Source of the DNA: Herbinix sp.
GTDB taxonomy: Bacteria; Bacillota; Clostridia; Lachnospirales; Lachnospiraceae
Reading direction: 5' to 3'
Assembly: GCA_029240245.1 (NCBI GenBank)
Contig: JARBTJ010000009.1
Location: forward strand, 1 to 64,000
Length of the DNA: 64,000 bases
Positions 1 to 64,000 of this stretch are shown one piece after another. The position numbers and the translations under genes are program-made. The notes under the pieces are model-generated. The model saw only the letters and a program-made list of their open reading frames with translations. It was not told where the DNA came from and searched no databases. Each line of letters opens with the position of its first letter. The stretch's first letter is position 1.

Positions 1-67
1 GAAAAAATTAAAAGTCCACAGTGTTACTATTGATTATAACAAAGTTGAAATAGAAAGGAGAGTATTG

Positions 68-100
68 ATGTATTTGGTACTAAATACATCATACAAGTAA
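68..100 (+). CDS. possible 10-codon leader ORF before msrC
   Basis: A strong ribosome binding site (AAAGGAG, ending at 60) lies 7 bases before the ATG at 68. That ATG opens a frame of only ten codons (MYLVLNTSYK) ending in TAA at 98-100, two bases before the ATG of the methionine sulfoxide reductase gene. The downstream ATG has no good site of its own, so translation may be coupled through this leader. A sequencing or strain-specific change near the start is the other explanation. Confidence 0.35.
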   Translation: MYLVLNTSYK

Positions 101-102
101 TT

Positions 103-603
103 ATGCAAGAAATTAATGCCATGTATCCTGATGACAAACAAGAACTATATCAATTACTTCATTCCCAGTTAAAGTCCCTGCTGGAAAATGAATCTTATAT
201 GCTACCCAATCTAAGCAACTGCTCTGCCCTGCTAAATATGGCACTAAAGGATATAAACTGGGTAGGTTTTTACCTGATGAACGGCGGTGAATTATTATTA
301 GGTCCGTTTCAAGGAAAGCCGGCCTGTATTCATATCCCAATTGGAAAAGGAGTTTGTGGTACGGCAGCAAAGGAAGGAATAACCCAACTGGTACCGGATG
401 TACATGAATTTCCTGGACATATCGCCTGTGACAGTGCTTCCCGCTCTGAAATTGTTGTTCCAATCCGCTTGGAGGGTCAAATCATTGGTGTTCTCGATAT
501 TGACAGCCCATATATCGGGCGTTTTGATCAGGATGACCGGGAAGGGCTCGAGGAAGTAGTACGTATCTTGGAGAAGGGTTGCGTGTGGATTGTCAATAAT
601 TAA
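103..603 (+). CDS. msrC: free methionine-(R)-sulfoxide reductase (GAF domain)
   Basis: This 166-residue single GAF-domain protein matches the fRMsr family (E. coli YebR/MsrC), which reduces free methionine-R-sulfoxide in the cytosol using thioredoxin-type reductant. Three cysteines at 75, 85 and 109 have the same 10- and 24-residue spacing as the redox cysteines of E. coli fRMsr (84, 94, 118), so the enzyme looks active. Family landmarks NWVGFY (52-57), GPFQGKPAC and the SEIVVP / GVLDIDSP segments are all present, and the length is normal for the family. The start is uncertain: neither ATG 103 nor ATG 121 has a clear ribosome binding site, and a 10-codon leader ORF lies just upstream. It is a single gene, followed by a hairpin terminator. 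Confidence 0.9.
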   Translation: MQEINAMYPDDKQELYQLLHSQLKSLLENESYMLPNLSNCSALLNMALKDINWVGFYLMNGGELLLGPFQGKPACIHIPIGKGVCGTAAKEGITQLVPDVHEFPGHIACDSASRSEIVVPIRLEGQIIGVLDIDSPYIGRFDQDDREGLEEVVRILEKGCVWIVNN

Positions 604-717
604 ATGAATGATCGGGTGTCATAAGCCTTATTATGGATTTCAAAAGGAATATATACCATATTCCAACCAATATAACCTATAGGCAGTAAGCATCCTAACA
701 TAACTAAACAGAAATAA

Positions 718-790
718 AAGAAGTGGTAAACAGTAACCGGTCTGGGTCATGTGACTCCCTGAATCGCCGATTAATGTTTACCACTTTTAT
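718..790. terminator. bidirectional hairpin terminator
   Basis: The arms AAGTGGTAAAC (721-731) and GTTTACCACTT (776-786) pair perfectly and the pairing continues inward with a few mismatches around a GTCATGTGAC palindrome. The flanks are A-rich on the left and T-rich on the right, so it can end both msrC and the convergent CBM9-like gene. Confidence 0.75.
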
Positions 791-828
791 GTACCTGTAA
801 GCTTTAAAATCAAATCGAAAAATTAATC

Positions 829-1608
829 TTATTTTTTACGTTTTGAAACTACGGCACCAACAGCGGATACTGCTGCGCCAACGCCAAATACTAAACCGAA
901 GGATACAACGCCGGTATCAGGAACTTCTGTTGTAGCTTCATCTGCAACTGTCTCAACAGCTTCATCAGCTGTTTCTGCTGCTGCATCATCAGCTGATGTG
1001 TCAGCTGCTACTTCTTTGTCACTGAATACTAAGGTTTCGAAAATATCACTGTTTTGCCATGCATTAGCTAAATCTTCGTTGGTATGAAGTGTACAATTTC
1101 TCTTTCCATCGCTACATGCGTTAACCTGTAATGAGAATTTAACAGAACCATCCGCTGTAGTATAAGGAATCTTATACTCAACATTGTAACCAATATCAGT
1201 CTTTAAAACTTTAACTTCAGCACCATAATTCTGATCAAAGGTTTCTGATACAGCATATGCCTGAACGTTCTGTCCATTGTTTACGAAACGTAACTCAATA
1301 CTGTCTTTTTCGTATGCATTTGCATTGGTATCATTAAGCTGGCTGTCTTCAACCTGAACAAAGATGTAGAATGCATCTGCATCGTAGGTTGCCCAAGCAG
1401 AAGCCTTAGTTCCGTCAGCCTCGCCATCGGATACAGCTTCCATTTTCATTTCCTGTGCTGCTGTGTAGACGTCATCCATCTGACCATCAATAACAGCGGT
1501 TCCCTTGGCTGCATCCCAAGATGCATCAGCCTTTGCACTTGCTGTAGCAGTAGTAGCAAATACCATAATAACTGCTAACGCTAAAACTAAATACTTTCTC
1601 AATTTCAT
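829..1608 (-). CDS. sortase-anchored CBM9-like surface protein
   Basis: This is a 259-residue secreted protein. Residues 1-25 form a signal peptide (KLRKYLVLALAVIMVF then ATTATASA). Residues about 28-200 resemble the CBM9-like / DOMON-like carbohydrate-binding fold of Pfam CBM9_1, with conserved-looking stretches GQMDDVYTAA, ATYDADAFYIFVQVED, DSIELRFVN and YNVEYKIP. An Ala/Glu/Asp/Thr-rich linker follows, then a C-terminal cell-wall sorting signal: VPDTG (229-233, an LPXTG variant), a hydrophobic stretch and the tail KRKK. No catalytic domain is visible, so a role in binding wall or plant glycans is an inference. The ribosome binding site AAAGGGGA sits just before the ATG. It stands alone between terminators. 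Confidence 0.75.
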   Translation of the reverse strand: MKLRKYLVLALAVIMVFATTATASAKADASWDAAKGTAVIDGQMDDVYTAAQEMKMEAVSDGEADGTKASAWATYDADAFYIFVQVEDSQLNDTNANAYEKDSIELRFVNNGQNVQAYAVSETFDQNYGAEVKVLKTDIGYNVEYKIPYTTADGSVKFSLQVNACSDGKRNCTLHTNEDLANAWQNSDIFETLVFSDKEVAADTSADDAAAETADEAVETVADEATTEVPDTGVVSFGLVFGVGAAVSAVGAVVSKRKK

Positions 1609-1647
1609 TCTTAAATTCCCCTTTTCATAAATTTTTAATACTTGCTA

Positions 1648-1676
1648 ATTTTACCATATATTACATACAAATACAA
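1648..1676 (-). promoter_or_regulatory. promoter of the CBM9-like gene
   Basis: On the minus strand a -35 TTGTAT (1676-1671) and a -10 TAAAAT (1653-1648) are separated by 17 bases, with the start codon about 40 bases further on. This is a normal sigma-A type promoter by eye. Confidence 0.5.
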
Positions 1677-1790
1677 GTTCATTTAATAAACAAATTACAA
1701 ATAAAAAGCAATTAACTCGCAAAAAATGCTCTTTTTGTTAATTTATTATTGCATTATTATAGCTTTTTCGTTATTTTTCACATCATGACA

Positions 1791-1850
1791 CAAAAAACGG
1801 GGCATATCCTATGGGTAAAATGCCATTAAGCACGATATGTCCCGTTTTAC
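1791..1850 (-). terminator. terminator of the cad operon
   Basis: Imperfect arms of about 17 bases (1794-1810 and 1833-1849, core AAAACGGGRCATATC) form a stem. Read on the minus strand, the stem follows the ATPase stop codon and ends in TTTTTTG, a standard intrinsic terminator. Confidence 0.8.
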
Positions 1851-1861
1851 ATCGAATTTAA

Positions 1862-3706
1862 CTATATATTACTTACATGCAATGCCCGGAAGGAATTAAT
1901 GATTGCAAGAACAGTGACACCGACATCGGCAAATACTGCTGCCCACATGCTGGCAAGCCCTATGGCACTTAAGATTAACACAATAATTTTGATACCGATT
2001 GCAAAAACTATATTTTGAAGCGCTATGTTCAACGTTTTTTTCGAAATCCGTATTGCGGTTGCTATTTTAGAGGGTTCGTCAGTCATGATAACGATATCGG
2101 CAGCCTCAATAGCTGCGTCGGAACCCAGCCCCCCCATGGCTATTCCGATATCCGCACGGGCTAGGACCGGAGCATCATTGATTCCGTCTCCTGCATAAGC
2201 AAGCATACCCCGATTGGACTTTTCCTTTAATAAATCCTCCATAATTTGAACCTTATCGGCAGGCAATAGCTCGGTATAAACTTTATCTATTCCTAAAGCA
2301 TTTCCTACCTTTTCACCAATGCTTTTTGAATCACCGGTTAACATAACTGTTTTTAGAATGCCTGCCTCTTTTAAGCTTTCCACTGCAGCGACAGCATCCT
2401 CTTTTATCTCATCGGCAATCACAATATAACCTGCATACTGCCGATCGATTGCCACATGTACCACGGTGCCGGTTAGCTCACTCTTCGAATAGGAAATATC
2501 CATCTTATCCATGAGCTTATAATTTCCGGCCAAAACAAGTCTGTTGTCTATAACGGCACTTACTCCATGGCCTGCAATCTCATCAACACTTAAAATGCGT
2601 TTTTGGTCGATATCCTTCCCATAGGCACTCTGTAAGGAAAGTGAAATCGGATGATTGGAGTAGCTTTCTGCATATGCGGTCAGCTCTAGGAATTCCTCCT
2701 TTGGTAAACTCACTGAATGTATCTCCTGTACTTTAAATACTCCTTTTGTTAAGGTTCCGGTTTTATCAAATACAACAATCTCCGCCTTTGCCAGAGCCTC
2801 CATATAGTTACCGCCCTTCACAAGAATTCCTTTTCTGGAAGCACCACCGATACCACCGAAGAAGCTTAACGGAACTGAGATTACAAGTGCACAGGGACAG
2901 GATACCACCAGAAAGGATAGGGCTCTGTAAATCCAGTCATCAAAGGTAGCACCCTCGATCAAAAGAGGCGGAACGAAGGCTAAAACTGCTGCTATGATTA
3001 CAACCACCGGAGTATAATACCTGGCAAATTTTGTGATAAATTGTTCTGATTTTGATTTCTTACTGCTGGCATTTTCAACCAGATCCAGTATTTTATTAAC
3101 GGTTGATTCCCCGTATTCCTTGGTTACTTCAACAGTAATAAAGCCGTTAATATTAATACAACCGCTTAATACATCATTGCCAGCCTCAATTTCCCGCGGA
3201 ACAGATTCTCCCGTAAGGGCAGAGGTATCGATCATGGTAACTCCTTCTACTACCCTACCATCCAATGGGATTTTTTCTCCTGCTTTAATCACAATAAGAT
3301 CACCGACCATTACCTCATCCGGGTCCATACGGACAATTTCGTCACCCTTTTTCACATTGGCATAATCCGGCCTGATATCCATCAGTTCAGCGATTGATTT
3401 TCTTGACTTCGCGACCGCATAGCTTTGGAACAATTCACCTACCTGATAAAACAGCATAACAGCAACACCCTCCGAGAAATCGCCAACAAAGAATGCGCCA
3501 ATTGTGGCAAGGCTCATCAAAAAATTCTCATCAAACACCTTACCTTTTAATATGTTCGTAACTGCCCTCCATACCACATCACTTCCTACAACAATAAAAC
3601 TGATCAGAAACAGGGCAACCTCCAGCCAGAAATTATCGATTGGATTTACTACCGCAACCCCATAAATAATGCCCCCGAGGATGATTCTCCTAAGATGACT
3701 TTTCAT
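1862..3706 (-). CDS. cadA: P1B-type heavy metal-transporting ATPase (Cd/Zn/Pb type)
   Basis: This 614-residue membrane ATPase exports soft divalent metals such as Cd, Zn or Pb. It carries the metal-site motif SCPCALVIS, the actuator loop TGES, the phosphorylation motif DKTGTLTKG, the HP dipeptide in SNHPIS, the hinge GDGINDAP and a conserved membrane Asp in FADVGVT near the C-terminus, which is typical of ZntA/CadA rather than Cu pumps. The N-terminus starts directly with membrane helices: the HMA metal-binding domain usually fused there is absent and is encoded as the separate 73-residue gene next door. It is the last gene of the arsR-HMA-ATPase set, followed by a terminator, and is presumably induced by metal through the ArsR-type regulator. 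The substrate is inferred from family motifs. Confidence 0.93.
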   Translation of the reverse strand: MKSHLRRIILGGIIYGVAVVNPIDNFWLEVALFLISFIVVGSDVVWRAVTNILKGKVFDENFLMSLATIGAFFVGDFSEGVAVMLFYQVGELFQSYAVAKSRKSIAELMDIRPDYANVKKGDEIVRMDPDEVMVGDLIVIKAGEKIPLDGRVVEGVTMIDTSALTGESVPREIEAGNDVLSGCININGFITVEVTKEYGESTVNKILDLVENASSKKSKSEQFITKFARYYTPVVVIIAAVLAFVPPLLIEGATFDDWIYRALSFLVVSCPCALVISVPLSFFGGIGGASRKGILVKGGNYMEALAKAEIVVFDKTGTLTKGVFKVQEIHSVSLPKEEFLELTAYAESYSNHPISLSLQSAYGKDIDQKRILSVDEIAGHGVSAVIDNRLVLAGNYKLMDKMDISYSKSELTGTVVHVAIDRQYAGYIVIADEIKEDAVAAVESLKEAGILKTVMLTGDSKSIGEKVGNALGIDKVYTELLPADKVQIMEDLLKEKSNRGMLAYAGDGINDAPVLARADIGIAMGGLGSDAAIEAADIVIMTDEPSKIATAIRISKKTLNIALQNIVFAIGIKIIVLILSAIGLASMWAAVFADVGVTVLAIINSFRALHVSNI

Positions 3707-3824
3707 CTATCCTTCACTCCATTCCGCCGCTCCGCAGCACAATTATTTCCTTGCCTTCTATTATGCTTTCTGCATCAATTGCGTGTACAAATAATATAGA
3801 ATATAAGCTTCGCAACTGGTTGGA

Positions 3825-4046
3825 TTATGCTTTCTTCATGACAACGTCGGGTTCAATTTTTTTAATTATTTTTTCCGACTCTGTCATAATACCGGCCATT
3901 TTCTCCTCTTCACCCTCAATAACCAGCTTTGTAGTTATAAAATTAACACTGGCTTCCCATACACCGTCCAGCTTCTTAATTGCTGTTTCCATCTTGGCTG
4001 CACAATTCGCACAGCCAAGTCCCTCTAACCGAAATGTTTTCTTCAT
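3825..4046 (-). CDS. stand-alone HMA metal-binding domain protein
   Basis: This 73-residue protein is a single heavy-metal-associated ferredoxin-like domain with the metal-binding loop GLGCANCAAKM near residues 9-19. It has the pattern GVWEASVNFITTKLVIEGE expected of HMA domains. It sits about 120 bases before the P-type ATPase gene and in the same direction, so it most likely acts as a free metallochaperone or as the detached N-terminal domain of that pump. A clear ribosome binding site (TAGGAGGAA) precedes the ATG. The close match to the CadA/ZntA N-terminal domain suggests that the pump gene was split in this lineage. Confidence 0.9.
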   Translation of the reverse strand: MKKTFRLEGLGCANCAAKMETAIKKLDGVWEASVNFITTKLVIEGEEEKMAGIMTESEKIIKKIEPDVVMKKA

Positions 4047-4240
4047 ATATAATTTCCTCCTACCTTTTCATAAACATATTATTAAATATAAAGCAACTTC
4101 ATATAAAACATTATTGATTTGCCCAAGTTAAATTTATTCCTATTACCATGCATGTTGTTTACTGATGGTTATTATCCCTGATACATACGGTTCTCAAAAT
4201 TATCAGCACCTGCAAAAGGCATGCTAAACTGACTTACTAA

Positions 4241-4606
4241 TTATTCTCTGATATGCTCCAAGCCTTTTTCAAAGATTTCTTTTACATGATCATCGGAAAG
4301 GGAATAATAAACTACCTTTCCTTCTTTACGGTATTTCACCAGATTTGCCTGTCTTAAAGAATGTAGCTGATGTGAAATAGCTGACTTCGTCATATTTAGA
4401 AGCACTGCCAAATCACAGACACACATCTCACTTTCATCCAATGCCCACATAATTTTAATACGGGTACTATCACCTAAAACCTTAAAAAAATCGGATAGAT
4501 CATATAATTCATCCTCCGGGGGCATCTTGTTCTTAACACAATCCACCACATCACCGTGGATAACATCACAGTCACAATAAATATCTCCTTTTACTGTTTT
4601 TGTCAT
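4241..4606 (-). CDS. cadC: ArsR/SmtB-family metal-responsive repressor (CadC-like)
   Basis: This winged-helix repressor has the CadC-type alpha3N metal site: cysteines in the N-terminal arm (YCDCD and VDCVKN) plus CVCDL in helix 3, as in staphylococcal CadC, which senses Cd/Pb/Zn. The recognition helix reads TKSAISHQLHSLRQANLVKYR, followed by the wing KEGKVVYYSL. The longest frame begins with a GTG at 4615, but that codon overlaps the ribosome binding site (AGAAGG), so the ATG at 4606 eight bases later is the better start (121 residues). It probably represses itself and the HMA and ATPase genes by binding the three palindromes directly upstream. The exact inducing metal is inferred. Confidence 0.9.
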   Translation of the reverse strand: MTKTVKGDIYCDCDVIHGDVVDCVKNKMPPEDELYDLSDFFKVLGDSTRIKIMWALDESEMCVCDLAVLLNMTKSAISHQLHSLRQANLVKYRKEGKVVYYSLSDDHVKEIFEKGLEHIRE

Positions 4607-4630
4607 TGAAATCACCTTCTTTTCATATTA

Positions 4631-4726
4631 TAGTTGAACAATTATTCAACTATTAGATTAAATTACAGTTGAACAACCGTTCAACTATTTGACTACATTA
4701 TAGTTGAATACATGCTCAACTGTCAA
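4631..4726 (-). promoter_or_regulatory. cad promoter with three tandem ArsR-type operators
   Basis: Three palindromes of the form AGTTGAA-N6-TTCAACT lie at 4631-4652, 4667-4686 and 4702-4721. The first two are perfect and the third has one mismatch. Their centres are exactly 35 bases apart. On the minus strand a consensus -35 TTGACA (4726-4721) and -10 TATAAT (4702-4697) are separated by 18 bases, and the third operator fills the spacer. The other two operators lie in the early transcribed region. This matches how SmtB/ArsR proteins block RNA polymerase. Confidence 0.85.
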
Positions 4727-4829
4727 GAGAAATTTTGCTAAAATTTTCATTTTTTATGATTGCGTTGATTGAATTAAATGAAAGTACTTCGGTTAAAAGA
4801 ACTATTTAATAAAACGATGAAAAATATTG

Positions 4830-5327
4830 CTACTGCATAACTTCAATTGCAATGCGCTCCATCAGTTCCTCCATGCCAAGGCCTTCTGCTTCAATGATGA
4901 CATGAGCATATTTTTCATAAAGCGGACAACGTTCCTCATATAAATCCTGCAAGGTCTGCCCTTCTCGAAACACTACTCCCCTTTGGCGAATATTTCCCAA
5001 GCGGTTGTCAATTGTATCAAAGCTTAACTTAATATATACTACCGTACCAATTTCTCTTAAATGCTCCATAGCCTCCCGGCAGTAAACAACGCTGCCACCG
5101 GTAGCAATCACAGCGTTTTCCGTCTCCAGGTCACGATTTACCTGATTTTCAATCTCAAAAAATCCCTGCATCCCTCTTTGATCAATGATATCTTTTAATA
5201 AACAGCCTTCCTGCTCCTGGATTAGTAAATCAGAATCTATAAACTGATAGCCCAATACCTTGGCTAAGATAACTCCCACGGTACTTTTTCCGGCACCCGG
5301 CATTCCAATTAATACAACATTTTTCAT
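4830..5327 (-). CDS. aroK: shikimate kinase
   Basis: This 165-residue P-loop kinase phosphorylates shikimate at the 3-hydroxyl in chorismate synthesis. The Walker A motif is GMPGAGKST (8-16), followed by the FIDSD metal/substrate segment, the shikimate-binding glycines in VIATGGSVV, the lid region around RQRGVVF, and the adenine-binding loop YEERCPLYEKYA. The length is normal for the family. No other aromatic pathway gene is next to it. It lies upstream of the cad region in the same direction but is separated by the cad promoter, so it is probably transcribed alone. Confidence 0.88.
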   Translation of the reverse strand: MKNVVLIGMPGAGKSTVGVILAKVLGYQFIDSDLLIQEQEGCLLKDIIDQRGMQGFFEIENQVNRDLETENAVIATGGSVVYCREAMEHLREIGTVVYIKLSFDTIDNRLGNIRQRGVVFREGQTLQDLYEERCPLYEKYAHVIIEAEGLGMEELMERIAIEVMQ

Positions 5328-5734
5328 GATTATGTTCCTTCCTGTTATCTCCTAGAAGATTAATATAATTTTATCTTTCCGTACACATTGTAATGTTATT
5401 CGAACACTTTTGTTATGTAAATATATTTCATCAATTATTTTTTCCATTAAATATTGAAACACATTATGTTGATGCTCTAATCTATCCTTTTACTACTGAA
5501 AAACATTACGTTAACGCTCTTATCTAATTAACTGCCTGTCCTTTCAGAAAAGTCGAGATATCCATGTTATGCTTTCAATTATAGCATTCTTCTTATTATG
5601 CTCCAAGTATTTTGTCACTCCAAGAATAACTTCTATGCATATAATCCGTAGCTATTCATTGATATTCTCCAGCGCTTTTCTTTCTGTGGTATTTATGATA
5701 AAATTGATAAAACAAAAGAAAGCAGGTATTTAAC
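5328..5734. other. intergenic region between divergent genes
   Basis: This 407-base AT-rich spacer separates aroK (minus) from the PQ-loop gene (plus). An imperfect direct repeat is visible around 5454-5486 and 5497-5530 (both contain ACATTAYGTTRAYGCTCT). A weak -10 like GATAAAAT lies about 35 bases before the plus-strand gene. No RNA gene or conserved coding frame was recognised. Confidence 0.4.
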
Positions 5735-6004
5735 ATGTCAAGTATTTTTGAAGCAATGATGGTTATCAGTTTTGGCATATCATGGCCGGCATCCCTTATT
5801 AAATCCTACCGATCCCGTACAGCAAAAGGGAAAAGCATTATTTTTTTATCATTTATTTTATTCGGTTATATATTTGGAATTATATCAAAAATAACAGCCA
5901 GCAATATCAGTTATGTACTAGTGTTTTACATAATTAATTTCGTAATGGTTTTTGCTGATCTGTGTCTTTATTTTCGCAATAAACGATTTGACGCTAAGGA
6001 ATAA
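5735..6004 (+). CDS. small PQ-loop / SemiSWEET-like membrane protein
   Basis: This 89-residue protein has three predicted membrane segments (about 5-20, 36-52 and 58-78). It has the shape of one PQ-loop repeat: a Pro-containing first helix (ISWPASLIKSYRSRTAKGKS) followed by a second hydrophobic helix. Half-size proteins of this kind dimerise in the SemiSWEET sugar transporters, but here the substrate is unknown and the exact PQ dipeptide is missing. The ribosome binding site AAAGAAAGCAGG precedes the ATG. It is a single gene closed by a strong terminator. Family placement is moderate; transport function is an inference. Confidence 0.55.
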   Translation: MSSIFEAMMVISFGISWPASLIKSYRSRTAKGKSIIFLSFILFGYIFGIISKITASNISYVLVFYIINFVMVFADLCLYFRNKRFDAKE

Positions 6005-6030
6005 CGATACAACCAGAGGCATGATATAGA

Positions 6031-6108
6031 AAGCTGCCCGATATCTCAGTGAACCACTCCCCGTCTACCTAAAAGGGAGCATATCACAGAAATATCGGAC
6101 AGCTTTTT
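6031..6108 (+). terminator. terminator after the PQ-loop gene
   Basis: Arms AAGCTGCCCGATAT (6031-6044) and ATATCGGACAGCTT (6092-6105) pair with one mismatch around a long loop and are followed by a T run on the plus strand. Confidence 0.75.
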
Positions 6109-6654
6109 CACTTTTGTACATTTCCCTATGTGTCATACGGTTGGATAAATCTTTCTATTTTCTAATTCCATTCATCAGAGAATTCTTAGGTTTCAGCATG
6201 ATTATGCATACAGTAATAAGGAAATATATTTCGAATAATAAAAACAATCGTGGTGATTGCAACAATATCATATGATTGGTACCTATCATAGCTCAATTTT
6301 ATCATTGTCGTTCAGCGATAAAATCAAATTGTATTTTTAAGCATTTGTTATGCATATTTTCCTTTGTATCACTCTCTTAAATAGTAAAGATGAAGCAAAT
6401 TATGGTCACAATGGATACCTTTACATTTTGACTTTTCTATTGTGTTGTAATATTCTTTTAACAAGATATTGTGTCGGCAAATGCTTACGAAAGATAATCA
6501 TTTTTAATAAATACAAAAATTGCACGTAGATGTGTCCCTACATTTCGACATGTTATAGTGCATTTTTTCTTTTTGTGCCTGTAAATTTGGGCATGCCCGG
6601 TATCAGGGCCTCAGAATACTTTCTATATACTATAAAATAAAGGTAGGGAAAACT
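6109..6654 (+). promoter_or_regulatory. long upstream region of the opp operon
   Basis: This 546-base non-coding stretch precedes oppB. A possible promoter is TTGACT (6428-6433) with TATTCT 17 bases later. Other visible items are a GATAAAAT inverted repeat around 6297-6324 and the palindrome GGGCATGCCC at 6589-6598. The length leaves room for regulator sites, but no known riboswitch or T-box was recognised. Confidence 0.4.
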
Positions 6655-7581
6655 ATGGGAAAATACATCCTGAAACGATTTGGAGCTGCAATATTTACGA
6701 TTTTTGTAGCCGCGACTATTACATTTTTTATTATGAATTTAGTTCCGGGTGATCCATTTATGAGTGAGAAAGCACACAGTGAGACAGTTTTACAGGCTTT
6801 GAACGAGAAATACGGTCTGGATAAGCCCCTGATTGTTCAATACAAGAATTATCTGGTGAACTTACTTAAGGGTGACTTCGGTGTCAGCTTTAAGCTGCAG
6901 AAAAACCGTGAAATTAAGGATATGATTATGGAGTCCTTTCCTATCTCCGCGAAACTGGGGGCATGGGGTATTCTATTCGCTATACTTTGTGGTATTCCCT
7001 TAGGCTGTATCGCGGCGTTTAAACGTAACAAATGGGCGGATAATATCATCCGTGTTTTATCAACCATGGGTATTTCCATTCCCGGTTTCGTTGTTGCAAC
7101 CACATCAATGATTTTACTTGCTGTTAAATTGAAATGGCTGCCTACCTCGGGACTTAAGGAACCCACCAGCTATATCCTTCCTATATTTACATTAAGCTTT
7201 TATCCCATGTGTTATATAGCAAGACTGATGCGTTCCAGTATGCTGGAGGCATTCAGCCAGGATTATGTAAGAACTGCACGAGCAAAAGGTATGAGTAATT
7301 TCATCATTACCTTCAAGCATGCATTAAGAAACTCATTGATACCGATCATTACGTATTTAGGACCATTGGTAGGTTATGTTCTTACCGGAAGCTTTGTAGT
7401 GGAGCAGGTATTTAATATTCCCGGTCTCGGCAGATACTTTGTTAAGGCAATCAGTAACCGTGATTACATGGTTATTATGGGAACTACCATTTTCCTTGCT
7501 GCATTTATTATCCTGATGAACTTAGTCTGCGATTTATTATATAAGCTTGTTGACCCCAGAATAAAACTTGGTGACGAATAA
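6655..7581 (+). CDS. oppB: oligopeptide ABC transporter permease OppB
   Basis: This 308-residue inner-membrane permease is the first gene of a five-gene peptide importer. It begins with the typical OppB/DppB N-terminus MGKYILKRFGAAIFTIFVA, has about six membrane helices, and carries the coupling-loop sequence RTARAKGMSNFIITFKHALRNSLIPIITYLG that contacts the ATPase subunits. The C-terminus VDPRIKLGDE is also typical. A short ribosome binding site (AGGTAGGG) precedes the ATG. Transcription probably starts in the long region upstream. Confident by family features; peptide or other oligomer specificity cannot be read. Confidence 0.92.
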   Translation: MGKYILKRFGAAIFTIFVAATITFFIMNLVPGDPFMSEKAHSETVLQALNEKYGLDKPLIVQYKNYLVNLLKGDFGVSFKLQKNREIKDMIMESFPISAKLGAWGILFAILCGIPLGCIAAFKRNKWADNIIRVLSTMGISIPGFVVATTSMILLAVKLKWLPTSGLKEPTSYILPIFTLSFYPMCYIARLMRSSMLEAFSQDYVRTARAKGMSNFIITFKHALRNSLIPIITYLGPLVGYVLTGSFVVEQVFNIPGLGRYFVKAISNRDYMVIMGTTIFLAAFIILMNLVCDLLYKLVDPRIKLGDE

Positions 7582-7596
7582 TAGGAGGAATTGAAA

Positions 7597-8607
7597 ATGA
7601 AGCTACAGGATCTTAAAAAGTTGAGTCTTCAGATGAATTTATCTCCTGAGGATTTTGCACCGGCTGACACACAAGAGCAGCAGGATTTAAATAAACTGAC
7701 ACAAAACACCAGCTATTGGAATGATGCTTGGAGAAGATTAAAGCAGAACAAAATAGCTATGATTGCGTTATTTGTTATTATACTTTTTATATTATTTGCC
7801 TTTGTGGGACCTTTATTATCACCCTATACGTATGATCAGCAGATTCGCGGTGATGAAAATATGGCCCCAAATATTAAGCATCCCTTTGGAACAGACCTAC
7901 ACGGTAGAGACTTATTAGTACGTGTTATGGTTGGGTCCAGAATATCCTTGATTATCGGTATCGGCTCCGCATTAATTGTATTATTGATCGGCTCCATCTA
8001 CGGTGCTGTTTCCGGTTTATTTGGTGGTATCGTGGATAATCTTATGATGCGTTTTGTCGAAATACTTTATTCCGTTCCGGACATTTTGATTATTATTCTT
8101 TTACAGATTGTTATAAAAGAACCTCTCGAAAACGCTTTTAACCAAGGTTCACTTTTTGGCGGACTTCAGAAATTAGGCCCCGGTATAGTTGCTATTTTTA
8201 TCGTATATGGACTTCTATACTGGGTTGGTATGGCGAGAATCGTAAGAGGCCAGGTGTTGCAGTTGAAGCAAATGGAATATGTGAATGCTGCGAACGCGAT
8301 CGGAGCCAGTAAAAGCCGATTGATTAAAAAGCATTTGCTTCCGAACTGTATTGGAACCTTAATCGTAACTACCATGCTGCAGATTCCTTCTGCTATTTTT
8401 ACAGAGGCTTTCTTAAGTTTCTTAGGTCTTGGTGTTTCCGCACCGATGGCCAGCTTAGGAAGCTTAGCCGCCGATGCTCTCAATGGTATCCAGTCCTATC
8501 CGTACCGTCTGTTATTCCCTGCAGGAGCAATCAGTATCATCATTCTAGCATTTAACCTTTTTGGAGACGGCCTTCGTGATGCCCTTGATCCAAAGCTTAA
8601 GAAATAA
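7597..8607 (+). CDS. oppC: oligopeptide ABC transporter permease OppC
   Basis: This is the second permease of the importer, about 336 residues with a cytoplasmic N-terminal extension of roughly 50 residues before the first membrane helix. It has the OppC signatures HPFGTDLHGRDLLVRVMVGSRISL and the coupling loop ANAIGASKSRLIKKHLLPN, and ends GDGLRDALDPKLKK as usual. A TTG at 7591 extends the frame by two codons, but the AGGAGG site ends at 7588, so the ATG at 7597 is the true start. It follows oppB by 15 bases, so the two are surely co-transcribed. Confidence 0.92.
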   Translation: MKLQDLKKLSLQMNLSPEDFAPADTQEQQDLNKLTQNTSYWNDAWRRLKQNKIAMIALFVIILFILFAFVGPLLSPYTYDQQIRGDENMAPNIKHPFGTDLHGRDLLVRVMVGSRISLIIGIGSALIVLLIGSIYGAVSGLFGGIVDNLMMRFVEILYSVPDILIIILLQIVIKEPLENAFNQGSLFGGLQKLGPGIVAIFIVYGLLYWVGMARIVRGQVLQLKQMEYVNAANAIGASKSRLIKKHLLPNCIGTLIVTTMLQIPSAIFTEAFLSFLGLGVSAPMASLGSLAADALNGIQSYPYRLLFPAGAISIIILAFNLFGDGLRDALDPKLKK

Positions 8608-8618
8608 GAGGAGGAACT

Positions 8619-9641
8619 ATGGCTGAAAATAAACAGAATCTATTAGAAGTAAATAATTTGGAAGTATCCTTCTTTACCTATGCAGGAGAAGTTAAGGCGG
8701 TCAGGGGTATCTCCTATCAATTAAAACCCGGTGAAGTACTCGGTATTGTTGGAGAATCCGGCAGTGGTAAATCCGTATCTTCCTATGCATTGATGGGAAT
8801 CATACCGGAGCCCGGTAAGGTAATCGGTGGAAGTATCCTGTTTGATGGAAAGGATATAACAAAATTAAATGAAAAAGAATTACAGAAAATGAGAGGCAAG
8901 GATATTGGTATGATATTCCAAGATCCAATGACCTCCTTAAACCCTGTTTTTACTGTGGGTAATCAGATTGAAGAGTCCTTAAAAAAACATACCGATTTAA
9001 ATAAAGAACAGCGTAAGGCAAGAATGATTGAATTATTTCAGCTGGTGGGTATCAATCAGCCCGAAAAGCGTATCCATCAATATCCCCATGAGTTTTCCGG
9101 TGGTATGAGACAGCGTGTTATGATTGCTATGGCACTTGCCTGTAATCCCAAGCTTCTGATTGCCGATGAACCTACAACCGCTCTTGATGTTACTATCCAG
9201 GCTCAGATCGTTGAGCTTTTAAAGGAACTAAAGAATAAAATTAATATGAGTATTATCTTCATTACCCATGACTTAGGAGTAATTGCGGATATCTGTGATA
9301 AGGTTGCGGTTATGTATGCCGGCAATATCATTGAGACCGGAAGCATTGACGAAATCTTTTATTCTCCAAAGCACCCTTATACCTGGGGACTTTTAAAATC
9401 CATGCCGAAATTAAACGCAGAGGAACATGAGCGTCTGATTCCGATTGAAGGTAATCCGGTGGATTTAATCAATCCTCCAAAGGGCTGTGCTTTTGCACCG
9501 CGATGTAAAAACGCGATGAAAATATGCATGGAGCAAGCTCCTCCGGTTTATGAGGTTTCCGGGGGACATGAAGTACGCTGCTGGCATGCCCTGAAGGATG
9601 ATTACGAAAAGGAGGTTTTTCATAATGGGAAATCCAAATAA
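8619..9641 (+). CDS. oppD: oligopeptide ABC transporter ATP-binding protein OppD
   Basis: This 340-residue cytoplasmic ATPase of the peptide importer has Walker A GESGSGKS, the Q-loop in [12 protein letters not shown], the ABC signature FSGGMRQR, Walker [13 protein letters not shown] and the switch histidine in FITHDLG. The C-terminal oligopeptide-transporter extension contains the cysteine pattern [14 protein letters not shown] followed by RCWH, which in OppD/DppD proteins can hold an iron-sulfur cluster. A GAGGAGG site precedes the ATG eleven bases after oppC. Its end overlaps the start of oppF, indicating translational coupling. Confidence 0.94.
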
Positions 9642-10605
9642 TAGGCAGAATCTGATTGAAGTTCATAATCTAAAAAAGTATTTTCCTGTAAAAACCGGCT
9701 TTAAAACCTCCTATGTGAAAGCAGTGGATGATGTCGGTTTATATATAAAAAAAGGTGAAACCTTAGGGTTGGTAGGAGAAAGCGGTTGTGGTAAAACAAC
9801 TTTAGGTAGAACTATTCTCCGTCTTCATGAACCTACGGACGGTAAAATTATATATAAGGGTGAAGATATCACAAGAATCAACATGCATCCCTTACGCAGA
9901 GAGATGCAAATCATATTCCAGGACCCTTATGCTTCCCTAAATCCTAGAATGACGGTTGGTGATATCGTCGCAGAGCCCTTGGAGGTTCACAAATTGTATG
10001 ACTCCAAAAAGGACAAGCAGGATAAAATTTATTCCTTACTTGAAACGGTTGGATTAAACCGAGAGCATGCGAATCGTTTTCCTCATGAATTTTCCGGTGG
10101 ACAGAGACAACGAATCGGTATTGCACGTGCGCTGGCCGTAGAACCGGAGTTTATCGTGTGTGACGAACCGGTTTCCGCACTTGATGTATCCATTCAGGCG
10201 CAAATTGTTAATATGCTTGAGGATCTTCAGGCAGAAAAGGAGTTTACTTATCTTTTTATTGCTCATGATTTATCCATTGTTAAGCATATCAGTAACCGGA
10301 TTGGCGTTATGTATTTAGGACATTTAGTGGAGCTTGCTGATAGTAAAGAGCTATATAAAAACCCTCTGCACCCTTATACTAGGACGCTTCTTTCTGCTAT
10401 TCCCATTGCCGATCCGAAAGCAAGCAGAAATACCAAACGAATTATACTAAAAGGAGATATTCCAAGTCCCTTAAATCCGCCCAGCGGATGCCCCTTCCGT
10501 ACAAGATGTCCTCATGCAACGGAGGCTTGTGCCAATGAAATGCCGGCACTAAAGGATGTGGGAGGCGGCCATTATGTAGCCTGCCATCATATAGATAAAA
10601 TTTAA
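9625..10605 (+). CDS. oppF: oligopeptide ABC transporter ATP-binding protein OppF
   Basis: This is the second ATPase of the importer (326 residues), pairing with OppD. It has Walker [10 protein letters not shown]-loop [12 protein letters not shown], signature FSGGQRQR, Walker [13 protein letters not shown] and switch FIAHDLS. The C-terminal extension carries [14 protein letters not shown] and ACHH, the usual four-cysteine region. The longest frame starts at 9598, but an AAAGGAGG site at 9608-9615 points to the ATG at 9625. This start overlaps the end of oppD by 17 bases, as in a tightly coupled operon. Confidence 0.93.
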
Positions 10606-10726
10606 AAAGGTAAAAATACCCTCTTTTCCCCTACATTACAAAGTATTTCTACAGCAAATGCGGTTACTTAAATATTCAAATGGGAATATTAAATAAGGCC
10701 AGAACATTTGCAAAAAGGAGGGTAAT

Positions 10727-12424
10727 ATGAATAAAAAAAGAATAAAAAGAGCTTCCGCAATGCTATTAGTATTGGTTTTTCTACTAATAACTGCTCTTAC
10801 AGGTTGCGGAAAAAAAGATACAGATGATAATAACAATAATACAGGCAATAATAACGGAAATAACAATGGAAATAATAACGGAAATGATGCAGAAGAAGGC
10901 TTTGCCATCGACTTAAATGTAGGGCCTGAACCGGAAACCCTTGATCCCACCATGAATACAGCCGTTGATGGTGCAACTTATATTAACCATATCTTTGAAG
11001 GTTTAATGAAAATTGATTCCAAGGGTGAGATTGTTTCAGGTGTCGCAGATAATTATAAGATAAGCGATGATGGCTTAGTATATACCTTTACCATACGTGA
11101 CGATGCAAAATGGTCGGACGGTAAGGATTTAACAGCAGATGCCTTTGTATATTCCTGGCAGAGGCTGGTTGATCCTGAAACTGCGTCCGACTACAATTAT
11201 ATGGTTGATGCTGTTAAAAATGCAAATGAAATTATGGCTGGTACCGTGGATAAATCGGAACTAGGGGTGAAAGCAGTAGATCCAAAGACTTTTGAGGTTA
11301 CCTTAAATGTTGCTACTCCATATTTCTTAGAAATATGTGCTTTTCCCGCTACTTATCCACTGAGAGAAGATATCCTTACCGCTAATCCGGATACCTGGAC
11401 ACAGGATTCGTCAACCTATATCGGTAACGGTCCTTATGTATTAGATTCCTGGACTCATCAATCCATGATTGTCATGAAACAAAACCCCAATTATTATGGT
11501 GTTGCTGATTTAGGTCCTGACACCATTAATTTTCATTTAATTGAAGATCAGAATACTATCTTAGCATCCTTCGAAAATGGTGAGATTTTATTCGGAGATA
11601 ATCTTCCGAGCGAAGAAATCGATCGAATGAAGGATAACGGTCTTAACATTGTTGGTCAGTTGGGAACTTATTTCTACTGTGTTAATGTTGAAGACGAAGT
11701 AATGAAGGATGCAAAAGTCAGAAGGGCATTAGCACTCGCAATTGACAGAAGTTATCTTGTAGAATCTGTTGCGAAGGGCGGACAGCAACCTGCGGATACT
11801 TTTGTTGCCACCGGATTATCCGATGTTGAGGCTGCTACCGAATTCCATGAGGTCGCAAAGAAATGGTATAGCGTTGATCCTGCCGATTATGATAAAAATG
11901 TAGAAGAAGCGAAACAACTATTAGTTGACGCCGGATACCCAGACGGTAAAGGTCTTCCTTCCATTGAATTAATGATCAATCCCGGTCATGAGGCAATCGC
12001 TGAAGCTGTAATCTATATGTGGAAAGAGAAGTTAGGTATAAACTCCACTATATCCTCCCAGGACTGGGCCGTATTCATTGATACAAGAAAAAACGGTGAA
12101 TATCAGATTTCACGTCATGGCTGGCTTGCCGATTATAATGATCCCATTTCCTTCCTGGATATGTGGGTAAGTGACGGTGGTAACAACGATGCCCAATATA
12201 CCAATCCGGAGTACGATGCTTTAATTGCTAAAGTAAAATCTTCGGCTGACCGTGAGGAAAGAATTACTGCAATGCATCAAGCCGAGGATTTATTAGCGGC
12301 CGATATGCCGATTATTCCGATTTATTTCTACACGGATTTATATTTAATTTCGGATAAATTAGAAGGCTTTTATTCATCGCCGTTAGGTTATAAATACTTT
12401 ATGTACACGTCAGTAAAAGAGTAG
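10727..12424 (+). CDS. oppA: oligopeptide-binding lipoprotein OppA
   Basis: This 565-residue extracellular lipoprotein (SBP_bac_5 family) captures substrate for OppBCDF. The N-terminus has a signal peptide ending in the lipobox LTGC, then an Asn/Gly-rich spacer (NNNNTGNNNGN type, about 37-53) and the binding domain with family features EPETLDPTMN, YTFTIRDDAKWSDGK, SDYNY, IGNGPY and VRRALALAIDRSYL. A 121-base gap after oppF contains a small AATATTC/GAATATT inverted repeat (10671-10690), which could stabilise mRNA or help set the higher binding-protein level that importers need. A good AAGGAGGG site precedes the ATG. A terminator follows. Confidence 0.93.
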   Translation: MNKKRIKRASAMLLVLVFLLITALTGCGKKDTDDNNNNTGNNNGNNNGNNNGNDAEEGFAIDLNVGPEPETLDPTMNTAVDGATYINHIFEGLMKIDSKGEIVSGVADNYKISDDGLVYTFTIRDDAKWSDGKDLTADAFVYSWQRLVDPETASDYNYMVDAVKNANEIMAGTVDKSELGVKAVDPKTFEVTLNVATPYFLEICAFPATYPLREDILTANPDTWTQDSSTYIGNGPYVLDSWTHQSMIVMKQNPNYYGVADLGPDTINFHLIEDQNTILASFENGEILFGDNLPSEEIDRMKDNGLNIVGQLGTYFYCVNVEDEVMKDAKVRRALALAIDRSYLVESVAKGGQQPADTFVATGLSDVEAATEFHEVAKKWYSVDPADYDKNVEEAKQLLVDAGYPDGKGLPSIELMINPGHEAIAEAVIYMWKEKLGINSTISSQDWAVFIDTRKNGEYQISRHGWLADYNDPISFLDMWVSDGGNNDAQYTNPEYDALIAKVKSSADREERITAMHQAEDLLAADMPIIPIYFYTDLYLISDKLEGFYSSPLGYKYFMYTSVKE

Positions 12425-12518
12425 TAATATTTGGTCCTTTCCTACACGATTCGATGTTATAATCTCTAATAAAAATGATCGAAATGAATATTGTGTTATA
12501 GCAATATATATGTTTATT

Positions 12519-12549
12519 AAAAAAAACAGGGAGATGCTCCCTGTTTTTT
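12519..12549 (+). terminator. opp operon terminator
   Basis: A near-perfect hairpin, AAAAAACAGGGAG-atg-CTCCCTGTTTTTT, lies about 95 bases after oppA. It has a short loop and an A/T tail on both sides, so it would also work against transcription from the right. Confidence 0.9.
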
Positions 12550-12687
12550 CTGTACCATATTAAGACTTCGCATGTCAGTTTTCACTTAATTTCATCTTTT
12601 AAATTTAAACTATACTTGTGTTCATCTTCCCTTATTGGTATAGCTTCGATTCGTCTGTTTTTGTTTCAATTATAATCCGAGTATTTA

Positions 12688-14448
12688 CTAGTCAAGCATT
12701 TTGGGAAGGGCTGTAAGAAGCTCGTCAAAGTTATAATTATAATATTCCTTGGCTAATAGATTTCTTGTATTGCTGGAATTTCCCAGATAATTTCTTCCAT
12801 AGCCTATCTCCACGGTTATTGCTGCAAAGTTTTTATTGACCGGATTCACCTTAATCTTGTTATTATCCAGATCCTTTATCTGCAGTAACATATATTCCTT
12901 CTTCCCATCCGTAAACGCATGAAAGCCGAAGGACGGTGAGAATTTCGCTCCTACCGCCAAGGTGACCGCATAATCGGTAAGACTCGAGCCTTCCCCCTGT
13001 AATCCATAGGTATTTTCCTCATAGACTCTGTTATATTTCCTTCGCATATTACCGTTATTAATTAAGCTAAGAACATCGGTACGCAGATTTAAGCTGTATT
13101 GCTCCTGCTTCTTGGTCTGCCATCCCTTTCCCGCATAAATGATGGAGCCTTGCTGGTGTAAATCCAGATAATACACAGCCTGCTCGACTACAACATAATG
13201 ATACAACCATTTCATCATTGCTTTTGTCTCGCTGTTAGAACCGGGATAATTCCCCGGATAATTCGCATAACCAGGTTTGCTCTCTATAATGGATTTCTTA
13301 CTCTTCCCATTCAGAACCTGTCCCCATTGCAGGCCAGGTAAGTTACGGTTACTCTCGATACCGTTGGTATAAGCCTTCCATAGTTCACCACTTCTTGTTG
13401 TCCATTTGGACGGTTCATAAATCAGAGCCTCTCTTCCATCCACATTAATGATCGGAACGGCGACAAATTTATTGCTTTTAAGAAGCTCCATCGTCTTTTT
13501 ATCCGTCTGTGCTTTTTGAATTAAATCTACAAACTGCTTTACAAGATAGGTACCACCGGCAAATTCTCTCGCGTGTACCTGACCGGTAAGCATAATTACA
13601 TTCTTTTTACTCTTGGAGGTCATATCAATCTCGATGGCATAAAGGTCTCTACCACAGGTTGATTTCCCTATTTTATATAGATAGACACCGTCATATCTGG
13701 ACAGTTTTTTTAAGGTATTTACATATGCATTGTAATCCATGGTCTTGGTCAGATCTACGGACATTTTCACAGGTTTACTCTTATAATCGGTAACATCTTC
13801 CCATACTTTGGACATTGCCTCCTTGTATTCATCGAAAGGCATTCCGGTACTATAAAGCTTACCATAATTTTTCACCATGCTTTGTAATGTTTTTATGGGT
13901 GTCTTCTTAGTACTTAACCCGGTTACACTCTTTCTTACATAGTCATACTTCGCCATGTTCTTTAGCGTTTCCGGTATAAATTTTTCCGGCTTCGGTGTAG
14001 GAGTAATGGTAGGCCTCGGAGTAGGAGTTGGTGTTGGTGTCGGTGTCGGAGTTATCGTCAGCTCCGGGGTAGGAGTTGGTGTCGATGTTATCGTCGGCTC
14101 CGGAGTTGGGATATCGCCTGGTTCCGGTGTTGGTGTTACAGTCAGTTCCAGATTAGGGGTTATAGTTATCTCCGGCGTAGGTGTTATAGTCGGCTCCGGA
14201 TTAGGTGTTATGGTCAGCTCCGGCGTAGGTGTTATGGTTATCTCCGGCGTGGGCGTTATGGTCGAACCGGATTCCGGTGTAGCGGAAGGCTCCGGAGTTG
14301 GTGTTACCGTAGTTTCATTCACCGTCTCAGCATTTACCCGGCTTGTTGGTAAATTTGATATTGTGGTCAAGGAAATTATTAGTGTCAAAAGTAACGCTGT
14401 TCTTCTAGCTATCCTGCCGGTTCGTCTGATCATTCTTATGTACCTCAT
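12688..14448 (-). CDS. secreted zinc carboxypeptidase (M14 family)
   Basis: This 586-residue protein has a signal peptide (1-40, cut after RVNA), then a Thr/Pro/Glu linker of TPTPEP-type repeats (about 48-153), then an M14 metallocarboxypeptidase domain. Zinc ligands are visible: His292 and Glu295 in QVHAREFAG and His431 in YLDLHQQG. Substrate-binding Asn367-Arg368 lie in ESNRNLPG, and the general-base Glu547 is in TVEIGYGR, so it should be active on C-terminal residues of peptides, possibly cell-wall stem peptides. The linker lies between secretion signal and enzyme, as if to extend the enzyme from the surface, though no anchor or lipobox is seen. It is a single gene. Confidence 0.88.
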   Translation of the reverse strand: MRYIRMIRRTGRIARRTALLLTLIISLTTISNLPTSRVNAETVNETTVTPTPEPSATPESGSTITPTPEITITPTPELTITPNPEPTITPTPEITITPNLELTVTPTPEPGDIPTPEPTITSTPTPTPELTITPTPTPTPTPTPRPTITPTPKPEKFIPETLKNMAKYDYVRKSVTGLSTKKTPIKTLQSMVKNYGKLYSTGMPFDEYKEAMSKVWEDVTDYKSKPVKMSVDLTKTMDYNAYVNTLKKLSRYDGVYLYKIGKSTCGRDLYAIEIDMTSKSKKNVIMLTGQVHAREFAGGTYLVKQFVDLIQKAQTDKKTMELLKSNKFVAVPIINVDGREALIYEPSKWTTRSGELWKAYTNGIESNRNLPGLQWGQVLNGKSKKSIIESKPGYANYPGNYPGSNSETKAMMKWLYHYVVVEQAVYYLDLHQQGSIIYAGKGWQTKKQEQYSLNLRTDVLSLINNGNMRRKYNRVYEENTYGLQGEGSSLTDYAVTLAVGAKFSPSFGFHAFTDGKKEYMLLQIKDLDNNKIKVNPVNKNFAAITVEIGYGRNYLGNSSNTRNLLAKEYYNYNFDELLTALPKMLD

Positions 14449-14555
14449 GCTGTTTGATTTTTTGATATTGAAACTTTAGGTCATTTTATGTCGTATAATT
14501 TAATTAAAACATGCGGTTATAGGTTTGTCAAATTGCAATATAAGGATTAAATTAA

Positions 14556-14828
14556 TTAGTTACCATAGGCCAGCTTCCTTGCTCTTTTATGATCCTTCCT
14601 CTTTACATAAATATAATAAACAAATTGTGTATGGTCCCTTTTTTCTCTATAGGCAAATGCATTTTTTGCTTGTGCACTAACATCCATTCTTCTGGACATC
14701 ATTGGAGAGTTCAATACCGTCTTGTAATAATACTCAATATTTTCTGTTTTTAATATTTGTTTGACCCTGTTGCACTCCACCTGCGAAATATCAATCAGTA
14801 GTCTCTTTCTGTTAAATATGGTAATCAT
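14556..14828 (-). CDS. small conserved-looking protein of unknown function
   Basis: This is a 90-residue basic protein beginning MITIFNRKRLLIDIS. The longer frame to 14906 is unlikely because a strong GGGAGGGG site sits just before the ATG at 14828. It alternates hydrophobic and charged residues (VKQILKTENIEYYYK, FVYYIYVKRKDHKRARKLAYGN), a pattern reminiscent of small DUF2007-like signal-transducing proteins, but no motif is decisive. There is no signal peptide or membrane helix. It stands alone between the carboxypeptidase and the large lipoprotein gene. Function unknown. Confidence 0.55.
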   Translation of the reverse strand: MITIFNRKRLLIDISQVECNRVKQILKTENIEYYYKTVLNSPMMSRRMDVSAQAKNAFAYREKRDHTQFVYYIYVKRKDHKRARKLAYGN

Positions 14829-15116
14829 AATATCCCCTCCCGACACTTTAAAAGTTTCAAATGAACGTGAATTTGTTCTGTTTATCTCTTTTTCTTCATT
14901 ATGCAATTAGCGACTCCTTAGCTGATTATATTATTATACGATACATAAACTTACTCAACAATAGGCCAATTAAAGTGTAATTAAAAGCATTATCTTATAA
15001 ATGTCCGTCCGTACTTGTCAGTGCGATTTTTCCGTTTATCCAGACAAGACAGTAAGTATGACCCTTCATTAGTTTACCGGTCCGCAAAGGAAGTGTGTTG
15101 TCATTGTCATGAATAA

Positions 15117-15138
15117 AGCCCTGCTTCGCAGCAGGGCC
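15117..15138 (-). terminator. terminator of the 961-residue lipoprotein gene
   Basis: The perfect stem GCCCTGC-ttcgca-GCAGGGC (15118-15137), read on the minus strand, is followed by TTTATTC a few bases beyond the stop codon of the lipoprotein gene. Confidence 0.75.
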
Positions 15139-15144
15139 TATTAT

Positions 15145-18030
15145 CTAATCTTTATAATTTATAATAATATCTCTAATTCGGTCCATGGTTTTTCTCTTTT
15201 CGTCTTCTGTGATTCCTGGAATATACCCCTGCTCCATGGAAGGAATTAGTTTGAAGTTAAGGGTTTGTGGTATTTCTCCAAACAATGAATTATAAATTGC
15301 CGCAGCTTCTATGTAGCCGCTAAGATGATTCGGATGATAATCATTCGTCATATGAAGTTCGGGATACCCAAAGGTGCTTTCTATCAATTCATTGTATATA
15401 TAGCCTATAGGTAGAAAATTCAATCCCTCAATTAACGATAACCTTCTTTCGCTATCAATATGATCCACTACATCATATTCCGTGAGAAAATAATAAACAA
15501 TGCTGCCTTCCTTACACATTTTCATTAACGTACGTACCGCTTCTACTGAATTCTCCATAAAATAGGTATGATCCTGAAGCACCACGATATCCGCATTTTT
15601 AATTAATGCACTTTTCTGTTCATCATTCTTGATATCAGAAACATGAGAATTTAAGGTACATCCCATGGTTATGATCGTCTGGACTTCAATATCCTTTCCC
15701 ATTTCATTCGCTATCTGTTTAAAATAGCCCGGTATTCCTCCGTAGCTGGTCAGGCTGTTACCGATGAACAAAATACTTTTCGCATTATTAAGAACCTCTT
15801 GATCCGGTTCTTCCTCCTGATTTGGCTCCGTACCGTTTACGTTCGCCAATATTAGATCTGCTGCTGTCTCTTCATTTATATAACCTTTGATATAAAATTC
15901 CATATAATCACCGAGAGCGTCGGCCAGTCTCGGATCAAAGGAGCTGATACAGGACAGTTCCTTATTCGATTCTACAAAAGCATCAATATCCTCCTTGGTT
16001 AGATCATGCTCGTTCATGATATACTCCGGCCTGATTCCGCTGGACATGGCTCCCAGACCATAGGAAACCGTTTCCCAGCCCTCAATTCCATCCATACGCA
16101 GCGGGATTCCTTCCCCCACCTGATAATCTTGTATCGGCTCAGATAACAGCAACTCGATGAACTCTCTCACCAGCTCCTTTTTCGTACTATTCTTATTGAC
16201 ACCTACTATATTCAATGCTTCAAAAGTCTTCGCCGATCGGTAGGAATCACCGGTTACATCAAGTGCACTACATAAAAGCATAAGCTCATAGCTGTGCGAA
16301 ATATGAGTTAATAATAGAGATTTTTTTCCCCGTGCATAATGAAAATAGCACTCCTGATGGGACCAATAAAATTCACTGTTACGGATATGCTGCGGTGAAC
16401 TGACTTTCTTCGTCTGCTGCAGGAAATTAATTAACTTCGATCGGTCAGGATTACCATCCTCTCCAAGCAGCTCATTATTATATACTTTCGTTACAGCCCC
16501 GGCCAAGGAGCGATAATCGATTTGGTTGAACACTGTTTTTCCGTTCAGGATTGTATAATCAGAAATTTGTTTCAGTGTATCTCCGGCACTCATTAAATCC
16601 TCCGGTCCGGCATAGATATAGGGCCGGAATTCACCCGGTACCAAATAAATATTTTCATCGTTTTTTAAACATTCTACAATATTAGAATAAATTTCACCGC
16701 GCTCCATATAAGGCTCGATAATATCATTGATTGCTTCAAAATAACCCTGCTCCATGTAGTTTTTATAGGGTAGCCGATCACAGATTAAGATATCCGCAGC
16801 CTTATTCTGTTTCAATTTTTCATTTGTCTGTGCCGTATATTCTTCGATCGTAGCCGGTTCTTCCTCCTTCGCAGCAATATCATATACTACCATCAGTTCG
16901 GGATGTTTCATCGCAAATGTGATCACCGCTTCCTTCATTCTCCGGTTATCCTGAAAAGCCGAGATATGAAAAACCTCTTTATCCGCAGGCTCCTGTTCCT
17001 TTAAGCTGTATTTCACAAGATGTCCCTGATCGGAAGTATCCTTGGATAGCAGAAGATATTCGTCCTCCGACTGATGAATAAAATTCACATGCTGATACGC
17101 AAATTTTCCGATCAAATCTACAGAACCATTGATAATCTCCTTCCATTTTCCGGTGTCCTGTTGATACTCATACAGACCTTCTCTACCCACGATTCCTAAT
17201 TGATTATTATGATAGAAAAGAAAAATATTGTTTTCATTTACATACTGCATTTGAAAATCATATACCTGCCACTCCGGAAGCGATATGGTATCTTCTATGA
17301 TACCGGTTAGCGGATTCATAAGCATTAATTGATTCGCCAGATAGTCCATGGTGATTAACTGCTCTGAGCCTATTAATAATCCGGTATAATAACCCGACTT
17401 ACTGGTAAATATAACCTTTTGACCAATTGTGTCATACCCCAGTATATAATAGCCAGTATTGATCATGAGGCTTTCCCCATTCAGACATAAATCCGATATT
17501 TCCAGATACTTGCCCATACGATCAAATCCGTTCAGATTGGGAACCGTTAGTTCTTTCACCTCATGATCTGATGTTATAGCTACCACTCGGGATATTTTCT
17601 TCTGATCCTTGCTTTTTAAAGCTGCATATAAGGTGCCGTCCGGTGCATAGATCAGCCGGTTAATGATATAATTGTCCGTTATCAGAGTTTGATCCGAACC
17701 CCAGGTCAGTTCAGAACTCACCCAGTTATTATCCTCCTTCAGCAGATATTTAGCATAAGAACTGATATTCCCTGTTGTTTCATCCGTCATTGCTGTATAA
17801 AGCACCATTTTACCCTCGGATTCCCGAATCAATTCTACTACTGTTTCTTTACCCTCTACTACATTTAGAGGCAATGTCATATCATTTTTGGAATATAATT
17901 CCATCGCCTTTTCTTTTACAGAAGGTGTGTTCGTCAGTTCCTGAGCTGTTGGTTTCGCATCTTTGTCCTTACAAGCAGTAAGTAATAACATAAAAGAAAT
18001 CATCATAATTAATCGAAATACCTGCTTCAT
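15145..18030 (-). CDS. large lipoprotein: propeller-like, solute-binding-like and SGNH hydrolase parts
   Basis: This 961-residue lipoprotein has a signal peptide with lipobox LLTAC (Cys20). Residues about 40-340 are strand-rich repeats (SYAKYLLKEDNNWVSSEL, GTLYAALKSKDQKKI and similar) resembling a beta-propeller. Residues about 345-715 look like an extracellular solute-binding domain (FAMKHPELMVVYDI, ADILICDRLPYKNYMEQGYF, YIYAGPEDLM). Residues 752-950 form an SGNH/GDSL-type domain: ILFIGNSLTSYG with Ser759, VVLQDHTYF and NDYHPNHLSGY. In the last motif the usual Asp three residues before the His is Asn896, with Asp897 beside it, so activity is uncertain. Ribosome site GAGGGG. The same propeller and solute-binding types are separate genes at 29-34 kb. 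The target is unknown. Confidence 0.7.
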   Translation of the reverse strand: MKQVFRLIMMISFMLLLTACKDKDAKPTAQELTNTPSVKEKAMELYSKNDMTLPLNVVEGKETVVELIRESEGKMVLYTAMTDETTGNISSYAKYLLKEDNNWVSSELTWGSDQTLITDNYIINRLIYAPDGTLYAALKSKDQKKISRVVAITSDHEVKELTVPNLNGFDRMGKYLEISDLCLNGESLMINTGYYILGYDTIGQKVIFTSKSGYYTGLLIGSEQLITMDYLANQLMLMNPLTGIIEDTISLPEWQVYDFQMQYVNENNIFLFYHNNQLGIVGREGLYEYQQDTGKWKEIINGSVDLIGKFAYQHVNFIHQSEDEYLLLSKDTSDQGHLVKYSLKEQEPADKEVFHISAFQDNRRMKEAVITFAMKHPELMVVYDIAAKEEEPATIEEYTAQTNEKLKQNKAADILICDRLPYKNYMEQGYFEAINDIIEPYMERGEIYSNIVECLKNDENIYLVPGEFRPYIYAGPEDLMSAGDTLKQISDYTILNGKTVFNQIDYRSLAGAVTKVYNNELLGEDGNPDRSKLINFLQQTKKVSSPQHIRNSEFYWSHQECYFHYARGKKSLLLTHISHSYELMLLCSALDVTGDSYRSAKTFEALNIVGVNKNSTKKELVREFIELLLSEPIQDYQVGEGIPLRMDGIEGWETVSYGLGAMSSGIRPEYIMNEHDLTKEDIDAFVESNKELSCISSFDPRLADALGDYMEFYIKGYINEETAADLILANVNGTEPNQEEEPDQEVLNNAKSILFIGNSLTSYGGIPGYFKQIANEMGKDIEVQTIITMGCTLNSHVSDIKNDEQKSALIKNADIVVLQDHTYFMENSVEAVRTLMKMCKEGSIVYYFLTEYDVVDHIDSERRLSLIEGLNFLPIGYIYNELIESTFGYPELHMTNDYHPNHLSGYIEAAAIYNSLFGEIPQTLNFKLIPSMEQGYIPGITEDEKRKTMDRIRDIIINYKD

Positions 18031-18130
18031 AACTCATCCCCTCAATATTTTATATAGTTTGGTACTCCAAGAATAGCATATGATTAATAAATATTCCTGT
18101 TATTCACTGCTCATTATTGTCCGCTATAAT

Positions 18131-18192
18131 AAAACAGGCAGTGAAGATACCTTCTGCCGGATTTTCTGACATTGGATATTCGTCACTACCTG
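18131..18192 (-). terminator. terminator after the AraC regulator
   Basis: Imperfect 15-base arms (about 18135-18149 and 18177-18192, CAGGYAGTGA core) form a hairpin. On the minus strand it ends in TGTTTTATT shortly after the AraC gene. Confidence 0.65.
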
Positions 18193-18204
18193 TTACACTA
18201 TATG

Positions 18205-19062
18205 TTACTTCGATTCTGCTTTACTTTTCACCGGAATCCATATTTCAAAATCGTGATCAGATTGATATGGAAATACCTCAAAATCCAGATCATCATCATA
18301 TTCTAATCCTGATTGGGGGAAAAATTCAGTATAAATCTTTCGCCACATCACCTGATTTGCTTCCGGCAATGGCCCAAGGCCTATAAAAACCGCCCACTTA
18401 TGTTCAGGAATTGTTAAAATTTGATATCCCTCCGGAATCGTTATGCCTTCTTCACACTCCACTCCGATACCGTAATTACACGATTTTTCATCTTCCTTAT
18501 CTGCCATAAATAGACCAATGGTGTAAGGCTTCCTCGCATAGGAGTGCAAAACCGGAAGGCACCCCTCTGCACTGCATTCTGACCAGAAATCAGGAATTGC
18601 TCTATTACCTTCCTCAATTCTTACTTTTCTAACTCTTGCCAGAATCTGAAACGCAGCTTTTTTAATCATTTGATACTTCATTATTTCACCACCAACCGAA
18701 ACAACATTAATTGACAGTCGGTTAAAGGATTTTAATACGTACCCTTCCTTCCTCGCCGCGGAGGGAGTTATGCCGTGGAATCTGGTAAATGCCTTCGTAA
18801 AACTTTCCGGGGAATCGTAACCATATTTGTTTGCCAGATCTACAATCTTTGTACTGCTTGTTGATACTTCCTCTCCTGCAAGCGTAAGCCTACGATTCCG
18901 AATATATTCACCAACGGTTATTCCGGTGAATATACTGAAATTTCTCTGGAAATGGAAGCTGGAGGAATATGCTTTCTCAGCTATCTCCGTATAATCCAGC
19001 TCGTTTGTAATATTATTTTCGATGTAATCAATCGCCTGCTGTAAGCCTTTCATCCACTCCAT
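18205..19062 (-). CDS. AraC-family regulator with GyrI-like effector domain
   Basis: This 285-residue cytoplasmic regulator has an N-terminal double helix-turn-helix of the AraC/XylS type (about 8-108: LDYTEIAEKAYSSSFHFQRNFSIFTGITVGEYIRNRR and the conserved second helix SPESFTKAFTRFHGITPSAARK). A C-terminal domain (about 125-280) resembles the GyrI-like/Rob effector-binding fold (LARVRKVRIEEG, TIPEHKWAVFIGLGPLPE, DDDLDFEVFPY). Such proteins usually sense small hydrophobic or sugar-like ligands. It lies 31 bases after the 618-residue glycosidase gene in the same direction, so the two probably form an operon and the regulator likely acts on that sugar pathway. A second regulator of the same architecture is at 44.4 kb. 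Confidence 0.88.
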   Translation of the reverse strand: MEWMKGLQQAIDYIENNITNELDYTEIAEKAYSSSFHFQRNFSIFTGITVGEYIRNRRLTLAGEEVSTSSTKIVDLANKYGYDSPESFTKAFTRFHGITPSAARKEGYVLKSFNRLSINVVSVGGEIMKYQMIKKAAFQILARVRKVRIEEGNRAIPDFWSECSAEGCLPVLHSYARKPYTIGLFMADKEDEKSCNYGIGVECEEGITIPEGYQILTIPEHKWAVFIGLGPLPEANQVMWRKIYTEFFPQSGLEYDDDLDFEVFPYQSDHDFEIWIPVKSKAESK

Positions 19063-19093
19063 ATATAGTCCTCACAATTGTCTCGATATCGGA

Positions 19094-20950
19094 TTACTCC
19101 TCTCCAATCGTTCCATCCTCAAAAAGCACCAGTTCCCTTCCATTCATAATGGATTTAGCGATCTGTTTTTCACTTAAAGACATGGGCTCTGTACTGCCAA
19201 AATACTTGCAGCAGTCCTCCAGCAGATAGGAAAAGGCCGGAGATGGTGTCCAGATAGCATCTGCCTGCGCATCCAGATCCAAAGGAGCTGCAAAATAAAA
19301 TCCCATACCCTCAGAAAACCGGTTGGCAAATGCACAAAATGCTTCCCTGGTTGTGGTGGCGCCTTGTTTTCGTTCCAGGTTTTTCATCAATGGTATTACT
19401 GTAGTATCCAGTTTATTCCATGCAATCATAGAATGCTGCTGCTCCAGTGTCTGTAATTTTTCCATCCAGGGTAGCGCATGTACAAAATATTCACTATGAC
19501 CCCACACTTCTTCGGAATCCTCATTCATACCAAATATTTTACCAAACCTTTCTACAGTCCGGTTTTCCAAGTCATGGGGATGACAATTCGATATCAGCAC
19601 ACCACCCTTTTCTACCCAATCCGCTATTTTTTCCAACACTTCGGTTCTGGTTACGCTGGTATCCAACAGAATAAGTAGCTTGCTGTTATTTAAAGCATCA
19701 TCTAAAATCATCTGTTCATCCGCCACATTGATCATATAATTCTTTCGCAGTGCACTGAGCGATGCTCGAATACTGTCCGGAATCGGAGTTTGGTTCAACA
19801 AAGCCTCATCCAGTGGCCAGAAGAAAGTGATCTTCTGGTCTGTTTTTCTCTCAGATATCAAGTCCTGATATTTCTTGACATATTCAGCTCCGCTGGTTTC
19901 ATCTTCCCTCTCACGGATATTGGCGTAATAGTGAAAAATCTGACGGTCCCCGTAAGCGGCACTACCGTACATGCGGACAGCTACACCCATTGGCAAAATA
20001 GGTCCCACCGGCTCCAACCCCATATAAGAACCATAATATTCACAAGCACTGTGCATATGTATTGTTAAATATAGATTTTCGTAAAAATTATTACCTTCAT
20101 TCGTCAGACGAATACCGCCCTGGTATTTGGCAGCGATCTTTGCCTGGTCGGAGAAGGAGGAACCATGCTCCGGTTCTTCAATTCCTCCGGTACAAAGATA
20201 AATCGGAGTATCCGGAAAATGCTTTCGACAAGTTTCCATCCAGAACTCAGAATAATCTGTCATCGATTTATGGTACCAAAGAAGAAAATCCATATATGCG
20301 GTACGACTAGGCTGGAAAATTCTTAAGAAGGGTTTTATCTCTTCAAAGGACTGATAGGAGGACCGCCATTTATAATTGAGCAGATCAATCCTTCCATACT
20401 TATCCTTCATAGCTGATTGAAAGTCTTCTATTGCATCCAGACCGCCACACCAGAAACCTCGGTGGGTATGATAGTCTCCGGGCCAATTACCTACAACCGG
20501 GAAAATTGCTTCACCATAATCTCCGCTGATGCCAGGTTGAATACTCTCCAGGATATCCCAGGGAAGATAGTGTTCTGCATATGCTTTCAAAACCCGGTCA
20601 ACTTCTACCCTGAACATAGGATTCCATATGGATTCAATTGGATTCTCCTTGTGGTGTTCCAAACAAACCAAGCCCTTATGCAGACTGCCAGATAACCACC
20701 AGTCCGGTGCTACACTCTTAGGTCCCATATGAATAAACGGGACAAATTTTAAGCCGGCCTCCTGTATTAATCTTACCTTTCTGTCATCAACCTCCCAATC
20801 AAAGCTGCCTCTTTGACAGGGTTCAATCTCTCTCCAGCGTACGCTAAGCTGTACAGACGTAAAACCATGATCTTTTACATATTTGAGTGCTTTCCTGACT
20901 TCCTCTGTATCCTTATCAAAAGGAAATCCACCAACTACGATTTCGCCCAT
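19094..20950 (-). CDS. cytosolic glycoside hydrolase related to GH42/GH14 TIM barrels
   Basis: This 618-residue protein has no signal peptide and is therefore probably cytosolic. The first 350 residues look like a clan-A-type TIM barrel (FTSVQLSVRWREIEPCQRGSFDW, LKFVPFIHMGP, GISGDYGEAIFP). The last segment resembles the catalytic Glu region of beta-amylase/GH42-like enzymes. Residues about 370-500 look like the GATase-like middle domain of GH42 enzymes (ITFFWPLDEALL, LLILLDTSVTR, WVEKGGVLISNCHP). The exact family and substrate are not recognised; a beta-galactosidase-like role is only a guess. It is the first gene of a pair with the AraC regulator downstream. Start chosen at the ATG after GGTAGGG. 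Confidence 0.6.
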   Translation of the reverse strand: MGEIVVGGFPFDKDTEEVRKALKYVKDHGFTSVQLSVRWREIEPCQRGSFDWEVDDRKVRLIQEAGLKFVPFIHMGPKSVAPDWWLSGSLHKGLVCLEHHKENPIESIWNPMFRVEVDRVLKAYAEHYLPWDILESIQPGISGDYGEAIFPVVGNWPGDYHTHRGFWCGGLDAIEDFQSAMKDKYGRIDLLNYKWRSSYQSFEEIKPFLRIFQPSRTAYMDFLLWYHKSMTDYSEFWMETCRKHFPDTPIYLCTGGIEEPEHGSSFSDQAKIAAKYQGGIRLTNEGNNFYENLYLTIHMHSACEYYGSYMGLEPVGPILPMGVAVRMYGSAAYGDRQIFHYYANIREREDETSGAEYVKKYQDLISERKTDQKITFFWPLDEALLNQTPIPDSIRASLSALRKNYMINVADEQMILDDALNNSKLLILLDTSVTRTEVLEKIADWVEKGGVLISNCHPHDLENRTVERFGKIFGMNEDSEEVWGHSEYFVHALPWMEKLQTLEQQHSMIAWNKLDTTVIPLMKNLERKQGATTTREAFCAFANRFSEGMGFYFAAPLDLDAQADAIWTPSPAFSYLLEDCCKYFGSTEPMSLSEKQIAKSIMNGRELVLFEDGTIGEE

Positions 20951-21007
20951 ATCATTACCCTACCTTTCTCGGAACGCTCTCACTGATATATGAGAATTTA
21001 TTCGTCC

Positions 21008-21086
21008 ATTACGAAACTCCTCTTCTGTATTAATTACACACATAACTTATACTACTTCGGTGCGGAAGTTAAGCCCATAAGAAGTT
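21008..21086 (+). repeat. half copy of a dispersed palindromic intergenic repeat
   Basis: This stretch matches one arm and part of the centre of the palindromic element at 30707-30855 (reverse complement): shared blocks include ACGAAACTC, CTGTATTAATT, CATA and GCGGAAGTTAAGCC. The match stops just after position 21085, so only one half is present. The block CGGAAGTTAAGCCC also matches the conserved core of clostridial 5S rRNA from memory. Confidence 0.6.
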
Positions 21087-21227
21087 TTCAATCATTTACA
21101 AAATTCTTATTTATTTTGCCCTGAAAAACCAATTCGTTATTTCATAGCCCCAATTAGACAAATCGATATTTCTGGCACGGTTGCTTATAATCAATGATTT
21201 ATTATGATTCTATCTGAAGAAGCTTCA

Positions 21228-23588
21228 TCACTTATAAATCACTTGTATAAAGTCCGGGTTAAAGCCTTCCTGCCCGCCAACGCATCTGATGGTATTGGTT
21301 TTGCCTGCCGTGAGATTATTGATTGGTAATTCAATCGTCTTAAAGGATGCCCATCCGCCGGTAGACGTTAACGTAAAGGTATCAATCGATTTACCGTTTA
21401 CAAGAACTTCTGTTTTGGAGGATGCATTTCCGTTAGAATAGCATAGATACAAGGTACCTTCTCCGCCATTTCCTCCATCCACATTAATTACCTCAAAGTA
21501 GGAATCGGCGTTGTGCAGGTTATGAACGGTAGCCCCACCGGATGCACCTTGATCCTCCTGTGCAGAGGATTTGGAAGCACCATTACCAAGTACGGAATTT
21601 TCTACCTCATATACCTCAAAGCCCTCGATTACTTCCGCCACGGATAAGGTTGGTGCAAGTGCTACTTTCGGTGTCGGAACCGGCTGAGTTGCAGCTGCAT
21701 TTTTAATGGTATCGCCTTTTGTAGTACCACTGTCATTATAGGAATCTACCGTGAAATAGTAATTAACGCCCATATTTAGATTGTTAATGGTAGCACTCGT
21801 TTCTCCAATCACCTGATAATGAATATTTAAGGAATCTTCTTTATTGCCGTAGCGAATCATATAACCCTCTGCATTCTCTGCCGCAGCCCAGGTTAAAGTC
21901 GCAGTACGCTCTTCTGAGGCGGAACGTGTTACTGTAAAATCAGAAACCGGTGCGGGAGCTTCTCCCTGACCGTTTCCGAACAATCGTAGCCCACTGATTG
22001 CAAAGGTTCCACCGGCCGGTATTTCACCCATATTTGTGATCCTTACATATTGTATTTCAACTCCATCCACCAGCTCATAATAGTCATGAGAGGTATCCAA
22101 AGCCTTATTAGCTTCCCCCGTCACATTGCTTTTATCTGCAAAGGTAAGCCATTCTGTGCCATCTAGTGAATACTCGATTAAGTAGCGATAGGAATAAGTG
22201 TTATCACGACCTTTTACATTCAAAATATTCTGATCGGCAAAGTTAAGCTGCAAACTATTTACGATACAAGGCTTGCCAAGGTCTACGGTTAACCATTCGC
22301 CTTTATCTCCGGTCTTTGCACTCCACCAGGTTCTCATATTTTCATCAAAAGCCAATTTGGCATCATGTCCTTCAAGGGTGGTGGAAGCAGATGCTGTTTT
22401 CCCGTAGGAGACAAGATTCCAGTCCGGTCCCGGCTGGTCAAAGGAACCTAATCCGTTATTCGGGATATACATGGGGTAATCTGCAAATACCATATTGGTT
22501 ACCAGCTGGTCCTGTGAATCAAACTTTGCGGGTACCATAACTAAACGGCGTTCAAACATATGATTTACCGATATGGAAACAGTACTGTATTTCCACAGGT
22601 TATCCTTGCTATCCTTTAATATGGAACCATGTCCTGCACCACGCATAAAGCCCGTTGCCTTATAAGATATGGGGCTATTCTCACAGAAGGTGAAAGGTCC
22701 CATTGGTGATGAGGAAAAATAGCAGCCATCACTATATCCTGCATACTGTGTTCCGGGTACTGCGTATTGTAAATAGTATGTATTATCATGCTTGGTCATC
22801 CAAGCACCTTCCAGCCAGCAGTCACCGTTATAATCCGTATTGTAGTCACCTGCCACCTCAAAACCATGGGCTGCATTATTGGAATTAAGGAGCTCAATCG
22901 GGCCTTCTAATAATGCCATATTATTATTCGGATCGAGCTTTACCACATATAAGGGTGTTGCATTGCTGCAGCCATAATAGCAGTAAACACCTCCGTCATC
23001 ATCCACAAACAAAGCTGGATCATCCCAGGATACCGGATGGCTTACGTACTCCCAATTGCCGGATTTCGGATCGTTTGTCTTATAGATGGAGCCGCTGCCG
23101 GAATGGGTTAAATACATGGTATCGCCGATGACACAGACAGCGGGTGCAAACTTATCGATTTCCGGCATGTCCTGTGGGCTGGTATATATATAATTCCATT
23201 TTGTTAAATCCGTCGACCACCAATAACCAGAGCCATGAGAAGCAAACAAATAATACTCATCCTGATACATGATTACGGCAGGATCTGCCGATTCCCTGGA
23301 ATAGTAGCCCTCCTGATACTGATAGCTTATGTTAATGGGATTACAAATAGTATTTGGAGTAGTATTAATTACTGCTGTTACTACTTCGTTCGTCTGGTCT
23401 AAGGGGTCATTTTGTTCCGCCTGATCCTTCTGGTCTGGTTGATGTGTGTCCTTCATCTGATCTGCATCCTTCATTTGATTTGTTTCCTTACCTTTCTCAT
23501 TTTGATTTAGCTTGTTCATCAGAATAATAAGTGATAGAGCTGTAAGTAAAATAGCGATTACTAAAATGATTATGTTTCTCTTTTTCAT
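21228..23588 (-). CDS. membrane-anchored GH43 glycosidase with CBM32, FN3 and CBM6/35-like domains
   Basis: This 786-residue surface enzyme starts with an uncleaved-looking membrane anchor (5-24) and a Gln/Asp/Lys linker. The GH43 five-blade propeller (about 95-400) shows the catalytic triad: Asp102 in SADPAV, Asp190 in WDDPAL and Glu260 in WLEGAW. Next come an F5/8-type C / CBM32-like domain (YGKTASASTTLEG, WLTVDLGKP), a fibronectin III domain (ATLTWAAAENAEGY) and a C-terminal CBM6/35-like domain (YEVENSVLG, GEGTLYLCYSNG). The likely substrates are arabinoxylan-type side chains (inferred). The longest frame begins at 23672, but a clear AAAGGAGG site fixes the ATG at 23588. Its promoter region shares a module with the lipoprotein gene at 33.9 kb. 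Confidence 0.9.
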   Translation of the reverse strand: MKKRNIIILVIAILLTALSLIILMNKLNQNEKGKETNQMKDADQMKDTHQPDQKDQAEQNDPLDQTNEVVTAVINTTPNTICNPINISYQYQEGYYSRESADPAVIMYQDEYYLFASHGSGYWWSTDLTKWNYIYTSPQDMPEIDKFAPAVCVIGDTMYLTHSGSGSIYKTNDPKSGNWEYVSHPVSWDDPALFVDDDGGVYCYYGCSNATPLYVVKLDPNNNMALLEGPIELLNSNNAAHGFEVAGDYNTDYNGDCWLEGAWMTKHDNTYYLQYAVPGTQYAGYSDGCYFSSSPMGPFTFCENSPISYKATGFMRGAGHGSILKDSKDNLWKYSTVSISVNHMFERRLVMVPAKFDSQDQLVTNMVFADYPMYIPNNGLGSFDQPGPDWNLVSYGKTASASTTLEGHDAKLAFDENMRTWWSAKTGDKGEWLTVDLGKPCIVNSLQLNFADQNILNVKGRDNTYSYRYLIEYSLDGTEWLTFADKSNVTGEANKALDTSHDYYELVDGVEIQYVRITNMGEIPAGGTFAISGLRLFGNGQGEAPAPVSDFTVTRSASEERTATLTWAAAENAEGYMIRYGNKEDSLNIHYQVIGETSATINNLNMGVNYYFTVDSYNDSGTTKGDTIKNAAATQPVPTPKVALAPTLSVAEVIEGFEVYEVENSVLGNGASKSSAQEDQGASGGATVHNLHNADSYFEVINVDGGNGGEGTLYLCYSNGNASSKTEVLVNGKSIDTFTLTSTGGWASFKTIELPINNLTAGKTNTIRCVGGQEGFNPDFIQVIYK

Positions 23589-23631
23589 ATAACCTCCTTT
23601 ATTTTCCACAGCGACAGGATATTTGATACAA

Positions 23632-23710
23632 TATGATATATCTATTATAGCATGCGTTGCTTTTCTAAGCAATGTAATTGAATATGTGATATGTCATATT
23701 TAACATATAA
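23632..23710 (-). promoter_or_regulatory. GH43 promoter and shared regulatory module
   Basis: On the minus strand -35 TTGCTT (23672-23667) and -10 TATAAT (23649-23644) are 17 bases apart, and a GATATATC palindrome (23635-23642) begins one base after the -10. A perfect TTGCTT-ttct-AAGCAA inverted repeat (23657-23672) covers the -35. The block TATGATATATCTATTA, then CTAAGCAAT and ATATGTCATATTT, recurs in the same order at 33978-34060. A further GATATATC lies at 23761-23768. Confidence 0.65.
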
Positions 23711-24042
23711 TAATGATAATTCATTTGTTTCATATGATAATTGCACTATGCTTGCTATTTGATATATCTAATACAATTTAGCATGTTTAATAGATTCAGA
23801 TGATATAATTCAGATTTATGTTATGTGATGAAATGATGCAAGTCTTAACTTTGGCTAACCTCTTTCGGGATTCTTTGCATAGACCACTTAAATCAGCTTG
23901 CAGGATCCAGATATATTGCATGAATCTAGGGATATTGCAAGGATTTAGGAATCTTACCATATATTAAAGATTGTATCATCTCCCTTCCTCCACTATAATC
24001 AGATTGTTGTAGATATTTGTAAATTAATATGGAGGTTACATA
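23711..24042. other. divergent intergenic region before the Big2-repeat gene
   Basis: This AT-rich stretch separates the GH43 gene (minus) from the Big2 protein gene (plus). It holds another GATATATC palindrome and, near its end, a weak promoter-like sequence followed by the GGAGG site of the plus-strand gene. No small gene was recognised. Confidence 0.4.
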
Positions 24043-25545
24043 ATGAAAAGAATTAAAATGCTTGTAATTGCATTTCTGCTCGCGATTGCCCTTTTTACGC
24101 CCGCCGGTGTGATAATAGCAGGGAATGCTTCAGTGGCACAGGCTGCTACCATCGGTATAAATACCAAGTCGATCACTCTTGAAATAGGTAAAACCTATAA
24201 ACTAAAGCTAAACAGAACAACGAAAAAACCCACCTGGTCATCCGGTAGGAAATCAGTGGCAACCGTTTCAAGTTATGGAACAGTGACGGCGAAGACCGTA
24301 GGTAAGGCAACCATCACCGCAACTTTAAACGGCAAAAAGTATTATTGCACCGTAACAGTAAAAGAGCCCCTTAAAATAAGCAAAACTTCCTTATCCTTAG
24401 AAAAAGGTACGTCAAGTACATTAAAGGTGACCGGAAATGTGAAATCACCCACATGGTACACCAGTAATAAATCGGTAGCAACCGTTACGTCTACCGGTAA
24501 AATAACTGCTAAGGCGCTTGGAACTGCTACTATTACCGCTTACGTGGACGGAAAAAAATTATATTGTAAATTGACGGTGAAAACTCCGATCGTCATCAGC
24601 AAAAGTACTTTATCTCTGGAAAAAAGCTCAACATATAAATTGAAGATTACCGGATCAACCAAGACCGTAACCTGGACTACTAGCAATTCCTCCGTTGCAA
24701 CGGTTTCCTCCTATGGGACTGTAACTGCAAAGGCTGCCGGAACCGCAACTATCACTGCTTCCGTAGATGGAAAGAAGTTGACTTGTAAGGTTACCATAAC
24801 CGCTCCGATCGCCATAAGTAAGACGACTTTAACCTTGGAGGAAGGCAAGACCTATAAACTGGCTATCACCGGAACCACAAAAACAGTAACCTGGTCCTCC
24901 GGCTATAGCCCTGTTGCCAGCGTTTCAAAGTACGGAACTGTTACTGCAATAGCGGAAGGAACTACTGTTATTTCAGGTTCTGTTGACGGAAAAAACTACT
25001 CCTGTACCGTAACAGTGAAACCTTTTGTCAATCCGAATCTGGCCGCTGCTCCTTTTGAAGCAGAGGAATTAAAGACCCGTAATTTTAGTTTCGTGATACC
25101 GAAGGGTTGGAAATATGAGTTCGATAGTCCGATTACTGAATTGAATACTATCGCATTATATCCTGGGGATTCCGATGATAATACGATTATTACGATTGAT
25201 ATCGTTAACACCGGTACCAGCATGCCTGACTACAGTGACGTAAAGGATTTCTTCCTTATGATGAACTCCGAAGCCTTCACTCTTGATCTTCTTAAGTTGG
25301 GATACAATGATGACACCATATCAATATCTGATTTTACACAGAAGGATTTCACTATCGATAAGGGAACCGGTCTTGTAACAAGTTATACTGTAGCTTCCGA
25401 AAATGAAATTAGTACATTGTCACAATCTGTTTATGATATTTATATTGATAATTATTTTATGGAAGTAAATGCAAGCAGCATCAGCGGAACTTATGATATG
25501 CAGACGATTCTTGATTATTTGATGAAGTCCATGATCGTTAAATAA
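24043..25545 (+). CDS. secreted Big2-repeat (bacterial Ig-like) protein
   Basis: This 500-residue protein has a signal peptide (1-35) and four tandem Big2 domains of about 75-80 residues (about 36-335). Each contains the pattern LEIGKTYKLK, a W-S/T-S motif (PTWSSGRKSVATVSSYG) and GTATITAxVDGKKLxCKVTV. A different C-terminal domain of about 165 residues follows (NFSFVIPKGWKYEFDSPITELNTI), similar in outline to PsbP/DUF-type lipoprotein-associated domains, function unknown. Big2 domains commonly mediate surface adhesion. No sortase motif, transmembrane anchor or lipobox is seen, so the protein is secreted or held non-covalently. A good GGAGG site precedes the ATG, and a terminator follows. Confidence 0.85.
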   Translation: MKRIKMLVIAFLLAIALFTPAGVIIAGNASVAQAATIGINTKSITLEIGKTYKLKLNRTTKKPTWSSGRKSVATVSSYGTVTAKTVGKATITATLNGKKYYCTVTVKEPLKISKTSLSLEKGTSSTLKVTGNVKSPTWYTSNKSVATVTSTGKITAKALGTATITAYVDGKKLYCKLTVKTPIVISKSTLSLEKSSTYKLKITGSTKTVTWTTSNSSVATVSSYGTVTAKAAGTATITASVDGKKLTCKVTITAPIAISKTTLTLEEGKTYKLAITGTTKTVTWSSGYSPVASVSKYGTVTAIAEGTTVISGSVDGKNYSCTVTVKPFVNPNLAAAPFEAEELKTRNFSFVIPKGWKYEFDSPITELNTIALYPGDSDDNTIITIDIVNTGTSMPDYSDVKDFFLMMNSEAFTLDLLKLGYNDDTISISDFTQKDFTIDKGTGLVTSYTVASENEISTLSQSVYDIYIDNYFMEVNASSISGTYDMQTILDYLMKSMIVK

Positions 25546-25699
25546 AGATACGAAGATACCAATATTTAATACCTCTACTAAAGTATCCAGTAAGTGTTTA
25601 TATCATATCTAGTGATTTGTCCCGTAAAAGCATGCAGGACATTGGAAGAATAGTTAATATACGTAATGATAATTTAGATTGCAATAATACACTTAATAA

Positions 25700-25737
25700 A
25701 AAGAGTATCGGATACGAACTATTCGATACTCCTTTTA
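25700..25737. terminator. bidirectional terminator between convergent genes
   Basis: The stem GAGTATCG (25703-25710) / CGATACTC (25724-25731) is flanked by an A run on the left and CTTTTATT on the right, so it can end both the Big2 gene and the ABC permease operon. Confidence 0.75.
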
Positions 25738-25740
25738 TTG

Positions 25741-25851
25741 TGCGCGTGTGTCCAGCGAAGCTGGACCATGCATAGGCGCAATCTAACGCACATACAAATG
25801 CCATTCGAATGGACCTCGCTAAGCATGCTTTTTCGTGTTTCAATAAAAATA
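25741..25851. other. short cluster of hairpins after the ABC permease gene
   Basis: Two small perfect hairpins are visible: TCCAGC-gaa-GCTGGA (about 25750-25764) inside a TGCGC...GCGCA bracket, and the palindrome CCATTCGAATGG (about 25801-25812). This may be structured 3' untranslated RNA or a remnant of a small repeat. No second copy was found in the window. Confidence 0.4.
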
Positions 25852-28095
25852 TCACCTATAAAAAAGCTTTATTCTACCCTTGGAATAAGCCTGCAGGTTG
25901 AATAGGCCCACTATACTGATTAATACAATACTTCCTATGATATATCCACAGGTCTGCGGTGTTACATACCCCTTTATCAACAATTGTTCACCGGATATCA
26001 GCATATTCAGTGGCAGGTATCTGATAATCCGAATACCGGAAAACTGTAGTAATACCGGAAGCACCAGTACACCTACATTTATCACAAAAGAGAATAAGGC
26101 TGTTTTTACCACACAGGATATAAATAAGATGAAAACCATCGCAAGTACGACTGCCAACAACCGAAGCAAAAGAACTGCTGTGATAAATCCAATAATACTG
26201 CCCTTTACCCCATCATATTCCGGAATACTTGCTACCGGGGCTGTTAACTCCGGGAATTTAAAGGTCCGATCTACCCGAACTAATTCAGGTAGATAGGTAA
26301 TAGCTCCTGTTATAAACGCCATGCAACCTGCACTCATAAGCTTTCTGCCTGCGGTCCGTCCCCTTCCATGCATAGTGCTACGTATCAGCTGGTCCATACC
26401 ACTTTGATATTCATAGGTATAGATCGGAATCATAATTAACATAAGAATTGCGAGTAGCTTTAAATCCGCATTTTTAAAGCCCTGAAAAAGTTCTTTGTAC
26501 CCCTTATCAAATAACAGATGAAGCGGTCGCCCGGACTTCCGGATAAATTCATAGCGGTCGCTGATCTGTTGAAATATTCTTTCCGGATACAGCATATGGT
26601 TTATCATGTTCGCATCGAACTGATAATTCTCTTCACTTATCGTTCCTTCCTTCAACCTATCGGATAAGTCAGATATCTGTATTCGAAGATCATCAAAACG
26701 CTCCTGCTCCCTCTGAAAATACGTCTCCTTATCCAAAGTGGCCGGTCCGGAGAGCACCTTCATGTATCCCATATAATACATATCATCGGTATCCAGATAA
26801 TAAGTCGAGGTCACCCCATAATAGAGCTGCAGCAGGCCAAATCCCATGAGTATCAAGGCTGCCTTATTTACAAGAAGACTTTTCTTTAGTTCAAACAGTA
26901 TAATCGAGGACTTATCTCTTATCCTTTTCCATTGTCGTCTTTTGATTAAAGTAAAATTACGGTAACCCAGATTCCTTTGAACACTGTAAGTTCGAACCGA
27001 TATAAGACTTCCTACGGTTAGAGCGGTTATTATTAAGACACCATAAATCCATAATAGATTAATAGGGAATCCAAACAGGTTGACATTCATATACCGCTTT
27101 AATATAGGAGTAAAATGTAGAAATCCAACAAGGTTAATATGTTTGAAGATATTTAAATAGGACTGCTCCGAAATTAGCAAATAACCCACACCGGACAGTG
27201 CTCCTATGATGAAGGATACCACAAACACCGGAATATCTCTTCGGGATATAATCGCTATTGCAAATAGGATCATCGAAAAAGCAAACAGTGTAAAGAACTT
27301 TCCCAAAATAAGCATAATTAGGTATTGTATCACTGACACTTCAATAACAGATGCTCCAAATTGATATACCGACTGAAGTGGACGGCTCAAGTCACCCAAG
27401 CCGCAAAAGCTGCCCGCAAGTACAATATTAGACATCTGTAATATAATTGTGATAAGAAAACATATGGAAAATACAGCTATTACCTTCGCTATCAGCGACC
27501 TGGTACGACCATGGACTGTGGTTTTTAACAGAGCCGTTATGTTCGTTGCTTTTTCCCGGAGGACAAGGAATACAACCGTTAAAAATATAGCAAGTACTGC
27601 TGCCATATCCGAAAATATGTTATCCGATACCGCATTAATACCGCTAGAATAATCAAGTACAGGTACCACATCCGAAAGTGGCTCGAAGGCTTTTTCAGTT
27701 GCCAGAGCATTACGGTAGGAAAAGGTCCCCGGTTGTGAAAAAATTGCACTTTTTGTTATTAATAAGGATTGCCTTTTAATATTCTTAAGATATTCCTGAT
27801 AAGAGGCGATCTGATCATATTCCTTTCCAATCTCTCGAAAATTATCATAACGGTAAAAATCCATCGCAACTAGCGCTGACTCCGTCTCCTCTGTAAGGTA
27901 TGCTCCGGCATCCTCCCTGCTGTTTAATTCATCAATGATAGCCCTGTAAGAAGCAAAGGTATGACTGGCCGGCAGTGCGGAACGCAAATTCAAATAAAAG
28001 ACAGGAAGATTAATTCCAATCAAAACCAAAATTAAAGTGCAATAAATTCTGTTCTTACATAGCTTAAGTAATTCATATCGAATTAATTTATTCAT
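25852..28095 (-). CDS. ABC-2 type transporter membrane protein
   Basis: This is a large membrane protein of 747 residues, apparently with two ABC-2-like halves. Each half starts with a helix near the N-terminus or middle (YCTLILVLIGINLPVFYL; KAALILMGFGLLQLYYGV), has a long extracellular loop, and then a group of four to six helices. It lies 12 bases after the ATPase gene, so it is its partner in an exporter or surface-machinery complex. The longest frame starts with a GTG that overlaps the AGGGGG ribosome site, so the ATG at 28095 is preferred. Similar ATPase-permease pairs handle antibiotic peptides, lipids or wall polymers; the substrate here is unknown. Confidence 0.75.
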   Translation of the reverse strand: MNKLIRYELLKLCKNRIYCTLILVLIGINLPVFYLNLRSALPASHTFASYRAIIDELNSREDAGAYLTEETESALVAMDFYRYDNFREIGKEYDQIASYQEYLKNIKRQSLLITKSAIFSQPGTFSYRNALATEKAFEPLSDVVPVLDYSSGINAVSDNIFSDMAAVLAIFLTVVFLVLREKATNITALLKTTVHGRTRSLIAKVIAVFSICFLITIILQMSNIVLAGSFCGLGDLSRPLQSVYQFGASVIEVSVIQYLIMLILGKFFTLFAFSMILFAIAIISRRDIPVFVVSFIIGALSGVGYLLISEQSYLNIFKHINLVGFLHFTPILKRYMNVNLFGFPINLLWIYGVLIITALTVGSLISVRTYSVQRNLGYRNFTLIKRRQWKRIRDKSSIILFELKKSLLVNKAALILMGFGLLQLYYGVTSTYYLDTDDMYYMGYMKVLSGPATLDKETYFQREQERFDDLRIQISDLSDRLKEGTISEENYQFDANMINHMLYPERIFQQISDRYEFIRKSGRPLHLLFDKGYKELFQGFKNADLKLLAILMLIMIPIYTYEYQSGMDQLIRSTMHGRGRTAGRKLMSAGCMAFITGAITYLPELVRVDRTFKFPELTAPVASIPEYDGVKGSIIGFITAVLLLRLLAVVLAMVFILFISCVVKTALFSFVINVGVLVLPVLLQFSGIRIIRYLPLNMLISGEQLLIKGYVTPQTCGYIIGSIVLISIVGLFNLQAYSKGRIKLFYR

Positions 28096-28107
28096 CCGCC
28101 GCACCCC

Positions 28108-28965
28108 CTACCGATCAAAGGTATATAGATATAGATCCTCGAGAGACGGTCGTACTTGCGTAAGTTCAAACCCTCCTGGCGGTACATCACAGAGAAAGCG
28201 AATGATTAAGGAGTCATCATACTTGGCAATATTACATAGCTTATAACTTTTAAGTTCCTGAGGAATTGTCTCCCCTTGAATTACAACTTCATAAACCTTG
28301 CCCTCTGCTCTTTTGATGATTTCACCCACCGGTTCACTGGCTACCAGCTTACCCTCCTTTAACAAGGCCACCTCTTTCGAGATGAATTCAATATCCTGTA
28401 CAACATGAGTCGCAAGAATTACGATGCTACCCAAGGCCGTCTCGGCGATCAAATTCCGAAGGCGAATTCGTTCCTTTGGATCAAGTCCGGCCGTCGGCTC
28501 ATCCAGAATTAATATCTTCGGCTGATTTAGCAGTGCCTGAGCAATTAATATCCGCTGCTTCATTCCCCCCGAAAAGCCTCCAAGCTTCTTATTCGCATCC
28601 TGTGTAAGGTTTAGAAGTTCAAGCAGCTCCATAATCCTTTCGCTCGGCCTTTTAACACCTTTTAGTGCCGCTATGTATCTAAGAAAATCTAGTGCGGTAA
28701 ACTCATTATATATGGTTTGCTGCTGCGGCATAAAACCTAAAAGCTGTCGAAATTCTTTATCCAGCACGCGAATACTTTTGCCGTTATAAAGGACATCTCC
28801 GCTGTCCTGTCTGATATTACCCACAATAATATTCATTAAAGTACTTTTTCCTGCTCCGTTTGGTCCCAGGAGTCCATAAATGCCCGGTGTTAATTTGAGC
28901 GAAAAGGAATCCAAAGCCTTCTTGGCACCGTAATGTTTGGATACGCAATCTATGATAAGCTCCAT
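28108..28965 (-). CDS. ABC transporter ATP-binding protein (ABC-2 exporter type)
   Basis: This 285-residue cytoplasmic ATPase has Walker A GPNGAGKST, Q-loop GFMPQQ, signature FSGGMKQR, Walker B ILILDEPTAGLDP and switch histidine in LATHVVQD. The sequence style (YGLLGPNGAGKSTLMNIIVG) and the C-terminal regulatory segment are those of CcmA/NatA-like exporter ATPases rather than importers. It is directly followed by the permease gene. It lies 42 bases after a solute-binding-type lipoprotein gene in the same direction, suggesting one transcription unit. Ribosome site AAAGGGG. Confidence 0.92.
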   Translation of the reverse strand: MELIIDCVSKHYGAKKALDSFSLKLTPGIYGLLGPNGAGKSTLMNIIVGNIRQDSGDVLYNGKSIRVLDKEFRQLLGFMPQQQTIYNEFTALDFLRYIAALKGVKRPSERIMELLELLNLTQDANKKLGGFSGGMKQRILIAQALLNQPKILILDEPTAGLDPKERIRLRNLIAETALGSIVILATHVVQDIEFISKEVALLKEGKLVASEPVGEIIKRAEGKVYEVVIQGETIPQELKSYKLCNIAKYDDSLIIRFLCDVPPGGFELTQVRPSLEDLYLYTFDR

Positions 28966-29007
28966 ATGAATATTTCCCCTTTCCTATTTGAAGCAATAAA
29001 ACATGGA

Positions 29008-30603
29008 TTAATTATTTCTATGTTCTCTCCACCATACTTCAATTTGACTATTTATATTATCAATAACCTTATCAATTCCTGCCTGCTCTAACTCTAACGT
29101 AAATTCGGCTACGTCTGCCTCTATATCCTGACTTTCACCTTTCCATAAGTATTTATATACCTCACTTAATTCACTTATTAAGCTTAATTCTTCCAGAACT
29201 TCATCATAGTTAATCGGCATAGTTAAAAGCTTCGATTCAGATACCTCATTATAAATTTGATTTAATCCATCGATTGGATTGAATACAGGACTATCTATTC
29301 TATTACCCAAAATCTCTCGTACAAGAATAGCTCGTTCCCTATTTTTAAAATATGATACGCTTCCATCCTCATTAATCTGGTAATCCTGACCTTCTATTCC
29401 ATAACATAAAATAGAAGCCAATTCCTCATCCGTAGCTAAAGCAGCTAATAATCGAAAAGCTTCCTCCGGGTGTTTCGACCACGCGGTTATTCCGTTTATA
29501 CTAGGATAATGGGGTTGAATATAAGCTTCAGCTGCAATTTTGTATTTTATATCAAAAACACTTGTATTCTGATTACTATTTCCAGTTAAAGTTGCACCAT
29601 TATAAGCTTTAATTCCTTTAATGTCCTTTTCCAACTGCAAAGCCTTATTCGGGTAAGGATACGAAGTTCTAACAAAAACTTTTCCGGTTTCAAATATATT
29701 AGGATCTAATGTATTTTGATTTTTAGCATATTGCTTTATTAATCCTTTATTTCTTAAGCGTTCCAATGTTTTCAAGTGCTCCATGATATACGGTTGATCC
29801 ATAAGCTTCACGACTTTAGGTATCTCAGATTGCTGGTCAATTAATATCATGGTACTGCTCCCACATAAAAAACTATATCCTGAAGATAGAGGAATACTTT
29901 CTATACTTAATGGAATAATCGTATTCTCACAATTTTGTTTAAATTCCTCTAAAATGTTTTCTAAATCGGATAGCTTTGTGACTGTATCAGGAACAGCTAT
30001 ATTATATTTATTTGCTAAATCCATATTAAAGGTGAAGCCATAAGCTAATTGATAATCTGCATATAATGGAATAGAATAGATATTTTCATCTATCCTATGC
30101 GTATTCCACAATTTATCAGGTATTGAATCCTTTACTTTAGTTCCAATGCTTGTCTCAAGATATTGATTTAATGTGATAAATACACCCTCCTGAACGTACT
30201 CCAAGTAATAGTTATGTAAATCCGTATAATATGACCAGCCTACATTATATATATCTGCATCTAACTCTTTCGCTAGAGTCGGGACATCATATCTACTTTT
30301 TTGACCGTCATTAGAAAAATAATCCGAATAATTTGTGGTTACTAATTTAATCTTAAAATCATATCCCTTTTCTTTTAATTTTTGATTAAAAAGACTTATA
30401 GTATCCTCTGGTAAATCACTTAGCCCAGACATACTATCTCCCATCCAGGTGATTATTATTCTAGTATCCTCTTTATCAACATGTAGCGTTTCAGTATCGC
30501 TGTTATTCATTATATTATCTTCACTCTTTTTGCTAGAGCATCCAATTAAAAGGTATGCGGATAATATTGTAATACACAAAAATAGCAGGTATACTCTTTT
30601 CAT
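29008..30603 (-). CDS. extracellular solute-binding lipoprotein (paralogue A)
   Basis: This 531-residue lipoprotein has signal peptide and lipobox LLIGC, then a short spacer and a solute-binding-protein-like fold of the family 1 type (ITWMGDSMSGLSDLPEDTI, ADIYNVGWSYYTDLHNYY, IYSIPLYADYQLAYGFTFNMDLA, GITAWSKHPEEAFRLLAAL, GIEGQDYQINEDG). It is clearly paralogous to the protein encoded at 32192-33859. No import permease is nearby: the gene runs directly into an ABC-2 exporter-type pair. It may therefore sense or present a ligand rather than import it (inference). Ribosome site AGGAGG. Confidence 0.8.
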   Translation of the reverse strand: MKRVYLLFLCITILSAYLLIGCSSKKSEDNIMNNSDTETLHVDKEDTRIIITWMGDSMSGLSDLPEDTISLFNQKLKEKGYDFKIKLVTTNYSDYFSNDGQKSRYDVPTLAKELDADIYNVGWSYYTDLHNYYLEYVQEGVFITLNQYLETSIGTKVKDSIPDKLWNTHRIDENIYSIPLYADYQLAYGFTFNMDLANKYNIAVPDTVTKLSDLENILEEFKQNCENTIIPLSIESIPLSSGYSFLCGSSTMILIDQQSEIPKVVKLMDQPYIMEHLKTLERLRNKGLIKQYAKNQNTLDPNIFETGKVFVRTSYPYPNKALQLEKDIKGIKAYNGATLTGNSNQNTSVFDIKYKIAAEAYIQPHYPSINGITAWSKHPEEAFRLLAALATDEELASILCYGIEGQDYQINEDGSVSYFKNRERAILVREILGNRIDSPVFNPIDGLNQIYNEVSESKLLTMPINYDEVLEELSLISELSEVYKYLWKGESQDIEADVAEFTLELEQAGIDKVIDNINSQIEVWWREHRNN

Positions 30604-30706
30604 CGAAGCCTCCTAGTTCTATTCCCCATATCTTGGGTATCCAATATAGATGATAAAATTGTGTTATATTGTTTGTTTCTATATCACCTTGTTATAAAAT
30701 AATGAT

Positions 30707-30855
30707 AGGTGTTTACGAAACAATATAGTTTTTGCTATTGCACACACAACACATACTATTCCTCCGCTTAAGCACTTCCTACGGCTTAACTTCCGCTCCG
30801 GAGTAGTATATGTTGTATGCGCAATTAATACAGATTTTGAGTTTCGCAAACGCCT
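30707..30855. repeat. full palindromic intergenic repeat
   Basis: This is an element of about 150 bases whose two halves are inverted copies: the left end AGGTGTTTACGAAAC pairs with the right end GTTTCGCAAACGCCT, then ATTGCACACACAACA with TGTTGTATGCGCAAT, then TACTATTCCTCCG with a matching block. The reverse complement of its centre contains GCGGAAGTTAAGCC. A short frame inside it is not a gene. Related copies are at 21008, 39985 and 52201. Confidence 0.7.
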
Positions 30856-30903
30856 TATAAAAATAATTAATATAATTGTATCAACGAAATACTTCATATT
30901 GAT

Positions 30904-32136
30904 TTACCCCAAAGGAATCACATGCTTGTTCCACCGATTTTCATATAAATCCCTCTTATAAATCCAGAAATAATGAAATCCGGCTTCATCACCAACAAGG
31001 CCAATAAAACGGTTTGAGGTTTCAAACATTAACTGTGGATATTCCTTACATTCCGATAAAGTTTCCTCTATTAAACCAGTCTTAATGTCATAATAAGCAA
31101 TGGATGATTTATTACCTCTTAGGAATATCTTTCCATCCAAAAGCGAAAATTCCCCAAAGCTTATATTCTGCTCTTCTAGTAGCTTAATATGCTCCATTGT
31201 AGTAAGATCAATCTTATATAAGGTATAAGTATCCTCTTTAGAATTCGGAGTGGAATAAAAAATACTGCTTTCATAGATACCACATACACTTGTATTTTCA
31301 TATTGTTTTATGACAGGAGAACAATCCTTGGTATCTAAATTATAAACATAGAAATTTTTAATAAAAGTAGATTCGCCAAATGATTCTCTGTCATATGTCA
31401 TACCAGGCTCTTCGTCAATATAGTTGTACATAAATACCACATAATTTTCCTCTATTCCGATCAGGTTATACTCCTGCATAACTCCTTCCAACGGACCTAC
31501 CAGTCTTTCATATCTTCCTGTAATCAAATCATACTGCCCAATAAAAGCATCTCTGGCCAGATATGTATCCTTATATTTCGGATCATAATCTTCCTCCGTA
31601 GGTACATAACTGGCATAATATAATTTATCCCGGTAAATAAAAATCTTATTACCCATGGTTCCTTCCAAATCAGTAAGCTTCTGTCTGTTTGAACCATCCT
31701 TATTTGCTTTATATAAAGCAATGGTATTATAAGAACCTTCAAATATCAGGTAATACATTTTTTCCTTATACATAAAAAAAGTATCAGGAATCGCTTCAAA
31801 AGCAGCATAACACCCCTCATAATTGGAGGTACCCCTAAAGTGGGTACAATCAGGGCGGCTACATACGGGCATTACTTCCTCCAACGCAAAGTCATATACC
31901 TGTATCACGTTATCACCTGAAAATTTGGTAAATAGGCCGTCTTCAAATACGGATGCTGTAAATCTCCAAGGAACAAGCTCCAGCTCCTCACGATTTACAA
32001 TTTTTGTTTCTCCATACCCATCTGTGATAGGAGTGTTATCTCCCTCAACAATCTCATTCGATTTCCCCTTGCATGCCAGGAGTACTCCGGAAATGAAAAG
32101 CGTAAGTCCGAAGTATAGGATTGATTTAGCTTTCAT
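30904..32136 (-). CDS. propeller-like lipoprotein with CSRPDCTH motif
   Basis: This 410-residue lipoprotein has signal peptide and lipobox LLAC (about Cys22). Repeated blocks such as KMYYLIFEGSYNTIALYKANKDGSNRQKLT, KLYYASY and SIAYYDIKTGLIEE suggest a six- or seven-bladed beta-propeller of the DUF5050-like kind. The motif MPVCSRPDCTH near residue 90-100 is a pattern I associate with clostridial surface lipoproteins; the two cysteines and the histidine could bind metal or form a disulfide. It lies between the two paralogous solute-binding lipoprotein genes, all on the same strand, so it is probably a partner. Ribosome site AAGGAGG. Function unknown. Confidence 0.7.
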   Translation of the reverse strand: MKAKSILYFGLTLFISGVLLACKGKSNEIVEGDNTPITDGYGETKIVNREELELVPWRFTASVFEDGLFTKFSGDNVIQVYDFALEEVMPVCSRPDCTHFRGTSNYEGCYAAFEAIPDTFFMYKEKMYYLIFEGSYNTIALYKANKDGSNRQKLTDLEGTMGNKIFIYRDKLYYASYVPTEEDYDPKYKDTYLARDAFIGQYDLITGRYERLVGPLEGVMQEYNLIGIEENYVVFMYNYIDEEPGMTYDRESFGESTFIKNFYVYNLDTKDCSPVIKQYENTSVCGIYESSIFYSTPNSKEDTYTLYKIDLTTMEHIKLLEEQNISFGEFSLLDGKIFLRGNKSSIAYYDIKTGLIEETLSECKEYPQLMFETSNRFIGLVGDEAGFHYFWIYKRDLYENRWNKHVIPLG

Positions 32137-32191
32137 ATGATCCTCCTTGTTTGTAAAGTTGTTGACTTACTAGATTTATTTGAAGTGGTTA

Positions 32192-33859
32192 TTACTTCTT
32201 ATTCCACCACTCCTCAATCTGCTTATTAATGCTATCTATTACCTTGTCAATTCCAGCCTCCTCAAGCTCTTTTTTAAAATTATATAATTCCGTAGATAGA
32301 TCCTGACTTTCGCCTTTCCATAGATATTCATACTTTTCATTAATTTTACTAACAGAATTTAATTCATTTAAAAATTCTTCAACGTTTACTGGCATGGTTA
32401 AAAGCTTAAACTCAGGCGTATTTTCATACATTTCATCTATATTATCCACCGGATTAAATACTGGCCCTTTTACTCTATTTCCAAAAACCTCAGAGGCTAG
32501 AATACCACGACCTCGATCTTCCATATATGTTAAACGCCCATTATCATTTATTTGATAATCCTGACCTTCTATTCCATAAAGCAGAATTTGTGCCAATTCT
32601 TCATCCGTCGCTAACGCACAAAGAAGTTGAAAAGCCTCCCTAGGATGTTCTGACCATGAGGTTATCCCGTTTACACTTGAATTATGAGGAAGAATATAAG
32701 AATCAGAGGATAAGCGATATTCCGTATCAAAAAATTTGATATTTTCAGATAAAACTCCATTATATTCTATTATACTATCAATATCTTCATACCTTTGTAA
32801 TTCCCTCTGCGGATATAGATAGGAGGCACTTACAAAAACTTTTCCTCTTTCAAATACATTAAAGTCCATACTTGTAGGATTTTTATCGTACTGCTTTATC
32901 AAGCCTTTTTCTTTGAAACGCTTCAAGGTTTGGAGATGGTCTAGGATATAAGGGTTCTCCATAGCATTGATAGCTATGGGTATTTCGGTTTCCTGATTAA
33001 ACAAAATTAATGTTCCACTTCCTAAAAAATAATCAAATCCCTTCAGGAGAGGCTTACTTACAATACATAGTGGAATTACTTTGTCTTGGCACTTTTGTTG
33101 AACTTCCTCCAGCAACTCTTCTAAATCGGATATTTTTGTTACCCTATCCGGAATCGAAAGATTATATTGTCTCGCGATGTCCATATTAAATGTATAACCA
33201 AAAGCCATGGGGTAATCCGCATACAGTGAAACCGTGTAAATGTTATCTCCCAGCATATGTGTCTTCCAGACCTTTTCGGGAATTGCTGCTTTCGCAAGTT
33301 TCCCTTCGTCCGTTTCAAGGTATTCGTTTAATGGTAGAAAGATACCCTCATGCACGTACTCATAATAGTAATTACTTCTATCAGTAAAATGAGTCATACC
33401 TACATTAAAAATATCTACATTAAGGCTTTTCGCAAGCTCCGGAATATCAAATCTTTCAATATTTTCATACGAAAAGTAATCAGAATAATCTTCTACTATT
33501 AACTTTAATTTAAATTCGTAACCTTTTTCTTTTAATTTGTCATTAAAAAGTTTTATGCTATCCTCAGGTAACCTATTTAACCCTGACAATCGATCTACCA
33601 TCCAGGTAATTGTTGGTATGCTTTCTTCATTATCTTCCTGCATCGTAGGTATATCTGTAGTACTAGATTTTTCGTTCCTATGTTCTGTTTGTGATCGCTC
33701 TTGGTTGATTTGTTCATCGTCATATAATTCTTTATTTAATAATTCCTCGTCGTATGGTTCTTCATTAGGAGGTCCTATCTTATTTGTACAACCTACAAAT
33801 AACCAAATAATTAGAAATGCTAATACTAATAATTTCATATCATATCTATTTCGTGCCAT
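32192..33859 (-). CDS. extracellular solute-binding lipoprotein (paralogue B)
   Basis: This 555-residue lipoprotein has lipobox LFVGC and a longer charged spacer (Glu/Asp/Asn-rich) before a solute-binding fold that parallels paralogue A motif by motif: ITWMVDRLSGLNRLPEDSI, LNVDIFNVGMTHFTD, IYTVSLYADYPMAFGYTFNMD, GITSWSEHPREAFQLLCAL and GIEGQDYQINDNG. The longest frame starts at 33874, but that ATG overlaps the GGGAGGTG ribosome site, so ATG 33859 is chosen. It has a strong promoter and appears to head the lipoprotein/ABC group, sharing upstream sequence elements with the GH43 gene. This points to a polysaccharide-linked role, an inference. Confidence 0.8.
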   Translation of the reverse strand: MARNRYDMKLLVLAFLIIWLFVGCTNKIGPPNEEPYDEELLNKELYDDEQINQERSQTEHRNEKSSTTDIPTMQEDNEESIPTITWMVDRLSGLNRLPEDSIKLFNDKLKEKGYEFKLKLIVEDYSDYFSYENIERFDIPELAKSLNVDIFNVGMTHFTDRSNYYYEYVHEGIFLPLNEYLETDEGKLAKAAIPEKVWKTHMLGDNIYTVSLYADYPMAFGYTFNMDIARQYNLSIPDRVTKISDLEELLEEVQQKCQDKVIPLCIVSKPLLKGFDYFLGSGTLILFNQETEIPIAINAMENPYILDHLQTLKRFKEKGLIKQYDKNPTSMDFNVFERGKVFVSASYLYPQRELQRYEDIDSIIEYNGVLSENIKFFDTEYRLSSDSYILPHNSSVNGITSWSEHPREAFQLLCALATDEELAQILLYGIEGQDYQINDNGRLTYMEDRGRGILASEVFGNRVKGPVFNPVDNIDEMYENTPEFKLLTMPVNVEEFLNELNSVSKINEKYEYLWKGESQDLSTELYNFKKELEEAGIDKVIDSINKQIEEWWNKK

Positions 33860-33886
33860 GTTACACCTCCCCATATTTTACCATTT

Positions 33887-33924
33887 GATATATCTTATTA
33901 TAATGTATATATCTGTAAAGTCAA
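33887..33924 (-). promoter_or_regulatory. promoter of the paralogue B lipoprotein gene
   Basis: On the minus strand -35 TTGACT (33924-33919) and -10 TATAAT (33902-33897) are 16 bases apart. A GATATATC palindrome (33887-33894) begins two bases after the -10, the same arrangement as in the GH43 promoter at 23.6 kb. Confidence 0.65.
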
Positions 33925-33977
33925 CCATTTTTACTTTTATTTCTTTTTTATTCTATTATAATCCATAATGCGACTAC

Positions 33978-34060
33978 TATGATATATCTATTAAAACCCT
34001 AATATAGCAGGGAATAGATCTAAGCAATTATGTAAATAATATGTCATATTTTATATATAA
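33978..34060 (-). promoter_or_regulatory. upstream copy of the regulatory module shared with GH43
   Basis: The block TATGATATATCTATTA (33978-33993) is identical over 16 bases to 23632-23647. It is followed, as there, by CTAAGCAAT and by ATATGTCATATTT (starting about 34039). This second element lies about 120-200 bases before the gene start and may hold an extra promoter or regulator sites. Confidence 0.6.
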
Positions 34061-34225
34061 AGGTACGTTAATATTAGCTGCGTTATCTTATGGTGAGTCA
34101 ACTAACGATAGCAATGTAATTTTACCCTTTCATTATATATAACTATTTTTTATATAAAATCTTTCACTAAAATTTCCAAATAGTCAATAATTTTTATATA
34201 TGATGCTATTTGTAATCATTAAACC

Positions 34226-34267
34226 AAAAAAACTTGAGTAACTAGCAATAAGTTTCTCAAGCTTTTT
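34226..34267. terminator. bidirectional terminator
   Basis: The stem AACTTGAG (34231-34238) / CTCAAGCTT (34256-34264) has an A run before it and a T run after it, so it can end transcription from either side, including the helicase gene on the minus strand. Confidence 0.65.
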
Positions 34268-34280
34268 ATTCATATAATAA

Positions 34281-34400
34281 GGTTATAGTGTCAAAAGCAC
34301 CTTCGGTGCTTTCGTGCTACAATATACTGATATGGAAGCTTGCTTCCGTATCAGTATATTGTAGTACGAAAAGTGCGTAGTACCTTTTGACACTCTAACC
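34281..34400. repeat. 120-base near-perfect inverted repeat
   Basis: Arms of about 58 bases pair almost throughout: GGTTATAGTGTCAAAAG at the left with CTTTTGACACTCTAACC at the right, and CTACAATATACTGATA with TATCAGTATATTGTAG nearer the centre, closing on GGAAGC-tt-GCTTCC. The left arm also contains a small AAGCAC-cttcg-GTGCTT hairpin. No coding capacity and no second copy were seen. It could be a miniature transposon remnant or a very large terminator for the helicase gene. Confidence 0.65.
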
Positions 34401-34440
34401 ATAATAATGAAACCCTATTTAATTATATACTGCTTTAATG

Positions 34441-36600
34441 TCATTCTACTTCCCTACCCAGATACTCTAATTTGATCCGGAAATTAATGCTTCTGGTTGT
34501 TTCCATCCGGTCAAACTGGATCTCATAGCTGGAGGTCTCCTGATTAATATTTACAATGACACCTTGCCCGAATACGCTGTGTTTGACGATATCTTTAATC
34601 TTAAGGCTTTTATTACTGCCGTTAAGCTTCATCTCATTCTGTTCAATGTATTGACAGGCATCTCTTTCTAAGCGTCCTGCTAATTCTACTGTATAATTTA
34701 AGTAGGCCTTCTCCACATTAAAGATAAACCGTGAGGGATATCGGAAGGACCCATCATAATTAATTCCCTCCGCATCACTTAGGAACAGTGCATTCTCCGC
34801 TCTTGTGTAGGCAACGTAGGCAAGCCTTCGCTCCTCCTCCATCTTATCCTGGGTATCGATATGCTTGCTTGGGAAGACTCCTTCATTCAAGCCGCATACG
34901 AATACGAAGGGAAATTCCAGACCCTTTGCGGTATGAATGGTCATCATCTGAACGGAATCTATGCTTTCCTTCTGATCTAAGTTAGTAAACAGTGATATTT
35001 TCTCCAAATAATCGGTCAAAGCGCACTCTTCACCTGCTGTATTTTCATACTCGAATATCGACTGCTTCAGTTCTGCGAGATTATCTAATCGGTCCTGTTC
35101 TCCGTTGGTTCGAAGGAGGGCTTCGTAGCCGCTGTCATTTAAGACGCCGGTAAGAAGCTCGGAAAGCTTCATTTCTTCATAAACTGCTTTATATTTATCT
35201 ATCAGAGCGATAAAATCCTTTGCACCTGTCTTCTTAAATATTTCATCGTTAAGATTTGTTTGAAGAGCACTGTACATAGTACAATTATTTTTCTCTACAT
35301 GATCCTTTAAAAATGCCATGCGCTTCTCCCCTACATTTCGTTTGGGAAGATTTACGATTCTGGTAAAAGAAATGTCATCTGCATAAGCAATCATACGAAG
35401 GTAGCATAGCACATCCTTAATTTCCTTGCGTTTATAAAATTCGATTCCACTGTAAATGGTATAAGGAATCTTCTCTTTAATGAATATTTCTTCAAAGCTT
35501 CTGGATACAAAGTGTGAACGATAAAGAATGGCGATATTGCGAAGACTCTTTCCGCTTTCGATAATCAATTTAATCTGCGTCGCAATCCACTCTGCTTCTG
35601 CCTTGGTCGTTCTGGCATGATGAAAAATGACCGGAATCTCTATATTCTTCATGGGTATTAAGCTTTTCTCAATACGCTTTTTATTCTTTGTTATTAAGGA
35701 ATTTGATACATTGATAATATTCGGTGTGGAACGGTAATTCTTATTCATAAGTATGGTCTGCGCTGACGGGTATTCCTTATCGAAATTAAGAATATACTCC
35801 ACCTTTGCCCCTCGCCAGGAATAGATGGTCTGGTCCGGATCGCCCACGATAAATAGATTATGATGATAGTCACTGAGTATCTGCGCCAGCTTATACTGCC
35901 TCACATTAACATCCTGGAACTCATCCACCATGATATATTCCAGCTTCTTCTGCCATTTTAAGCGGATATCCTCATGATTTTCATAGATATAAAGAGCAAA
36001 ATTAATTAGATCATCAAAATCTAGGGCATAACATTTTTTCTGCTCGTATAAATAGCGGTAGAATATGGCGTCCTTTTCATTCTCCGCATTCAGGAACTTA
36101 CTTTTCAACTCATCATGATTGGTATTTAGGATATCCTTTAAGTAATCCTCACGACATTTTCGAAAGGTAATCATATCCGTAATGGTCGAAAAGGTGTAAT
36201 TCTTTGAATTTAACCCCATATCCTCAAATATGGAATGAAGCATAGCATTCACATCCTCCATATCCAGAATCATAAAGCTTTTGGGATAGTTCAGAACATG
36301 AATCTCCTCCTTCAGCACCTGAACGCAAAACCCGTGGAAGGTACAGATATACCCCGTATCATTATCTCCGATCATGGTTCGGATTCGCTTCTTCATTTCA
36401 TTGGCTGCCTTATTAGTAAAGGTTACACATAAGATATTGGAGGTGGCGATACCAAGTTCATTGACCAGATAGGCAAATCGATTGGTTAAAGCCTTGGTCT
36501 TGCCAGACCCGGCACCGGCAATCACGCGAATATAGCCTTCAGTGGAAGCTACCGCCTGTCTCTGCTCCTCATTTAAATTCTCCAAGATATCTGCTGCCAT
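34441..36600 (-). CDS. pcrA: ATP-dependent DNA helicase, UvrD/PcrA family
   Basis: This 719-residue superfamily 1 helicase unwinds DNA 3' to 5' in repair and replication restart. Visible motifs are the Q motif LNEEQRQAV, Walker A GAGSGKT (about 29-35), motif Ia CVTFTNKAANEMKKR, Walker B VDEFQD, motif III VGDPDQTIYSWRGA, motif IV NYRSTPNI, motif V MTIHTAKGLEFPFVFV and motif VI EERRLAYVAYTRAE. The C-terminal end has a short SH3/Tudor-like stretch (HSVFGQGVIVNIN) seen in PcrA proteins that touch RNA polymerase. The length is close to standard PcrA. Start set by AGGAGG. This may be a second paralogue rather than the main PcrA; that cannot be told here. Confidence 0.9.
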   Translation of the reverse strand: MAADILENLNEEQRQAVASTEGYIRVIAGAGSGKTKALTNRFAYLVNELGIATSNILCVTFTNKAANEMKKRIRTMIGDNDTGYICTFHGFCVQVLKEEIHVLNYPKSFMILDMEDVNAMLHSIFEDMGLNSKNYTFSTITDMITFRKCREDYLKDILNTNHDELKSKFLNAENEKDAIFYRYLYEQKKCYALDFDDLINFALYIYENHEDIRLKWQKKLEYIMVDEFQDVNVRQYKLAQILSDYHHNLFIVGDPDQTIYSWRGAKVEYILNFDKEYPSAQTILMNKNYRSTPNIINVSNSLITKNKKRIEKSLIPMKNIEIPVIFHHARTTKAEAEWIATQIKLIIESGKSLRNIAILYRSHFVSRSFEEIFIKEKIPYTIYSGIEFYKRKEIKDVLCYLRMIAYADDISFTRIVNLPKRNVGEKRMAFLKDHVEKNNCTMYSALQTNLNDEIFKKTGAKDFIALIDKYKAVYEEMKLSELLTGVLNDSGYEALLRTNGEQDRLDNLAELKQSIFEYENTAGEECALTDYLEKISLFTNLDQKESIDSVQMMTIHTAKGLEFPFVFVCGLNEGVFPSKHIDTQDKMEEERRLAYVAYTRAENALFLSDAEGINYDGSFRYPSRFIFNVEKAYLNYTVELAGRLERDACQYIEQNEMKLNGSNKSLKIKDIVKHSVFGQGVIVNINQETSSYEIQFDRMETTRSINFRIKLEYLGREVE

Positions 36601-36898
36601 AACAACCTCCTATCAGCCTAATAAAATAGTACTCCAATCCAACAACATCCAAAAGTTCGGCCGGAAAAAAGTCTTGCTTCCTGCCGAATTAATATTTATA
36701 TACAGTTTACCATACGTATGTTCGTGTGGCAAGATTTCTTTAATACTTCTGAACTATGCCACTATCTTTATTGATTATAAACTCAGTTCCCTTTATTATG
36801 GGCATTAATAGGACAAGGTGCATATTATATAAGCGAGCGGCTGCATCTCCCCACGCAGCCGCTCTAATAAAGCAATCTATTTCAATTTCCCCTATTGA
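36601..36898. other. intergenic region with two hairpins
   Basis: A TTCGGC...GCCGAA hairpin lies at about 36655-36690. A strong GC-rich hairpin GAGCGGCTGC (36835-36844) / GCAGCCGCTC (36855-36864) without a long T run follows; it could end the UvrA-like transcription unit read from elsewhere or be a structural element. No gene was recognised. Confidence 0.4.
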
Positions 36899-37020
36899 AA
36901 CCTAATAAAAAGTAACCTTGTAAAAGTAAAACCTTGTTAAATGTGAAACCTTGCTAAAAGCGTAACCTAGCTAAATGCGAAACCTTGTTAAATGCGTAAC
37001 CTTGCTAAAAGCGATACCTT
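36899..37020. repeat. 17-base tandem repeat, about six units
   Basis: Units of the form GCGWAACCTTGYTAAAW follow each other directly with a 17-base period and small changes, ending just before the 3' end of the UvrA-like gene. The units lack intervening spacers, so this is a minisatellite and not a CRISPR array. Confidence 0.75.
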
Positions 37021-37078
37021 ATCTGCTTAGCGAAGTGTTTAGCCGATCTTCTATCTGCCGGAACATAATCCCTTACCA

Positions 37079-39952
37079 CTATCCCAGCAGAACCGTCTTT
37101 AAATACCTTCCCGTATAGGACTCCTTCACCTTCATAACCTGCTCCGGTGTGCCTTCGGCAACGATATAACCACCCTGATTACCGCCCTCCGGTCCAAGAT
37201 CGATGATATAGTCCGCTGATTTGATTACATCCAGGTGATGTTCAATTACAATTACGGAATGCCCCTGATCCACCAGCTTATTTAAGCAGTCTAACAGCTT
37301 TGCAATATCGGACAAATGCAGTCCTGTGGTTGGCTCATCCAAAATATAGAGATTATGTGCACCCTTTTTAATCTTTGCCAGCTCGTATGCCAACTTGACT
37401 CTCTGGGCTTCCCCACCGGACAGGGTGGTTGAGCTTTGTCCGAGACACAAATAGCCTAACCCCAGTTCATTCATGATCGCCAGTTTATGCTTTAAGTATG
37501 GAATATCCTTAAAGAATGCCAGAGCTTCTTCCACGGTCATATCCAGGACATCAGCGATACTCTTATTATGATATTTGATTTCCAGACCTTCCTCAGAATA
37601 ACGCATTCCCTTACACATGGGGCAAATAGTTTCGATATCTGCCATAAACTGTAGGTTTGTAACGATGATGCCATCACCTCCGCAGTGCTCACACCGACAG
37701 CCATTCGCATGCGTAAGACTGAAGTCAAGCGCTGTATACCCACGTTCTTTTGCCGCCTGCAGCATCGCGAATAAATCACGTATCTTATCAAAGATACCAA
37801 TATAGGTGGCAGGATTTGATTTGCTGTTTCGACCGATGGGCGACTGATCAATATTGATGACATTATTTATCTGATCAGAGCCAAAGAGAAAATCATGCTC
37901 TCCCGGTACTATTCTGGCTCCAGTTTTATCTATTTTTAATTGCTTATAAAGTATCTCGTTAATTAAGGAACTCTTGCCCGATCCCGATACTCCGGTAATA
38001 CACAAGAAAACTCCAAGCGGAATGTCAAGATCTACGTTCTTTAAGTTATTCTCTCTTGCTCCCTGCAGGGAAAGGAAGCTGTCACCAAGATTTCGCCGCT
38101 GCTTTGGTATGGTTATCTTTGCTTTACCGGAAAGATAGCGCCCGGTAACCGAGTCGTCAACTTCCATGATATTTTCTAACGTTCCCTCAGCGACTACATT
38201 ACCTCCGTGTATTCCGGGACCAGGACCAATCTCGATAATATGGTCGGCGTTTCTAATGGTTTCAATATCATGCTCAACCACAATTACCGTATTTCCGATG
38301 TCACGCAGCTTCTTCATGGTATCAATTACCTTGTCGGAATCCCTGGGATGCAGTCCGATACTCGGTTCATCCATAACATATAACATACCCATCAGTTCAC
38401 TGCTGATCTGGGTAGACATCTTAATTCTCTGCATCTCTCCACCGGAAATGCTGTCGCTTCTGCGGTTGAGACTGATATAATGAAGCCCGATATCAATTAA
38501 GAGTTTAATACGGGTGGATATTTCACGGATAATTGTATTCGCCACATCCTTAACATCCTCATGAAAGCTTAAAGTACTCAGGAAATCCAGTAGCTCCGGC
38601 AGTTGCATCTTACATAGCTCGTCAATATTCTTTCCTCCGACGGTAACATTAAGCCGCTGTTTTTTTAGTCTTGCACCGTTACATTCCGGACATACTTTTT
38701 CGATCATGCATTCCTTGATAAAGTTTGGCTCAAAGGCTTCTGTCGTAGTTGATCTCCGGATGTATTGCTTATACCAGTGCTCCATCTCATGCACAAAGCC
38801 CCAGAAGGGTACTTCCCGACCGACGATCCAGTTTTTCTTCTTACAATCCGGCGGCTGCTGCATTTTAATCAGCACACCCTTGGTTCCATAGAACAAAAGG
38901 TCATGAACTTCGTTTGAGAGTTCGTTAAAGGGGGTATCTAAGCTGAAATCATATTGTTGCGAAAGGCTGTACATCATTACTCCACGGTAGCTATCCTTAC
39001 CGTTCGTGTTATATACCGTGTTCTTTAAGGCTCCTTTATTAATGCTCTTTTCCGGTGCTACGATTAAGAAACGGGGCTCCACTACGTAGGACATGCCCAC
39101 ACCAAGACACGTATGGCAGGCACTTGCCGGCGAATTAAAAGAAAAATGAAACGGCTGCATCTCACATAAAAACATATGATGCTCGGGGCAGGCAAATTTC
39201 TTATAAAAGGAGGTATTCTTACTTCCGATTACTTCGACCTTAATGATAATATCCTCTTCTAAGGCTAGCATGGAGGCTTCGATTGATTTGGTGATTTGGA
39301 TATAGGAATCGGATTTTAAGGTAAACCGGTCAATGATTAATTCCATATGATATTTCTTTGTTTCATCAAGCTCCCGTTTTTCTGCAAGGGAAAACGGTTC
39401 CCCATCCACCAATAAATTCTTATAGCCCTTATTACGTAATTGCTCAAAGGTGTAATTATAATCTTCTCCGAATATTTTATACACCGGTGCTCGAAGCTCC
39501 ACAACAGTACCGGACGGCAGGGTTGCGATATATTCAGCAATCTGTGCAGCGGAAAGCTGTTCTAAGGGATGACCGCATTCGGGACATTTACCGGTTCCTG
39601 CAGTGGAATATAACAGTCTCATGTAATCGTTAATATCGGTAACCGTGCCGACCGTGGAACGTGGATTATTGTTTCCCTTCTTCTGCTCAATAGCGATGAC
39701 CGGGGACAAGCCTCTGACATAATCGACCTTTGCCTTCTTTAATTGGCTGATGCGACTCTTCGCGAAGGTGGAAATGGAATCAAGAAACCGTCTCTGCCCC
39801 TCCCCGTAGATGACATCAAAGGCGAGGGAGGACTTACCGGAACCGGACACCCCGGTAATTACGGTAAGCTTGTCTCTCGGAATTTCTACGGATATATTCT
39901 TTAAGTTATTCTGTTTTGCTCCTGATATCTCTATGCTGGTACGAACGGACAT
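37079..39952 (-). CDS. UvrA-family ABC ATPase (UvrA2-like)
   Basis: This 957-residue protein is built like UvrA, with two ABC modules: Walker A GVSGSGKSSLAFD and, near residue 660, GVSGSGKSSL; signatures SGGEMQRIKMS and LSGGEAQRVKLA; Walker B LYVMDEPSIGLHP and LYILDEPTTGLHL. The zinc modules are altered: the first has CPECG, the second has the pair CPEH...CHTC instead of the normal CxxC...CxxC, and the third has CRCEHCGG...CPMCKG. The insertion domain reads differently from canonical UvrA. This fits the UvrA2 class, linked in some bacteria to drug or damage tolerance. No uvrB or uvrC is nearby. Start set by GAGGAG. Confidence 0.85.
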   Translation of the reverse strand: MSVRTSIEISGAKQNNLKNISVEIPRDKLTVITGVSGSGKSSLAFDVIYGEGQRRFLDSISTFAKSRISQLKKAKVDYVRGLSPVIAIEQKKGNNNPRSTVGTVTDINDYMRLLYSTAGTGKCPECGHPLEQLSAAQIAEYIATLPSGTVVELRAPVYKIFGEDYNYTFEQLRNKGYKNLLVDGEPFSLAEKRELDETKKYHMELIIDRFTLKSDSYIQITKSIEASMLALEEDIIIKVEVIGSKNTSFYKKFACPEHHMFLCEMQPFHFSFNSPASACHTCLGVGMSYVVEPRFLIVAPEKSINKGALKNTVYNTNGKDSYRGVMMYSLSQQYDFSLDTPFNELSNEVHDLLFYGTKGVLIKMQQPPDCKKKNWIVGREVPFWGFVHEMEHWYKQYIRRSTTTEAFEPNFIKECMIEKVCPECNGARLKKQRLNVTVGGKNIDELCKMQLPELLDFLSTLSFHEDVKDVANTIIREISTRIKLLIDIGLHYISLNRRSDSISGGEMQRIKMSTQISSELMGMLYVMDEPSIGLHPRDSDKVIDTMKKLRDIGNTVIVVEHDIETIRNADHIIEIGPGPGIHGGNVVAEGTLENIMEVDDSVTGRYLSGKAKITIPKQRRNLGDSFLSLQGARENNLKNVDLDIPLGVFLCITGVSGSGKSSLINEILYKQLKIDKTGARIVPGEHDFLFGSDQINNVINIDQSPIGRNSKSNPATYIGIFDKIRDLFAMLQAAKERGYTALDFSLTHANGCRCEHCGGDGIIVTNLQFMADIETICPMCKGMRYSEEGLEIKYHNKSIADVLDMTVEEALAFFKDIPYLKHKLAIMNELGLGYLCLGQSSTTLSGGEAQRVKLAYELAKIKKGAHNLYILDEPTTGLHLSDIAKLLDCLNKLVDQGHSVIVIEHHLDVIKSADYIIDLGPEGGNQGGYIVAEGTPEQVMKVKESYTGRYLKTVLLG

Positions 39953-39984
39953 AATATACTCCTCTCATCGATTCCATCCAAATT

Positions 39985-40131
39985 ATCAATTATGAAACAA
40001 TATTATTAATGCTATTGCATGCACAACAGCCATTGTTCTTCACTCCATTGTAGCAATGAGCTTAACAACCGCTCATGAAAAATATATGTTACGACAGCAA
40101 TTTATTAATTTCGTGTTTTGCAAATAGCTAA
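39985..40131. repeat. full palindromic intergenic repeat, diverged copy
   Basis: This copy lies between the UvrA-like and nucleotidyltransferase genes. The left arm (ATGAAACAATATTATTAATGCTATTGCATG type sequence) and right arm are inverted partners, and the reverse complement of the centre has GAGCGG-TTGTTAAGCTC, matching the position of GCGGAAGTTAAGCC in the 30.7 kb copy. Confidence 0.6.
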
Positions 40132-40186
40132 GCAATTTAACATAAGTCGAACTATCTAATATTAATTTACTAATACATGGATCTTG

Positions 40187-41104
40187 TTAAAATGGTACAT
40201 ACAAATATCCCATTTCCTCGACCGACGGTTTGCTCTTTGGTGTCAGTCGAATCGTCTGAGACACCTTGGCAATAACTCCCTTATCTGCTAGGTAATCAAA
40301 TATCCCTACAATAAAATGGCTGTCCGAATGGAAATGTCTCTTAATCATGGTTACAGTTTTTATCTCCTGGTCCGCCATATAGCTAATCACCGGCTTTGTG
40401 ATAACATCAAGGTGTGCTTCTAAATAACGGTCGATTCCCTCTATCGCTTCTGCAGCTTCTTCTTCCGTATAATGATGGGACATGGCATCCCGGTAATAGG
40501 CTTTCGTGATGCCGGGAGTAAATTGTTCTGCTTTCTGTATACATTCCCTTGTGGGTGATTCCCCGTTTAGGCAAACCTCCATCCGGGCAATTCCCTCTGC
40601 TGCCTTTAGGAGGTAATACTGTGCATACAAAAGATCCTTCTTCACGGTTAACCATTTTAGACATTTATCATAACAATGTACAAGGTCACAGGCGATCACC
40701 ATTACCGATAGTGCCATGTCGTCGCTGCCTAATGTTTTGAATTCTTCAAAATATTCATACAGGCTGTCGTCCGTGGTATAAGCAATCCTACCCTTCGAAA
40801 AATAGGAATGGGCAAAAGAACCGCCACCGATACCGTCAAGAAATCGTTTAAAACCACTTCTCTGTACCAGGTGAACATTGATGGTGATGTCATCTTCGAT
40901 GATACAGTAGGAGTCGTTTTTAAGCACCTGGTCACGGACCACCAACGTCATATCAACATCACTCTTTTCCCAGACCTGATCATAAGCTAAGCTGCCACAG
41001 ATAATCACAGCGATCACATTGGGATCATCCTTGACTTTACTGATAAAGCTCTCAGTAGCTGCAACATAACGTTCCTTCATTTCAGCGAGTTTTTGATTAT
41101 TCAT
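40187..41104 (-). CDS. nucleotidyltransferase-fold protein
   Basis: This 305-residue cytoplasmic protein has a polymerase-beta-type nucleotidyltransferase signature: VIAVIICGSLAYDQVWEKSDVDMTLVV (about 29-56), that is GS-x(9)-D-x-D, plus a later Asp-containing strand (ITINVHLV). The C-terminal half is helical. The fold is shared by aminoglycoside nucleotidyltransferases and by other DNA polymerase beta superfamily enzymes, but nothing visible fixes the substrate. A good GGGAGG site precedes the ATG. It is probably transcribed on its own, separated from the UvrA-like gene by the palindromic repeat. Confidence 0.75.
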   Translation of the reverse strand: MNNQKLAEMKERYVAATESFISKVKDDPNVIAVIICGSLAYDQVWEKSDVDMTLVVRDQVLKNDSYCIIEDDITINVHLVQRSGFKRFLDGIGGGSFAHSYFSKGRIAYTTDDSLYEYFEEFKTLGSDDMALSVMVIACDLVHCYDKCLKWLTVKKDLLYAQYYLLKAAEGIARMEVCLNGESPTRECIQKAEQFTPGITKAYYRDAMSHHYTEEEAAEAIEGIDRYLEAHLDVITKPVISYMADQEIKTVTMIKRHFHSDSHFIVGIFDYLADKGVIAKVSQTIRLTPKSKPSVEEMGYLYVPF

Positions 41105-41250
41105 TTAAGTCAATCCTCCCTGTATAATTTTAAAATAATATAATTTTATATCCGTTCCTACTTCCCATGCTTTAAAATGTATATCCATCGTGACTGGTTG
41201 CTATTATAATAGAACAATTAATTTCAACCTTCCTTCTCGTAACCGATTAT
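41105..41250. other. upstream region of the nucleotidyltransferase gene
   Basis: AT-rich spacer before the tandem array. It should hold the promoter of the nucleotidyltransferase gene, but no convincing -35/-10 pair stood out by eye. Confidence 0.3.
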
Positions 41251-41424
41251 CTTAATTTTATTTTGATTTATATCTTGATTTATATCTTGATTTATATCTT
41301 GATTTATATATTGATTTATATATTGATTTATATATTGATTTATATCATAACTTATATCTTAACTTATACCTTAACTTATATCTTAACTTATGCCTTAACT
41401 TACACCTTAACTTATACCTTATTT
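41251..41424. repeat. 12-base tandem repeat array in two sub-types
   Basis: The array begins with about seven units of TTGATTTATATM and changes to about seven units of TTAACTTATRCC, all with a 12-base period. The period keeps one frame open and gives a spurious Ile/Leu/Tyr-repeat peptide of about 120 residues, which I do not regard as a gene. The array lies between the divergent nucleotidyltransferase and luxE genes. Confidence 0.8.
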
Positions 41425-41807
41425 TTTATCCCAATTATCCTAATTTTCATTTCGTGCACAAAACACTTGTTCTTATTTTGCCCGATATGGTATAATTATA
41501 CATGGTTATTATTTGAATACAAGACAAAAATTGCTATACTGTTAAAAGAGTTTAAAAAACATATGTTCTTATCTGGCAAATCATGGTACAATAATGCAAA
41601 GTCATTAGGTAGAATAAAAATTTAAATTCCATATGCAACAGTAAATTCTACCAACCTAGAAGTTCTTTCACACAATGATTTCTGCAAAGTCATAATGAAG
41701 CAATCATTAACAATGTAAACTTCGTAATATTAATTGAGCATAATGTTATATGAATATTGATATATAAGTAACCCAGGTGATTGATATTTAAAAAGGAGCC
41801 TTTAGCC
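41425..41807 (+). promoter_or_regulatory. upstream region of luxE-luxC
   Basis: About 380 bases of AT-rich DNA separate the tandem array from luxE. It must carry the luxE promoter; the AAAAAGGAG ribosome site at its end is clear, but no promoter or operator could be assigned with confidence. Confidence 0.35.
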
Positions 41808-42929
41808 ATGGATTATCGAAAGAGATTATTCACACACAGGAAACTCTATGATCACACAGGAACAGAAACCCTTTTTGTCAAGGCAGCGAAATGTAATGTG
41901 GCCTTCCACCGGAAGCATTGCTCCGAATACGCAGTTATTTTGGCCGACCGCCGATTTCGTTTTAAACAAATGAAAACGATTGACGACTTATATAAAATTC
42001 CGGTTCTACCCACTCTTTATTTTAAATCCCACCGGATACATTCCATTCCGGAGAAGAAAATGCTTATCAAAGCCACCTCCTCCGGTACAAAGGGCAAGAA
42101 AAGCCATATTGGTTTTGATGCAAAAGGGCTGTTTTATGGGGCATTTATGGTGCTAAGGACAGCCTCCTTTCATAAACTGTTCTCCTTAAAACCGGTGAAT
42201 TATATTCTGCTTGGTTATAAGCCGGATAAGAATAACCATACTGTGATTTCAAAGACGGCCTTTGGTGCTACCTTTTTTGCACCTGCTATCCGTCGGACTT
42301 ATGCATTAAAGCCGTCACCGGAAGGTTATCAACTTGATTTATTGGGACTTAAGAAGGCACTCTTACGGTATAGTCGTCAGCCAGTTCCGGTAAGATTAAT
42401 TGGTTTTCCTTCCTATCTTTACTTTTTCTTAACAGAGCTGAAAAAGGCAGGGCTGCAATTACATTTACCCAAGAGTTCCATGGTACTTCTTGGAGGAGGG
42501 TGGAAACAGTTCTACACGGAAAAAGTGGAAAAGGATGTACTCTATGCCTTAATTGAAGAAGTACTGGGTATCAAAGAATATAATGTGAAGGAATTCTTTG
42601 GGGCAGTGGAGCATCCGATTATCTATTGTGACTGCAAGAATCATCATTTCCATGTTCCTGTTTACAGCAGAGTCATCATCCGTGATGTGAATACACTGCT
42701 GCCGGTGGAAAATGGCAAAGTAGGTCTGGTAAACTTTCTGACACCCATGGTAGAAAGCATGCCTTTAACCAGTGTTATGACCGACGATCTGGGTATCTTA
42801 CACGACGGGAAGGAATGCGGCTGCGGATTAACAGCTCCTTACTTTGAAATTCTCGGTCGTGTGGGTGTAACCGACATTAAGACCTGTGCGGCTGGTGCCG
42901 CGGAGCTCCTTGGAGGTGCGCAATCATGA
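41808..42929 (+). CDS. luxE: LuxE-type acyl-protein synthetase
   Basis: This 373-residue cytosolic ligase activates a carboxylic (fatty) acid with ATP and hands the acyl group to LuxC. Its ANL-like adenylation signature is visible as IKATSSGTKGKKSHIGFD (about 85-105), and the family features IPVLPTLYFK, GFPSYLYFFL, LLGGGWKQF and FFGAVEHPIIYCDC are present, as is a C-terminal TDDLGILHDGKECGCG. A TTG at 41781 would add nine codons, but AAAAAGGAG places the start at ATG 41808. The stop overlaps the luxC start (ATGA). No luciferase or transferase (LuxD) gene is present, so the product is probably a fatty aldehyde used for something other than light. Confidence 0.88.
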   Translation: MDYRKRLFTHRKLYDHTGTETLFVKAAKCNVAFHRKHCSEYAVILADRRFRFKQMKTIDDLYKIPVLPTLYFKSHRIHSIPEKKMLIKATSSGTKGKKSHIGFDAKGLFYGAFMVLRTASFHKLFSLKPVNYILLGYKPDKNNHTVISKTAFGATFFAPAIRRTYALKPSPEGYQLDLLGLKKALLRYSRQPVPVRLIGFPSYLYFFLTELKKAGLQLHLPKSSMVLLGGGWKQFYTEKVEKDVLYALIEEVLGIKEYNVKEFFGAVEHPIIYCDCKNHHFHVPVYSRVIIRDVNTLLPVENGKVGLVNFLTPMVESMPLTSVMTDDLGILHDGKECGCGLTAPYFEILGRVGVTDIKTCAAGAAELLGGAQS

Positions 42930-44206
42930 TTCTAATCAATGGAGTGATGCTAGACTCACAGAAAATCAATACGGTACTTCCGACCTTAGAGAAACAGATC
43001 TGCAGAACATTACAAAAACCCCTTCTTTCTCCCCTGCTTGTGATAGAAGCCTGTGATAAGCTAGCACAGCTGGTAGAAAGAGGGACATATTCTGACCTAA
43101 TCGATCAGTTATGCCTGGAGTCGCAGGTATCTCCCGAACAGGTAACGCAGGTGATTCGTATGTTTCGAAAAGAAAGCCTGTTATATAAGTTGAAAACGGA
43201 GCTTGGAAGTAATTACGATAAGGTACAAAGTGGAACCCCTTTGTATGAGAAACATCCGATTCATAAGAGAATAATGCCTCTTGGTGTATTATTTCATATT
43301 GCGGCCGGAAATGTTGACGGACTTCCGGTATATAGTGTCATCGAAGGGCTGCTAGCCGGAAACATCAATATCTTAAAGCTCCCTGCAGTGGATCAGAGTT
43401 TCTCCCTCTTACTCTTAACGGAGTTAATTCGATTAGAGCCTATATTGGCTGAATATATCTATGTCTTCGATACTCTTTCCAATGATATCGCAGCCATGCA
43501 GCGAATGGCGAAGTGTGCCGATGCTATCGTGGTTTGGGGCGGTGATACGGCAACCTTGTCTGTAAGAAGACTTGCTACTCCAAATACAAGAATCATCGAG
43601 TGGGGACACAAGATGAGTTTTGCATATATAACGGAAAAGGGGTTGACCGAGGAAGCCTTAGCCGGTCTTGCTCATCATATGTTAAGTACAAAGCAATTAC
43701 TATGCAGCTCCTGTCAGGGGATATTTATTGATACGGACCGAATAACGGCAGTACATCAATTCTGTGAAAGATTTTTAAGCATTCTCGATCATGCTTCCGA
43801 AAATTATCCTCCGATAACTATAGGCATGCAGGCACAGCTAACTCTACTGCTATACAACCAGGAGCTTACCGCTAGGGCGGACAACAAACGTATTTACAAA
43901 GGGAAACGGTGCAACATCACTGCATCAGCGGATCAGAAACTTGAAGTTTCCTTTGCTCACGGTAACTGTTGGGTGAAAGCCTTACCCAGGGAGAACATCC
44001 TATCAAGACTTCATCGGTATAAAGGGTATTTGCAGACGGTCGGCCTACTGTGCGGAAATGATGAATGGGAGGTGCTGTCCGAGCGTCTCTTAAGAGCAGG
44101 TGCGACGAGAATCACTCCTGTCGGTGATATGTCCCGGATGCTATGCGGAGAAACTCATGATGGGGACTACCCCTTACGGCGATATACCAAAATCGTGGAG
44201 TATTAA
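42926..44206 (+). CDS. luxC: LuxC-type acyl-CoA/acyl-protein reductase
   Basis: This 426-residue protein belongs to the LuxC acyl reductase family, which reduces an acyl group to the aldehyde with NADPH in complex with LuxE. Family features: HKRIMPLGVLFHIAAGNVDGLP, NINILKLP, ADAIVVWGGDTA, IEWGHKMSFAYI, the probable nucleophile Cys in STKQLLCSSCQGIF, and LQTVGLLCG. It overlaps luxE by four bases with a GGAGGTG site inside luxE, so the two proteins are made together. In some other bacteria LuxC/LuxE pairs occur without luciferase; an aldehyde-, alcohol- or lipid-related role here is an inference. An AraC regulator follows on the same strand about 200 bases later. Confidence 0.9.
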   Translation: MILINGVMLDSQKINTVLPTLEKQICRTLQKPLLSPLLVIEACDKLAQLVERGTYSDLIDQLCLESQVSPEQVTQVIRMFRKESLLYKLKTELGSNYDKVQSGTPLYEKHPIHKRIMPLGVLFHIAAGNVDGLPVYSVIEGLLAGNINILKLPAVDQSFSLLLLTELIRLEPILAEYIYVFDTLSNDIAAMQRMAKCADAIVVWGGDTATLSVRRLATPNTRIIEWGHKMSFAYITEKGLTEEALAGLAHHMLSTKQLLCSSCQGIFIDTDRITAVHQFCERFLSILDHASENYPPITIGMQAQLTLLLYNQELTARADNKRIYKGKRCNITASADQKLEVSFAHGNCWVKALPRENILSRLHRYKGYLQTVGLLCGNDEWEVLSERLLRAGATRITPVGDMSRMLCGETHDGDYPLRRYTKIVEY

Positions 44207-44407
44207 TCCCATTCAGGAGCCGTATGGTCATATATTTTAATGAACTTTTAACTCTACGTTTAGGATCGGATAAGCTTATTTTGATACATTAAGTAATATG
44301 AGTGTTGCTTCTCCGTTCCACTCATAAGCAAATTCCGACCAATATCAGACGAACCGCAATTATCTTCATAAATAATATAACTGAAATACACTGACAGGTG
44401 GAACACA

Positions 44408-45298
44408 ATGGATAATTATCTACTGGAAATCATAAAACATACAACCGAATATATCGAGAATAACCTTCTTGAGGAACTTACTCTCGATAATATCTCCGAG
44501 AATGTTAATATATCAAAATTCCATTTGCTTCGTATCTGGAAGGGAGCGACCTCAACAGGTATTATGGAATATGTACGCAGGAGAAGAATCGCGCAATCTC
44601 TGGGTGATTTAATCAATGACCGAAACAGCATTGAATTTATATCCTCCAAATTCTCCTTTGGTTGTGAACGAACTTATAACCGCATTTTTAAGGAAGAATA
44701 TAATACAACACCTGCAAAATGGAGACGAAAACCCTTTGAACTTAAGATTTTGGACCGTTTTAATGCAGATTTCATGAACTGTGCAGGGGATGGACTTATT
44801 TTCTTTCGATCCATCACGGTACTTCCGGGATTTACTATTGCCGGACTGGAATATGAGGTTGATGTTATAGAGAATATGGAGAAGCAGATTGCCACCAAGT
44901 ACGGCGTGGATTTCTTCTATAATACTCGTCCGGAGGTTCTTAATCCGGTGGAGAAGGATGTCTATATCGGCTATACTCTTGTCCCGAGGAATTTTAGTGG
45001 ATTTACCTATTATCAGCCCTCCATTCAGGTTGACCAGAATTCAATTCTTGCCCCGAATATGAAGGTAAAGCACATTAAACCCCACAAATATGGGGTCTTT
45101 ACCTATATGGGTCCACATCGTCCCGAAGAGCTTTCCTCGAAAAATCTGCAAATGATTTGGCGATACATATCTGAAACCTGGATGCCAACCATACAGTTCA
45201 ATCTAACCCAGGATTTTCATTTTGAACGAATCAATTATTCCAAATGCAATAAGCATTACTGCGAATGCGACCTGTATTATCCGATTTCAATATTATGA
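44408..45298 (+). CDS. AraC-family regulator with GyrI-like effector domain
   Basis: This 296-residue regulator has the AraC double helix-turn-helix at residues about 8-108 (LTLDNISENVNISKFHLLRIWKGATSTGIMEYVRRRRIAQ and FGCERTYNRIFKEEYNTTPAKWRR), followed by a GyrI-like/Rob-type ligand-binding domain (FTIAGLEYEVD, HIKPHKYGVFTYMGPHRPEEL). It has the same layout as the regulator at 18.2 kb but a clearly different sequence. It lies about 200 bases after luxC on the same strand, so it may be autoregulated or control luxEC; this is unproved. Ribosome site AGGTGG. A cysteine/histidine-rich end (CNKHYCECDLYYP) is unusual and might bind metal. Confidence 0.85.
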   Translation: MDNYLLEIIKHTTEYIENNLLEELTLDNISENVNISKFHLLRIWKGATSTGIMEYVRRRRIAQSLGDLINDRNSIEFISSKFSFGCERTYNRIFKEEYNTTPAKWRRKPFELKILDRFNADFMNCAGDGLIFFRSITVLPGFTIAGLEYEVDVIENMEKQIATKYGVDFFYNTRPEVLNPVEKDVYIGYTLVPRNFSGFTYYQPSIQVDQNSILAPNMKVKHIKPHKYGVFTYMGPHRPEELSSKNLQMIWRYISETWMPTIQFNLTQDFHFERINYSKCNKHYCECDLYYPISIL

Positions 45299-45309
45299 AG
45301 ATACGGATT

Positions 45310-45612
45310 ACATAATGGATTACATAATAACTGCGAAGGGTGTTATTGTTAATTGCTTAATATCTGTGAATAGTGTTATTGCTGATTACATATTAACTTT
45401 GAATGATGTAATGCAAATTACATCATATCTGTGAAGGATATTATTGATAATTACTTGATTTCTGTGAAGGGTGTTATTGCTAATTACTTGATTTCTGTGA
45501 ATGTTGATATTGCTAATTGCTTAACATCTGTGAATAGTGTTATTGCTAATTACTTGATTTCTGTGAAGGGTGTTATACGAATTAGATATTTCTTTCAATG
45601 GTGTTATTACAA
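45310..45612. repeat. 33-base tandem repeat array, about eight units
   Basis: Units such as TGAAGGGTGTTATTGCTAAT followed by TACTTGATTTC repeat with a 33-base period after the AraC gene. The period is a multiple of three, so short frames stay open and would read SVKGVIANYLI over and over, but no ribosome site supports a gene. Units are contiguous with no unique spacers, so this is not CRISPR. Confidence 0.75.
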
Positions 45613-45613
45613 A

Positions 45614-45654
45614 CACCCCAAGAAATCGTGAAAAGGAAACGACTTCTTGGGGTA
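45614..45654. terminator. bidirectional terminator between AraC and GH5 genes
   Basis: The 15-base arms ACCCCAAGAAATCGT (45615-45629) and ACGACTTCTTGGGGT (45639-45653) pair with one mismatch over a nine-base loop. It can serve both converging genes, though T runs are short. Confidence 0.7.
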
Positions 45655-45747
45655 TCCGCTCTTTGTATCATTTTACATTATCTATGGTTTTCCCATATCC
45701 TATTATCCAAAGTCTTTACACTACGGATAAGCAAAATATCAGTCCTC

Positions 45748-47958
45748 TTAATTTGTCGGTATTCCATCCCCTGAATTCGTAGCAAAGTAAATATCATCAA
45801 TATAATAAGTACCTGTATTCCATTCACCGATTCGTATTTCCTTGATTGCAGCTTTATTAATCCCGGTCGTCTGGCTCAAGGACAGGGATATCTTAGTCCA
45901 TTGGTTTTGAACCGACTGAGCAGAAGTCCAGGTGCTCCAAACAGCATTACTGCTGTCAACGAGAGTTACCTTGATGGTATTTACACCCTGGGTATCCCTT
46001 ACGTAGAAGTTTAAGTAGTTTTTACCCGTGGCATCCACGGAAGCTCCGCTTTGCGGTGTAACTTTCACGCAGCGAGCCGTTGTGCCCGGATCACCGGAAG
46101 AAGTTACGGTTAGCTTTACACTTCCCGTGGTGCTGGCATTAGCAGTAGAGGAATCATAGGCCACCGAAGCATTGGTGCCTGCACTAAAGCCTGAACTTCC
46201 CGTAAATTTTTGGAACCATGTTGCAGATGAGGTCTGATTAATCGGAGTGATGTAAAATACCTCCCATGCTCCCGCAATAGAACCACTATTTGCATAGAGA
46301 ACCCCATTATTATTTATGTCAGTTTTTACGAAATTATTATTTGCCACGGACTTAAAGGCATATTGTGTATCCGTTACCTTATAAGGAATAAACTTTTCCC
46401 AGGCATTAATAGCATCGCTTCTTGCAAGCAACTGGCTGCTTTCATCGATCACTGCGCATACGTAATCATCATTGGCTCCCGATCGAAATGAGATGGTACC
46501 GTCACTGTTATTCACAATTGTAATCTTTTCCCAGGCACCACCATAGGCATCACGGTTTGCGATTAATGGAGCAGTACCGGTGTTATCCGCACAGACCACC
46601 TTACTATTTGCCACGGAAGTCAGATAATAGTCACCGTTTGCTATGTTTGCCACCGGATAATTGGTCTGTCCGGCTGTAAAATACGGCTGAATGGCATTAA
46701 TTAATGTAGTATTCGGAGTACAGCTATCCACATTTGACCAACGGGAACGTATTGTCGCTTCCGAATCGGTAGCTACATTTGCTGCGGTTACATTTTGATT
46801 ATAGATCCCCCAGTTATTGTTGGTACCGGTTACCTTATAGGTCCAGGAAGTCCAGCTAAAGCCCGAATCATTTAGAAGCTGCAGACCCTGCTGCCAAGCG
46901 GAAGTATTGCTCATAAAATTAAATTCACCCATCAAACTGGGCACATTGTAGTTCTGGTTCTTAATACTGTTTATCTTACCCTGCATACTACTTACCTGTC
47001 CGCCGTTGGCATTATCATAATCATCATAAAGATAATTATGATATTCATACATAACATTGGTCCACCCATAGGTGGAGGGATTGGGTAGATCCACTGGATT
47101 CCAGGTTGCTTCCATGATAATCACGTGATTCGGATCTGCTGAACGAATGACATTGTAAGCGTTATTATAAATACTCCATAATGTACTATGCAAATAATCA
47201 TCAGAGTAGCCAGAATTGTAACGGTAGGTACAATAGGGTTCATTCAGCAGATCATAGCCTGCTACTGTTGGATTACCGTTATAGTGTTGGGCAATACGAT
47301 ACCAAAGGTCATAGAATTTTTGCTGATTATTATAAGCATTACTTCCAAAGAAGAACTCGGAAGCCCCTACTTTATTACTACCCCCGTCAATACCGGAGTG
47401 ATCACTGCCATTTTGGGATCCCGGAGCACCATGCATATCCAGTATAACATAAATATTTCTCTCCCCTGCCTCCTGAACAAACCAGTCCATACGGGTAAAT
47501 GCATTCGGAAGAATATTACCGTTAAAATCAACCAGATTCATATACCAGAAGGGTAGGCGAATGCAATTCATACCCAGTGACTGACATCGGTCAAAATCAG
47601 CCTCTGTCCAATAATTGTCCTGATAAACCTCTACCAGTTCCCTCATGGTTGCTTCATCAAAGCGAGCCGTTAAAGTCTCATAGATATCCATTTCGCAGGT
47701 TACTGTATACTGTCCGGAGCTGTAAGCCGTCGGTGTCATCCAAAATTCTTGCAATAAATAGCCACCTGCATTCGTGCCACGAAGTTGTACGATGTCACCA
47801 TTGCCATTATTGTTGCGTAATACTTTTCCGTTCGCCTTTAAAAAACCTGAAGATGTAATTGCTGCCTTTGCTACCTGGGTAGGTGTCATCGTTACCGTTA
47901 ACATGCTGACCATACATAAGATTGATAAAATGCGGAACATAAACCTCCTTTGTTTCAT
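45748..47958 (-). CDS. secreted GH5 glycosidase with fascin-like and carbohydrate-binding domains
   Basis: This 736-residue secreted enzyme has a signal peptide (1-33), a GH5 barrel (about 34-425) with acid/base Glu240 in LLNEPY and nucleophile Glu345 in MGEFNF, and HGAPGSQNG as in exo-beta-1,3-glucanase-like GH5 members. Residues about 445-590 form a beta-trefoil, fascin-like domain (NGDYYLTSVANSKVVCAD, FRSGANDDYVCAV, FKSVANNNFVKTD), as seen in fungal-type glucan hydrolases. The last 140 residues form a jelly-roll carbohydrate-binding module ending GTYYIDDIYFA. The substrate is probably a beta-glucan. An upstream ATG opens the frame earlier, but GGAGG fixes the start at 47958. Confidence 0.88.
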   Translation of the reverse strand: MKQRRFMFRILSILCMVSMLTVTMTPTQVAKAAITSSGFLKANGKVLRNNNGNGDIVQLRGTNAGGYLLQEFWMTPTAYSSGQYTVTCEMDIYETLTARFDEATMRELVEVYQDNYWTEADFDRCQSLGMNCIRLPFWYMNLVDFNGNILPNAFTRMDWFVQEAGERNIYVILDMHGAPGSQNGSDHSGIDGGSNKVGASEFFFGSNAYNNQQKFYDLWYRIAQHYNGNPTVAGYDLLNEPYCTYRYNSGYSDDYLHSTLWSIYNNAYNVIRSADPNHVIIMEATWNPVDLPNPSTYGWTNVMYEYHNYLYDDYDNANGGQVSSMQGKINSIKNQNYNVPSLMGEFNFMSNTSAWQQGLQLLNDSGFSWTSWTYKVTGTNNNWGIYNQNVTAANVATDSEATIRSRWSNVDSCTPNTTLINAIQPYFTAGQTNYPVANIANGDYYLTSVANSKVVCADNTGTAPLIANRDAYGGAWEKITIVNNSDGTISFRSGANDDYVCAVIDESSQLLARSDAINAWEKFIPYKVTDTQYAFKSVANNNFVKTDINNNGVLYANSGSIAGAWEVFYITPINQTSSATWFQKFTGSSGFSAGTNASVAYDSSTANASTTGSVKLTVTSSGDPGTTARCVKVTPQSGASVDATGKNYLNFYVRDTQGVNTIKVTLVDSSNAVWSTWTSAQSVQNQWTKISLSLSQTTGINKAAIKEIRIGEWNTGTYYIDDIYFATNSGDGIPTN

Positions 47959-48630
47959 GTTTACCTCCATTCTGCCGCCACCTGCGGCCATCCCATAATT
48001 ATCACCGGTACCGGGTTCCTAGGCGTACCCATAATGATTCTCACGTTTTACCGGTCTTTTGTATTCGCTTACATAAAAACGTTTTTTGCTTACACTAGAT
48101 TCTATGAAATTATTACCAATACATTCTAGGTATTTATTATTATTTTTGTTATATTTCACGTTAATAATTTTGTTCTAAAGCTATATAAATCCAATCAGCA
48201 TGTATATAATCATATGTTCTGACCCAATCTTCTCTGATCGCCTTATATTCGATTTTATTATCTGTAATAAAAGTAAGATAAAAACAGAATTTGTAATAAT
48301 CCTAGGGATTAGTAGATTTATCTGTGGTATGATCTTGCATAGGACTTATCCCAACATCGTAATATAGCCTGTCCATATGACAAAATTAATTATTTCCTCT
48401 TATAATCAGTCAACATATCTCTTAAACATGACCGAATATAATCTTCTGTTATTCGTTTTGATATTATAGTTTAAAGTTACAAATAAAAATTTTTATAAAA
48501 ATTCAACAAATTTTTATCCGTATTTATCTATTAGGAAAAGGAGCTTAAACAAGCTTTCCGATCTCGAAATAATGAAATGTCTGGAGAACTTTCTGAATGC
48601 GAGAAGTAAATATATACCCTTAATAGATAC
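47959..48630. other. long intergenic region before the GH5 gene
   Basis: About 670 bases of AT-rich DNA lie between the GH5 gene and the 3' end of the M20 peptidase gene. They hold the GH5 promoter, a candidate catabolite-repression site and, at about 48535-48562, a weak hairpin (AGCTT-aaac-AAGCT) that may end the peptidase mRNA. No gene was recognised. Confidence 0.45.
48060..48073 (-). promoter_or_regulatory. candidate CcpA (cre) site
   Basis: The minus-strand sequence TGTAAGCGAATACA agrees with most positions of the Bacillus cre consensus (TGWAARCGYTWNCW). It lies about 100 bases before the GH5 start, so catabolite repression of the glycosidase is plausible. Confidence 0.45.
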
Positions 48631-49746
48631 CTAGCTTCTGCTGATCATTAATTTCATTACAATACTGCAGCATTTTACCAAATCTTCAACATGGGTATAT
48701 TCCTCGCAGGAATGTACCTTATGCATACCACAGGACAGGACAATTCCTGTGATGCCATTTCTGACAAAGTTATTGTTATCGCTGCCACCAAAGGTATCGG
48801 TAAAACGGTACTCATAGCAAAGCTCCTTGCATACTTTCTCGTAACGAGTCACTACCGGATGATTTCGATCAATATCATAGGCGAGGCATCCGAAGGAGGT
48901 CTCAAACTCGAGATTTGCTTTGTTCTTTGCAGCAATATCACGGAATATTCCTTCTATATTGGCCACCTCTGATAAAGCCTTTTCGTGCTTTAGGCTTCGC
49001 ACCTCACCCCTAAGGATACATTCCTCAGGTACAATATTTTTTGCCTTGCCTCCCTCGATTAGTCCGATATTAGCCGTAGTTTCTTCATCAATTCGACCCT
49101 GTTGGATAAGTGTAATCGCTTCCGCCGCAATCCGGATTGCATTAATCCCCTGTTCCGGTGCAAAGCCAGCATGGGAGGCTTTCCCGATAAACTTTGCAGT
49201 AAAGGCTTCTACGGTAGGTGCTTTCAGGGCTGCAGTTCCTACCGGCCCATCAAGATCAAGCACATATGCCTCCTTGGCTTTCACTTTCTTATAATCAAAA
49301 ACATCGCTTCCCTTAAGATAAACCTCTTCTGCAATCGGAAATAAAACTTCCAGACTGCGGTGTGGGATTCCTTGCTCCTTTATTGTACGAATTGCCTCAA
49401 TAATTGAAACAATACCCGCAACATCGTCTGCTCCAAGCACCGTACATCCGTCGCTGGTTATCCTCCCATCCGCCTGTATGACCGCCACTTTATGTATTCC
49501 CGGCTTTACCGTATCCATATGTGCGGAAAAAAGAATAGGATCACCCTCTAATTCTCCGTCCAAATAACCGTAGATATTACCGCAGTTTCCCTGATAATAC
49601 TCTCCTGCTCCGTCCTCCTCTACGGTAAATCCAAGCTCCAGTAACATTTTCGTCAGGGCATCCGCCATAGCTCTTTCCTGAAAGGACTCCGCATCTATGG
49701 CCACCAGTGAGCAAAACTCTTTGACGATTCTTTCTTTATTTATCAT
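48631..49746 (-). CDS. M20-family metallopeptidase (PepT-like)
   Basis: This 371-residue cytosolic enzyme shows the two-metal M20 aminopeptidase/dipeptidase fold. Metal-site residues are in FSAHMDTV (His, Asp), LGADDVAG, the Glu-Glu of PIAEEVYLKG and DLDGPVG, and a C-terminal His in CGMHKVHSCEEY. The GKASHAGFAPEQGINAI segment begins the dimerisation domain, as in peptidase T and the YqjE group. The likely role is release of amino acids from small peptides, possibly those brought in by Opp (inference). It lies divergent to the T-box and proS region with a normal AAAGG ribosome site. Confidence 0.85.
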   Translation of the reverse strand: MINKERIVKEFCSLVAIDAESFQERAMADALTKMLLELGFTVEEDGAGEYYQGNCGNIYGYLDGELEGDPILFSAHMDTVKPGIHKVAVIQADGRITSDGCTVLGADDVAGIVSIIEAIRTIKEQGIPHRSLEVLFPIAEEVYLKGSDVFDYKKVKAKEAYVLDLDGPVGTAALKAPTVEAFTAKFIGKASHAGFAPEQGINAIRIAAEAITLIQQGRIDEETTANIGLIEGGKAKNIVPEECILRGEVRSLKHEKALSEVANIEGIFRDIAAKNKANLEFETSFGCLAYDIDRNHPVVTRYEKVCKELCYEYRFTDTFGGSDNNNFVRNGITGIVLSCGMHKVHSCEEYTHVEDLVKCCSIVMKLMISRS

Positions 49747-49925
49747 GATATACAGACCTTTCTTTGTGACTATTAGTTATTCAGTTATTTTTTATTCGAC
49801 GCTTTTATTATTATTCTATCTGATTATTCTGCTCTTCGTTTATTATTGCTAATATTATATACTCTGTGTATGAGAAAAGCAATTTGGCCTACCAAATTTA
49901 AAAGTCATTCTACTACAACATGCTG

Positions 49926-49954
49926 TTGACTTCCCAAGGTTTCTATGCTAGAAT
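49926..49954 (+). promoter_or_regulatory. promoter of the T-box/proS unit
   Basis: TTGACT (49926-49931) and TAGAAT (49949-49954) are separated by 17 bases, just before the T-box leader. This fits a normal sigma-A promoter. Confidence 0.6.
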
Positions 49955-49960
49955 TCAGAA

Positions 49961-50237
49961 AATATCAAAAAGCGAAGAAAAGAAATAGTAGATATTTCAG
50001 AATTTTCAGAGAGAAGATGGCTGGTGCAAATCTTTAAGGACGAAATATCGAACCCATCTTGGAGCTGTGAACCGAACCCCCGCGAAGTAGGCCTCACCGG
50101 AATTCCACCGTTATAGGGATGCAGTATCCGGTTTTCTATATGCTTCGTACTGTATGAGTGCAGAGATTTCTCTGAAATTAGGTGGTAACGCGGACTTATC
50201 CGCCCTAAGTCGATTTATTTGACTTGGGGCTTTTTTA
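49961..50237 (+). promoter_or_regulatory. T-box leader (proline-responsive) of proS
   Basis: This is a typical tRNA-sensing T-box. It has a stem I with GAGAGAAGATGG pairing to CCATCTTGGAG, and the specifier codon CCC (Pro) at 50053-50055 in GAACCCATC. The conserved T-box sequence AGGTGGTAACGCGG lies at 50180-50193, followed by a terminator: CCCTAAGTC (50203-50211) / GACTTGGGG (50221-50229) and a run of six T. Uncharged proline tRNA is expected to let transcription read through into proS. Confidence 0.92.
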
Positions 50238-50457
50238 TTACATGCTTTTATATAAGGATAATGTAATCCCAGAAAATAAAGTAATCAAATTAGGTGCTAG
50301 AACATTACACTATAAAATTGTGGATAGTGTAACATAACTTATGGATGTTGTAACAACTGGGAATAAAAGATTTCAAAAAAATACAGGTATGTCAATCTTG
50401 CCACAACCAAATAATAATAAAAATAATAATAAAATAATAAGACCAGGAGGTTATTGT

Positions 50458-52200
50458 ATGAAGTTAAGAAATCTAGTAGGAGACAGATTTAAGGAAAGAC
50501 CGTCCGATTGTGTCATCGACAGCCATGCGCTAATGGTACGTGGTGGTTATATGAAATATGTAGCGAACGGTATCTATTCCTCCTATCCACCTCTTAAGAG
50601 AATCCTGAAGAAGATTGAGCAGATAATCAGAGAAGAAATGGATGGGATTGATGGTCAGGAAGTGCAGTTTCCGGTTGCTCTACCCGGCTCCTTATGGGAG
50701 GAATCAGGGCGTATGAATAGTGTCGGAAGCGAGCTCATACGTTTTAAAGACAGAAACGGCAGCTCCATGGTGTTAGGTATGACCCACGAGGAAGTAGCCG
50801 TTCAAATGGTTCGGGAATATGCACAGAGCTATGTTAAATATCCCTTTATGATCTATCAAATCCAAACAAAATTCCGGGACGAAGCCCGCCCCCGGGCCGG
50901 ATTAATCCGAGTACGTGAATTTACAATGAAGGATGCTTATTCGTTCCATACCTCCCAGAAGGACTTGGAGGCCTACTATGAAAAATGCTATCATGCCTAC
51001 GAAAGGATTTTTGCAAGAACCGGGATTCCTGAAGTAATCACAGTTGCATCGGATTCCGGTATGATGGGCGGTAATATTTCACATGAATTTATGTTGTTGA
51101 CTCCGATCGGTGAAGATTCGATCGCAATCTGTACGGATTGTGATTATAAAGCTAATTTGGAAGCTGCGGTAAGCGTTATTCATAATAGTAATACCCATCC
51201 CTCAGAGGAAATTCAGCTGGTACACACCCCGAACGCTTCTACGATTGAGGAGGTAGCAGTCTTCTTAAATATCCCTGTAGAAAACACCTGTAAGGCTGTC
51301 GTATATCAAACGAATCTGACCGATGAATATGTTATAGTATTTATCCGCGGCGATTTGGATATCAATGAAACCAAGCTGACTAAGCATCTAAAAGAGGAAA
51401 TCCATCCTGCTCTGATTACAGAGGAAAGCGGCTTAAACGACGGCTATATCGGCCCTTATAAGCTTTCCGGACAGTTTATTGTTCTTTTCGATCTATCTCT
51501 GCAAAATATCAGTAACCTTGCCTGTGGGGGTAATCAAGAGGGTTATCACTACCTTGGTTTTCAAATTGAAAGAGATTACGGATCTGTGGATTATCTAGAT
51601 CTTGCTAAGATAAAAGAAGGCGGAATTTGCCCAAAATGCGGTAGGCACTCCATTACCATTTCCCGCGGCATAGAAGTGGGTAATATCTTTCAGCTCGGAA
51701 TTAAATATTCAAAAGCAATGAATATGCAGTATAGCGACAAGGATGGCAATCTTCAAAATCCAATCATGGGTTGTTATGGAATCGGCGTCGGTCGCCTTGC
51801 AGCCTCTGTCTGCGAAGCCCGTCATGATGATTATGGCCCGATCTGGCCCATTACCATCGCCCCTTGGCAGGTCCATCTCTGCTGTCTCCGCGCGGATGAC
51901 GAACATGCAAAAGCCTGTGCAGATTCTATCTATGAAACATTACTTAAGGAAAAAATTGAGGTTCTCTATGATGAAAGAAATGTAAGACCGGGAGTTATGT
52001 TCTCCGATGCCGATTTATTCGGTATACCTATCCGGGTAATTGTAAGTCCAAGAAATGTTGGGGAAGGTATTGTAGAAATCATCACACGCGATAAGAGCAT
52101 TAACAAAAGGGTAACTATTTTGGAAATCACAACTGCTATAAATGAGCTTTTAGCCATGCTAACAGCAGATTTAGAGGGGCTTACATCTGCTCTCGAGTAG
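50458..52200 (+). CDS. proS: prolyl-tRNA synthetase
   Basis: This 580-residue class II synthetase attaches proline to tRNA-Pro. Visible are motif 1 around YSSYPPLKRILKKIEQIIREEMDGIDGQEVQFP, motif 2 FRDEARPRAGLIRVREFTMKDAYSFH, the insertion (editing, YbaK-like) domain about 220-400 (NASTIEEVAVFLNIPVENTCKAVVY, EYVIVFIRGDLDINETKL), motif 3 GCYGIGVGRLAASVCE, and the anticodon-binding domain (IWPITIAPWQVHLC, YDERNVRPGVMFSDADLFGIPIRVIV). The frame is open from 50341, but the AGGAGG site fixes ATG 50458. The T-box leader controls it. A repeat half-copy starts directly after its stop codon. Confidence 0.95.
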   Translation: MKLRNLVGDRFKERPSDCVIDSHALMVRGGYMKYVANGIYSSYPPLKRILKKIEQIIREEMDGIDGQEVQFPVALPGSLWEESGRMNSVGSELIRFKDRNGSSMVLGMTHEEVAVQMVREYAQSYVKYPFMIYQIQTKFRDEARPRAGLIRVREFTMKDAYSFHTSQKDLEAYYEKCYHAYERIFARTGIPEVITVASDSGMMGGNISHEFMLLTPIGEDSIAICTDCDYKANLEAAVSVIHNSNTHPSEEIQLVHTPNASTIEEVAVFLNIPVENTCKAVVYQTNLTDEYVIVFIRGDLDINETKLTKHLKEEIHPALITEESGLNDGYIGPYKLSGQFIVLFDLSLQNISNLACGGNQEGYHYLGFQIERDYGSVDYLDLAKIKEGGICPKCGRHSITISRGIEVGNIFQLGIKYSKAMNMQYSDKDGNLQNPIMGCYGIGVGRLAASVCEARHDDYGPIWPITIAPWQVHLCCLRADDEHAKACADSIYETLLKEKIEVLYDERNVRPGVMFSDADLFGIPIRVIVSPRNVGEGIVEIITRDKSINKRVTILEITTAINELLAMLTADLEGLTSALE

Positions 52201-52248
52201 TATAGTTGTATGTGTAATTAATATCTTATATGAGTTTCGTAATTGCCT
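52201..52248 (+). repeat. half copy of the dispersed palindromic repeat
   Basis: Directly after the proS stop codon, GTTGTATGTGTAATTAATAT and TGAGTTTCGTAATTGCC match the right arm of the 30.7 kb element (GTTGTATGCGCAATTAATAC ... GAGTTTCGCAAACGCC). The other arm is missing. Confidence 0.55.
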
Positions 52249-52286
52249 AAAATAATCTTTATTGAAGCAATATATTGCCAACAAAA

Positions 52287-52343
52287 AAACCGCTTTTCCG
52301 GTGTCAGCTTATCATAAATAATACTGATACCAGAAAAGCGGTA
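52287..52343. terminator. terminator of the lipoprotein gene at 52.4 kb
   Basis: The 19-base arms ACCGCTTTTCCGGTGTCAG (52289-52307) and CTGATACCAGAAAAGCGGT (52324-52342) pair with two mismatches. On the minus strand a run of seven T follows, so it ends the small lipoprotein gene. Confidence 0.8.
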
Positions 52344-52358
52344 CTTCTTAAGCTATTA

Positions 52359-52991
52359 CTATTGTGGTGCTTTCTCTTTCTTTCCTGTAATACTGCTGGT
52401 CGCATCCATTTCAAATGAAGTTTCTGCTTCATCTGTCATGAAATATACATTTCCTTCAACCTTTGCGTCTACTAGCTGGAAGTGTTTCGCATTCACATAA
52501 ATATCACCAACGAATGTTCCGCTTTGAATTCTTGCTTCCGGACTGTTAACGGTAAGTTTCGGCGCAGTCAAGGTATAACGTGCTGTTACCTTCCTGTTTT
52601 CATCCTGTTCGTATAAAGCGATCTTTCTCTGAATTAAGTCATTACCGTTTTCATCCTGTTTTCCGTTTTTGAATTCGCCATCCAAAACAAGATCCTGATT
52701 CAATGTCATATCCTTTAGAAGACAGATAATCCAGGTTCCTTTTGTACTGATTGCATTCAAAAATGCTTCCTCTGTATTAACGATTGAAGCGGTAGTCACC
52801 ACATCGGCTCCGCCCGTCGGTGTTGTCTCAGCAGTAGTTGTCGGCGTTGGTGCCGTGGTGGACGCTGCTGTAGTCGGCGTTGCTGCTCCGCCGGTCGGTG
52901 TAGGTGTTGCTCCATCATCATCGTTGGTTCCACATCCTGTAAGCAATGTAATCAGAATACATAATGTTAATAATGTGATTTTAACTTTCAT
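52359..52991 (-). CDS. small lipoprotein with Thr/Pro linker, possibly FLEET-associated
   Basis: This 210-residue lipoprotein has lipobox LLTGC, then a Thr/Pro/Ala-rich linker (about 28-66: PTPTGGAATPTTAAS and similar), then a domain of about 140 residues rich in strand-like repeats (LNQDLVLDGEFKNG, YTLTAPKLTVNSPEARIQSGTF, AKHFQLVDAKVEGNVYF). That resembles a bactofilin- or beta-helix-type surface domain. No flavinylation or heme motif is seen. It is downstream of the electron-transfer genes on the same strand, but a strong hairpin separates them, so it may have its own promoter. The link to electron transfer is only positional. Confidence 0.6.
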   Translation of the reverse strand: MKVKITLLTLCILITLLTGCGTNDDDGATPTPTGGAATPTTAASTTAPTPTTTAETTPTGGADVVTTASIVNTEEAFLNAISTKGTWIICLLKDMTLNQDLVLDGEFKNGKQDENGNDLIQRKIALYEQDENRKVTARYTLTAPKLTVNSPEARIQSGTFVGDIYVNAKHFQLVDAKVEGNVYFMTDEAETSFEMDATSSITGKKEKAPQ

Positions 52992-53061
52992 TTAAAATCC
53001 TCCTTATGAATATCTTTTCATAATCCTCATTATTTCCATTATTGTAAAAATAATTCAAAAT

Positions 53062-53142
53062 AATAAAAAATAATAAACATCTCCTAAAAATCTTCCTAAG
53101 AAATAAATTCATCAGGAGGATTGAAGAGATGCTTATTATTAT
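53062..53142 (-). terminator. terminator after fmnB
   Basis: Long imperfect arms, AATAATAAACATCTC...AATCTTCCT (53069-53097) and AGGAGGATTGAAGAGATG...TTATTATT (53114-53140), form a stem. On the minus strand it ends in TTTTTTATTATTTT, closing the FLEET operon after fmnB. Confidence 0.75.
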
Positions 53143-53226
53143 AATTGTATCAAGAAGAATAACTGCTATACCGGTTTTGTTTTATCCTTAAACAAGATCA
53201 ACTTGATTACGATATGAAAATCCTTC

Positions 53227-54273
53227 TTACTTATTGATATAGCTTTCAAAGCCACTGCTGAATTTCTCATCACCATTACTGTATACCCATAATGCTTCTG
53301 TATCCGACAGGCTTTCTACTAATGCCAGTCCTTGTTCAAAGGGCATATTAAATACAGCGGTAGAGAGGGCATCCGCAAGACCGCCATCCTTCGTTAATAT
53401 AGAAACGGAGGCGTAATAGTTCGCCGGCATTAAGGTTTTCGGGTCGATGATATGATGATACTGCTTATCCTCCACAACATAAAATCTTTCGTATACGCCG
53501 CTGGTAACCAGTGACATATTTTTCAAATTTAAGATATATAAATTAGTTTCATCGCTTTCTGTGTCAGGATTTTGAATACCTACCTTCCAGTCTTCTTTAC
53601 TGTCAGCCTTAGCTCCTAAGGTCCGTACATTTCCTCCCACACTTAAGGACCCACTGGTAAATCCGCTTTCATAAACGATATAAGCAACCTTTTCTGTTGC
53701 GTAGCCTTTGGCGATTGCACCAACATCCAGCTTCATTTTAGGGTCCTCTAAATAAACAGTGGATTCTTCTTCATTGATCATAACTTTATTAAAATCCGTA
53801 TGTTTTGCCTTTTCTTTTAAGACATCCATCGGAGGTAATTTCGCATTCACAGGGTCATCGATACCTTCTGTTCGGTAATCATGCCAGATAGATAGCACTG
53901 CGCCGTATGCCACATTTACTTTCCCCTCGGTTAGCTGGTAAGCTTCCCTTGAAAAAAGGAGCAAATCGATAATTCTCTGATCCACCTTAACCGGTGCAAT
54001 ACCGGCGTTATCATTAATGGTTTTTATATTGTTAATACCTTCGTAGTCATTATAGATATCATATAATTTGTGATATTCGCCTAGCTTGTCATAGATGATC
54101 TGAGCATATTCCGAGAATTCATCCTGATCTTTTGTGTAGCCCACAATAGTAGTAACCGTATCGAATAATTCAAGGAAGGTAGCCTCAAAACGTACCTTTT
54201 TCGTATTATTGCAAGCGGATAAGCTACAAATTAGAATAATCATTACTAAAATCGTCAATATTTTTCTACTCAA
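53227..54273 (-). CDS. fmnB: FAD:protein FMN transferase (ApbE family), FmnB-like lipoprotein
   Basis: This protein of about 348 residues attaches FMN by a phosphoester bond to Thr/Ser of exported proteins. It has a lipoprotein signal (lipobox LSAC). ApbE features are visible: DTVTTIVGY, NVAYGAVLSIWHDYR, KLDVGAIAKGYATEKV, SLSVGGNVRTLG, YHHIIDPKTLMPA and the metal-binding DGGLADALSTAVFNM. The start is probably the TTG at 54273, eight bases after AAAGG; the GTG at 54282 overlaps that site. It is the gene following pplA on the same strand, matching Listeria FmnB, which flavinylates PplA. A hairpin terminator lies between the two genes. Confidence 0.92.
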   Translation of the reverse strand: MSRKILTILVMIILICSLSACNNTKKVRFEATFLELFDTVTTIVGYTKDQDEFSEYAQIIYDKLGEYHKLYDIYNDYEGINNIKTINDNAGIAPVKVDQRIIDLLLFSREAYQLTEGKVNVAYGAVLSIWHDYRTEGIDDPVNAKLPPMDVLKEKAKHTDFNKVMINEEESTVYLEDPKMKLDVGAIAKGYATEKVAYIVYESGFTSGSLSVGGNVRTLGAKADSKEDWKVGIQNPDTESDETNLYILNLKNMSLVTSGVYERFYVVEDKQYHHIIDPKTLMPANYYASVSILTKDGGLADALSTAVFNMPFEQGLALVESLSDTEALWVYSNGDEKFSSGFESYINK

Positions 54274-54295
54274 GATAATCACCTTTCGTTCCTTA

Positions 54296-54328
54296 ATAAA
54301 AATAGGGGCAGTAACCCTGCCCCCAAAA
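54296..54328 (-). terminator. intra-operon terminator between pplA and fmnB
   Basis: The perfect stem GGGGCAG (54305-54311) / CTGCCCC (54317-54323) with a five-base loop is followed on the minus strand by CTATTTTTATT. It lies 40 bases after pplA and 20-30 bases before fmnB, so it should partly stop transcription and favour pplA. Confidence 0.75.
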
Positions 54329-54365
54329 GTTATTGTGTAAACTGTTAACAGATTTTACTTATCAA

Positions 54366-55460
54366 TTATTGAGCTACTGCTTTGTTGATAACTTCAACAA
54401 ATGCATTGATATGTACTGTTACGGAGCTTAAAAGATCAGCGTCAGTTGCATATCCATCAGTCATTGCAATACCGTTAACTTCGTCTAAGGTTTTGCCGGT
54501 TACATAAGTAGCAAATGCGTTTGCCTGCTCATACCACTCTTTGCTGATACCGGATTTTGCTTTCATACCATAAGCATCCTTGAGAACTTGCTTTGACTCA
54601 GGAGCTACAGTTAAATCAGTAGTAACAACACCGGTAGCATTGAAGTTAACATTTCCCTGGGAAGCATCAATTACACAGCTAGTGATTTTACCTGCAGCAT
54701 CAGTTGTTGTAACTACATAGTGAGAATAAGCCTGAGCTAAACCGTCAGCTTCTGCAGTTGCATCTTTGGATTTAGCCATATCTGTAGAGATACCAAGTCC
54801 AAGCTTATCTGTAGAAGAAGCTCCTAAATTCTGAGCGCTTGCAACAGCTTTGTCAATTGCATCGATAAATTCATTCACATGTACAGTTACGGAAGAAGCT
54901 AAGTCAGCATCTGTAGTTTTGCCTTCTTCGTTTAAAGCGATACCTTTTACTTCATCAATAGTTTTGCCAATTACGTATGTAGCAAATGCATTCGCCTGCT
55001 CATTCCATTCTTTGCCGATATCGGATTTACCAACCATACCGTATTCAGCACCAAGTTCCTGTTTGGACTTGAATTTTGTTGCGATATCAGTTGTAAGCTT
55101 ACCTTCTGCATTGAAGTTCATCTTAGTCTGAGCTACGTCAATTTTGCAATCTACGATTTTGCCGTCTTCGCCAACTAATACTGCAACAACAGTAGAGTCA
55201 ACTTCTGCTAAACCGTCAGCATCTGCAGCTGCATTCTTGGATTTGCCAAGAGCTGTAACAATTGCAAGACCAGTTTTAGCTGTTGCTGTAGCTGCTGCAT
55301 CATCAGCAGGTGCTTCTGTAGGATCAGCATCATCAGCAGGTGCCTCAGTAGGTGCTGTTGTAGGATCTGTATCAGGTGTGCCTTCATTTTTCTTACCGCA
55401 TGCGGTAAACATTGTCATTACTAACGTTAATGCCAGTAATAAGGTTAAAAGTTTTTTCAT
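54366..55460 (-). CDS. pplA: PplA-type flavinylated surface lipoprotein (two FMN sites)
   Basis: This 364-residue lipoprotein (lipobox FTAC, Cys21) has an acidic Thr/Pro/Ala linker (28-60) and two homologous domains (about 62-208 and 218-364). Each domain ends with DADL(A/L)SSVTVH(V/I)N followed by a helix, which has the shape of the ApbE flavinylation site. The predicted FMN-bearing residues are Thr192 and Thr348. The two-domain design with a lipid anchor and the neighbouring genes match Listeria PplA, the terminal extracellular electron carrier. It is probably the most expressed gene of the set: strong AGGAGG site and a terminator right after it. The domain pairing suggests an internal duplication. 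Confidence 0.88.
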   Translation of the reverse strand: MKKLLTLLLALTLVMTMFTACGKKNEGTPDTDPTTAPTEAPADDADPTEAPADDAAATATAKTGLAIVTALGKSKNAAADADGLAEVDSTVVAVLVGEDGKIVDCKIDVAQTKMNFNAEGKLTTDIATKFKSKQELGAEYGMVGKSDIGKEWNEQANAFATYVIGKTIDEVKGIALNEEGKTTDADLASSVTVHVNEFIDAIDKAVASAQNLGASSTDKLGLGISTDMAKSKDATAEADGLAQAYSHYVVTTTDAAGKITSCVIDASQGNVNFNATGVVTTDLTVAPESKQVLKDAYGMKAKSGISKEWYEQANAFATYVTGKTLDEVNGIAMTDGYATDADLLSSVTVHINAFVEVINKAVAQ

Positions 55461-55547
55461 AATTAAATCTCCTCCTAATTTTTCTTTTATTTTAAACCTT
55501 ACTTAATAAGCAGGTAAAATAAACTCAAGTAATAATGAAGTCTATAA

Positions 55548-56450
55548 CTAGCCAATAAAGGTACTAATAAAAATCATTAGTGAATTTGCACCCATGATTA
55601 TGATGTAATTCTGAATGGCTATTATAAATGTGGTAGCCTTATCCTGTTTCTTAAAGAATATCTTAATATTCTTCTGTACAATAAAGATTGTAAGTAAAGA
55701 TAGCAGGCATAATGGAGAAAGCATTTTAAATACTACCAAAAGTATGGTTGCTGCATAGGTTGTATAATATAACCCAGCAAACAGGGATAACGCTTTTTCT
55801 CCAATGTAGTAAGGCAAGGTGTGTCGCTTCACGGTAATATCCTTCTCTAAATCACATATATTGTTTGCCAACATAATATTGGCAGTGGTACAGAAGGGTA
55901 TTATCGACAGAAGTAATAAGGATATGATTGGCCTTATTTCTAATACTAGGGATATTGTCTGAAAATTAACATTCAATGACAAAAAATATCCGGAAGGCAT
56001 GTTAATATACAATATAATAAATGGTATCAGCAACCCATAAAATATTCCGGATAAGGCCTCGCCAAGCGGCTGCCTGGATATGGGAACCGGTCCATAGGTG
56101 TAAAATACTCCACATAGAAAGCAAATTCCACCTGCAATTAATACAACAATGTCGGTAAGATAGGCCAAATACAATCCCAAAGCAGCACTTATACCAAATA
56201 GAATATAAATAATCACAAGTGCTGTCTTTCTTGTAAACTGTAATTTCTGATGATTGTTTTTCGTATCTATGTAGTTGTTAATTGCTGTCGTAGTTAAATC
56301 AAACATAAACATTGCTCCGAAAAAAATTAAAGTAAGTTCCCAGTTTAGAGTCTGCTGCTTATAAATCAGATAAGCAATCGTCATCAGAAAAGCAAAGGTA
56401 CTGGTAATCTTAGTCCTAATTTCAACATAACCTAAAAATCTTTTTACCAC
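55548..56450 (-). CDS. dmkA: UbiA/MenA-type prenyltransferase (DmkA-like)
   Basis: This protein of about 300 residues has eight or nine membrane helices and belongs to the UbiA superfamily; it would attach a polyprenyl chain to DHNA to make demethylmenaquinone. The two prenyl-diphosphate-binding motifs are present in altered form: NNYIDTKNNHQK and NNICDLEKDITVKRHTLPYYIG. The best start is the GTG at 56450, five bases after an AGGTGG site; a GTG at 56459 is also possible. It lies between dmkB and pplA on one strand, as in the Listeria electron-transfer locus (DmkA). No menG-type gene is adjacent. Confidence 0.85.
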   Translation of the reverse strand: MVKRFLGYVEIRTKITSTFAFLMTIAYLIYKQQTLNWELTLIFFGAMFMFDLTTTAINNYIDTKNNHQKLQFTRKTALVIIYILFGISAALGLYLAYLTDIVVLIAGGICFLCGVFYTYGPVPISRQPLGEALSGIFYGLLIPFIILYINMPSGYFLSLNVNFQTISLVLEIRPIISLLLLSIIPFCTTANIMLANNICDLEKDITVKRHTLPYYIGEKALSLFAGLYYTTYAATILLVVFKMLSPLCLLSLLTIFIVQKNIKIFFKKQDKATTFIIAIQNYIIIMGANSLMIFISTFIG

Positions 56451-56535
56451 AATGTCCACCTAACTTACTCAGCGTCTGTCAACCAACTCTACCAGAAGGT
56501 AAAGTAGTTGACATAGCTGAATCATCAAACTGTCC

Positions 56536-57516
56536 TTATGCTGTACGGGATGCCTTATTTAATAACATAATAAGTTTATCCTTTTTATTGTCCGTAATAT
56601 CCAAATCATCCACTATTTTCATGGATTTATTGTAATACTTGCGTACAATCAGGCGAGTGAAATCCAGACCACCTGTTTTAGATACCGCTTCATTAATCTC
56701 ACTACGGGATACTCCACTGCCTTGAGCCTTCGCTCTGAAATCACCTAATTGTTTCAGTGCATGAATGAGCGGAAGTGTTATGACGCCCTGTTCGTAATCC
56801 GATTGTACCGGCTTATTCGCCGTTTCAACCGTATTTTCAAAATCTATGCAGTCATCCGTCAACTGAAAAATCATACCGATGTAATTACCCAATTTTCTGT
56901 ATTTCTTTGCTTCAGCCTCGCTGATGCCGGTAAATAACGCACCTGCAAAAAAGGAAGCTTCAAACAGAGCAGCTGTCTTTCCCGATATAATTTTCAAATA
57001 ATTAAAAAATGTCAAATTTACATTGTAATTATTTATATGCTGGTTCAGTTCGCCAAGGCAAACTTTTTCTACATAATCTGGCATATTAAGATTTAAAAAA
57101 TCCTGTCTGTTGGATATAGAGGCCGCCATACGGAGGGATACACTTAACAAATAGTCACCGCAAATTACTGCAGTTCTTTTTCCGTATTTCTTCTGAAGGG
57201 TGATATTTCCTCTGCGTAAATCAGCATTGTCAATTACATCATCATGAACCAGTGTAGCTAGATGTAATATTTCAATTGACGCTGCGATTTTAACTGCATC
57301 GGGATGAATCATTCCCTCTTTATCCTCTGCACAGATTAAAACTGAAGCAGCACGGATATATTTCCCCTGAGAAGCCAGTAAATGTTTTGTGTACTCGCGG
57401 ATAACGATCGGCGACTTGGATAAGGTATTATTGATCTCTGCCTTTACTAGATCGAATGCCTCATCGTACCATATTTTCTGGATATTCTCATCCATTGTTT
57501 TAACATCATTAATCAT
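56536..57516 (-). CDS. dmkB: polyprenyl diphosphate synthase (DmkB-like)
   Basis: This 326-residue trans-isoprenyl diphosphate synthase builds the side chain for the quinone. Both aspartate-rich regions are visible: HLATLVHDDVIDNADLRRG (first, DDxxD) and FQLTDDCIDFE (second, DDxxD). KYIRAASVL is an early segment, in the position of the GKRxRP region but lacking that standard sequence. Its start overlaps the end of ndh2 by eight bases, so the two are co-translated. In Listeria the equivalent DmkB supplies the demethylmenaquinone tail for flavin-based electron transfer. Chain length cannot be read. Confidence 0.9.
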   Translation of the reverse strand: MINDVKTMDENIQKIWYDEAFDLVKAEINNTLSKSPIVIREYTKHLLASQGKYIRAASVLICAEDKEGMIHPDAVKIAASIEILHLATLVHDDVIDNADLRRGNITLQKKYGKRTAVICGDYLLSVSLRMAASISNRQDFLNLNMPDYVEKVCLGELNQHINNYNVNLTFFNYLKIISGKTAALFEASFFAGALFTGISEAEAKKYRKLGNYIGMIFQLTDDCIDFENTVETANKPVQSDYEQGVITLPLIHALKQLGDFRAKAQGSGVSRSEINEAVSKTGGLDFTRLIVRKYYNKSMKIVDDLDITDNKKDKLIMLLNKASRTA

Positions 57517-59518
57517 TATAAATATACCACTTTCTAACGAATGGTAGTTTTTTCCATACTTTCTTTAGGCCTGGTATTGCATAATAGTCAAGACCAAAGG
57601 TTCTGCCTGCGCCAATTAATACAGCGATACCGGCAAAAATCATCCAGAAGGTTCCTAAATATAAACCGGTTGTACATACGAACATGAATTGCAGTATTAA
57701 GGATAAGGCAGCTGCAGGGGTTGTAAATAGTCCACCCATAAGTGCAAGACCGATTAAAATTTCTGCAACAACAATGAAAATCTGCATTGCAAGCTGTACA
57801 CCGTCCTTCGGTAAAATGAGTTTGTCAATAAACCAGTTCATTGCAGGGATATCAAGCTTAAATGCATAATCACTGATTTTAGATTCTGCAAGCGTCTTAC
57901 CGCTGACAAAAATCACTTTAACCAAACCAAGGATATTCCAGTCAGCAAGTACCTGACCAATTGCTTCTACTGCTCCACCGGCTGCTCCGGTTGCTGCACT
58001 AACTGCATCAGCTGCTACATCAGCTCCTGCTCCCGTAGCTGCACTAACAGTATCAGCACCTGCGGAGGTTTCTACAATACCTAAAATGCTGTTATACCAG
58101 GAATTAGCACCGCCGAAGAATCCGGTAAGCTTCGGTGCTTTAAACCAGCCATCCACGATCTTCATAATACCTTCAAATAACCATACGGCACCAAGCCAAA
58201 ATCTTAATGCTACTAATAAGAAGCTTGGCGTTTTATTGGAGAAATGTCCGCCAACAAAACTTCTGTTATTTCTTATCGTAAAGAACTCATGTTTTGCGTA
58301 ATTGAATATTTTATTCCAGCCAAGAACCTGTATAAAATAAATTATATTGATAAAATGCTTTGCAAACATTGCAAAGAAGGAAGGTAAGCTGAAGAAGTGA
58401 TTCGGCAAACCAACATGGGCCACACCGTAGCGTCCGCCTACACATACCATGACACCATGGAATGCGGGTTTGTAAACTTCCATTTCGCCTTTACCGGTAA
58501 TTGCAGCCACTATATTATGTGCACAGGTATGAGCGCTTTGCTCGCAGTTTTCAACCATCTGAGGTACTGGACGTTCTTCACCTTCCGGAACAAAGTACAT
58601 ATTATCACCAATTACATATACATTCTGGTTCTTGGTGGAACGAAGATGTGAATCTACCTGAATGCGTCCGCCTCGTACTAATTCTAAATTGGTGCCTGCT
58701 TCCTTCGTTACATCCGCACTTTGGATACCTGCTGCCCAAATAATTGTACCAACACTGTAGGTCTGAACCTTATCATTTTGTTTTAATTCTATGCTATCCT
58801 TTGTTACATTTGTAACAAACGCGCTCATGATAAGTTTGACACCCATTTTTTCGAGTCTTTTTGAAACCTTTCCGGAAAGCTTTTCCGGTAAGTTTGGAAT
58901 TGGTCTACTTAAACCATCCACGTTTACTAAGGTTACATCACTTCTCTTTATGTCATATTTTTCACAAAGAAAAGGAACATATTCCGCCAATTCACCAATC
59001 ATCTCTACACCGGTAAATCCTGCGCCAACAACATAGAACGATAATAATCTTTTTCTTTCAGTTTCATTCGGTTCGCATGAAGCGATACGGAATGTATTAT
59101 GAATATGTTCTCTTAATAAAACAGCATCCTCATAGGACCATAATTTGTAAGTAAACTCTTCCGCTCCGGGTATTCCGAAGAAGGTAGGCTTTGAACCTGC
59201 TGCAATTACTAAGTAATCAAACTTATAAGATTCGTTGGAGCCAACAACTATTTTTTTATCATAGTCTACTGAGGTTACCGTATCAAGCTTAACATCAACT
59301 TTTCTTCCGGCAAAAACTTTTTTTAAGTTGATTTTAATGCTATCCTCATCTACACGATTTGCAGCTACTTCATGTAGCTCCGTGAGCATCGTGTGGAAGG
59401 GATTTTTGTCGATAATTGTAATGGTAACATCATTATTCTTTTTGAACTTTTTAGCCAGTTTTTTTGCTGTTAAAATACCAGCGTAACCGGCACCGATAAT
59501 TACAATTCGTTTTTCCAT
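57509..59518 (-). CDS. ndh2: type II NADH dehydrogenase with C-terminal membrane domain (Ndh2)
   Basis: This 669-residue protein has an NDH-2 flavoprotein core (about 1-400) with the FAD motif IIGAGYAGILTAKKLAKK and the NADH motif VVGAGFTGVEMIGELAEY, passing electrons from NADH to quinone without pumping. The C-terminal 240 residues form a DoxX-like region with about four membrane helices (FLLVALRFWLGAVWLFEG; AMQIFIVVAEILIGLALMGG; AALSLILQFMFV; TFWMIFAGIAVLI), the extended form found in Listeria EET Ndh2. The loop between helices 1 and 2 (about 457-565) contains DTVSAATG (489-496) and DAVSAATG (504-511). It is the first gene of the operon; a good AAGGAG site precedes it. Confidence 0.9.
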   Translation of the reverse strand: MEKRIVIIGAGYAGILTAKKLAKKFKKNNDVTITIIDKNPFHTMLTELHEVAANRVDEDSIKINLKKVFAGRKVDVKLDTVTSVDYDKKIVVGSNESYKFDYLVIAAGSKPTFFGIPGAEEFTYKLWSYEDAVLLREHIHNTFRIASCEPNETERKRLLSFYVVGAGFTGVEMIGELAEYVPFLCEKYDIKRSDVTLVNVDGLSRPIPNLPEKLSGKVSKRLEKMGVKLIMSAFVTNVTKDSIELKQNDKVQTYSVGTIIWAAGIQSADVTKEAGTNLELVRGGRIQVDSHLRSTKNQNVYVIGDNMYFVPEGEERPVPQMVENCEQSAHTCAHNIVAAITGKGEMEVYKPAFHGVMVCVGGRYGVAHVGLPNHFFSLPSFFAMFAKHFINIIYFIQVLGWNKIFNYAKHEFFTIRNNRSFVGGHFSNKTPSFLLVALRFWLGAVWLFEGIMKIVDGWFKAPKLTGFFGGANSWYNSILGIVETSAGADTVSAATGAGADVAADAVSAATGAAGGAVEAIGQVLADWNILGLVKVIFVSGKTLAESKISDYAFKLDIPAMNWFIDKLILPKDGVQLAMQIFIVVAEILIGLALMGGLFTTPAAALSLILQFMFVCTTGLYLGTFWMIFAGIAVLIGAGRTFGLDYYAIPGLKKVWKKLPFVRKWYIYND

Positions 59519-59546
59519 AGCTACTCCTTAATCAATTTTTAATTGC

Positions 59547-59589
59547 ATTGTAACAAAACCATCCCGTTTCGTCAATTATTTCGTTACAA
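59547..59589 (-). promoter_or_regulatory. promoter of the ndh2 (FLEET) operon
   Basis: On the minus strand -35 TTGACG (59575-59570) and -10 TACAAT (59552-59547) are 17 bases apart. The promoter lies between inverted TTGTAAC (59548-59554) and GTTACAA (59583-59589), which could be half-sites of a regulator. It does not match the Rex consensus TTGTGAA-N4-TTCACAA well. Confidence 0.65.
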
Positions 59590-60044
59590 ATAATACTATT
59601 TTGTCATAAATCATATTTACATGTATTTTTAAATTAAGCTAAGTATTTCATTATTCGTTGATAATCATACAAATACATCATGAATGTAATTTACATATCA
59701 TGAAATTTTCAACCAATAATGTTAAATTTATAACAAATTCATTCGCAAGAAATAACCTATTAAACTAAATTCCTTATACTTATCATACCCTGCAGGAATT
59801 ATATTTTCAATTCTATAAATATGGTTCTAATACCATCATATTCCACCCCGTAAGAGTGTGGGTTATGTTAAATATATTAAAATTATAACAATAAATGTAA
59901 TAATAGTAACCATTATTAGTCTAACATGCAATTCGAAGTTTGTCAATCGGAATACTTTGTAACACGATTAATATCCTATTTCATCCGTAACATATATGCC
60001 ATCGTGGAGGAATAAATAGAAATCGCGCTCTTCTTTCCGCCGGT
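59590..60044. other. upstream region of the FLEET operon
   Basis: About 450 bases of AT-rich DNA lie between the operon promoter and the methyltransferase gene. No terminator, riboswitch or small gene was recognised. A GC-richer patch with CCACCCCGTAAGAGTGTGGG lies near 59851-59870. Confidence 0.35.
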
Positions 60045-60878
60045 TTACTGCTTTTTTAGAAAAATCCACCACTGGCTGTCAAATTTGTCGATATATACTT
60101 CTTTGCATCCGGATAATTCGGATATCCAGCCCCTGACCAAAGGCATAAAATTTTCGAATAGATCAGCCGGGTATCCCCAGTCCAAATCCAATTGGAACAT
60201 GTAATGATTCATGGCAATGATTCCATTTTCCTTAAGTATGTCAAGCAAAGTACTCACTAATCCTAGAAAAGCCGGCTTAGCATTCTGCTCGAGGGTCCCC
60301 TCCTGCACTTGTTTCTGTATGATTTCTATCATTTTTGGAAGTGTGTCCATCCAATCGGAGTAAATAGTATCCACACCGACCTGATCGCATAAAATCGCCT
60401 GAATAACATCATTTACTCCATGTTGGAATGCGATGATGTCAACAGAATCAGAACCGATGTGACTCTTTAAATTTGCTGCATCATCGTCTACCAGAAGCAT
60501 TTTTATTGAAAGGTCCTTCGTTCTGTTAAGCAGACTTTCGTTCAGTATCTTATTCATATTTGCGGCTATGTAGGTACTGCCCGGATTGGAACGCGACAAT
60601 GCCTGCGGTATCATGTCAGCATCCCCTGATGCAACCTCCAATAAAGTTACCTGATTTTCACCGTACAGACTATGAATCAGCTCTGCCCATCTGGTGCGAA
60701 AATACAATTCATTAATTACAGTAAATTGGGCAATTGGTTTTACGATCAGAGCTTTCATTTGACTGGCCCGAATCTCCGGCATTATTGATAAGAATTCGGA
60801 GTATTCACTGTTATTTAAGTATTTTCGGGCATTTTCGTCGGATATAACATGTTCTTTAATTACATCAAGCGGCTTCAT
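60045..60878 (-). CDS. class I SAM-dependent methyltransferase-like protein
   Basis: This 277-residue cytosolic protein contains a Rossmann methyltransferase core: motif I as VTLLEVASGDADMIPQA (about 78-94), an acidic end of strand 2 less clear than normal, motif II-like DIIAFQHGVNDVIQAI and a late strand IIAMNHYMF. The GxGxG loop is altered (ASGDAD), so the cofactor role is uncertain. The N-terminal 70 residues form a helical cap. A ribosome site AAGGAG abuts the first ATG, so the second (60878) is chosen. It lies upstream of the quinone and electron-transfer genes on the same strand but is separated by about 525 bases. The substrate is unknown. Confidence 0.55.
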   Translation of the reverse strand: MKPLDVIKEHVISDENARKYLNNSEYSEFLSIMPEIRASQMKALIVKPIAQFTVINELYFRTRWAELIHSLYGENQVTLLEVASGDADMIPQALSRSNPGSTYIAANMNKILNESLLNRTKDLSIKMLLVDDDAANLKSHIGSDSVDIIAFQHGVNDVIQAILCDQVGVDTIYSDWMDTLPKMIEIIQKQVQEGTLEQNAKPAFLGLVSTLLDILKENGIIAMNHYMFQLDLDWGYPADLFENFMPLVRGWISELSGCKEVYIDKFDSQWWIFLKKQ

Positions 60879-60975
60879 AAGCATCTCCTTATCTTAAGGC
60901 CTATGTGGCATAGGACCTTACTTTGGAATTTATTACCTTGAGAATAACAAAGGCCACTATATCTGTCAAACATAT

Positions 60976-61004
60976 TTTGCTTTATCTCTGCTTTATCTCT
61001 GCTT
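60976..61004. repeat. short run of an 11-base tandem repeat
   Basis: Two to three units of TATCTCTGCTT lie between the divergent methyltransferase and radical SAM genes. The same unit forms the larger array at 61099-61160. Confidence 0.6.
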
Positions 61005-61098
61005 ATAATGTACCCATAACCGTGGACACATTATTTAGTGGAGACCTATCTTTCAGACATCTTTACTAAATCGATCCTTAATTATGGACACTGTGCAT

Positions 61099-61160
61099 TA
61101 TCTCTGCTTTATCTCTGCTTTATCTCTGCTTTATCTCTGCTTTATCTTTGCTTTATCTAT
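61099..61160. repeat. 11-base tandem repeat, about six units
   Basis: TATCTCTGCTT is repeated about six times head to tail with one or two changes at the right end. The 11-base period is close to one helical turn, so the units lie on the same DNA face. No protein-coding or CRISPR feature is involved. Confidence 0.75.
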
Positions 61161-61310
61161 GATTTCTTGTTCGAACATATGTTTGACTTTAATGAATTAA
61201 GGTGTTATAATGGGTTATACTTACAATATAATACCTTGGTTTTATTACTGGTAATTCATTAAATATATCAAACTGTTATTGTATATCGATGAGTATAAGA
61301 GGAGCGCTTC

Positions 61311-62525
61311 ATGGTTTATATAGGTCACGAGAATAAATTATCAATTGAAAATAAGATATTACTGATGCGGGAGGATGCACGCTTTGATGTTGCCGATGCG
61401 AATTTAACTTACGGACCGGAAGAATCGGAGGAAGTCAGTATACCGGACCCCTCGTTATTTCAAGATATCCATTCCAAACAAGCGCCTCCGAAGGTTCCGA
61501 AGGTGTTTCTTTCAAATAAATGCATTTTCAACTGTGCGTATTGCAGTTGCAGAGCAAGCCGGGAGTCAGACTCAAGATATTGCAACACGCCCAGAGAGCT
61601 TGCAGAAATATCGGTCCAACAGGCAAAGGATAACGGGCATGGCGTATTTATCACCTCAGCGATTTATCAGAATGCGAATTATACCGAGGAATTAATCATA
61701 GAAACACTTCGTATCATGCGGGAAGAGCTCTTTTATAAAGGTTACATTCATGCCAAAGTCATGCCGGGGACCGATCCTTTATTAATTGAAAAAGCCGGCC
61801 GCTACGCGAACCGGTTGAGTGTCAATATAGAAGTGGCTCAGAATTCCGGCTATGAAAGAATTGCTAAGCAAAAGAATAAGCAAATTATTCTGACACCCAT
61901 GCATCAAATCTGCAATCTGGTGCAATATGCAAAGCAATTCAAAGGAAAATCAAATCCATACCTTGCTATGTCCCAGACGACTCAGCTGATGGCTGGCAGT
62001 ACGGAGGAAACGGACCGCACCATTATGACTTTATCCGAGGCTTTATATAAGAAGTTTCATTTAAGCCGTGTCTATTATACCAATTTTCAATATGTTCATG
62101 AAGCAAGAGGATATGAGCTACCCATCACGCAGACGCCATCCTGGAGGGCAAGGCGGTTATATCAGGCAGACCGACTTCAGCAATTATACGGCTTCACTCC
62201 CGATGAAATCACACCTGAACAGGCACCCAATCTCACCGAGCATTTGGACCCGAAGATAGGATGGGCTTTACGAAATATCCATCTGTTTCCCATCGAAGTG
62301 AACCGTGCAGACTATGAGGAGCTACTAAGAATACCTGGAATCGGTCTTACCTATGCCAAGAAAATCCTAAGAGCCCGGCAATTTGGTACGATTACCCACC
62401 GGTCTCTTCGTGCGATCGGCGTATCTCTAAAGAGAAGCAATTATTTTATAACCTGCGATGGTAAATATGAAGGTGGAAAATATATCGAGCATCCGGAATT
62501 ACTGGAGCAGATCTTTCAAGAATAA
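61311..62525 (+). CDS. radical SAM protein of the putative DNA modification/repair type
   Basis: This 404-residue enzyme binds a 4Fe-4S cluster through Cys-x3-Cys-x2-Cys in KCIFNCAYCSCRASRES (about residues 68-78). It has a radical SAM barrel (VFITSAIYQN, IHAKVMPGTDPLL, SVNIEVAQNSGYERI) and a helix-hairpin-helix DNA-binding end (LLRIPGIGLTYAKKILRARQFGTI). This layout is that of TIGR03916, the putative DNA modification/repair radical SAM protein, often found next to a uracil-DNA-glycosylase-like partner (TIGR03915). No such partner follows here. Start set by GAGGAGC and a spacing of seven bases. The substrate is unknown. Confidence 0.88.
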   Translation: MVYIGHENKLSIENKILLMREDARFDVADANLTYGPEESEEVSIPDPSLFQDIHSKQAPPKVPKVFLSNKCIFNCAYCSCRASRESDSRYCNTPRELAEISVQQAKDNGHGVFITSAIYQNANYTEELIIETLRIMREELFYKGYIHAKVMPGTDPLLIEKAGRYANRLSVNIEVAQNSGYERIAKQKNKQIILTPMHQICNLVQYAKQFKGKSNPYLAMSQTTQLMAGSTEETDRTIMTLSEALYKKFHLSRVYYTNFQYVHEARGYELPITQTPSWRARRLYQADRLQQLYGFTPDEITPEQAPNLTEHLDPKIGWALRNIHLFPIEVNRADYEELLRIPGIGLTYAKKILRARQFGTITHRSLRAIGVSLKRSNYFITCDGKYEGGKYIEHPELLEQIFQE

Positions 62526-62526
62526 A

Positions 62527-62564
62527 GCAGCGAATCTCTAAATTTAGTGAGATTTGCTGCTTAT
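62527..62564 (+). terminator. terminator after the radical SAM gene
   Basis: Arms GCAGCGAATCTC (62527-62538) and GAGATTTGCTGC (62549-62560) pair with one mismatch directly after the stop codon, followed by TTATAT. It is also suitable for ending the converging MATE gene. Confidence 0.75.
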
Positions 62565-62657
62565 ATATGAAATATTTGGAATGTAATAATTCTAGAAGTT
62601 ATATAGGGGAATATCTATTGCTCCTTCCGAAGGCATTTTCCGGTTATCCAAAGATGA

Positions 62658-64000
62658 TTACCCTACCACTTCTTCTTTTATTTCCGGTTCAATTTGATCA
62701 TCAAAATGTATGGTTCTTACTCTCCATTTTCCGGACAGGAAGAATCCGGTATTTAATAGGATCGCTCCAAAAGTTGCTATCGGAACCGCAAGACCGACAC
62801 CGTACAAGCCCTGATCGAAAACATTACACAGAATATATGCCATAGGAATCCGTAAGATAATACCGGAAAATATATTGACGAACAGGGAATAGGTCGTATG
62901 CCCAGCTCCAATAAATAGCCCATTCATACTGAAGGCTATCGGCACCAATAAGTAATCAATACTAAAAGCCAATAAATATGGTAAGCCTGCCTGAATCATA
63001 TCTGGTTCATCCGAATACATTTGTAAAATCTCGCTTGGAAACAATCTTGTTAAGAAAAAAATAACATACGAAATTACACAGGAAAGCGCCATTCCGGTCA
63101 GCCAGGTCTTTTTAGCCCTGTCTTCTTTACCGGCTCCGAAATTCTGTGCACACATAGTCGAAATAGCTGCATTCATAGCAATTGCGGGGAGTATAGCAAA
63201 CCCATTGTATTTGCCGACTGCTCCAACTGCCGCCGAAGCTGTAACACCAAGGGTATTTACCAATGAAGTCATAAACAGGAAGGACAGGTTCGTAATTAAA
63301 TTTTGGATGGAGATTGGTATTCCTAGTTTTAGTATTGCCTTCAGCTGTATTATATCAATCACTAAGGATTTTATTTTAAAATCAAAGACAAAATTCTTCC
63401 TGGTTAAATATAGGATACACAAAAACATGCTTAAGGCTTGTGAGATCACGGTTGCAATACCCGCACCCAGTGCACCGGTATGAAAAACTCCGACGAGTAA
63501 TAAATCAAGCACCACATTGGCTGCACACGCTATCGCAACAAAGTACAAAGGACTCTTGCTGTCTCCCATCCCCCGCATGATTGCACTCAATGCATTATAA
63601 CCAAAGATAAAAATAGTACCAAGTGCGGTGACAATTAAATATCTGCTTGCCTCGGAAAAGGATTCCACCGGAGTGTTAATCAGATTTAATATAGGTCTAT
63701 GTAATACTAGCATGATAAGTGTCATACCAACAGCCACAACGAGAAGGGAGGTCAGTAAGGTTCCTATAATTTTTTGAAGCTGTTTTGTCTTTTCGGCTCC
63801 AACTGATTGAGCTATTAATACTGTGGCTCCTGCACTAAGTCCAACCGCAACATTTGTCATTAACATTGTTACCTGACCGCCGATATTTACACCGGACATG
63901 CTGATCGTACCATTAAACTGCCCGACAATAACCATATCAGCTACACTATATAAGGTCTGAATCAGATTTGAAATAATGAATGGCAGAGCAAAAAGGATTA
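62658..64000 (-). CDS. MATE-family multidrug efflux protein (start lies outside the window)
   Basis: The reading frame stays open to the right edge of the window, and the extra codons (LPFIISNLIQTLYSVADMVIVG) are the normal MATE N-terminal region, so the gene continues past 64000; the ATG at 63935 is internal. Eleven or so membrane helices are visible. Family features include QTLYSVADMVIVG, GLSAGATVLIAQSVGA, AIMRGMGDSKSPLYFV, GALGAGIATVISQ and the second-half NFGAGKEDRAKK. It should export cationic drugs or metabolites using Na+ or H+. No regulator is adjacent in view. Substrate unknown. Confidence 0.9.
   Translation of the reverse strand, partial: ILFALPFIISNLIQTLYSVADMVIVGQFNGTISMSGVNIGGQVTMLMTNVAVGLSAGATVLIAQSVGAEKTKQLQKIIGTLLTSLLVVAVGMTLIMLVLHRPILNLINTPVESFSEASRYLIVTALGTIFIFGYNALSAIMRGMGDSKSPLYFVAIACAANVVLDLLLVGVFHTGALGAGIATVISQALSMFLCILYLTRKNFVFDFKIKSLVIDIIQLKAILKLGIPISIQNLITNLSFLFMTSLVNTLGVTASAAVGAVGKYNGFAILPAIAMNAAISTMCAQNFGAGKEDRAKKTWLTGMALSCVISYVIFFLTRLFPSEILQMYSDEPDMIQAGLPYLLAFSIDYLLVPIAFSMNGLFIGAGHTTYSLFVNIFSGIILRIPMAYILCNVFDQGLYGVGLAVPIATFGAILLNTGFFLSGKWRVRTIHFDDQIEPEIKEEVVG

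Follow-up and report, generated by a model that had tools for sequence, protein, structure and literature searches.

ERIC, a repeat of enterobacteria, is 127 bp long and forms an imperfect palindrome. Prokaryotic MITEs are described, in PMC10969869, as elements shorter than 500 bp, with inverted ends of about 4–30 bp and with direct repeats on their flanks, which fade as the copies grow older, located between genes, able to form a stable stem-loop, and found in truncated size classes; type II MITEs, according to the same text, share only the ends with their partner. The stretch analyzed here, a 64-kb contig segment hereafter called the window, contains at 34281-34400 a 120-bp palindrome, which is best explained as one copy of a non-autonomous transposon (MITE) family. 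The assignment, to which a probability of about 0.93 is given, rests on ends, target duplications, copy number, size and placement.

The element and its surroundings

The features of the element and of its immediate context are the following.

34274-34280, no strand: left target-site duplication ATAATAA, identical to 34401-34407 (sequence; family-wide excess of duplications)
34281-34400, plus strand: MITE copy, 120 bp, oriented as the family consensus
34281-34297, plus strand: left terminal inverted repeat GGTTATAGTGTCAAAAG, one mismatch to the consensus
34297-34309, plus strand: left side mini-hairpin GCACC-TTC-GGTGC (fold, copy alignments)
34310-34371, plus strand: inner long hairpin of about 30 pairs, two-base centre at 34340-34341 (repeat finder, fold)
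34373-34383, plus strand: right side mini-hairpin GTGC-GTA-GTAC, in the consensus GTGC-GTA-GCAC (fold, copy alignments)
34384-34400, plus strand: right terminal inverted repeat CTTTTGACACTCTAACC, one mismatch to the consensus
34401-34407, no strand: right target-site duplication ATAATAA (sequence; family-wide excess)
about 34233-34261, minus strand, context: hairpin with a T run behind it, probably terminating the helicase transcript (by eye, with the stem present in the fold; unlisted by a simple terminator scan)
34441-36600, minus strand, context: UvrD/PcrA-type helicase gene (reading-frame list, domain scan)

An inverted repeat with a two-base centre had been described at this place in an earlier note, and both the repeat-finder arms and the fold energy agree with it. 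The arms reported, 34275-34339 and 34342-34406, are 80% complementary, without gaps, on either side of the two-base centre; no other inverted repeat with arms of at least 35, within 60 bases, is listed in the window. The fold of 34230-34450 reaches -81.3 kcal/mol; 200 shuffles average -37.2 (sd 4.0), which places the sequence at z = -11.0, and none of them is as stable. The term "near-perfect", used in the earlier note, is loose: the long arms do pair, but about 12 bases in each arm form side hairpins and are unpaired across the palindrome. Similarly, the nested hairpin seen on one side is present at 34297-34309, but a second, shorter one is found on the other arm, at 34373-34383.

The distance of 40 bases from the helicase gene is correct, the gene being on the minus strand with its stop codon ending at 34441. 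The element thus lies between this stop codon and the terminator-like hairpin listed above. The latter had been called an ordinary terminator: hairpin and minus-strand T run are visible by eye and the stem is present in the fold, but the simple scan omits it. The same scan, which therefore misses the hairpin behind the helicase, finds no terminator-like site in the element; no reading frame of 80 aa or more inside the 120 bp appears in the list for the window, and no Rfam family matches the element at gathering threshold. The copy behind the helicase gene is probably neutral, and a palindrome at this gene needs no special local function.

A second interspersed repeat, of about 150–165 bp, is found in the window at 30699-30860, 21008-21084 and 52177-52256, and in more than 10 of the loci fetched from the same genome. 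Its ends are like AGGCGTTTGCGAAAC ... GTTTCGCAAACGCCT in other copies; in the window copy they are unlike each other, and no inverted repeat is listed there by the repeat finder. Five copies of the MITE (L031, L042, L046, L061, L070) lie at or near an edge of this second repeat. The window also contains two lipoprotein-like genes, 29008-30603 and 32192-33874, similar by eye, the second of which, the only one scanned, matches DUF3502, and a T-box leader at 49966-50210 (131.9 bits).

Copies, target duplications and relatives

The genome to which the window belongs (G000) comprises 3.78 Mb in 147 contigs and is 77% complete. A 151-base query gave at least 77 blastn matches, both strands counted, with 40 of the 86 candidates scored; identities range from 73 to 95%, when the self-match of the window copy is set aside. 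A covariance model, built from 34 copies of this genome, matches it 94 times, both strands counted, and among the matches listed at least 42 distinct full-length loci, window copy included, can be recognized. Only one model match falls in the window, to which the claim that no second copy exists must be restricted, since another copy is present on the same contig (C72:72986-73105) and dozens occur throughout the genome. The copies share 17-bp inverted ends, GGTTAAAGTGTCAAAAG, the long inner stem and the two side mini-hairpins, and occupy different, mostly AT-rich, intergenic sites: 38 out of 39 do not overlap by more than 30 bases a reading frame of at least 80 aa.

The window copy is flanked on both sides by a perfect 7-bp repeat, ATAATAA. 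Target duplications were evaluated on two sets of copies. For the first, 43 copies were aligned (the window copy and those contained in 39 fetched stretches) and eight were dropped, because of more than 4 mismatches in either end: a perfect 6-mer abuts both ends in 19 of the remaining 35, against 0.47 expected when flanks are swapped between copies. The second, also of 35 copies, was chosen by script from 68 stretches of the same genome plus the window (up to 4 mismatches per end and 6 in total, 100–135 bp). With one base of slack allowed at each junction, duplications of at least 6, 7 and 8 bp are found in 26, 6 and 3 copies, where chance predicts 1.06, 0.29 and 0.09; their length varies between 6 and 8 bp, and 9 copies do not have one of 6 bp or more. 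Joining the flanks of six copies did not retrieve a clean empty site from the genomes compared, which include no strain-level relatives. Of the options listed in the earlier note, copy number, common 17-bp ends and target-site duplications support the miniature transposon.

Shorter forms are also present. Thirteen loci of 35–45 bp were found in the same genome, seven of which feature target duplications of at least 6 bp (0.33 expected). A 37-bp form, searched with up to 3 mismatches, occurs at seven loci in this genome and at one in another genome of the genus (G031), and is absent from the other 32 genus genomes searched. The centre of the 37-bp forms is GCACC. This motif occurs in both arms as a short direct repeat, and a deletion running from one occurrence to the other would leave it as the centre; such an event, before or after insertion, would explain these forms. 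Their size is not unheard of, as 39-bp forms of QMITE1 are mentioned in PMC10969869. Composite forms were observed in G031, where at two loci (L309, L311; 198 and 227 bp) a full element is directly followed by a second, partial one; another locus (L329, G012:C6:119872-121410) consists of head-to-tail repeats of one half of a related element, with a period of about 77 bases.

Within the genus, the model finds matches at E <= 0.001 in 7 of 34 genomes. Both strands counted, they are 94 in G000, 73 in G031, 26 in G009, 16 in G012, 3 in G029, and 2 each in G023 and G027; in the six genomes other than G000 the relatives have an altered stem sequence, with pairing kept. Eight of 25 genus relatives are flanked by duplications of at least 6 bp (0.21 expected).

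Outside the genus, the exact end GGTTARAGTGTCAAAAG was found in 2 of 392 genomes of the order, in a sample including only one other genome of the genus: they are the own genome and one matching at Petrocella's position. Searching the 17-bp end in named genomes produced 44 stretches, many of which are single ends in genes and resemble chance matches. Five hosts contain end matches, namely Fusibacter ferrireducens (11), Fusibacter sp. 3D3 (29), Petrocella sp. FN5 (26), Anaerobium acetethylicum (2) and an Anaerolineaceae metagenome bin (29), while a control with the reversed end gives 0 in these same hosts. In Petrocella, in the two Fusibacter and in the Anaerolineaceae bin, a Chloroflexota host which may be misbinned, these ends delimit other hairpins, again about 120 bp long. 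Altogether, the loci outside the genus contain 45 distinct end pairs 36–290 bp apart, some probably due to chance; 39 of them are 83–132 bp apart, and 11 of the 45 are flanked by duplications of at least 6 bp, against 0.61 expected. The two end matches of A. acetethylicum (L098, L140) belong to a 271-bp hairpin element, which has this 17-bp end as well and is flanked by a duplication.

Ten hand-picked elements from outside the genus fold beyond simple base shuffles (z from -5.1 to -13.8), mostly into a stem, an internal loop and an inner stem, in which the two side hairpins cannot be clearly made out. Of 13 picked loci, the model built on the own genome recognizes 10 at E <= 0.003, one element being counted twice among them; these matches partly reflect the ends, by which the loci were chosen. 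The 120 bp have no blastn match in plasmid and phage collections, and an exact 39-base pattern has none in a genome contig collection, from which own and near genomes are possibly excluded; nine viral contigs bearing the end contain no convincing element.

The loci examined revealed no autonomous element bounded by such ends, the own genome being 77% complete. Distant end pairs were sought in 29 loci of the own genome, 44 of named genomes and 30 of the five hosts, and also in nine viral contigs, two genus loci and 40 larger stretches, at distances which together cover about 0.2–5.5 kb (from 0.6 kb in the 40 larger stretches). A Pfam scan of 23 frames inside long end pairs, 3 in L115 and 20 in L097, L122, L162, L176, L179, L209, L211, L218 and L240, revealed no transposase family, 5 frames being without any match at E 0.001; the scan excluded two short frames, that of L219 and an additional one in L176 which overlaps the first. 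All 38 frames near solo ends were scanned as well: none belongs to a transposase family and 6 match nothing. Conversely, end pairs were looked for around transposase loci of PF00872 (7), PF01610 (5), NF033594 (10) and PF01609 (30 of 48 matches) in eight to ten genomes, and none was found. Two candidates were rejected: in L229, where a solo end is followed by a start codon, only a short frame and unrelated genes are seen by eye, and a Fusibacter end match near a transposase falls inside the transposase gene itself. The ends begin with GG or GA and the duplications measure 6–8 bp; this combination would be compatible with several insertion-sequence families, none of which is established as the source.

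Conserved folding and its interpretation

The consensus fold is composed of an outer stem formed by the ends, the two mini-hairpins GCACC-TTC-GGTGC and GTGC-GTA-GCAC, both with three-base loops, and an inner stem about 30 pairs long: as a whole, a four-way junction. Conservation of pairing was evaluated within the own genome on 34 of 40 copies (L040, L050, L054, L060, L062 and L065 were left out). Here 92.1% of the pair cells are paired, and 14 pairs show double changes, against 5.1 in shuffles. Controls in which the structure is slid reach up to 13 such pairs, with 14 cells against 21; the covariation score is 0.101, while that of the best slid control is 0.044 and that of the control with a nearly equal pair count (13 vs 14) is 0.025. 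The test across species was performed on 29 sequences from seven genus genomes (6 own, 23 others), leaving out composite, long, small and end-less loci: 93.3% of the cells are paired, and pairs with double changes are 31, against 13.6 in shuffles and 9–10 in slid controls, part of the excess over the latter being expected, since the structure was drawn from the tested sequences. In the cross-species alignment the inner stem changes, while side hairpins and ends change little; in one locus (L332) the inner stem is quite different in sequence, with ends and side hairpins retained.

The MITE would move in trans, its ends being recognized by a DDE-type transposase provided by another element; insertion into a staggered cut, followed by repair, would generate the 6–8 bp duplications. 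The interior palindrome, with the two mini-hairpins, may extrude as a four-way junction. Pairing kept under sequence drift could mean either that the fold matters for mobility or that, at least in part, template switching keeps the arms alike. Double changes confined to one copy occur as well (e.g. in L038, L041, L046); they fit palindrome repair by template switching, an idea taken from PMC8794818. Kept pairing and near-constant length in unrelated hosts exceed the needs of a plain MITE. A more ambitious proposal, for now doubtful, is that one transposition system with the end GGTTAAAGTGTCAAAAG, so far tied to no known insertion-sequence family, serves hairpin elements of a near-constant 120 bp across hosts ranging from Lachnospirales to Fusibacter, possibly also Chloroflexota. 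It would place no constraint on the interior sequence but require the shape of the fold, with its outer stem, its junction or internal loop, and its inner stem. If so, what the enzyme or process recognizes would include, besides the ends, an extruded DNA structure.

Copies of the MITE might also have been co-opted as bidirectional terminators or as protectors of mRNA 3' ends. The side hairpins, AAAAGCACC-TTC-GGTGCTTT and AAAAGTGC-GTA-GCACCTTTT, resemble terminators in both directions and, as reported above, are among the parts that change little across species; the sites are intergenic and near gene ends, at a median distance of 72 bases from a gene 3' end. The T runs after the stems are short, however, the scan lists no terminator-like site in the element, and a separate terminator-like hairpin serving the helicase is present behind the window copy. 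By counts obtained with a simple reading-frame caller, rather than a gene finder, and having no random-placement control, the neighbours of 39 copies are tandem frames in 27 cases, convergent in 6 and divergent in 4, with one copy overlapping a frame and one at a contig edge: the four between divergent genes are also at odds with such a role. Co-option is judged unlikely.

The same placement, together with the very stable fold and the compensatory changes, could be seen as the mark of a functional structured RNA, either a small RNA or an mRNA 3'-end element, spread and kept for its RNA fold. When all cells are counted, G-U exceeds A-C (82 vs 57 in the own genome, 55 vs 37 across species), an excess due to a few widely shared variants; for losses present in up to 3 copies, G-U and A-C are balanced, both in the genome (37 vs 32, p = 0.63) and across species (30 vs 37, p = 0.46). 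The model scores higher on the plus strand (133.2 vs 104.2 bits), although it was built in that orientation; of the frames with a 3' end within 150 bases, 12 share the strand of the element and 17 are on the opposite one. The palindrome is accordingly read as kept as DNA, not as RNA of one strand, even if the count of all cells leans the other way. The Rfam family Clostridiales-1 (RF01699) matches 34304-34385 with 32 bits, below its gathering score of 48, and ends and target duplications are unexplained by an RNA reading. The dedicated structured RNA proposed in the earlier note, given no strand bias in rare pairing losses and no clear orientation bias to neighbour genes, is thus very improbable. 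Matches to microRNA and other Rfam families were discarded, being all below gathering scores and of the generic kind produced by long hairpins. It is worth asking whether Clostridiales-1, listed as an RNA family, could itself represent mobile hairpin elements.

Elements moved by Y1 tyrosine transposases are not known to make target-site duplications. A single-strand hairpin element of this kind, of the REP/REPIN or IS200/IS605 type, would account for the small-loop hairpins near each end and for the palindromic, intergenic character of the family; the clear excess of duplications and the 17-bp inverted-repeat ends, which reach the junction, make it scarcely credible. Finally, the palindrome could have arisen here alone, by accidental inverted duplication or as an origin-like cruciform; this would fit the single copy in the window and is refuted, in practice, by dozens of dispersed copies, which also dispose of the single occurrence envisaged in the earlier note.

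Comparison with described families

The family, and the presence of its ends in distant bacteria, appear undescribed in the searchable literature, while the kind, MITE, is already known. It was not found in open-access literature on MITEs, where a sequence not printed as letters would escape. What is added is a MITE family whose ends, length and fold persist between widely separated hosts, the inner sequence being variable; two questions become testable, namely which enzyme reads the ends, and whether the fold is selected for mobility or is a by-product of template switching.

Among described families, compared by description, ERIC is nearly identical in length and is likewise an imperfect palindrome, found in other hosts. 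It too is present in dozens or more intergenic copies, as reported in PMC10969869. According to the same text, QMITE1 and QMITE2 of Coxiella burnetii are similarly multicopy and stem-loop forming. QMITE2 is flanked by 7–9 bp direct repeats and is mostly found in 3' untranslated regions, and QMITE1 features size variants down to 39 bp; both differ in their longer full-length forms, of about 190 and 400 bp. BOX, RUP and SPRITE of Streptococcus pneumoniae, also compared by the description given there, are small interspersed repeats of other hosts, one of them with terminator-like hairpins, and they insert into one another (PMC10969869); the Herbinix MITE, too, adjoins copies of the second repeat. 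With prokaryotic MITEs in general, as outlined there, the family shares small size, inverted ends, flanking repeats, intergenic position, stem-loop and size classes; it differs from them in a four-way-junction fold kept by compensatory changes, and in sharing its ends with hairpins of similar length, about 120 bp, in remote hosts.

Follow-up and report, generated by a model that had tools for sequence, protein, structure and literature searches.

Extracellular electron transfer loci of the FLEET type encode a membrane-associated NADH dehydrogenase, Ndh2, together with a flavin transferase. In the DNA analyzed here, a stretch of 64,000 nucleotides from Herbinix sp. (the window), such a locus occupies the minus strand, where ndh2 is accompanied by genes for a polyprenyl synthase, a UbiA-type prenyltransferase, a lipoprotein resembling PplA and a flavin transferase of the ApbE family; a match to the EetB family was found elsewhere in the same genome. 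The question raised by this locus is whether Ndh2 itself receives covalent FMN. We consider it likely that FLEET Ndh2 is a substrate of the neighboring FmnB and thereby offers an FMN path to PplA or directly to acceptors. The genes are:

52359..52991, minus strand: small lipoprotein with the motifs DVVTTAS and DATSSIT (one or both are retained in homologs from other loci)
53227..54282, minus strand: FmnB/ApbE flavin transferase, N-terminus lipoprotein-like by eye (PF02424, E 4.1e-66)
54366..55460, minus strand: PplA-like lipoprotein (start read by eye) with two FMN-bind2-like repeats and the motifs DLASSVT and DLLSSVT (motif scan, custom HMM)
55548..56459, minus strand: UbiA prenyltransferase, DmkA-like (PF01040, E 3.2e-18)
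56536..57516, minus strand: polyprenyl synthase, DmkB-like (PF00348, E 3.2e-56)
57509..59518, minus strand: ndh2 (ORF, 669 aa); residues 1 to ~400 form the type II NADH dehydrogenase core, and a four-helix membrane domain follows at the C-terminus

The PplA-like lipoprotein had no Pfam match, and its repeats were found with a custom-built HMM. The small lipoprotein is, by its motifs, a possible further ApbE substrate.

Domain architecture of Ndh2

The Ndh2 core matched Pyr_redox_2 in a Pfam profile search (E 1.4e-42) and has the FAD/NADH fold of solved NDH-2 enzymes, the best Foldseek match being 5kmq_A (TM 0.96 by target over ~400 residues). An AlphaFold2 model built from 56 sequences (mean pLDDT 84.6) contains four membrane-length helices in the C-terminal part (residues 434-455, 572-595, 599-616, and 625-639), joined to the core by a linker at ~411-430 with pLDDT values between about 58 and 68.

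For the membrane domain, no Pfam profile scored above its curated cut-off; below it, MauE (E 0.0016) and DoxX (E 0.084) were recorded. Foldseek returned no PDB match to this domain at E 0.001, and none of the solved chains found by sequence at E 1e-10 covers it. At E 0.1, Ndh2 matched neither PF03116 (the NqrB/RnfD membrane domain) nor PF04205 (FMN_bind), i.e. the motifs described below occur without a surrounding FMN_bind domain. Across the 56 sequences, R439, Q579, W625, D644, Y645, and Y646 of the membrane domain are invariant, and E586 and K453 nearly so. A quinol site at these conserved polar residues is possible, but it is a guess because the domain has no solved relative.

Motifs in the predicted outer loop and their recurrence

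A sequence-only reading had pointed to DTVSAATG (489-496) and DAVSAATG (504-511) as possible FMN attachment sites in the loop after the first C-terminal helix, and the translation places both at exactly these residues. The corresponding features are:

57806..58153, minus strand: outer loop between C-terminal helices 1 and 2, residues 456-571 (AlphaFold2 helices; low K+R in 250 loops)
57962..58075, minus strand: disordered arm, residues 482-519 (AlphaFold2 pLDDT)
58034..58054, minus strand: predicted flavinylation site 1, DTVSAAT (489-495), acceptor candidate Thr495 (translation; recurs in relatives)
57989..58009, minus strand: predicted flavinylation site 2, DAVSAAT (504-510), acceptor candidate Thr510 (translation; recurs in relatives)

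In the model of the full protein, residues 482-519, which hold both sites, form the sole stretch of at least three residues with pLDDT below 50; when the domain was modeled alone, residues 485-517 fell under this value. The loop had also been placed outside the cell by topology reasoning, and this prediction agrees with the charge bias among relatives: per 100 aa, the summed count of lysine and arginine is 3.9 within the loop (n = 250), against 22.5 for the C-terminal tail (n = 247) and 14.2 for the stretch ahead of helix 1 (n = 219). The low K+R content of the loop, combined with the cytosolic position of an NDH-2 core, puts the arm outside, and both sites are thus predicted to lie outside the cytosol. 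As FmnB and PplA start like lipoproteins, the enzyme and the Ndh2 loop would face the same side.

The minimal ApbE motif comprises seven residues, D-x-x-[ST]-G-A-[ST] (PMC12052999). The sites of the window fit the '-like' form of the [S/T]GA[S/T] motif, with A instead of G at position 5. The SAAT sites of Ndh2 may be only partly occupied, since a G-to-A change in another ApbE substrate lowered flavinylation to about 50% (PMC12052999).

Relatives of Ndh2 were gathered from genus, order, class, and phylum samples and from named genomes (the best 80 from the latter), giving 252 unique C-terminal segments, of which two under 140 aa were dropped and 250 aligned. The named genomes included Mobilisporobacter, Kineothrix, Ruminiclostridium, Sedimentibacter, Caproicibacter, and many Paenibacillus. 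ORFs under 540 aa were dropped before short loops were listed and before FMN_bind neighbors were counted.

Recurrence of SAAT-type motifs in the Ndh2 loops of FLEET loci, a check proposed along with the motifs, was evident: D-x-x-[ST]-[GAS]-[AV]-[ST] occurred between helices 1 and 2 in 152 of the 250 relatives, compared with a mean of 1.8 and a maximum of 8 in shuffled loops. The excess persisted after clustering at 70% identity (54/104 loops vs 0.8 shuffled) and at 50% identity (10/29 vs 0.1). The looser [ST][GAS]A[ST] was present in 198 of the 250 loops (20.5 when shuffled), and the stricter D-x-x-[ST]-G-A-[ST] in 33. Loops varied in length from 42 to 202 aa and in motif copies from 0 to 7, the upper extreme being a relative (L094) with seven DAVTAAT units spaced 14 aa apart. 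The seven Ndh2 loops listed for the window's genus (the window and L002-L007) carry one or two sites each. Among short loops that are not Ala-rich, the motif takes forms such as DATTGAS, DGTSGAS, and DTTTGAT (L156-L163). The D-x-x-[ST]-[GAS]-[AV]-[ST] pattern was missing from 98 loops; in many of the relatives with short loops there is just [SA]G[AS]S, the Asp being absent or one position too distant (L104-L115, L317-L331).

The pattern was also specific to this part of the protein and of the locus. It occurred in the first 400 residues of only 4 of 216 Ndh2 relatives, and in 2 of the 42 window ORFs of at least 100 aa, namely PplA and Ndh2. Its density per 1000 aa was 10.5 across the 250 loops of Ndh2 vs 0.13 in 1,639 other ORFs from 119 loci; 50 of these other ORFs had the motif, 17 of them PplA-like. 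Stretches of 40 aa rich in Ala and Ser/Thr contained it in 43 of 71 cases within Ndh2 loops, but in none of 29 elsewhere (comparison stretches drawn from 2,571 other ORFs, with FMN-bind-like ORFs left out).

Flavin transferase, PplA and FMN_bind neighbors

In the window's genome, apbE lies near ndh2 (53227-54282). The transferase was sought in 139 genomes encoding this Ndh2, a chosen subset of those with matches in the genus, order, class, and phylum samples, and a PF02424 match was present in 138 (71/71 and 67/68); the sole negative genome is an assembly of about 320 pieces with 94% completeness. Among 48 control genomes from other lineages, whose only matches were short NDH-2, the transferase was found in 22 (Fisher 1e-17, kinship ignored). 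At the level of the locus (112 loci, each 8 kb or longer), an ApbE gene was close by in 50 of the 70 that carry the strict motif and in 16 of the 42 that do not (Fisher 7e-4, again ignoring kinship). This co-occurrence ties Ndh2 to flavinylation; it does not by itself single out Ndh2 as the modified protein, because ApbE also serves PplA.

The acceptor residues of the two proteins were compared as well. Fifty-two loci had both an Ndh2 loop site and a PplA-like site, 47 of them unambiguous, and the acceptor Ser or Thr agreed within the locus in 39 of these 47 pairs, mostly as Ser in both proteins in Paenibacillus and Thr in both in the Clostridia relatives. Agreement was 14/18 after clustering at 70% identity (p 0.047) and non-significant at 50% (six loci, p 0.4). 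We regard this apparent covariation as suggestive.

Relatives without a loop site are informative as well. A screen for loops with no match to [ST].A[ST], AGA[ST] or [SA]GSS returned 18, of which 12 were judged by eye to be degenerate and six to have no site (L042, L043, L044, L046, L164, and L306). The neighborhood was readable for five of the six (as L136, L137, L138, L140, and L164); L306, whose contig spans 3.2 kb and has an ApbE gene alongside ndh2, was left out. All five ndh2 genes have a Pfam-confirmed FMN_bind (PF04205) ORF within 400 bp on the same strand. Four or five FMN_bind domains were counted in the neighbors of L137, L138, L140, and L164, which flank ndh2 on both sides in L140 and L164; the neighbor in L136 has at least two domains, the contig ending inside the gene. 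Among the other 114 loci, searched with custom HMMs, an adjacent FMN_bind ORF was found in 12 and one with at least three domains in none (Fisher 3e-5 and 6e-7, respectively). FMN_bind genes beside site-free ndh2 are what would be expected if flavins had moved to a partner protein, and the pattern looks as if they had passed from the arm to a dedicated one. As the five loci come from two families of one order, loss of the arm sites alongside FMN_bind neighbors may represent a single event. All five tested site-free genomes encode ApbE, as the FMN_bind neighbors would need. Whether the motif is lost where ApbE is naturally missing was also considered; this comparison does not discriminate, given that 5/5 of these genomes keep the enzyme.

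On these sequence patterns, Ndh2 is very probably an ApbE substrate; from them we infer covalent FMN on Ndh2, a quinol-to-FMN step, and the identity of the acceptor.

Proposed electron path, alternative readings and known systems

In NDH-2 enzymes and in FLEET, electrons pass from NADH through the FAD core to demethylmenaquinone. The path proposed for the window builds on this order: (i) FmnB, outside the membrane, would attach FMN to Thr495 and Thr510 on the disordered arm; (ii) NADH would reduce the FAD of the cytosolic core; (iii) electrons would move from FAD to demethylmenaquinone at the membrane; (iv) in a new step, the quinol would reduce the tethered FMN at the outer face of the four-helix domain; and (v) the FMN arm would swing, delivering electrons either to PplA or straight to flavin or iron outside the cell. 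More tentatively, and with somewhat less confidence than its opposite, Ndh2 could be a one-protein transmembrane wire that reduces extracellular acceptors alone: the NADH:FAD core inside, quinone or the membrane domain itself bridging the membrane, and the disordered swinging arm outside bearing one to seven FMNs. Such a wire would be a type of ApbE substrate that is widespread within the phylum of the window, with an arm interchangeable in evolution with separate multi-FMN proteins.

Physiological data from L. plantarum bear on where the electrons would go. In this species, iron reduction is supported by riboflavin when pplA, dmkA, or dmkB is mutated, but not when ndh2 or eetA/B is (PMC9888254). 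A flavinylated Ndh2 fits this mutant pattern, also without quinone, and would be consistent with the need for ndh2 rather than pplA. The authors describe the oxidoreductase or route as unknown and propose EetA between Ndh2 and the acceptor (PMC9888254).

The same observation favors the strongest alternative, in which Ndh2 is flavinylated and its FMN is no relay to PplA; Ndh2 would then reduce soluble flavins or iron, with PplA as a parallel branch. Also in keeping with it, the L. plantarum pplA mutant reaches full, wild-type current with DHNA, and Lactococcus makes current without pplA (PMC8837199). However, flavin-dependent current in L. plantarum requires pplA (PMC9888254), and the pplA mutant is impaired in ferrihydrite reduction (PMC8837199). 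The L. plantarum data on a flavinylated Ndh2 are thus mixed, and sequence cannot discriminate relay from branch; we hold the branch to be rather unlikely, with a real chance of being correct.

Considerably less probable is that [ST]xA[ST] has a role in the structure or assembly of the membrane domain, for instance as a turn or helix cap, and that Ala/Ser/Thr-rich expansions copy it without any flavin. A loose [STA][GAST][AS][ST] was present in all 67 loops of at most 60 aa (shuffled mean 5.2, maximum 13), only 31 of which have the D-x-x form; this universality, the rarity of D-x-x-[ST]-G-A-[ST] (33/250), and the frequency of AGAS and SGSS variants would suit a structural role. Such a role is harder to reconcile with a motif that sits in the sole stretch of the models with pLDDT below 50, is multiplied up to seven times, is missing in the five loci with adjoining FMN_bind proteins, and resembles the PplA motif of the same locus. 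Use of the loop Ser/Thr residues for another surface modification, e.g. O-glycosylation of a linker, would suit an outer, disordered, Ser/Thr/Ala-rich loop, but it leaves the fixed seven-residue spacing, the leading Asp, and the nearby ApbE unexplained and is very improbable. Chance resemblance, suggested by the Ala-rich composition of the window loop and raised as a caution in the sequence-only reading, was not borne out as a general account and was rejected on the evidence of the shuffles, the Ala-rich control stretches (0/29), and the motifs in short loops that are not Ala-rich.

Flavinylation of Ndh2 by FmnB, the preferred reading, would supply a protein for an unsettled step. How electrons pass from the membrane to surface flavoproteins in Gram-positive extracellular electron transfer differs between accounts: in Listeria, EetB is an FAD exporter supplying FmnB flavinylation and deletion of eetA was without effect (PMC9973259), while the L. 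plantarum study proposes EetA as part of the path (PMC9888254). If flavinylated, Ndh2 would also extend the list of known ApbE substrates by a common enzyme. Full-text literature searches, whose coverage did not extend to the founding FLEET papers (Light 2018, Light 2019), returned no statement of a flavinylation motif or FMN on Ndh2, nor is one made in the available portions of PMC8238504, PMC11334425 (and its preprint), PMC8837199, and PMC13134045. A flavinylated Ndh2 is thus unreported as far as the literature was searched, which is not proof that it is new.

Compared with published FLEET (Ndh2, PplA, FmnB, EetB, DmkA/B), the window is alike in ndh2, the prenyl synthase, UbiA, the PplA-like protein, and apbE, with the EetB match elsewhere in the genome. 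In NqrB and RnfD, the flavinylation motif is located in an outer loop. These are likewise flavinylated membrane proteins (PMC10979944); Ndh2 differs in being a single NDH-2 polypeptide with a disordered arm and no PF03116 match. The flavinylated parts of FLEET named in the available published text are PplA and secreted reductases, Ndh2 not being among them. The marker used for the extracellular electron transfer system in PMC8238504 is an NADH dehydrogenase that has a membrane helix and is encoded next to flavinylation genes, no site in it being named in the portions available. Known flavoprotein families have acquired a flavinylation motif on an added extension or an insertion (PMC10979944); in those families it is located where a flavin site was already present, whereas in Ndh2 it would lie across the membrane from the predicted cytosolic FAD. 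Flavinylated unstructured tails do exist, in FMN_red proteins of Lactococcus (PMC10979944). Finally, multi-FMN_bind proteins (PF04205) carry several covalent FMNs in a row (PMC12052999), with one folded domain per FMN, unlike the Ndh2 arm, which has no such domain; and it is these proteins that adjoin ndh2 where the loop motif is missing.

Proteins with flavinylation-like motifs near apbE

54366-55460, minus strand: PplA-like protein with two FMN-bind2-like repeats
52359-52991, minus strand: small lipoprotein of 210 aa, neighbour of apbE (the flavin transferase gene)

Both repeats of the PplA-like protein carry sites of the form D-L-x-S-S-V-T; neither Pfam, searched at E 0.1, nor NCBIfam, at E 0.001, has a family that matches this protein. 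The lipoprotein, likewise without a Pfam match, contains DVVTTAS at residues 63-69 and DATSSIT at 196-202. Its homologs in other fetched loci of Ndh2 relatives (L291, L117, L118, L181, L002, L066, L130 and others) keep one or both motifs, e.g. as DAVTTAS or DETSKVT, and two-domain versions (L291 and L181) have four. The L291 copy matched only Bactofilin, below the cut-off. Possibly, the 210-aa lipoprotein is a further, undescribed substrate of ApbE.

Flavin genes elsewhere in the genome

C1:3341-4168: second ApbE, outside the window
C81:53136-53564: EetB-like protein (PF07456), outside the window

Loci of Ndh2 relatives

L140:6024-9041: FMN_bind protein adjoining a motif-free Ndh2
L164:6182-8710: FMN_bind protein adjoining a motif-free Ndh2

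In both proteins, an N-terminal copper-amine-oxidase-like domain (PF07833) is followed by four or five FMN_bind domains. The Ndh2 loop in L094 is a tandem array of seven DAVTAAT units spaced 14 aa apart, as though the number of sites were under selection.
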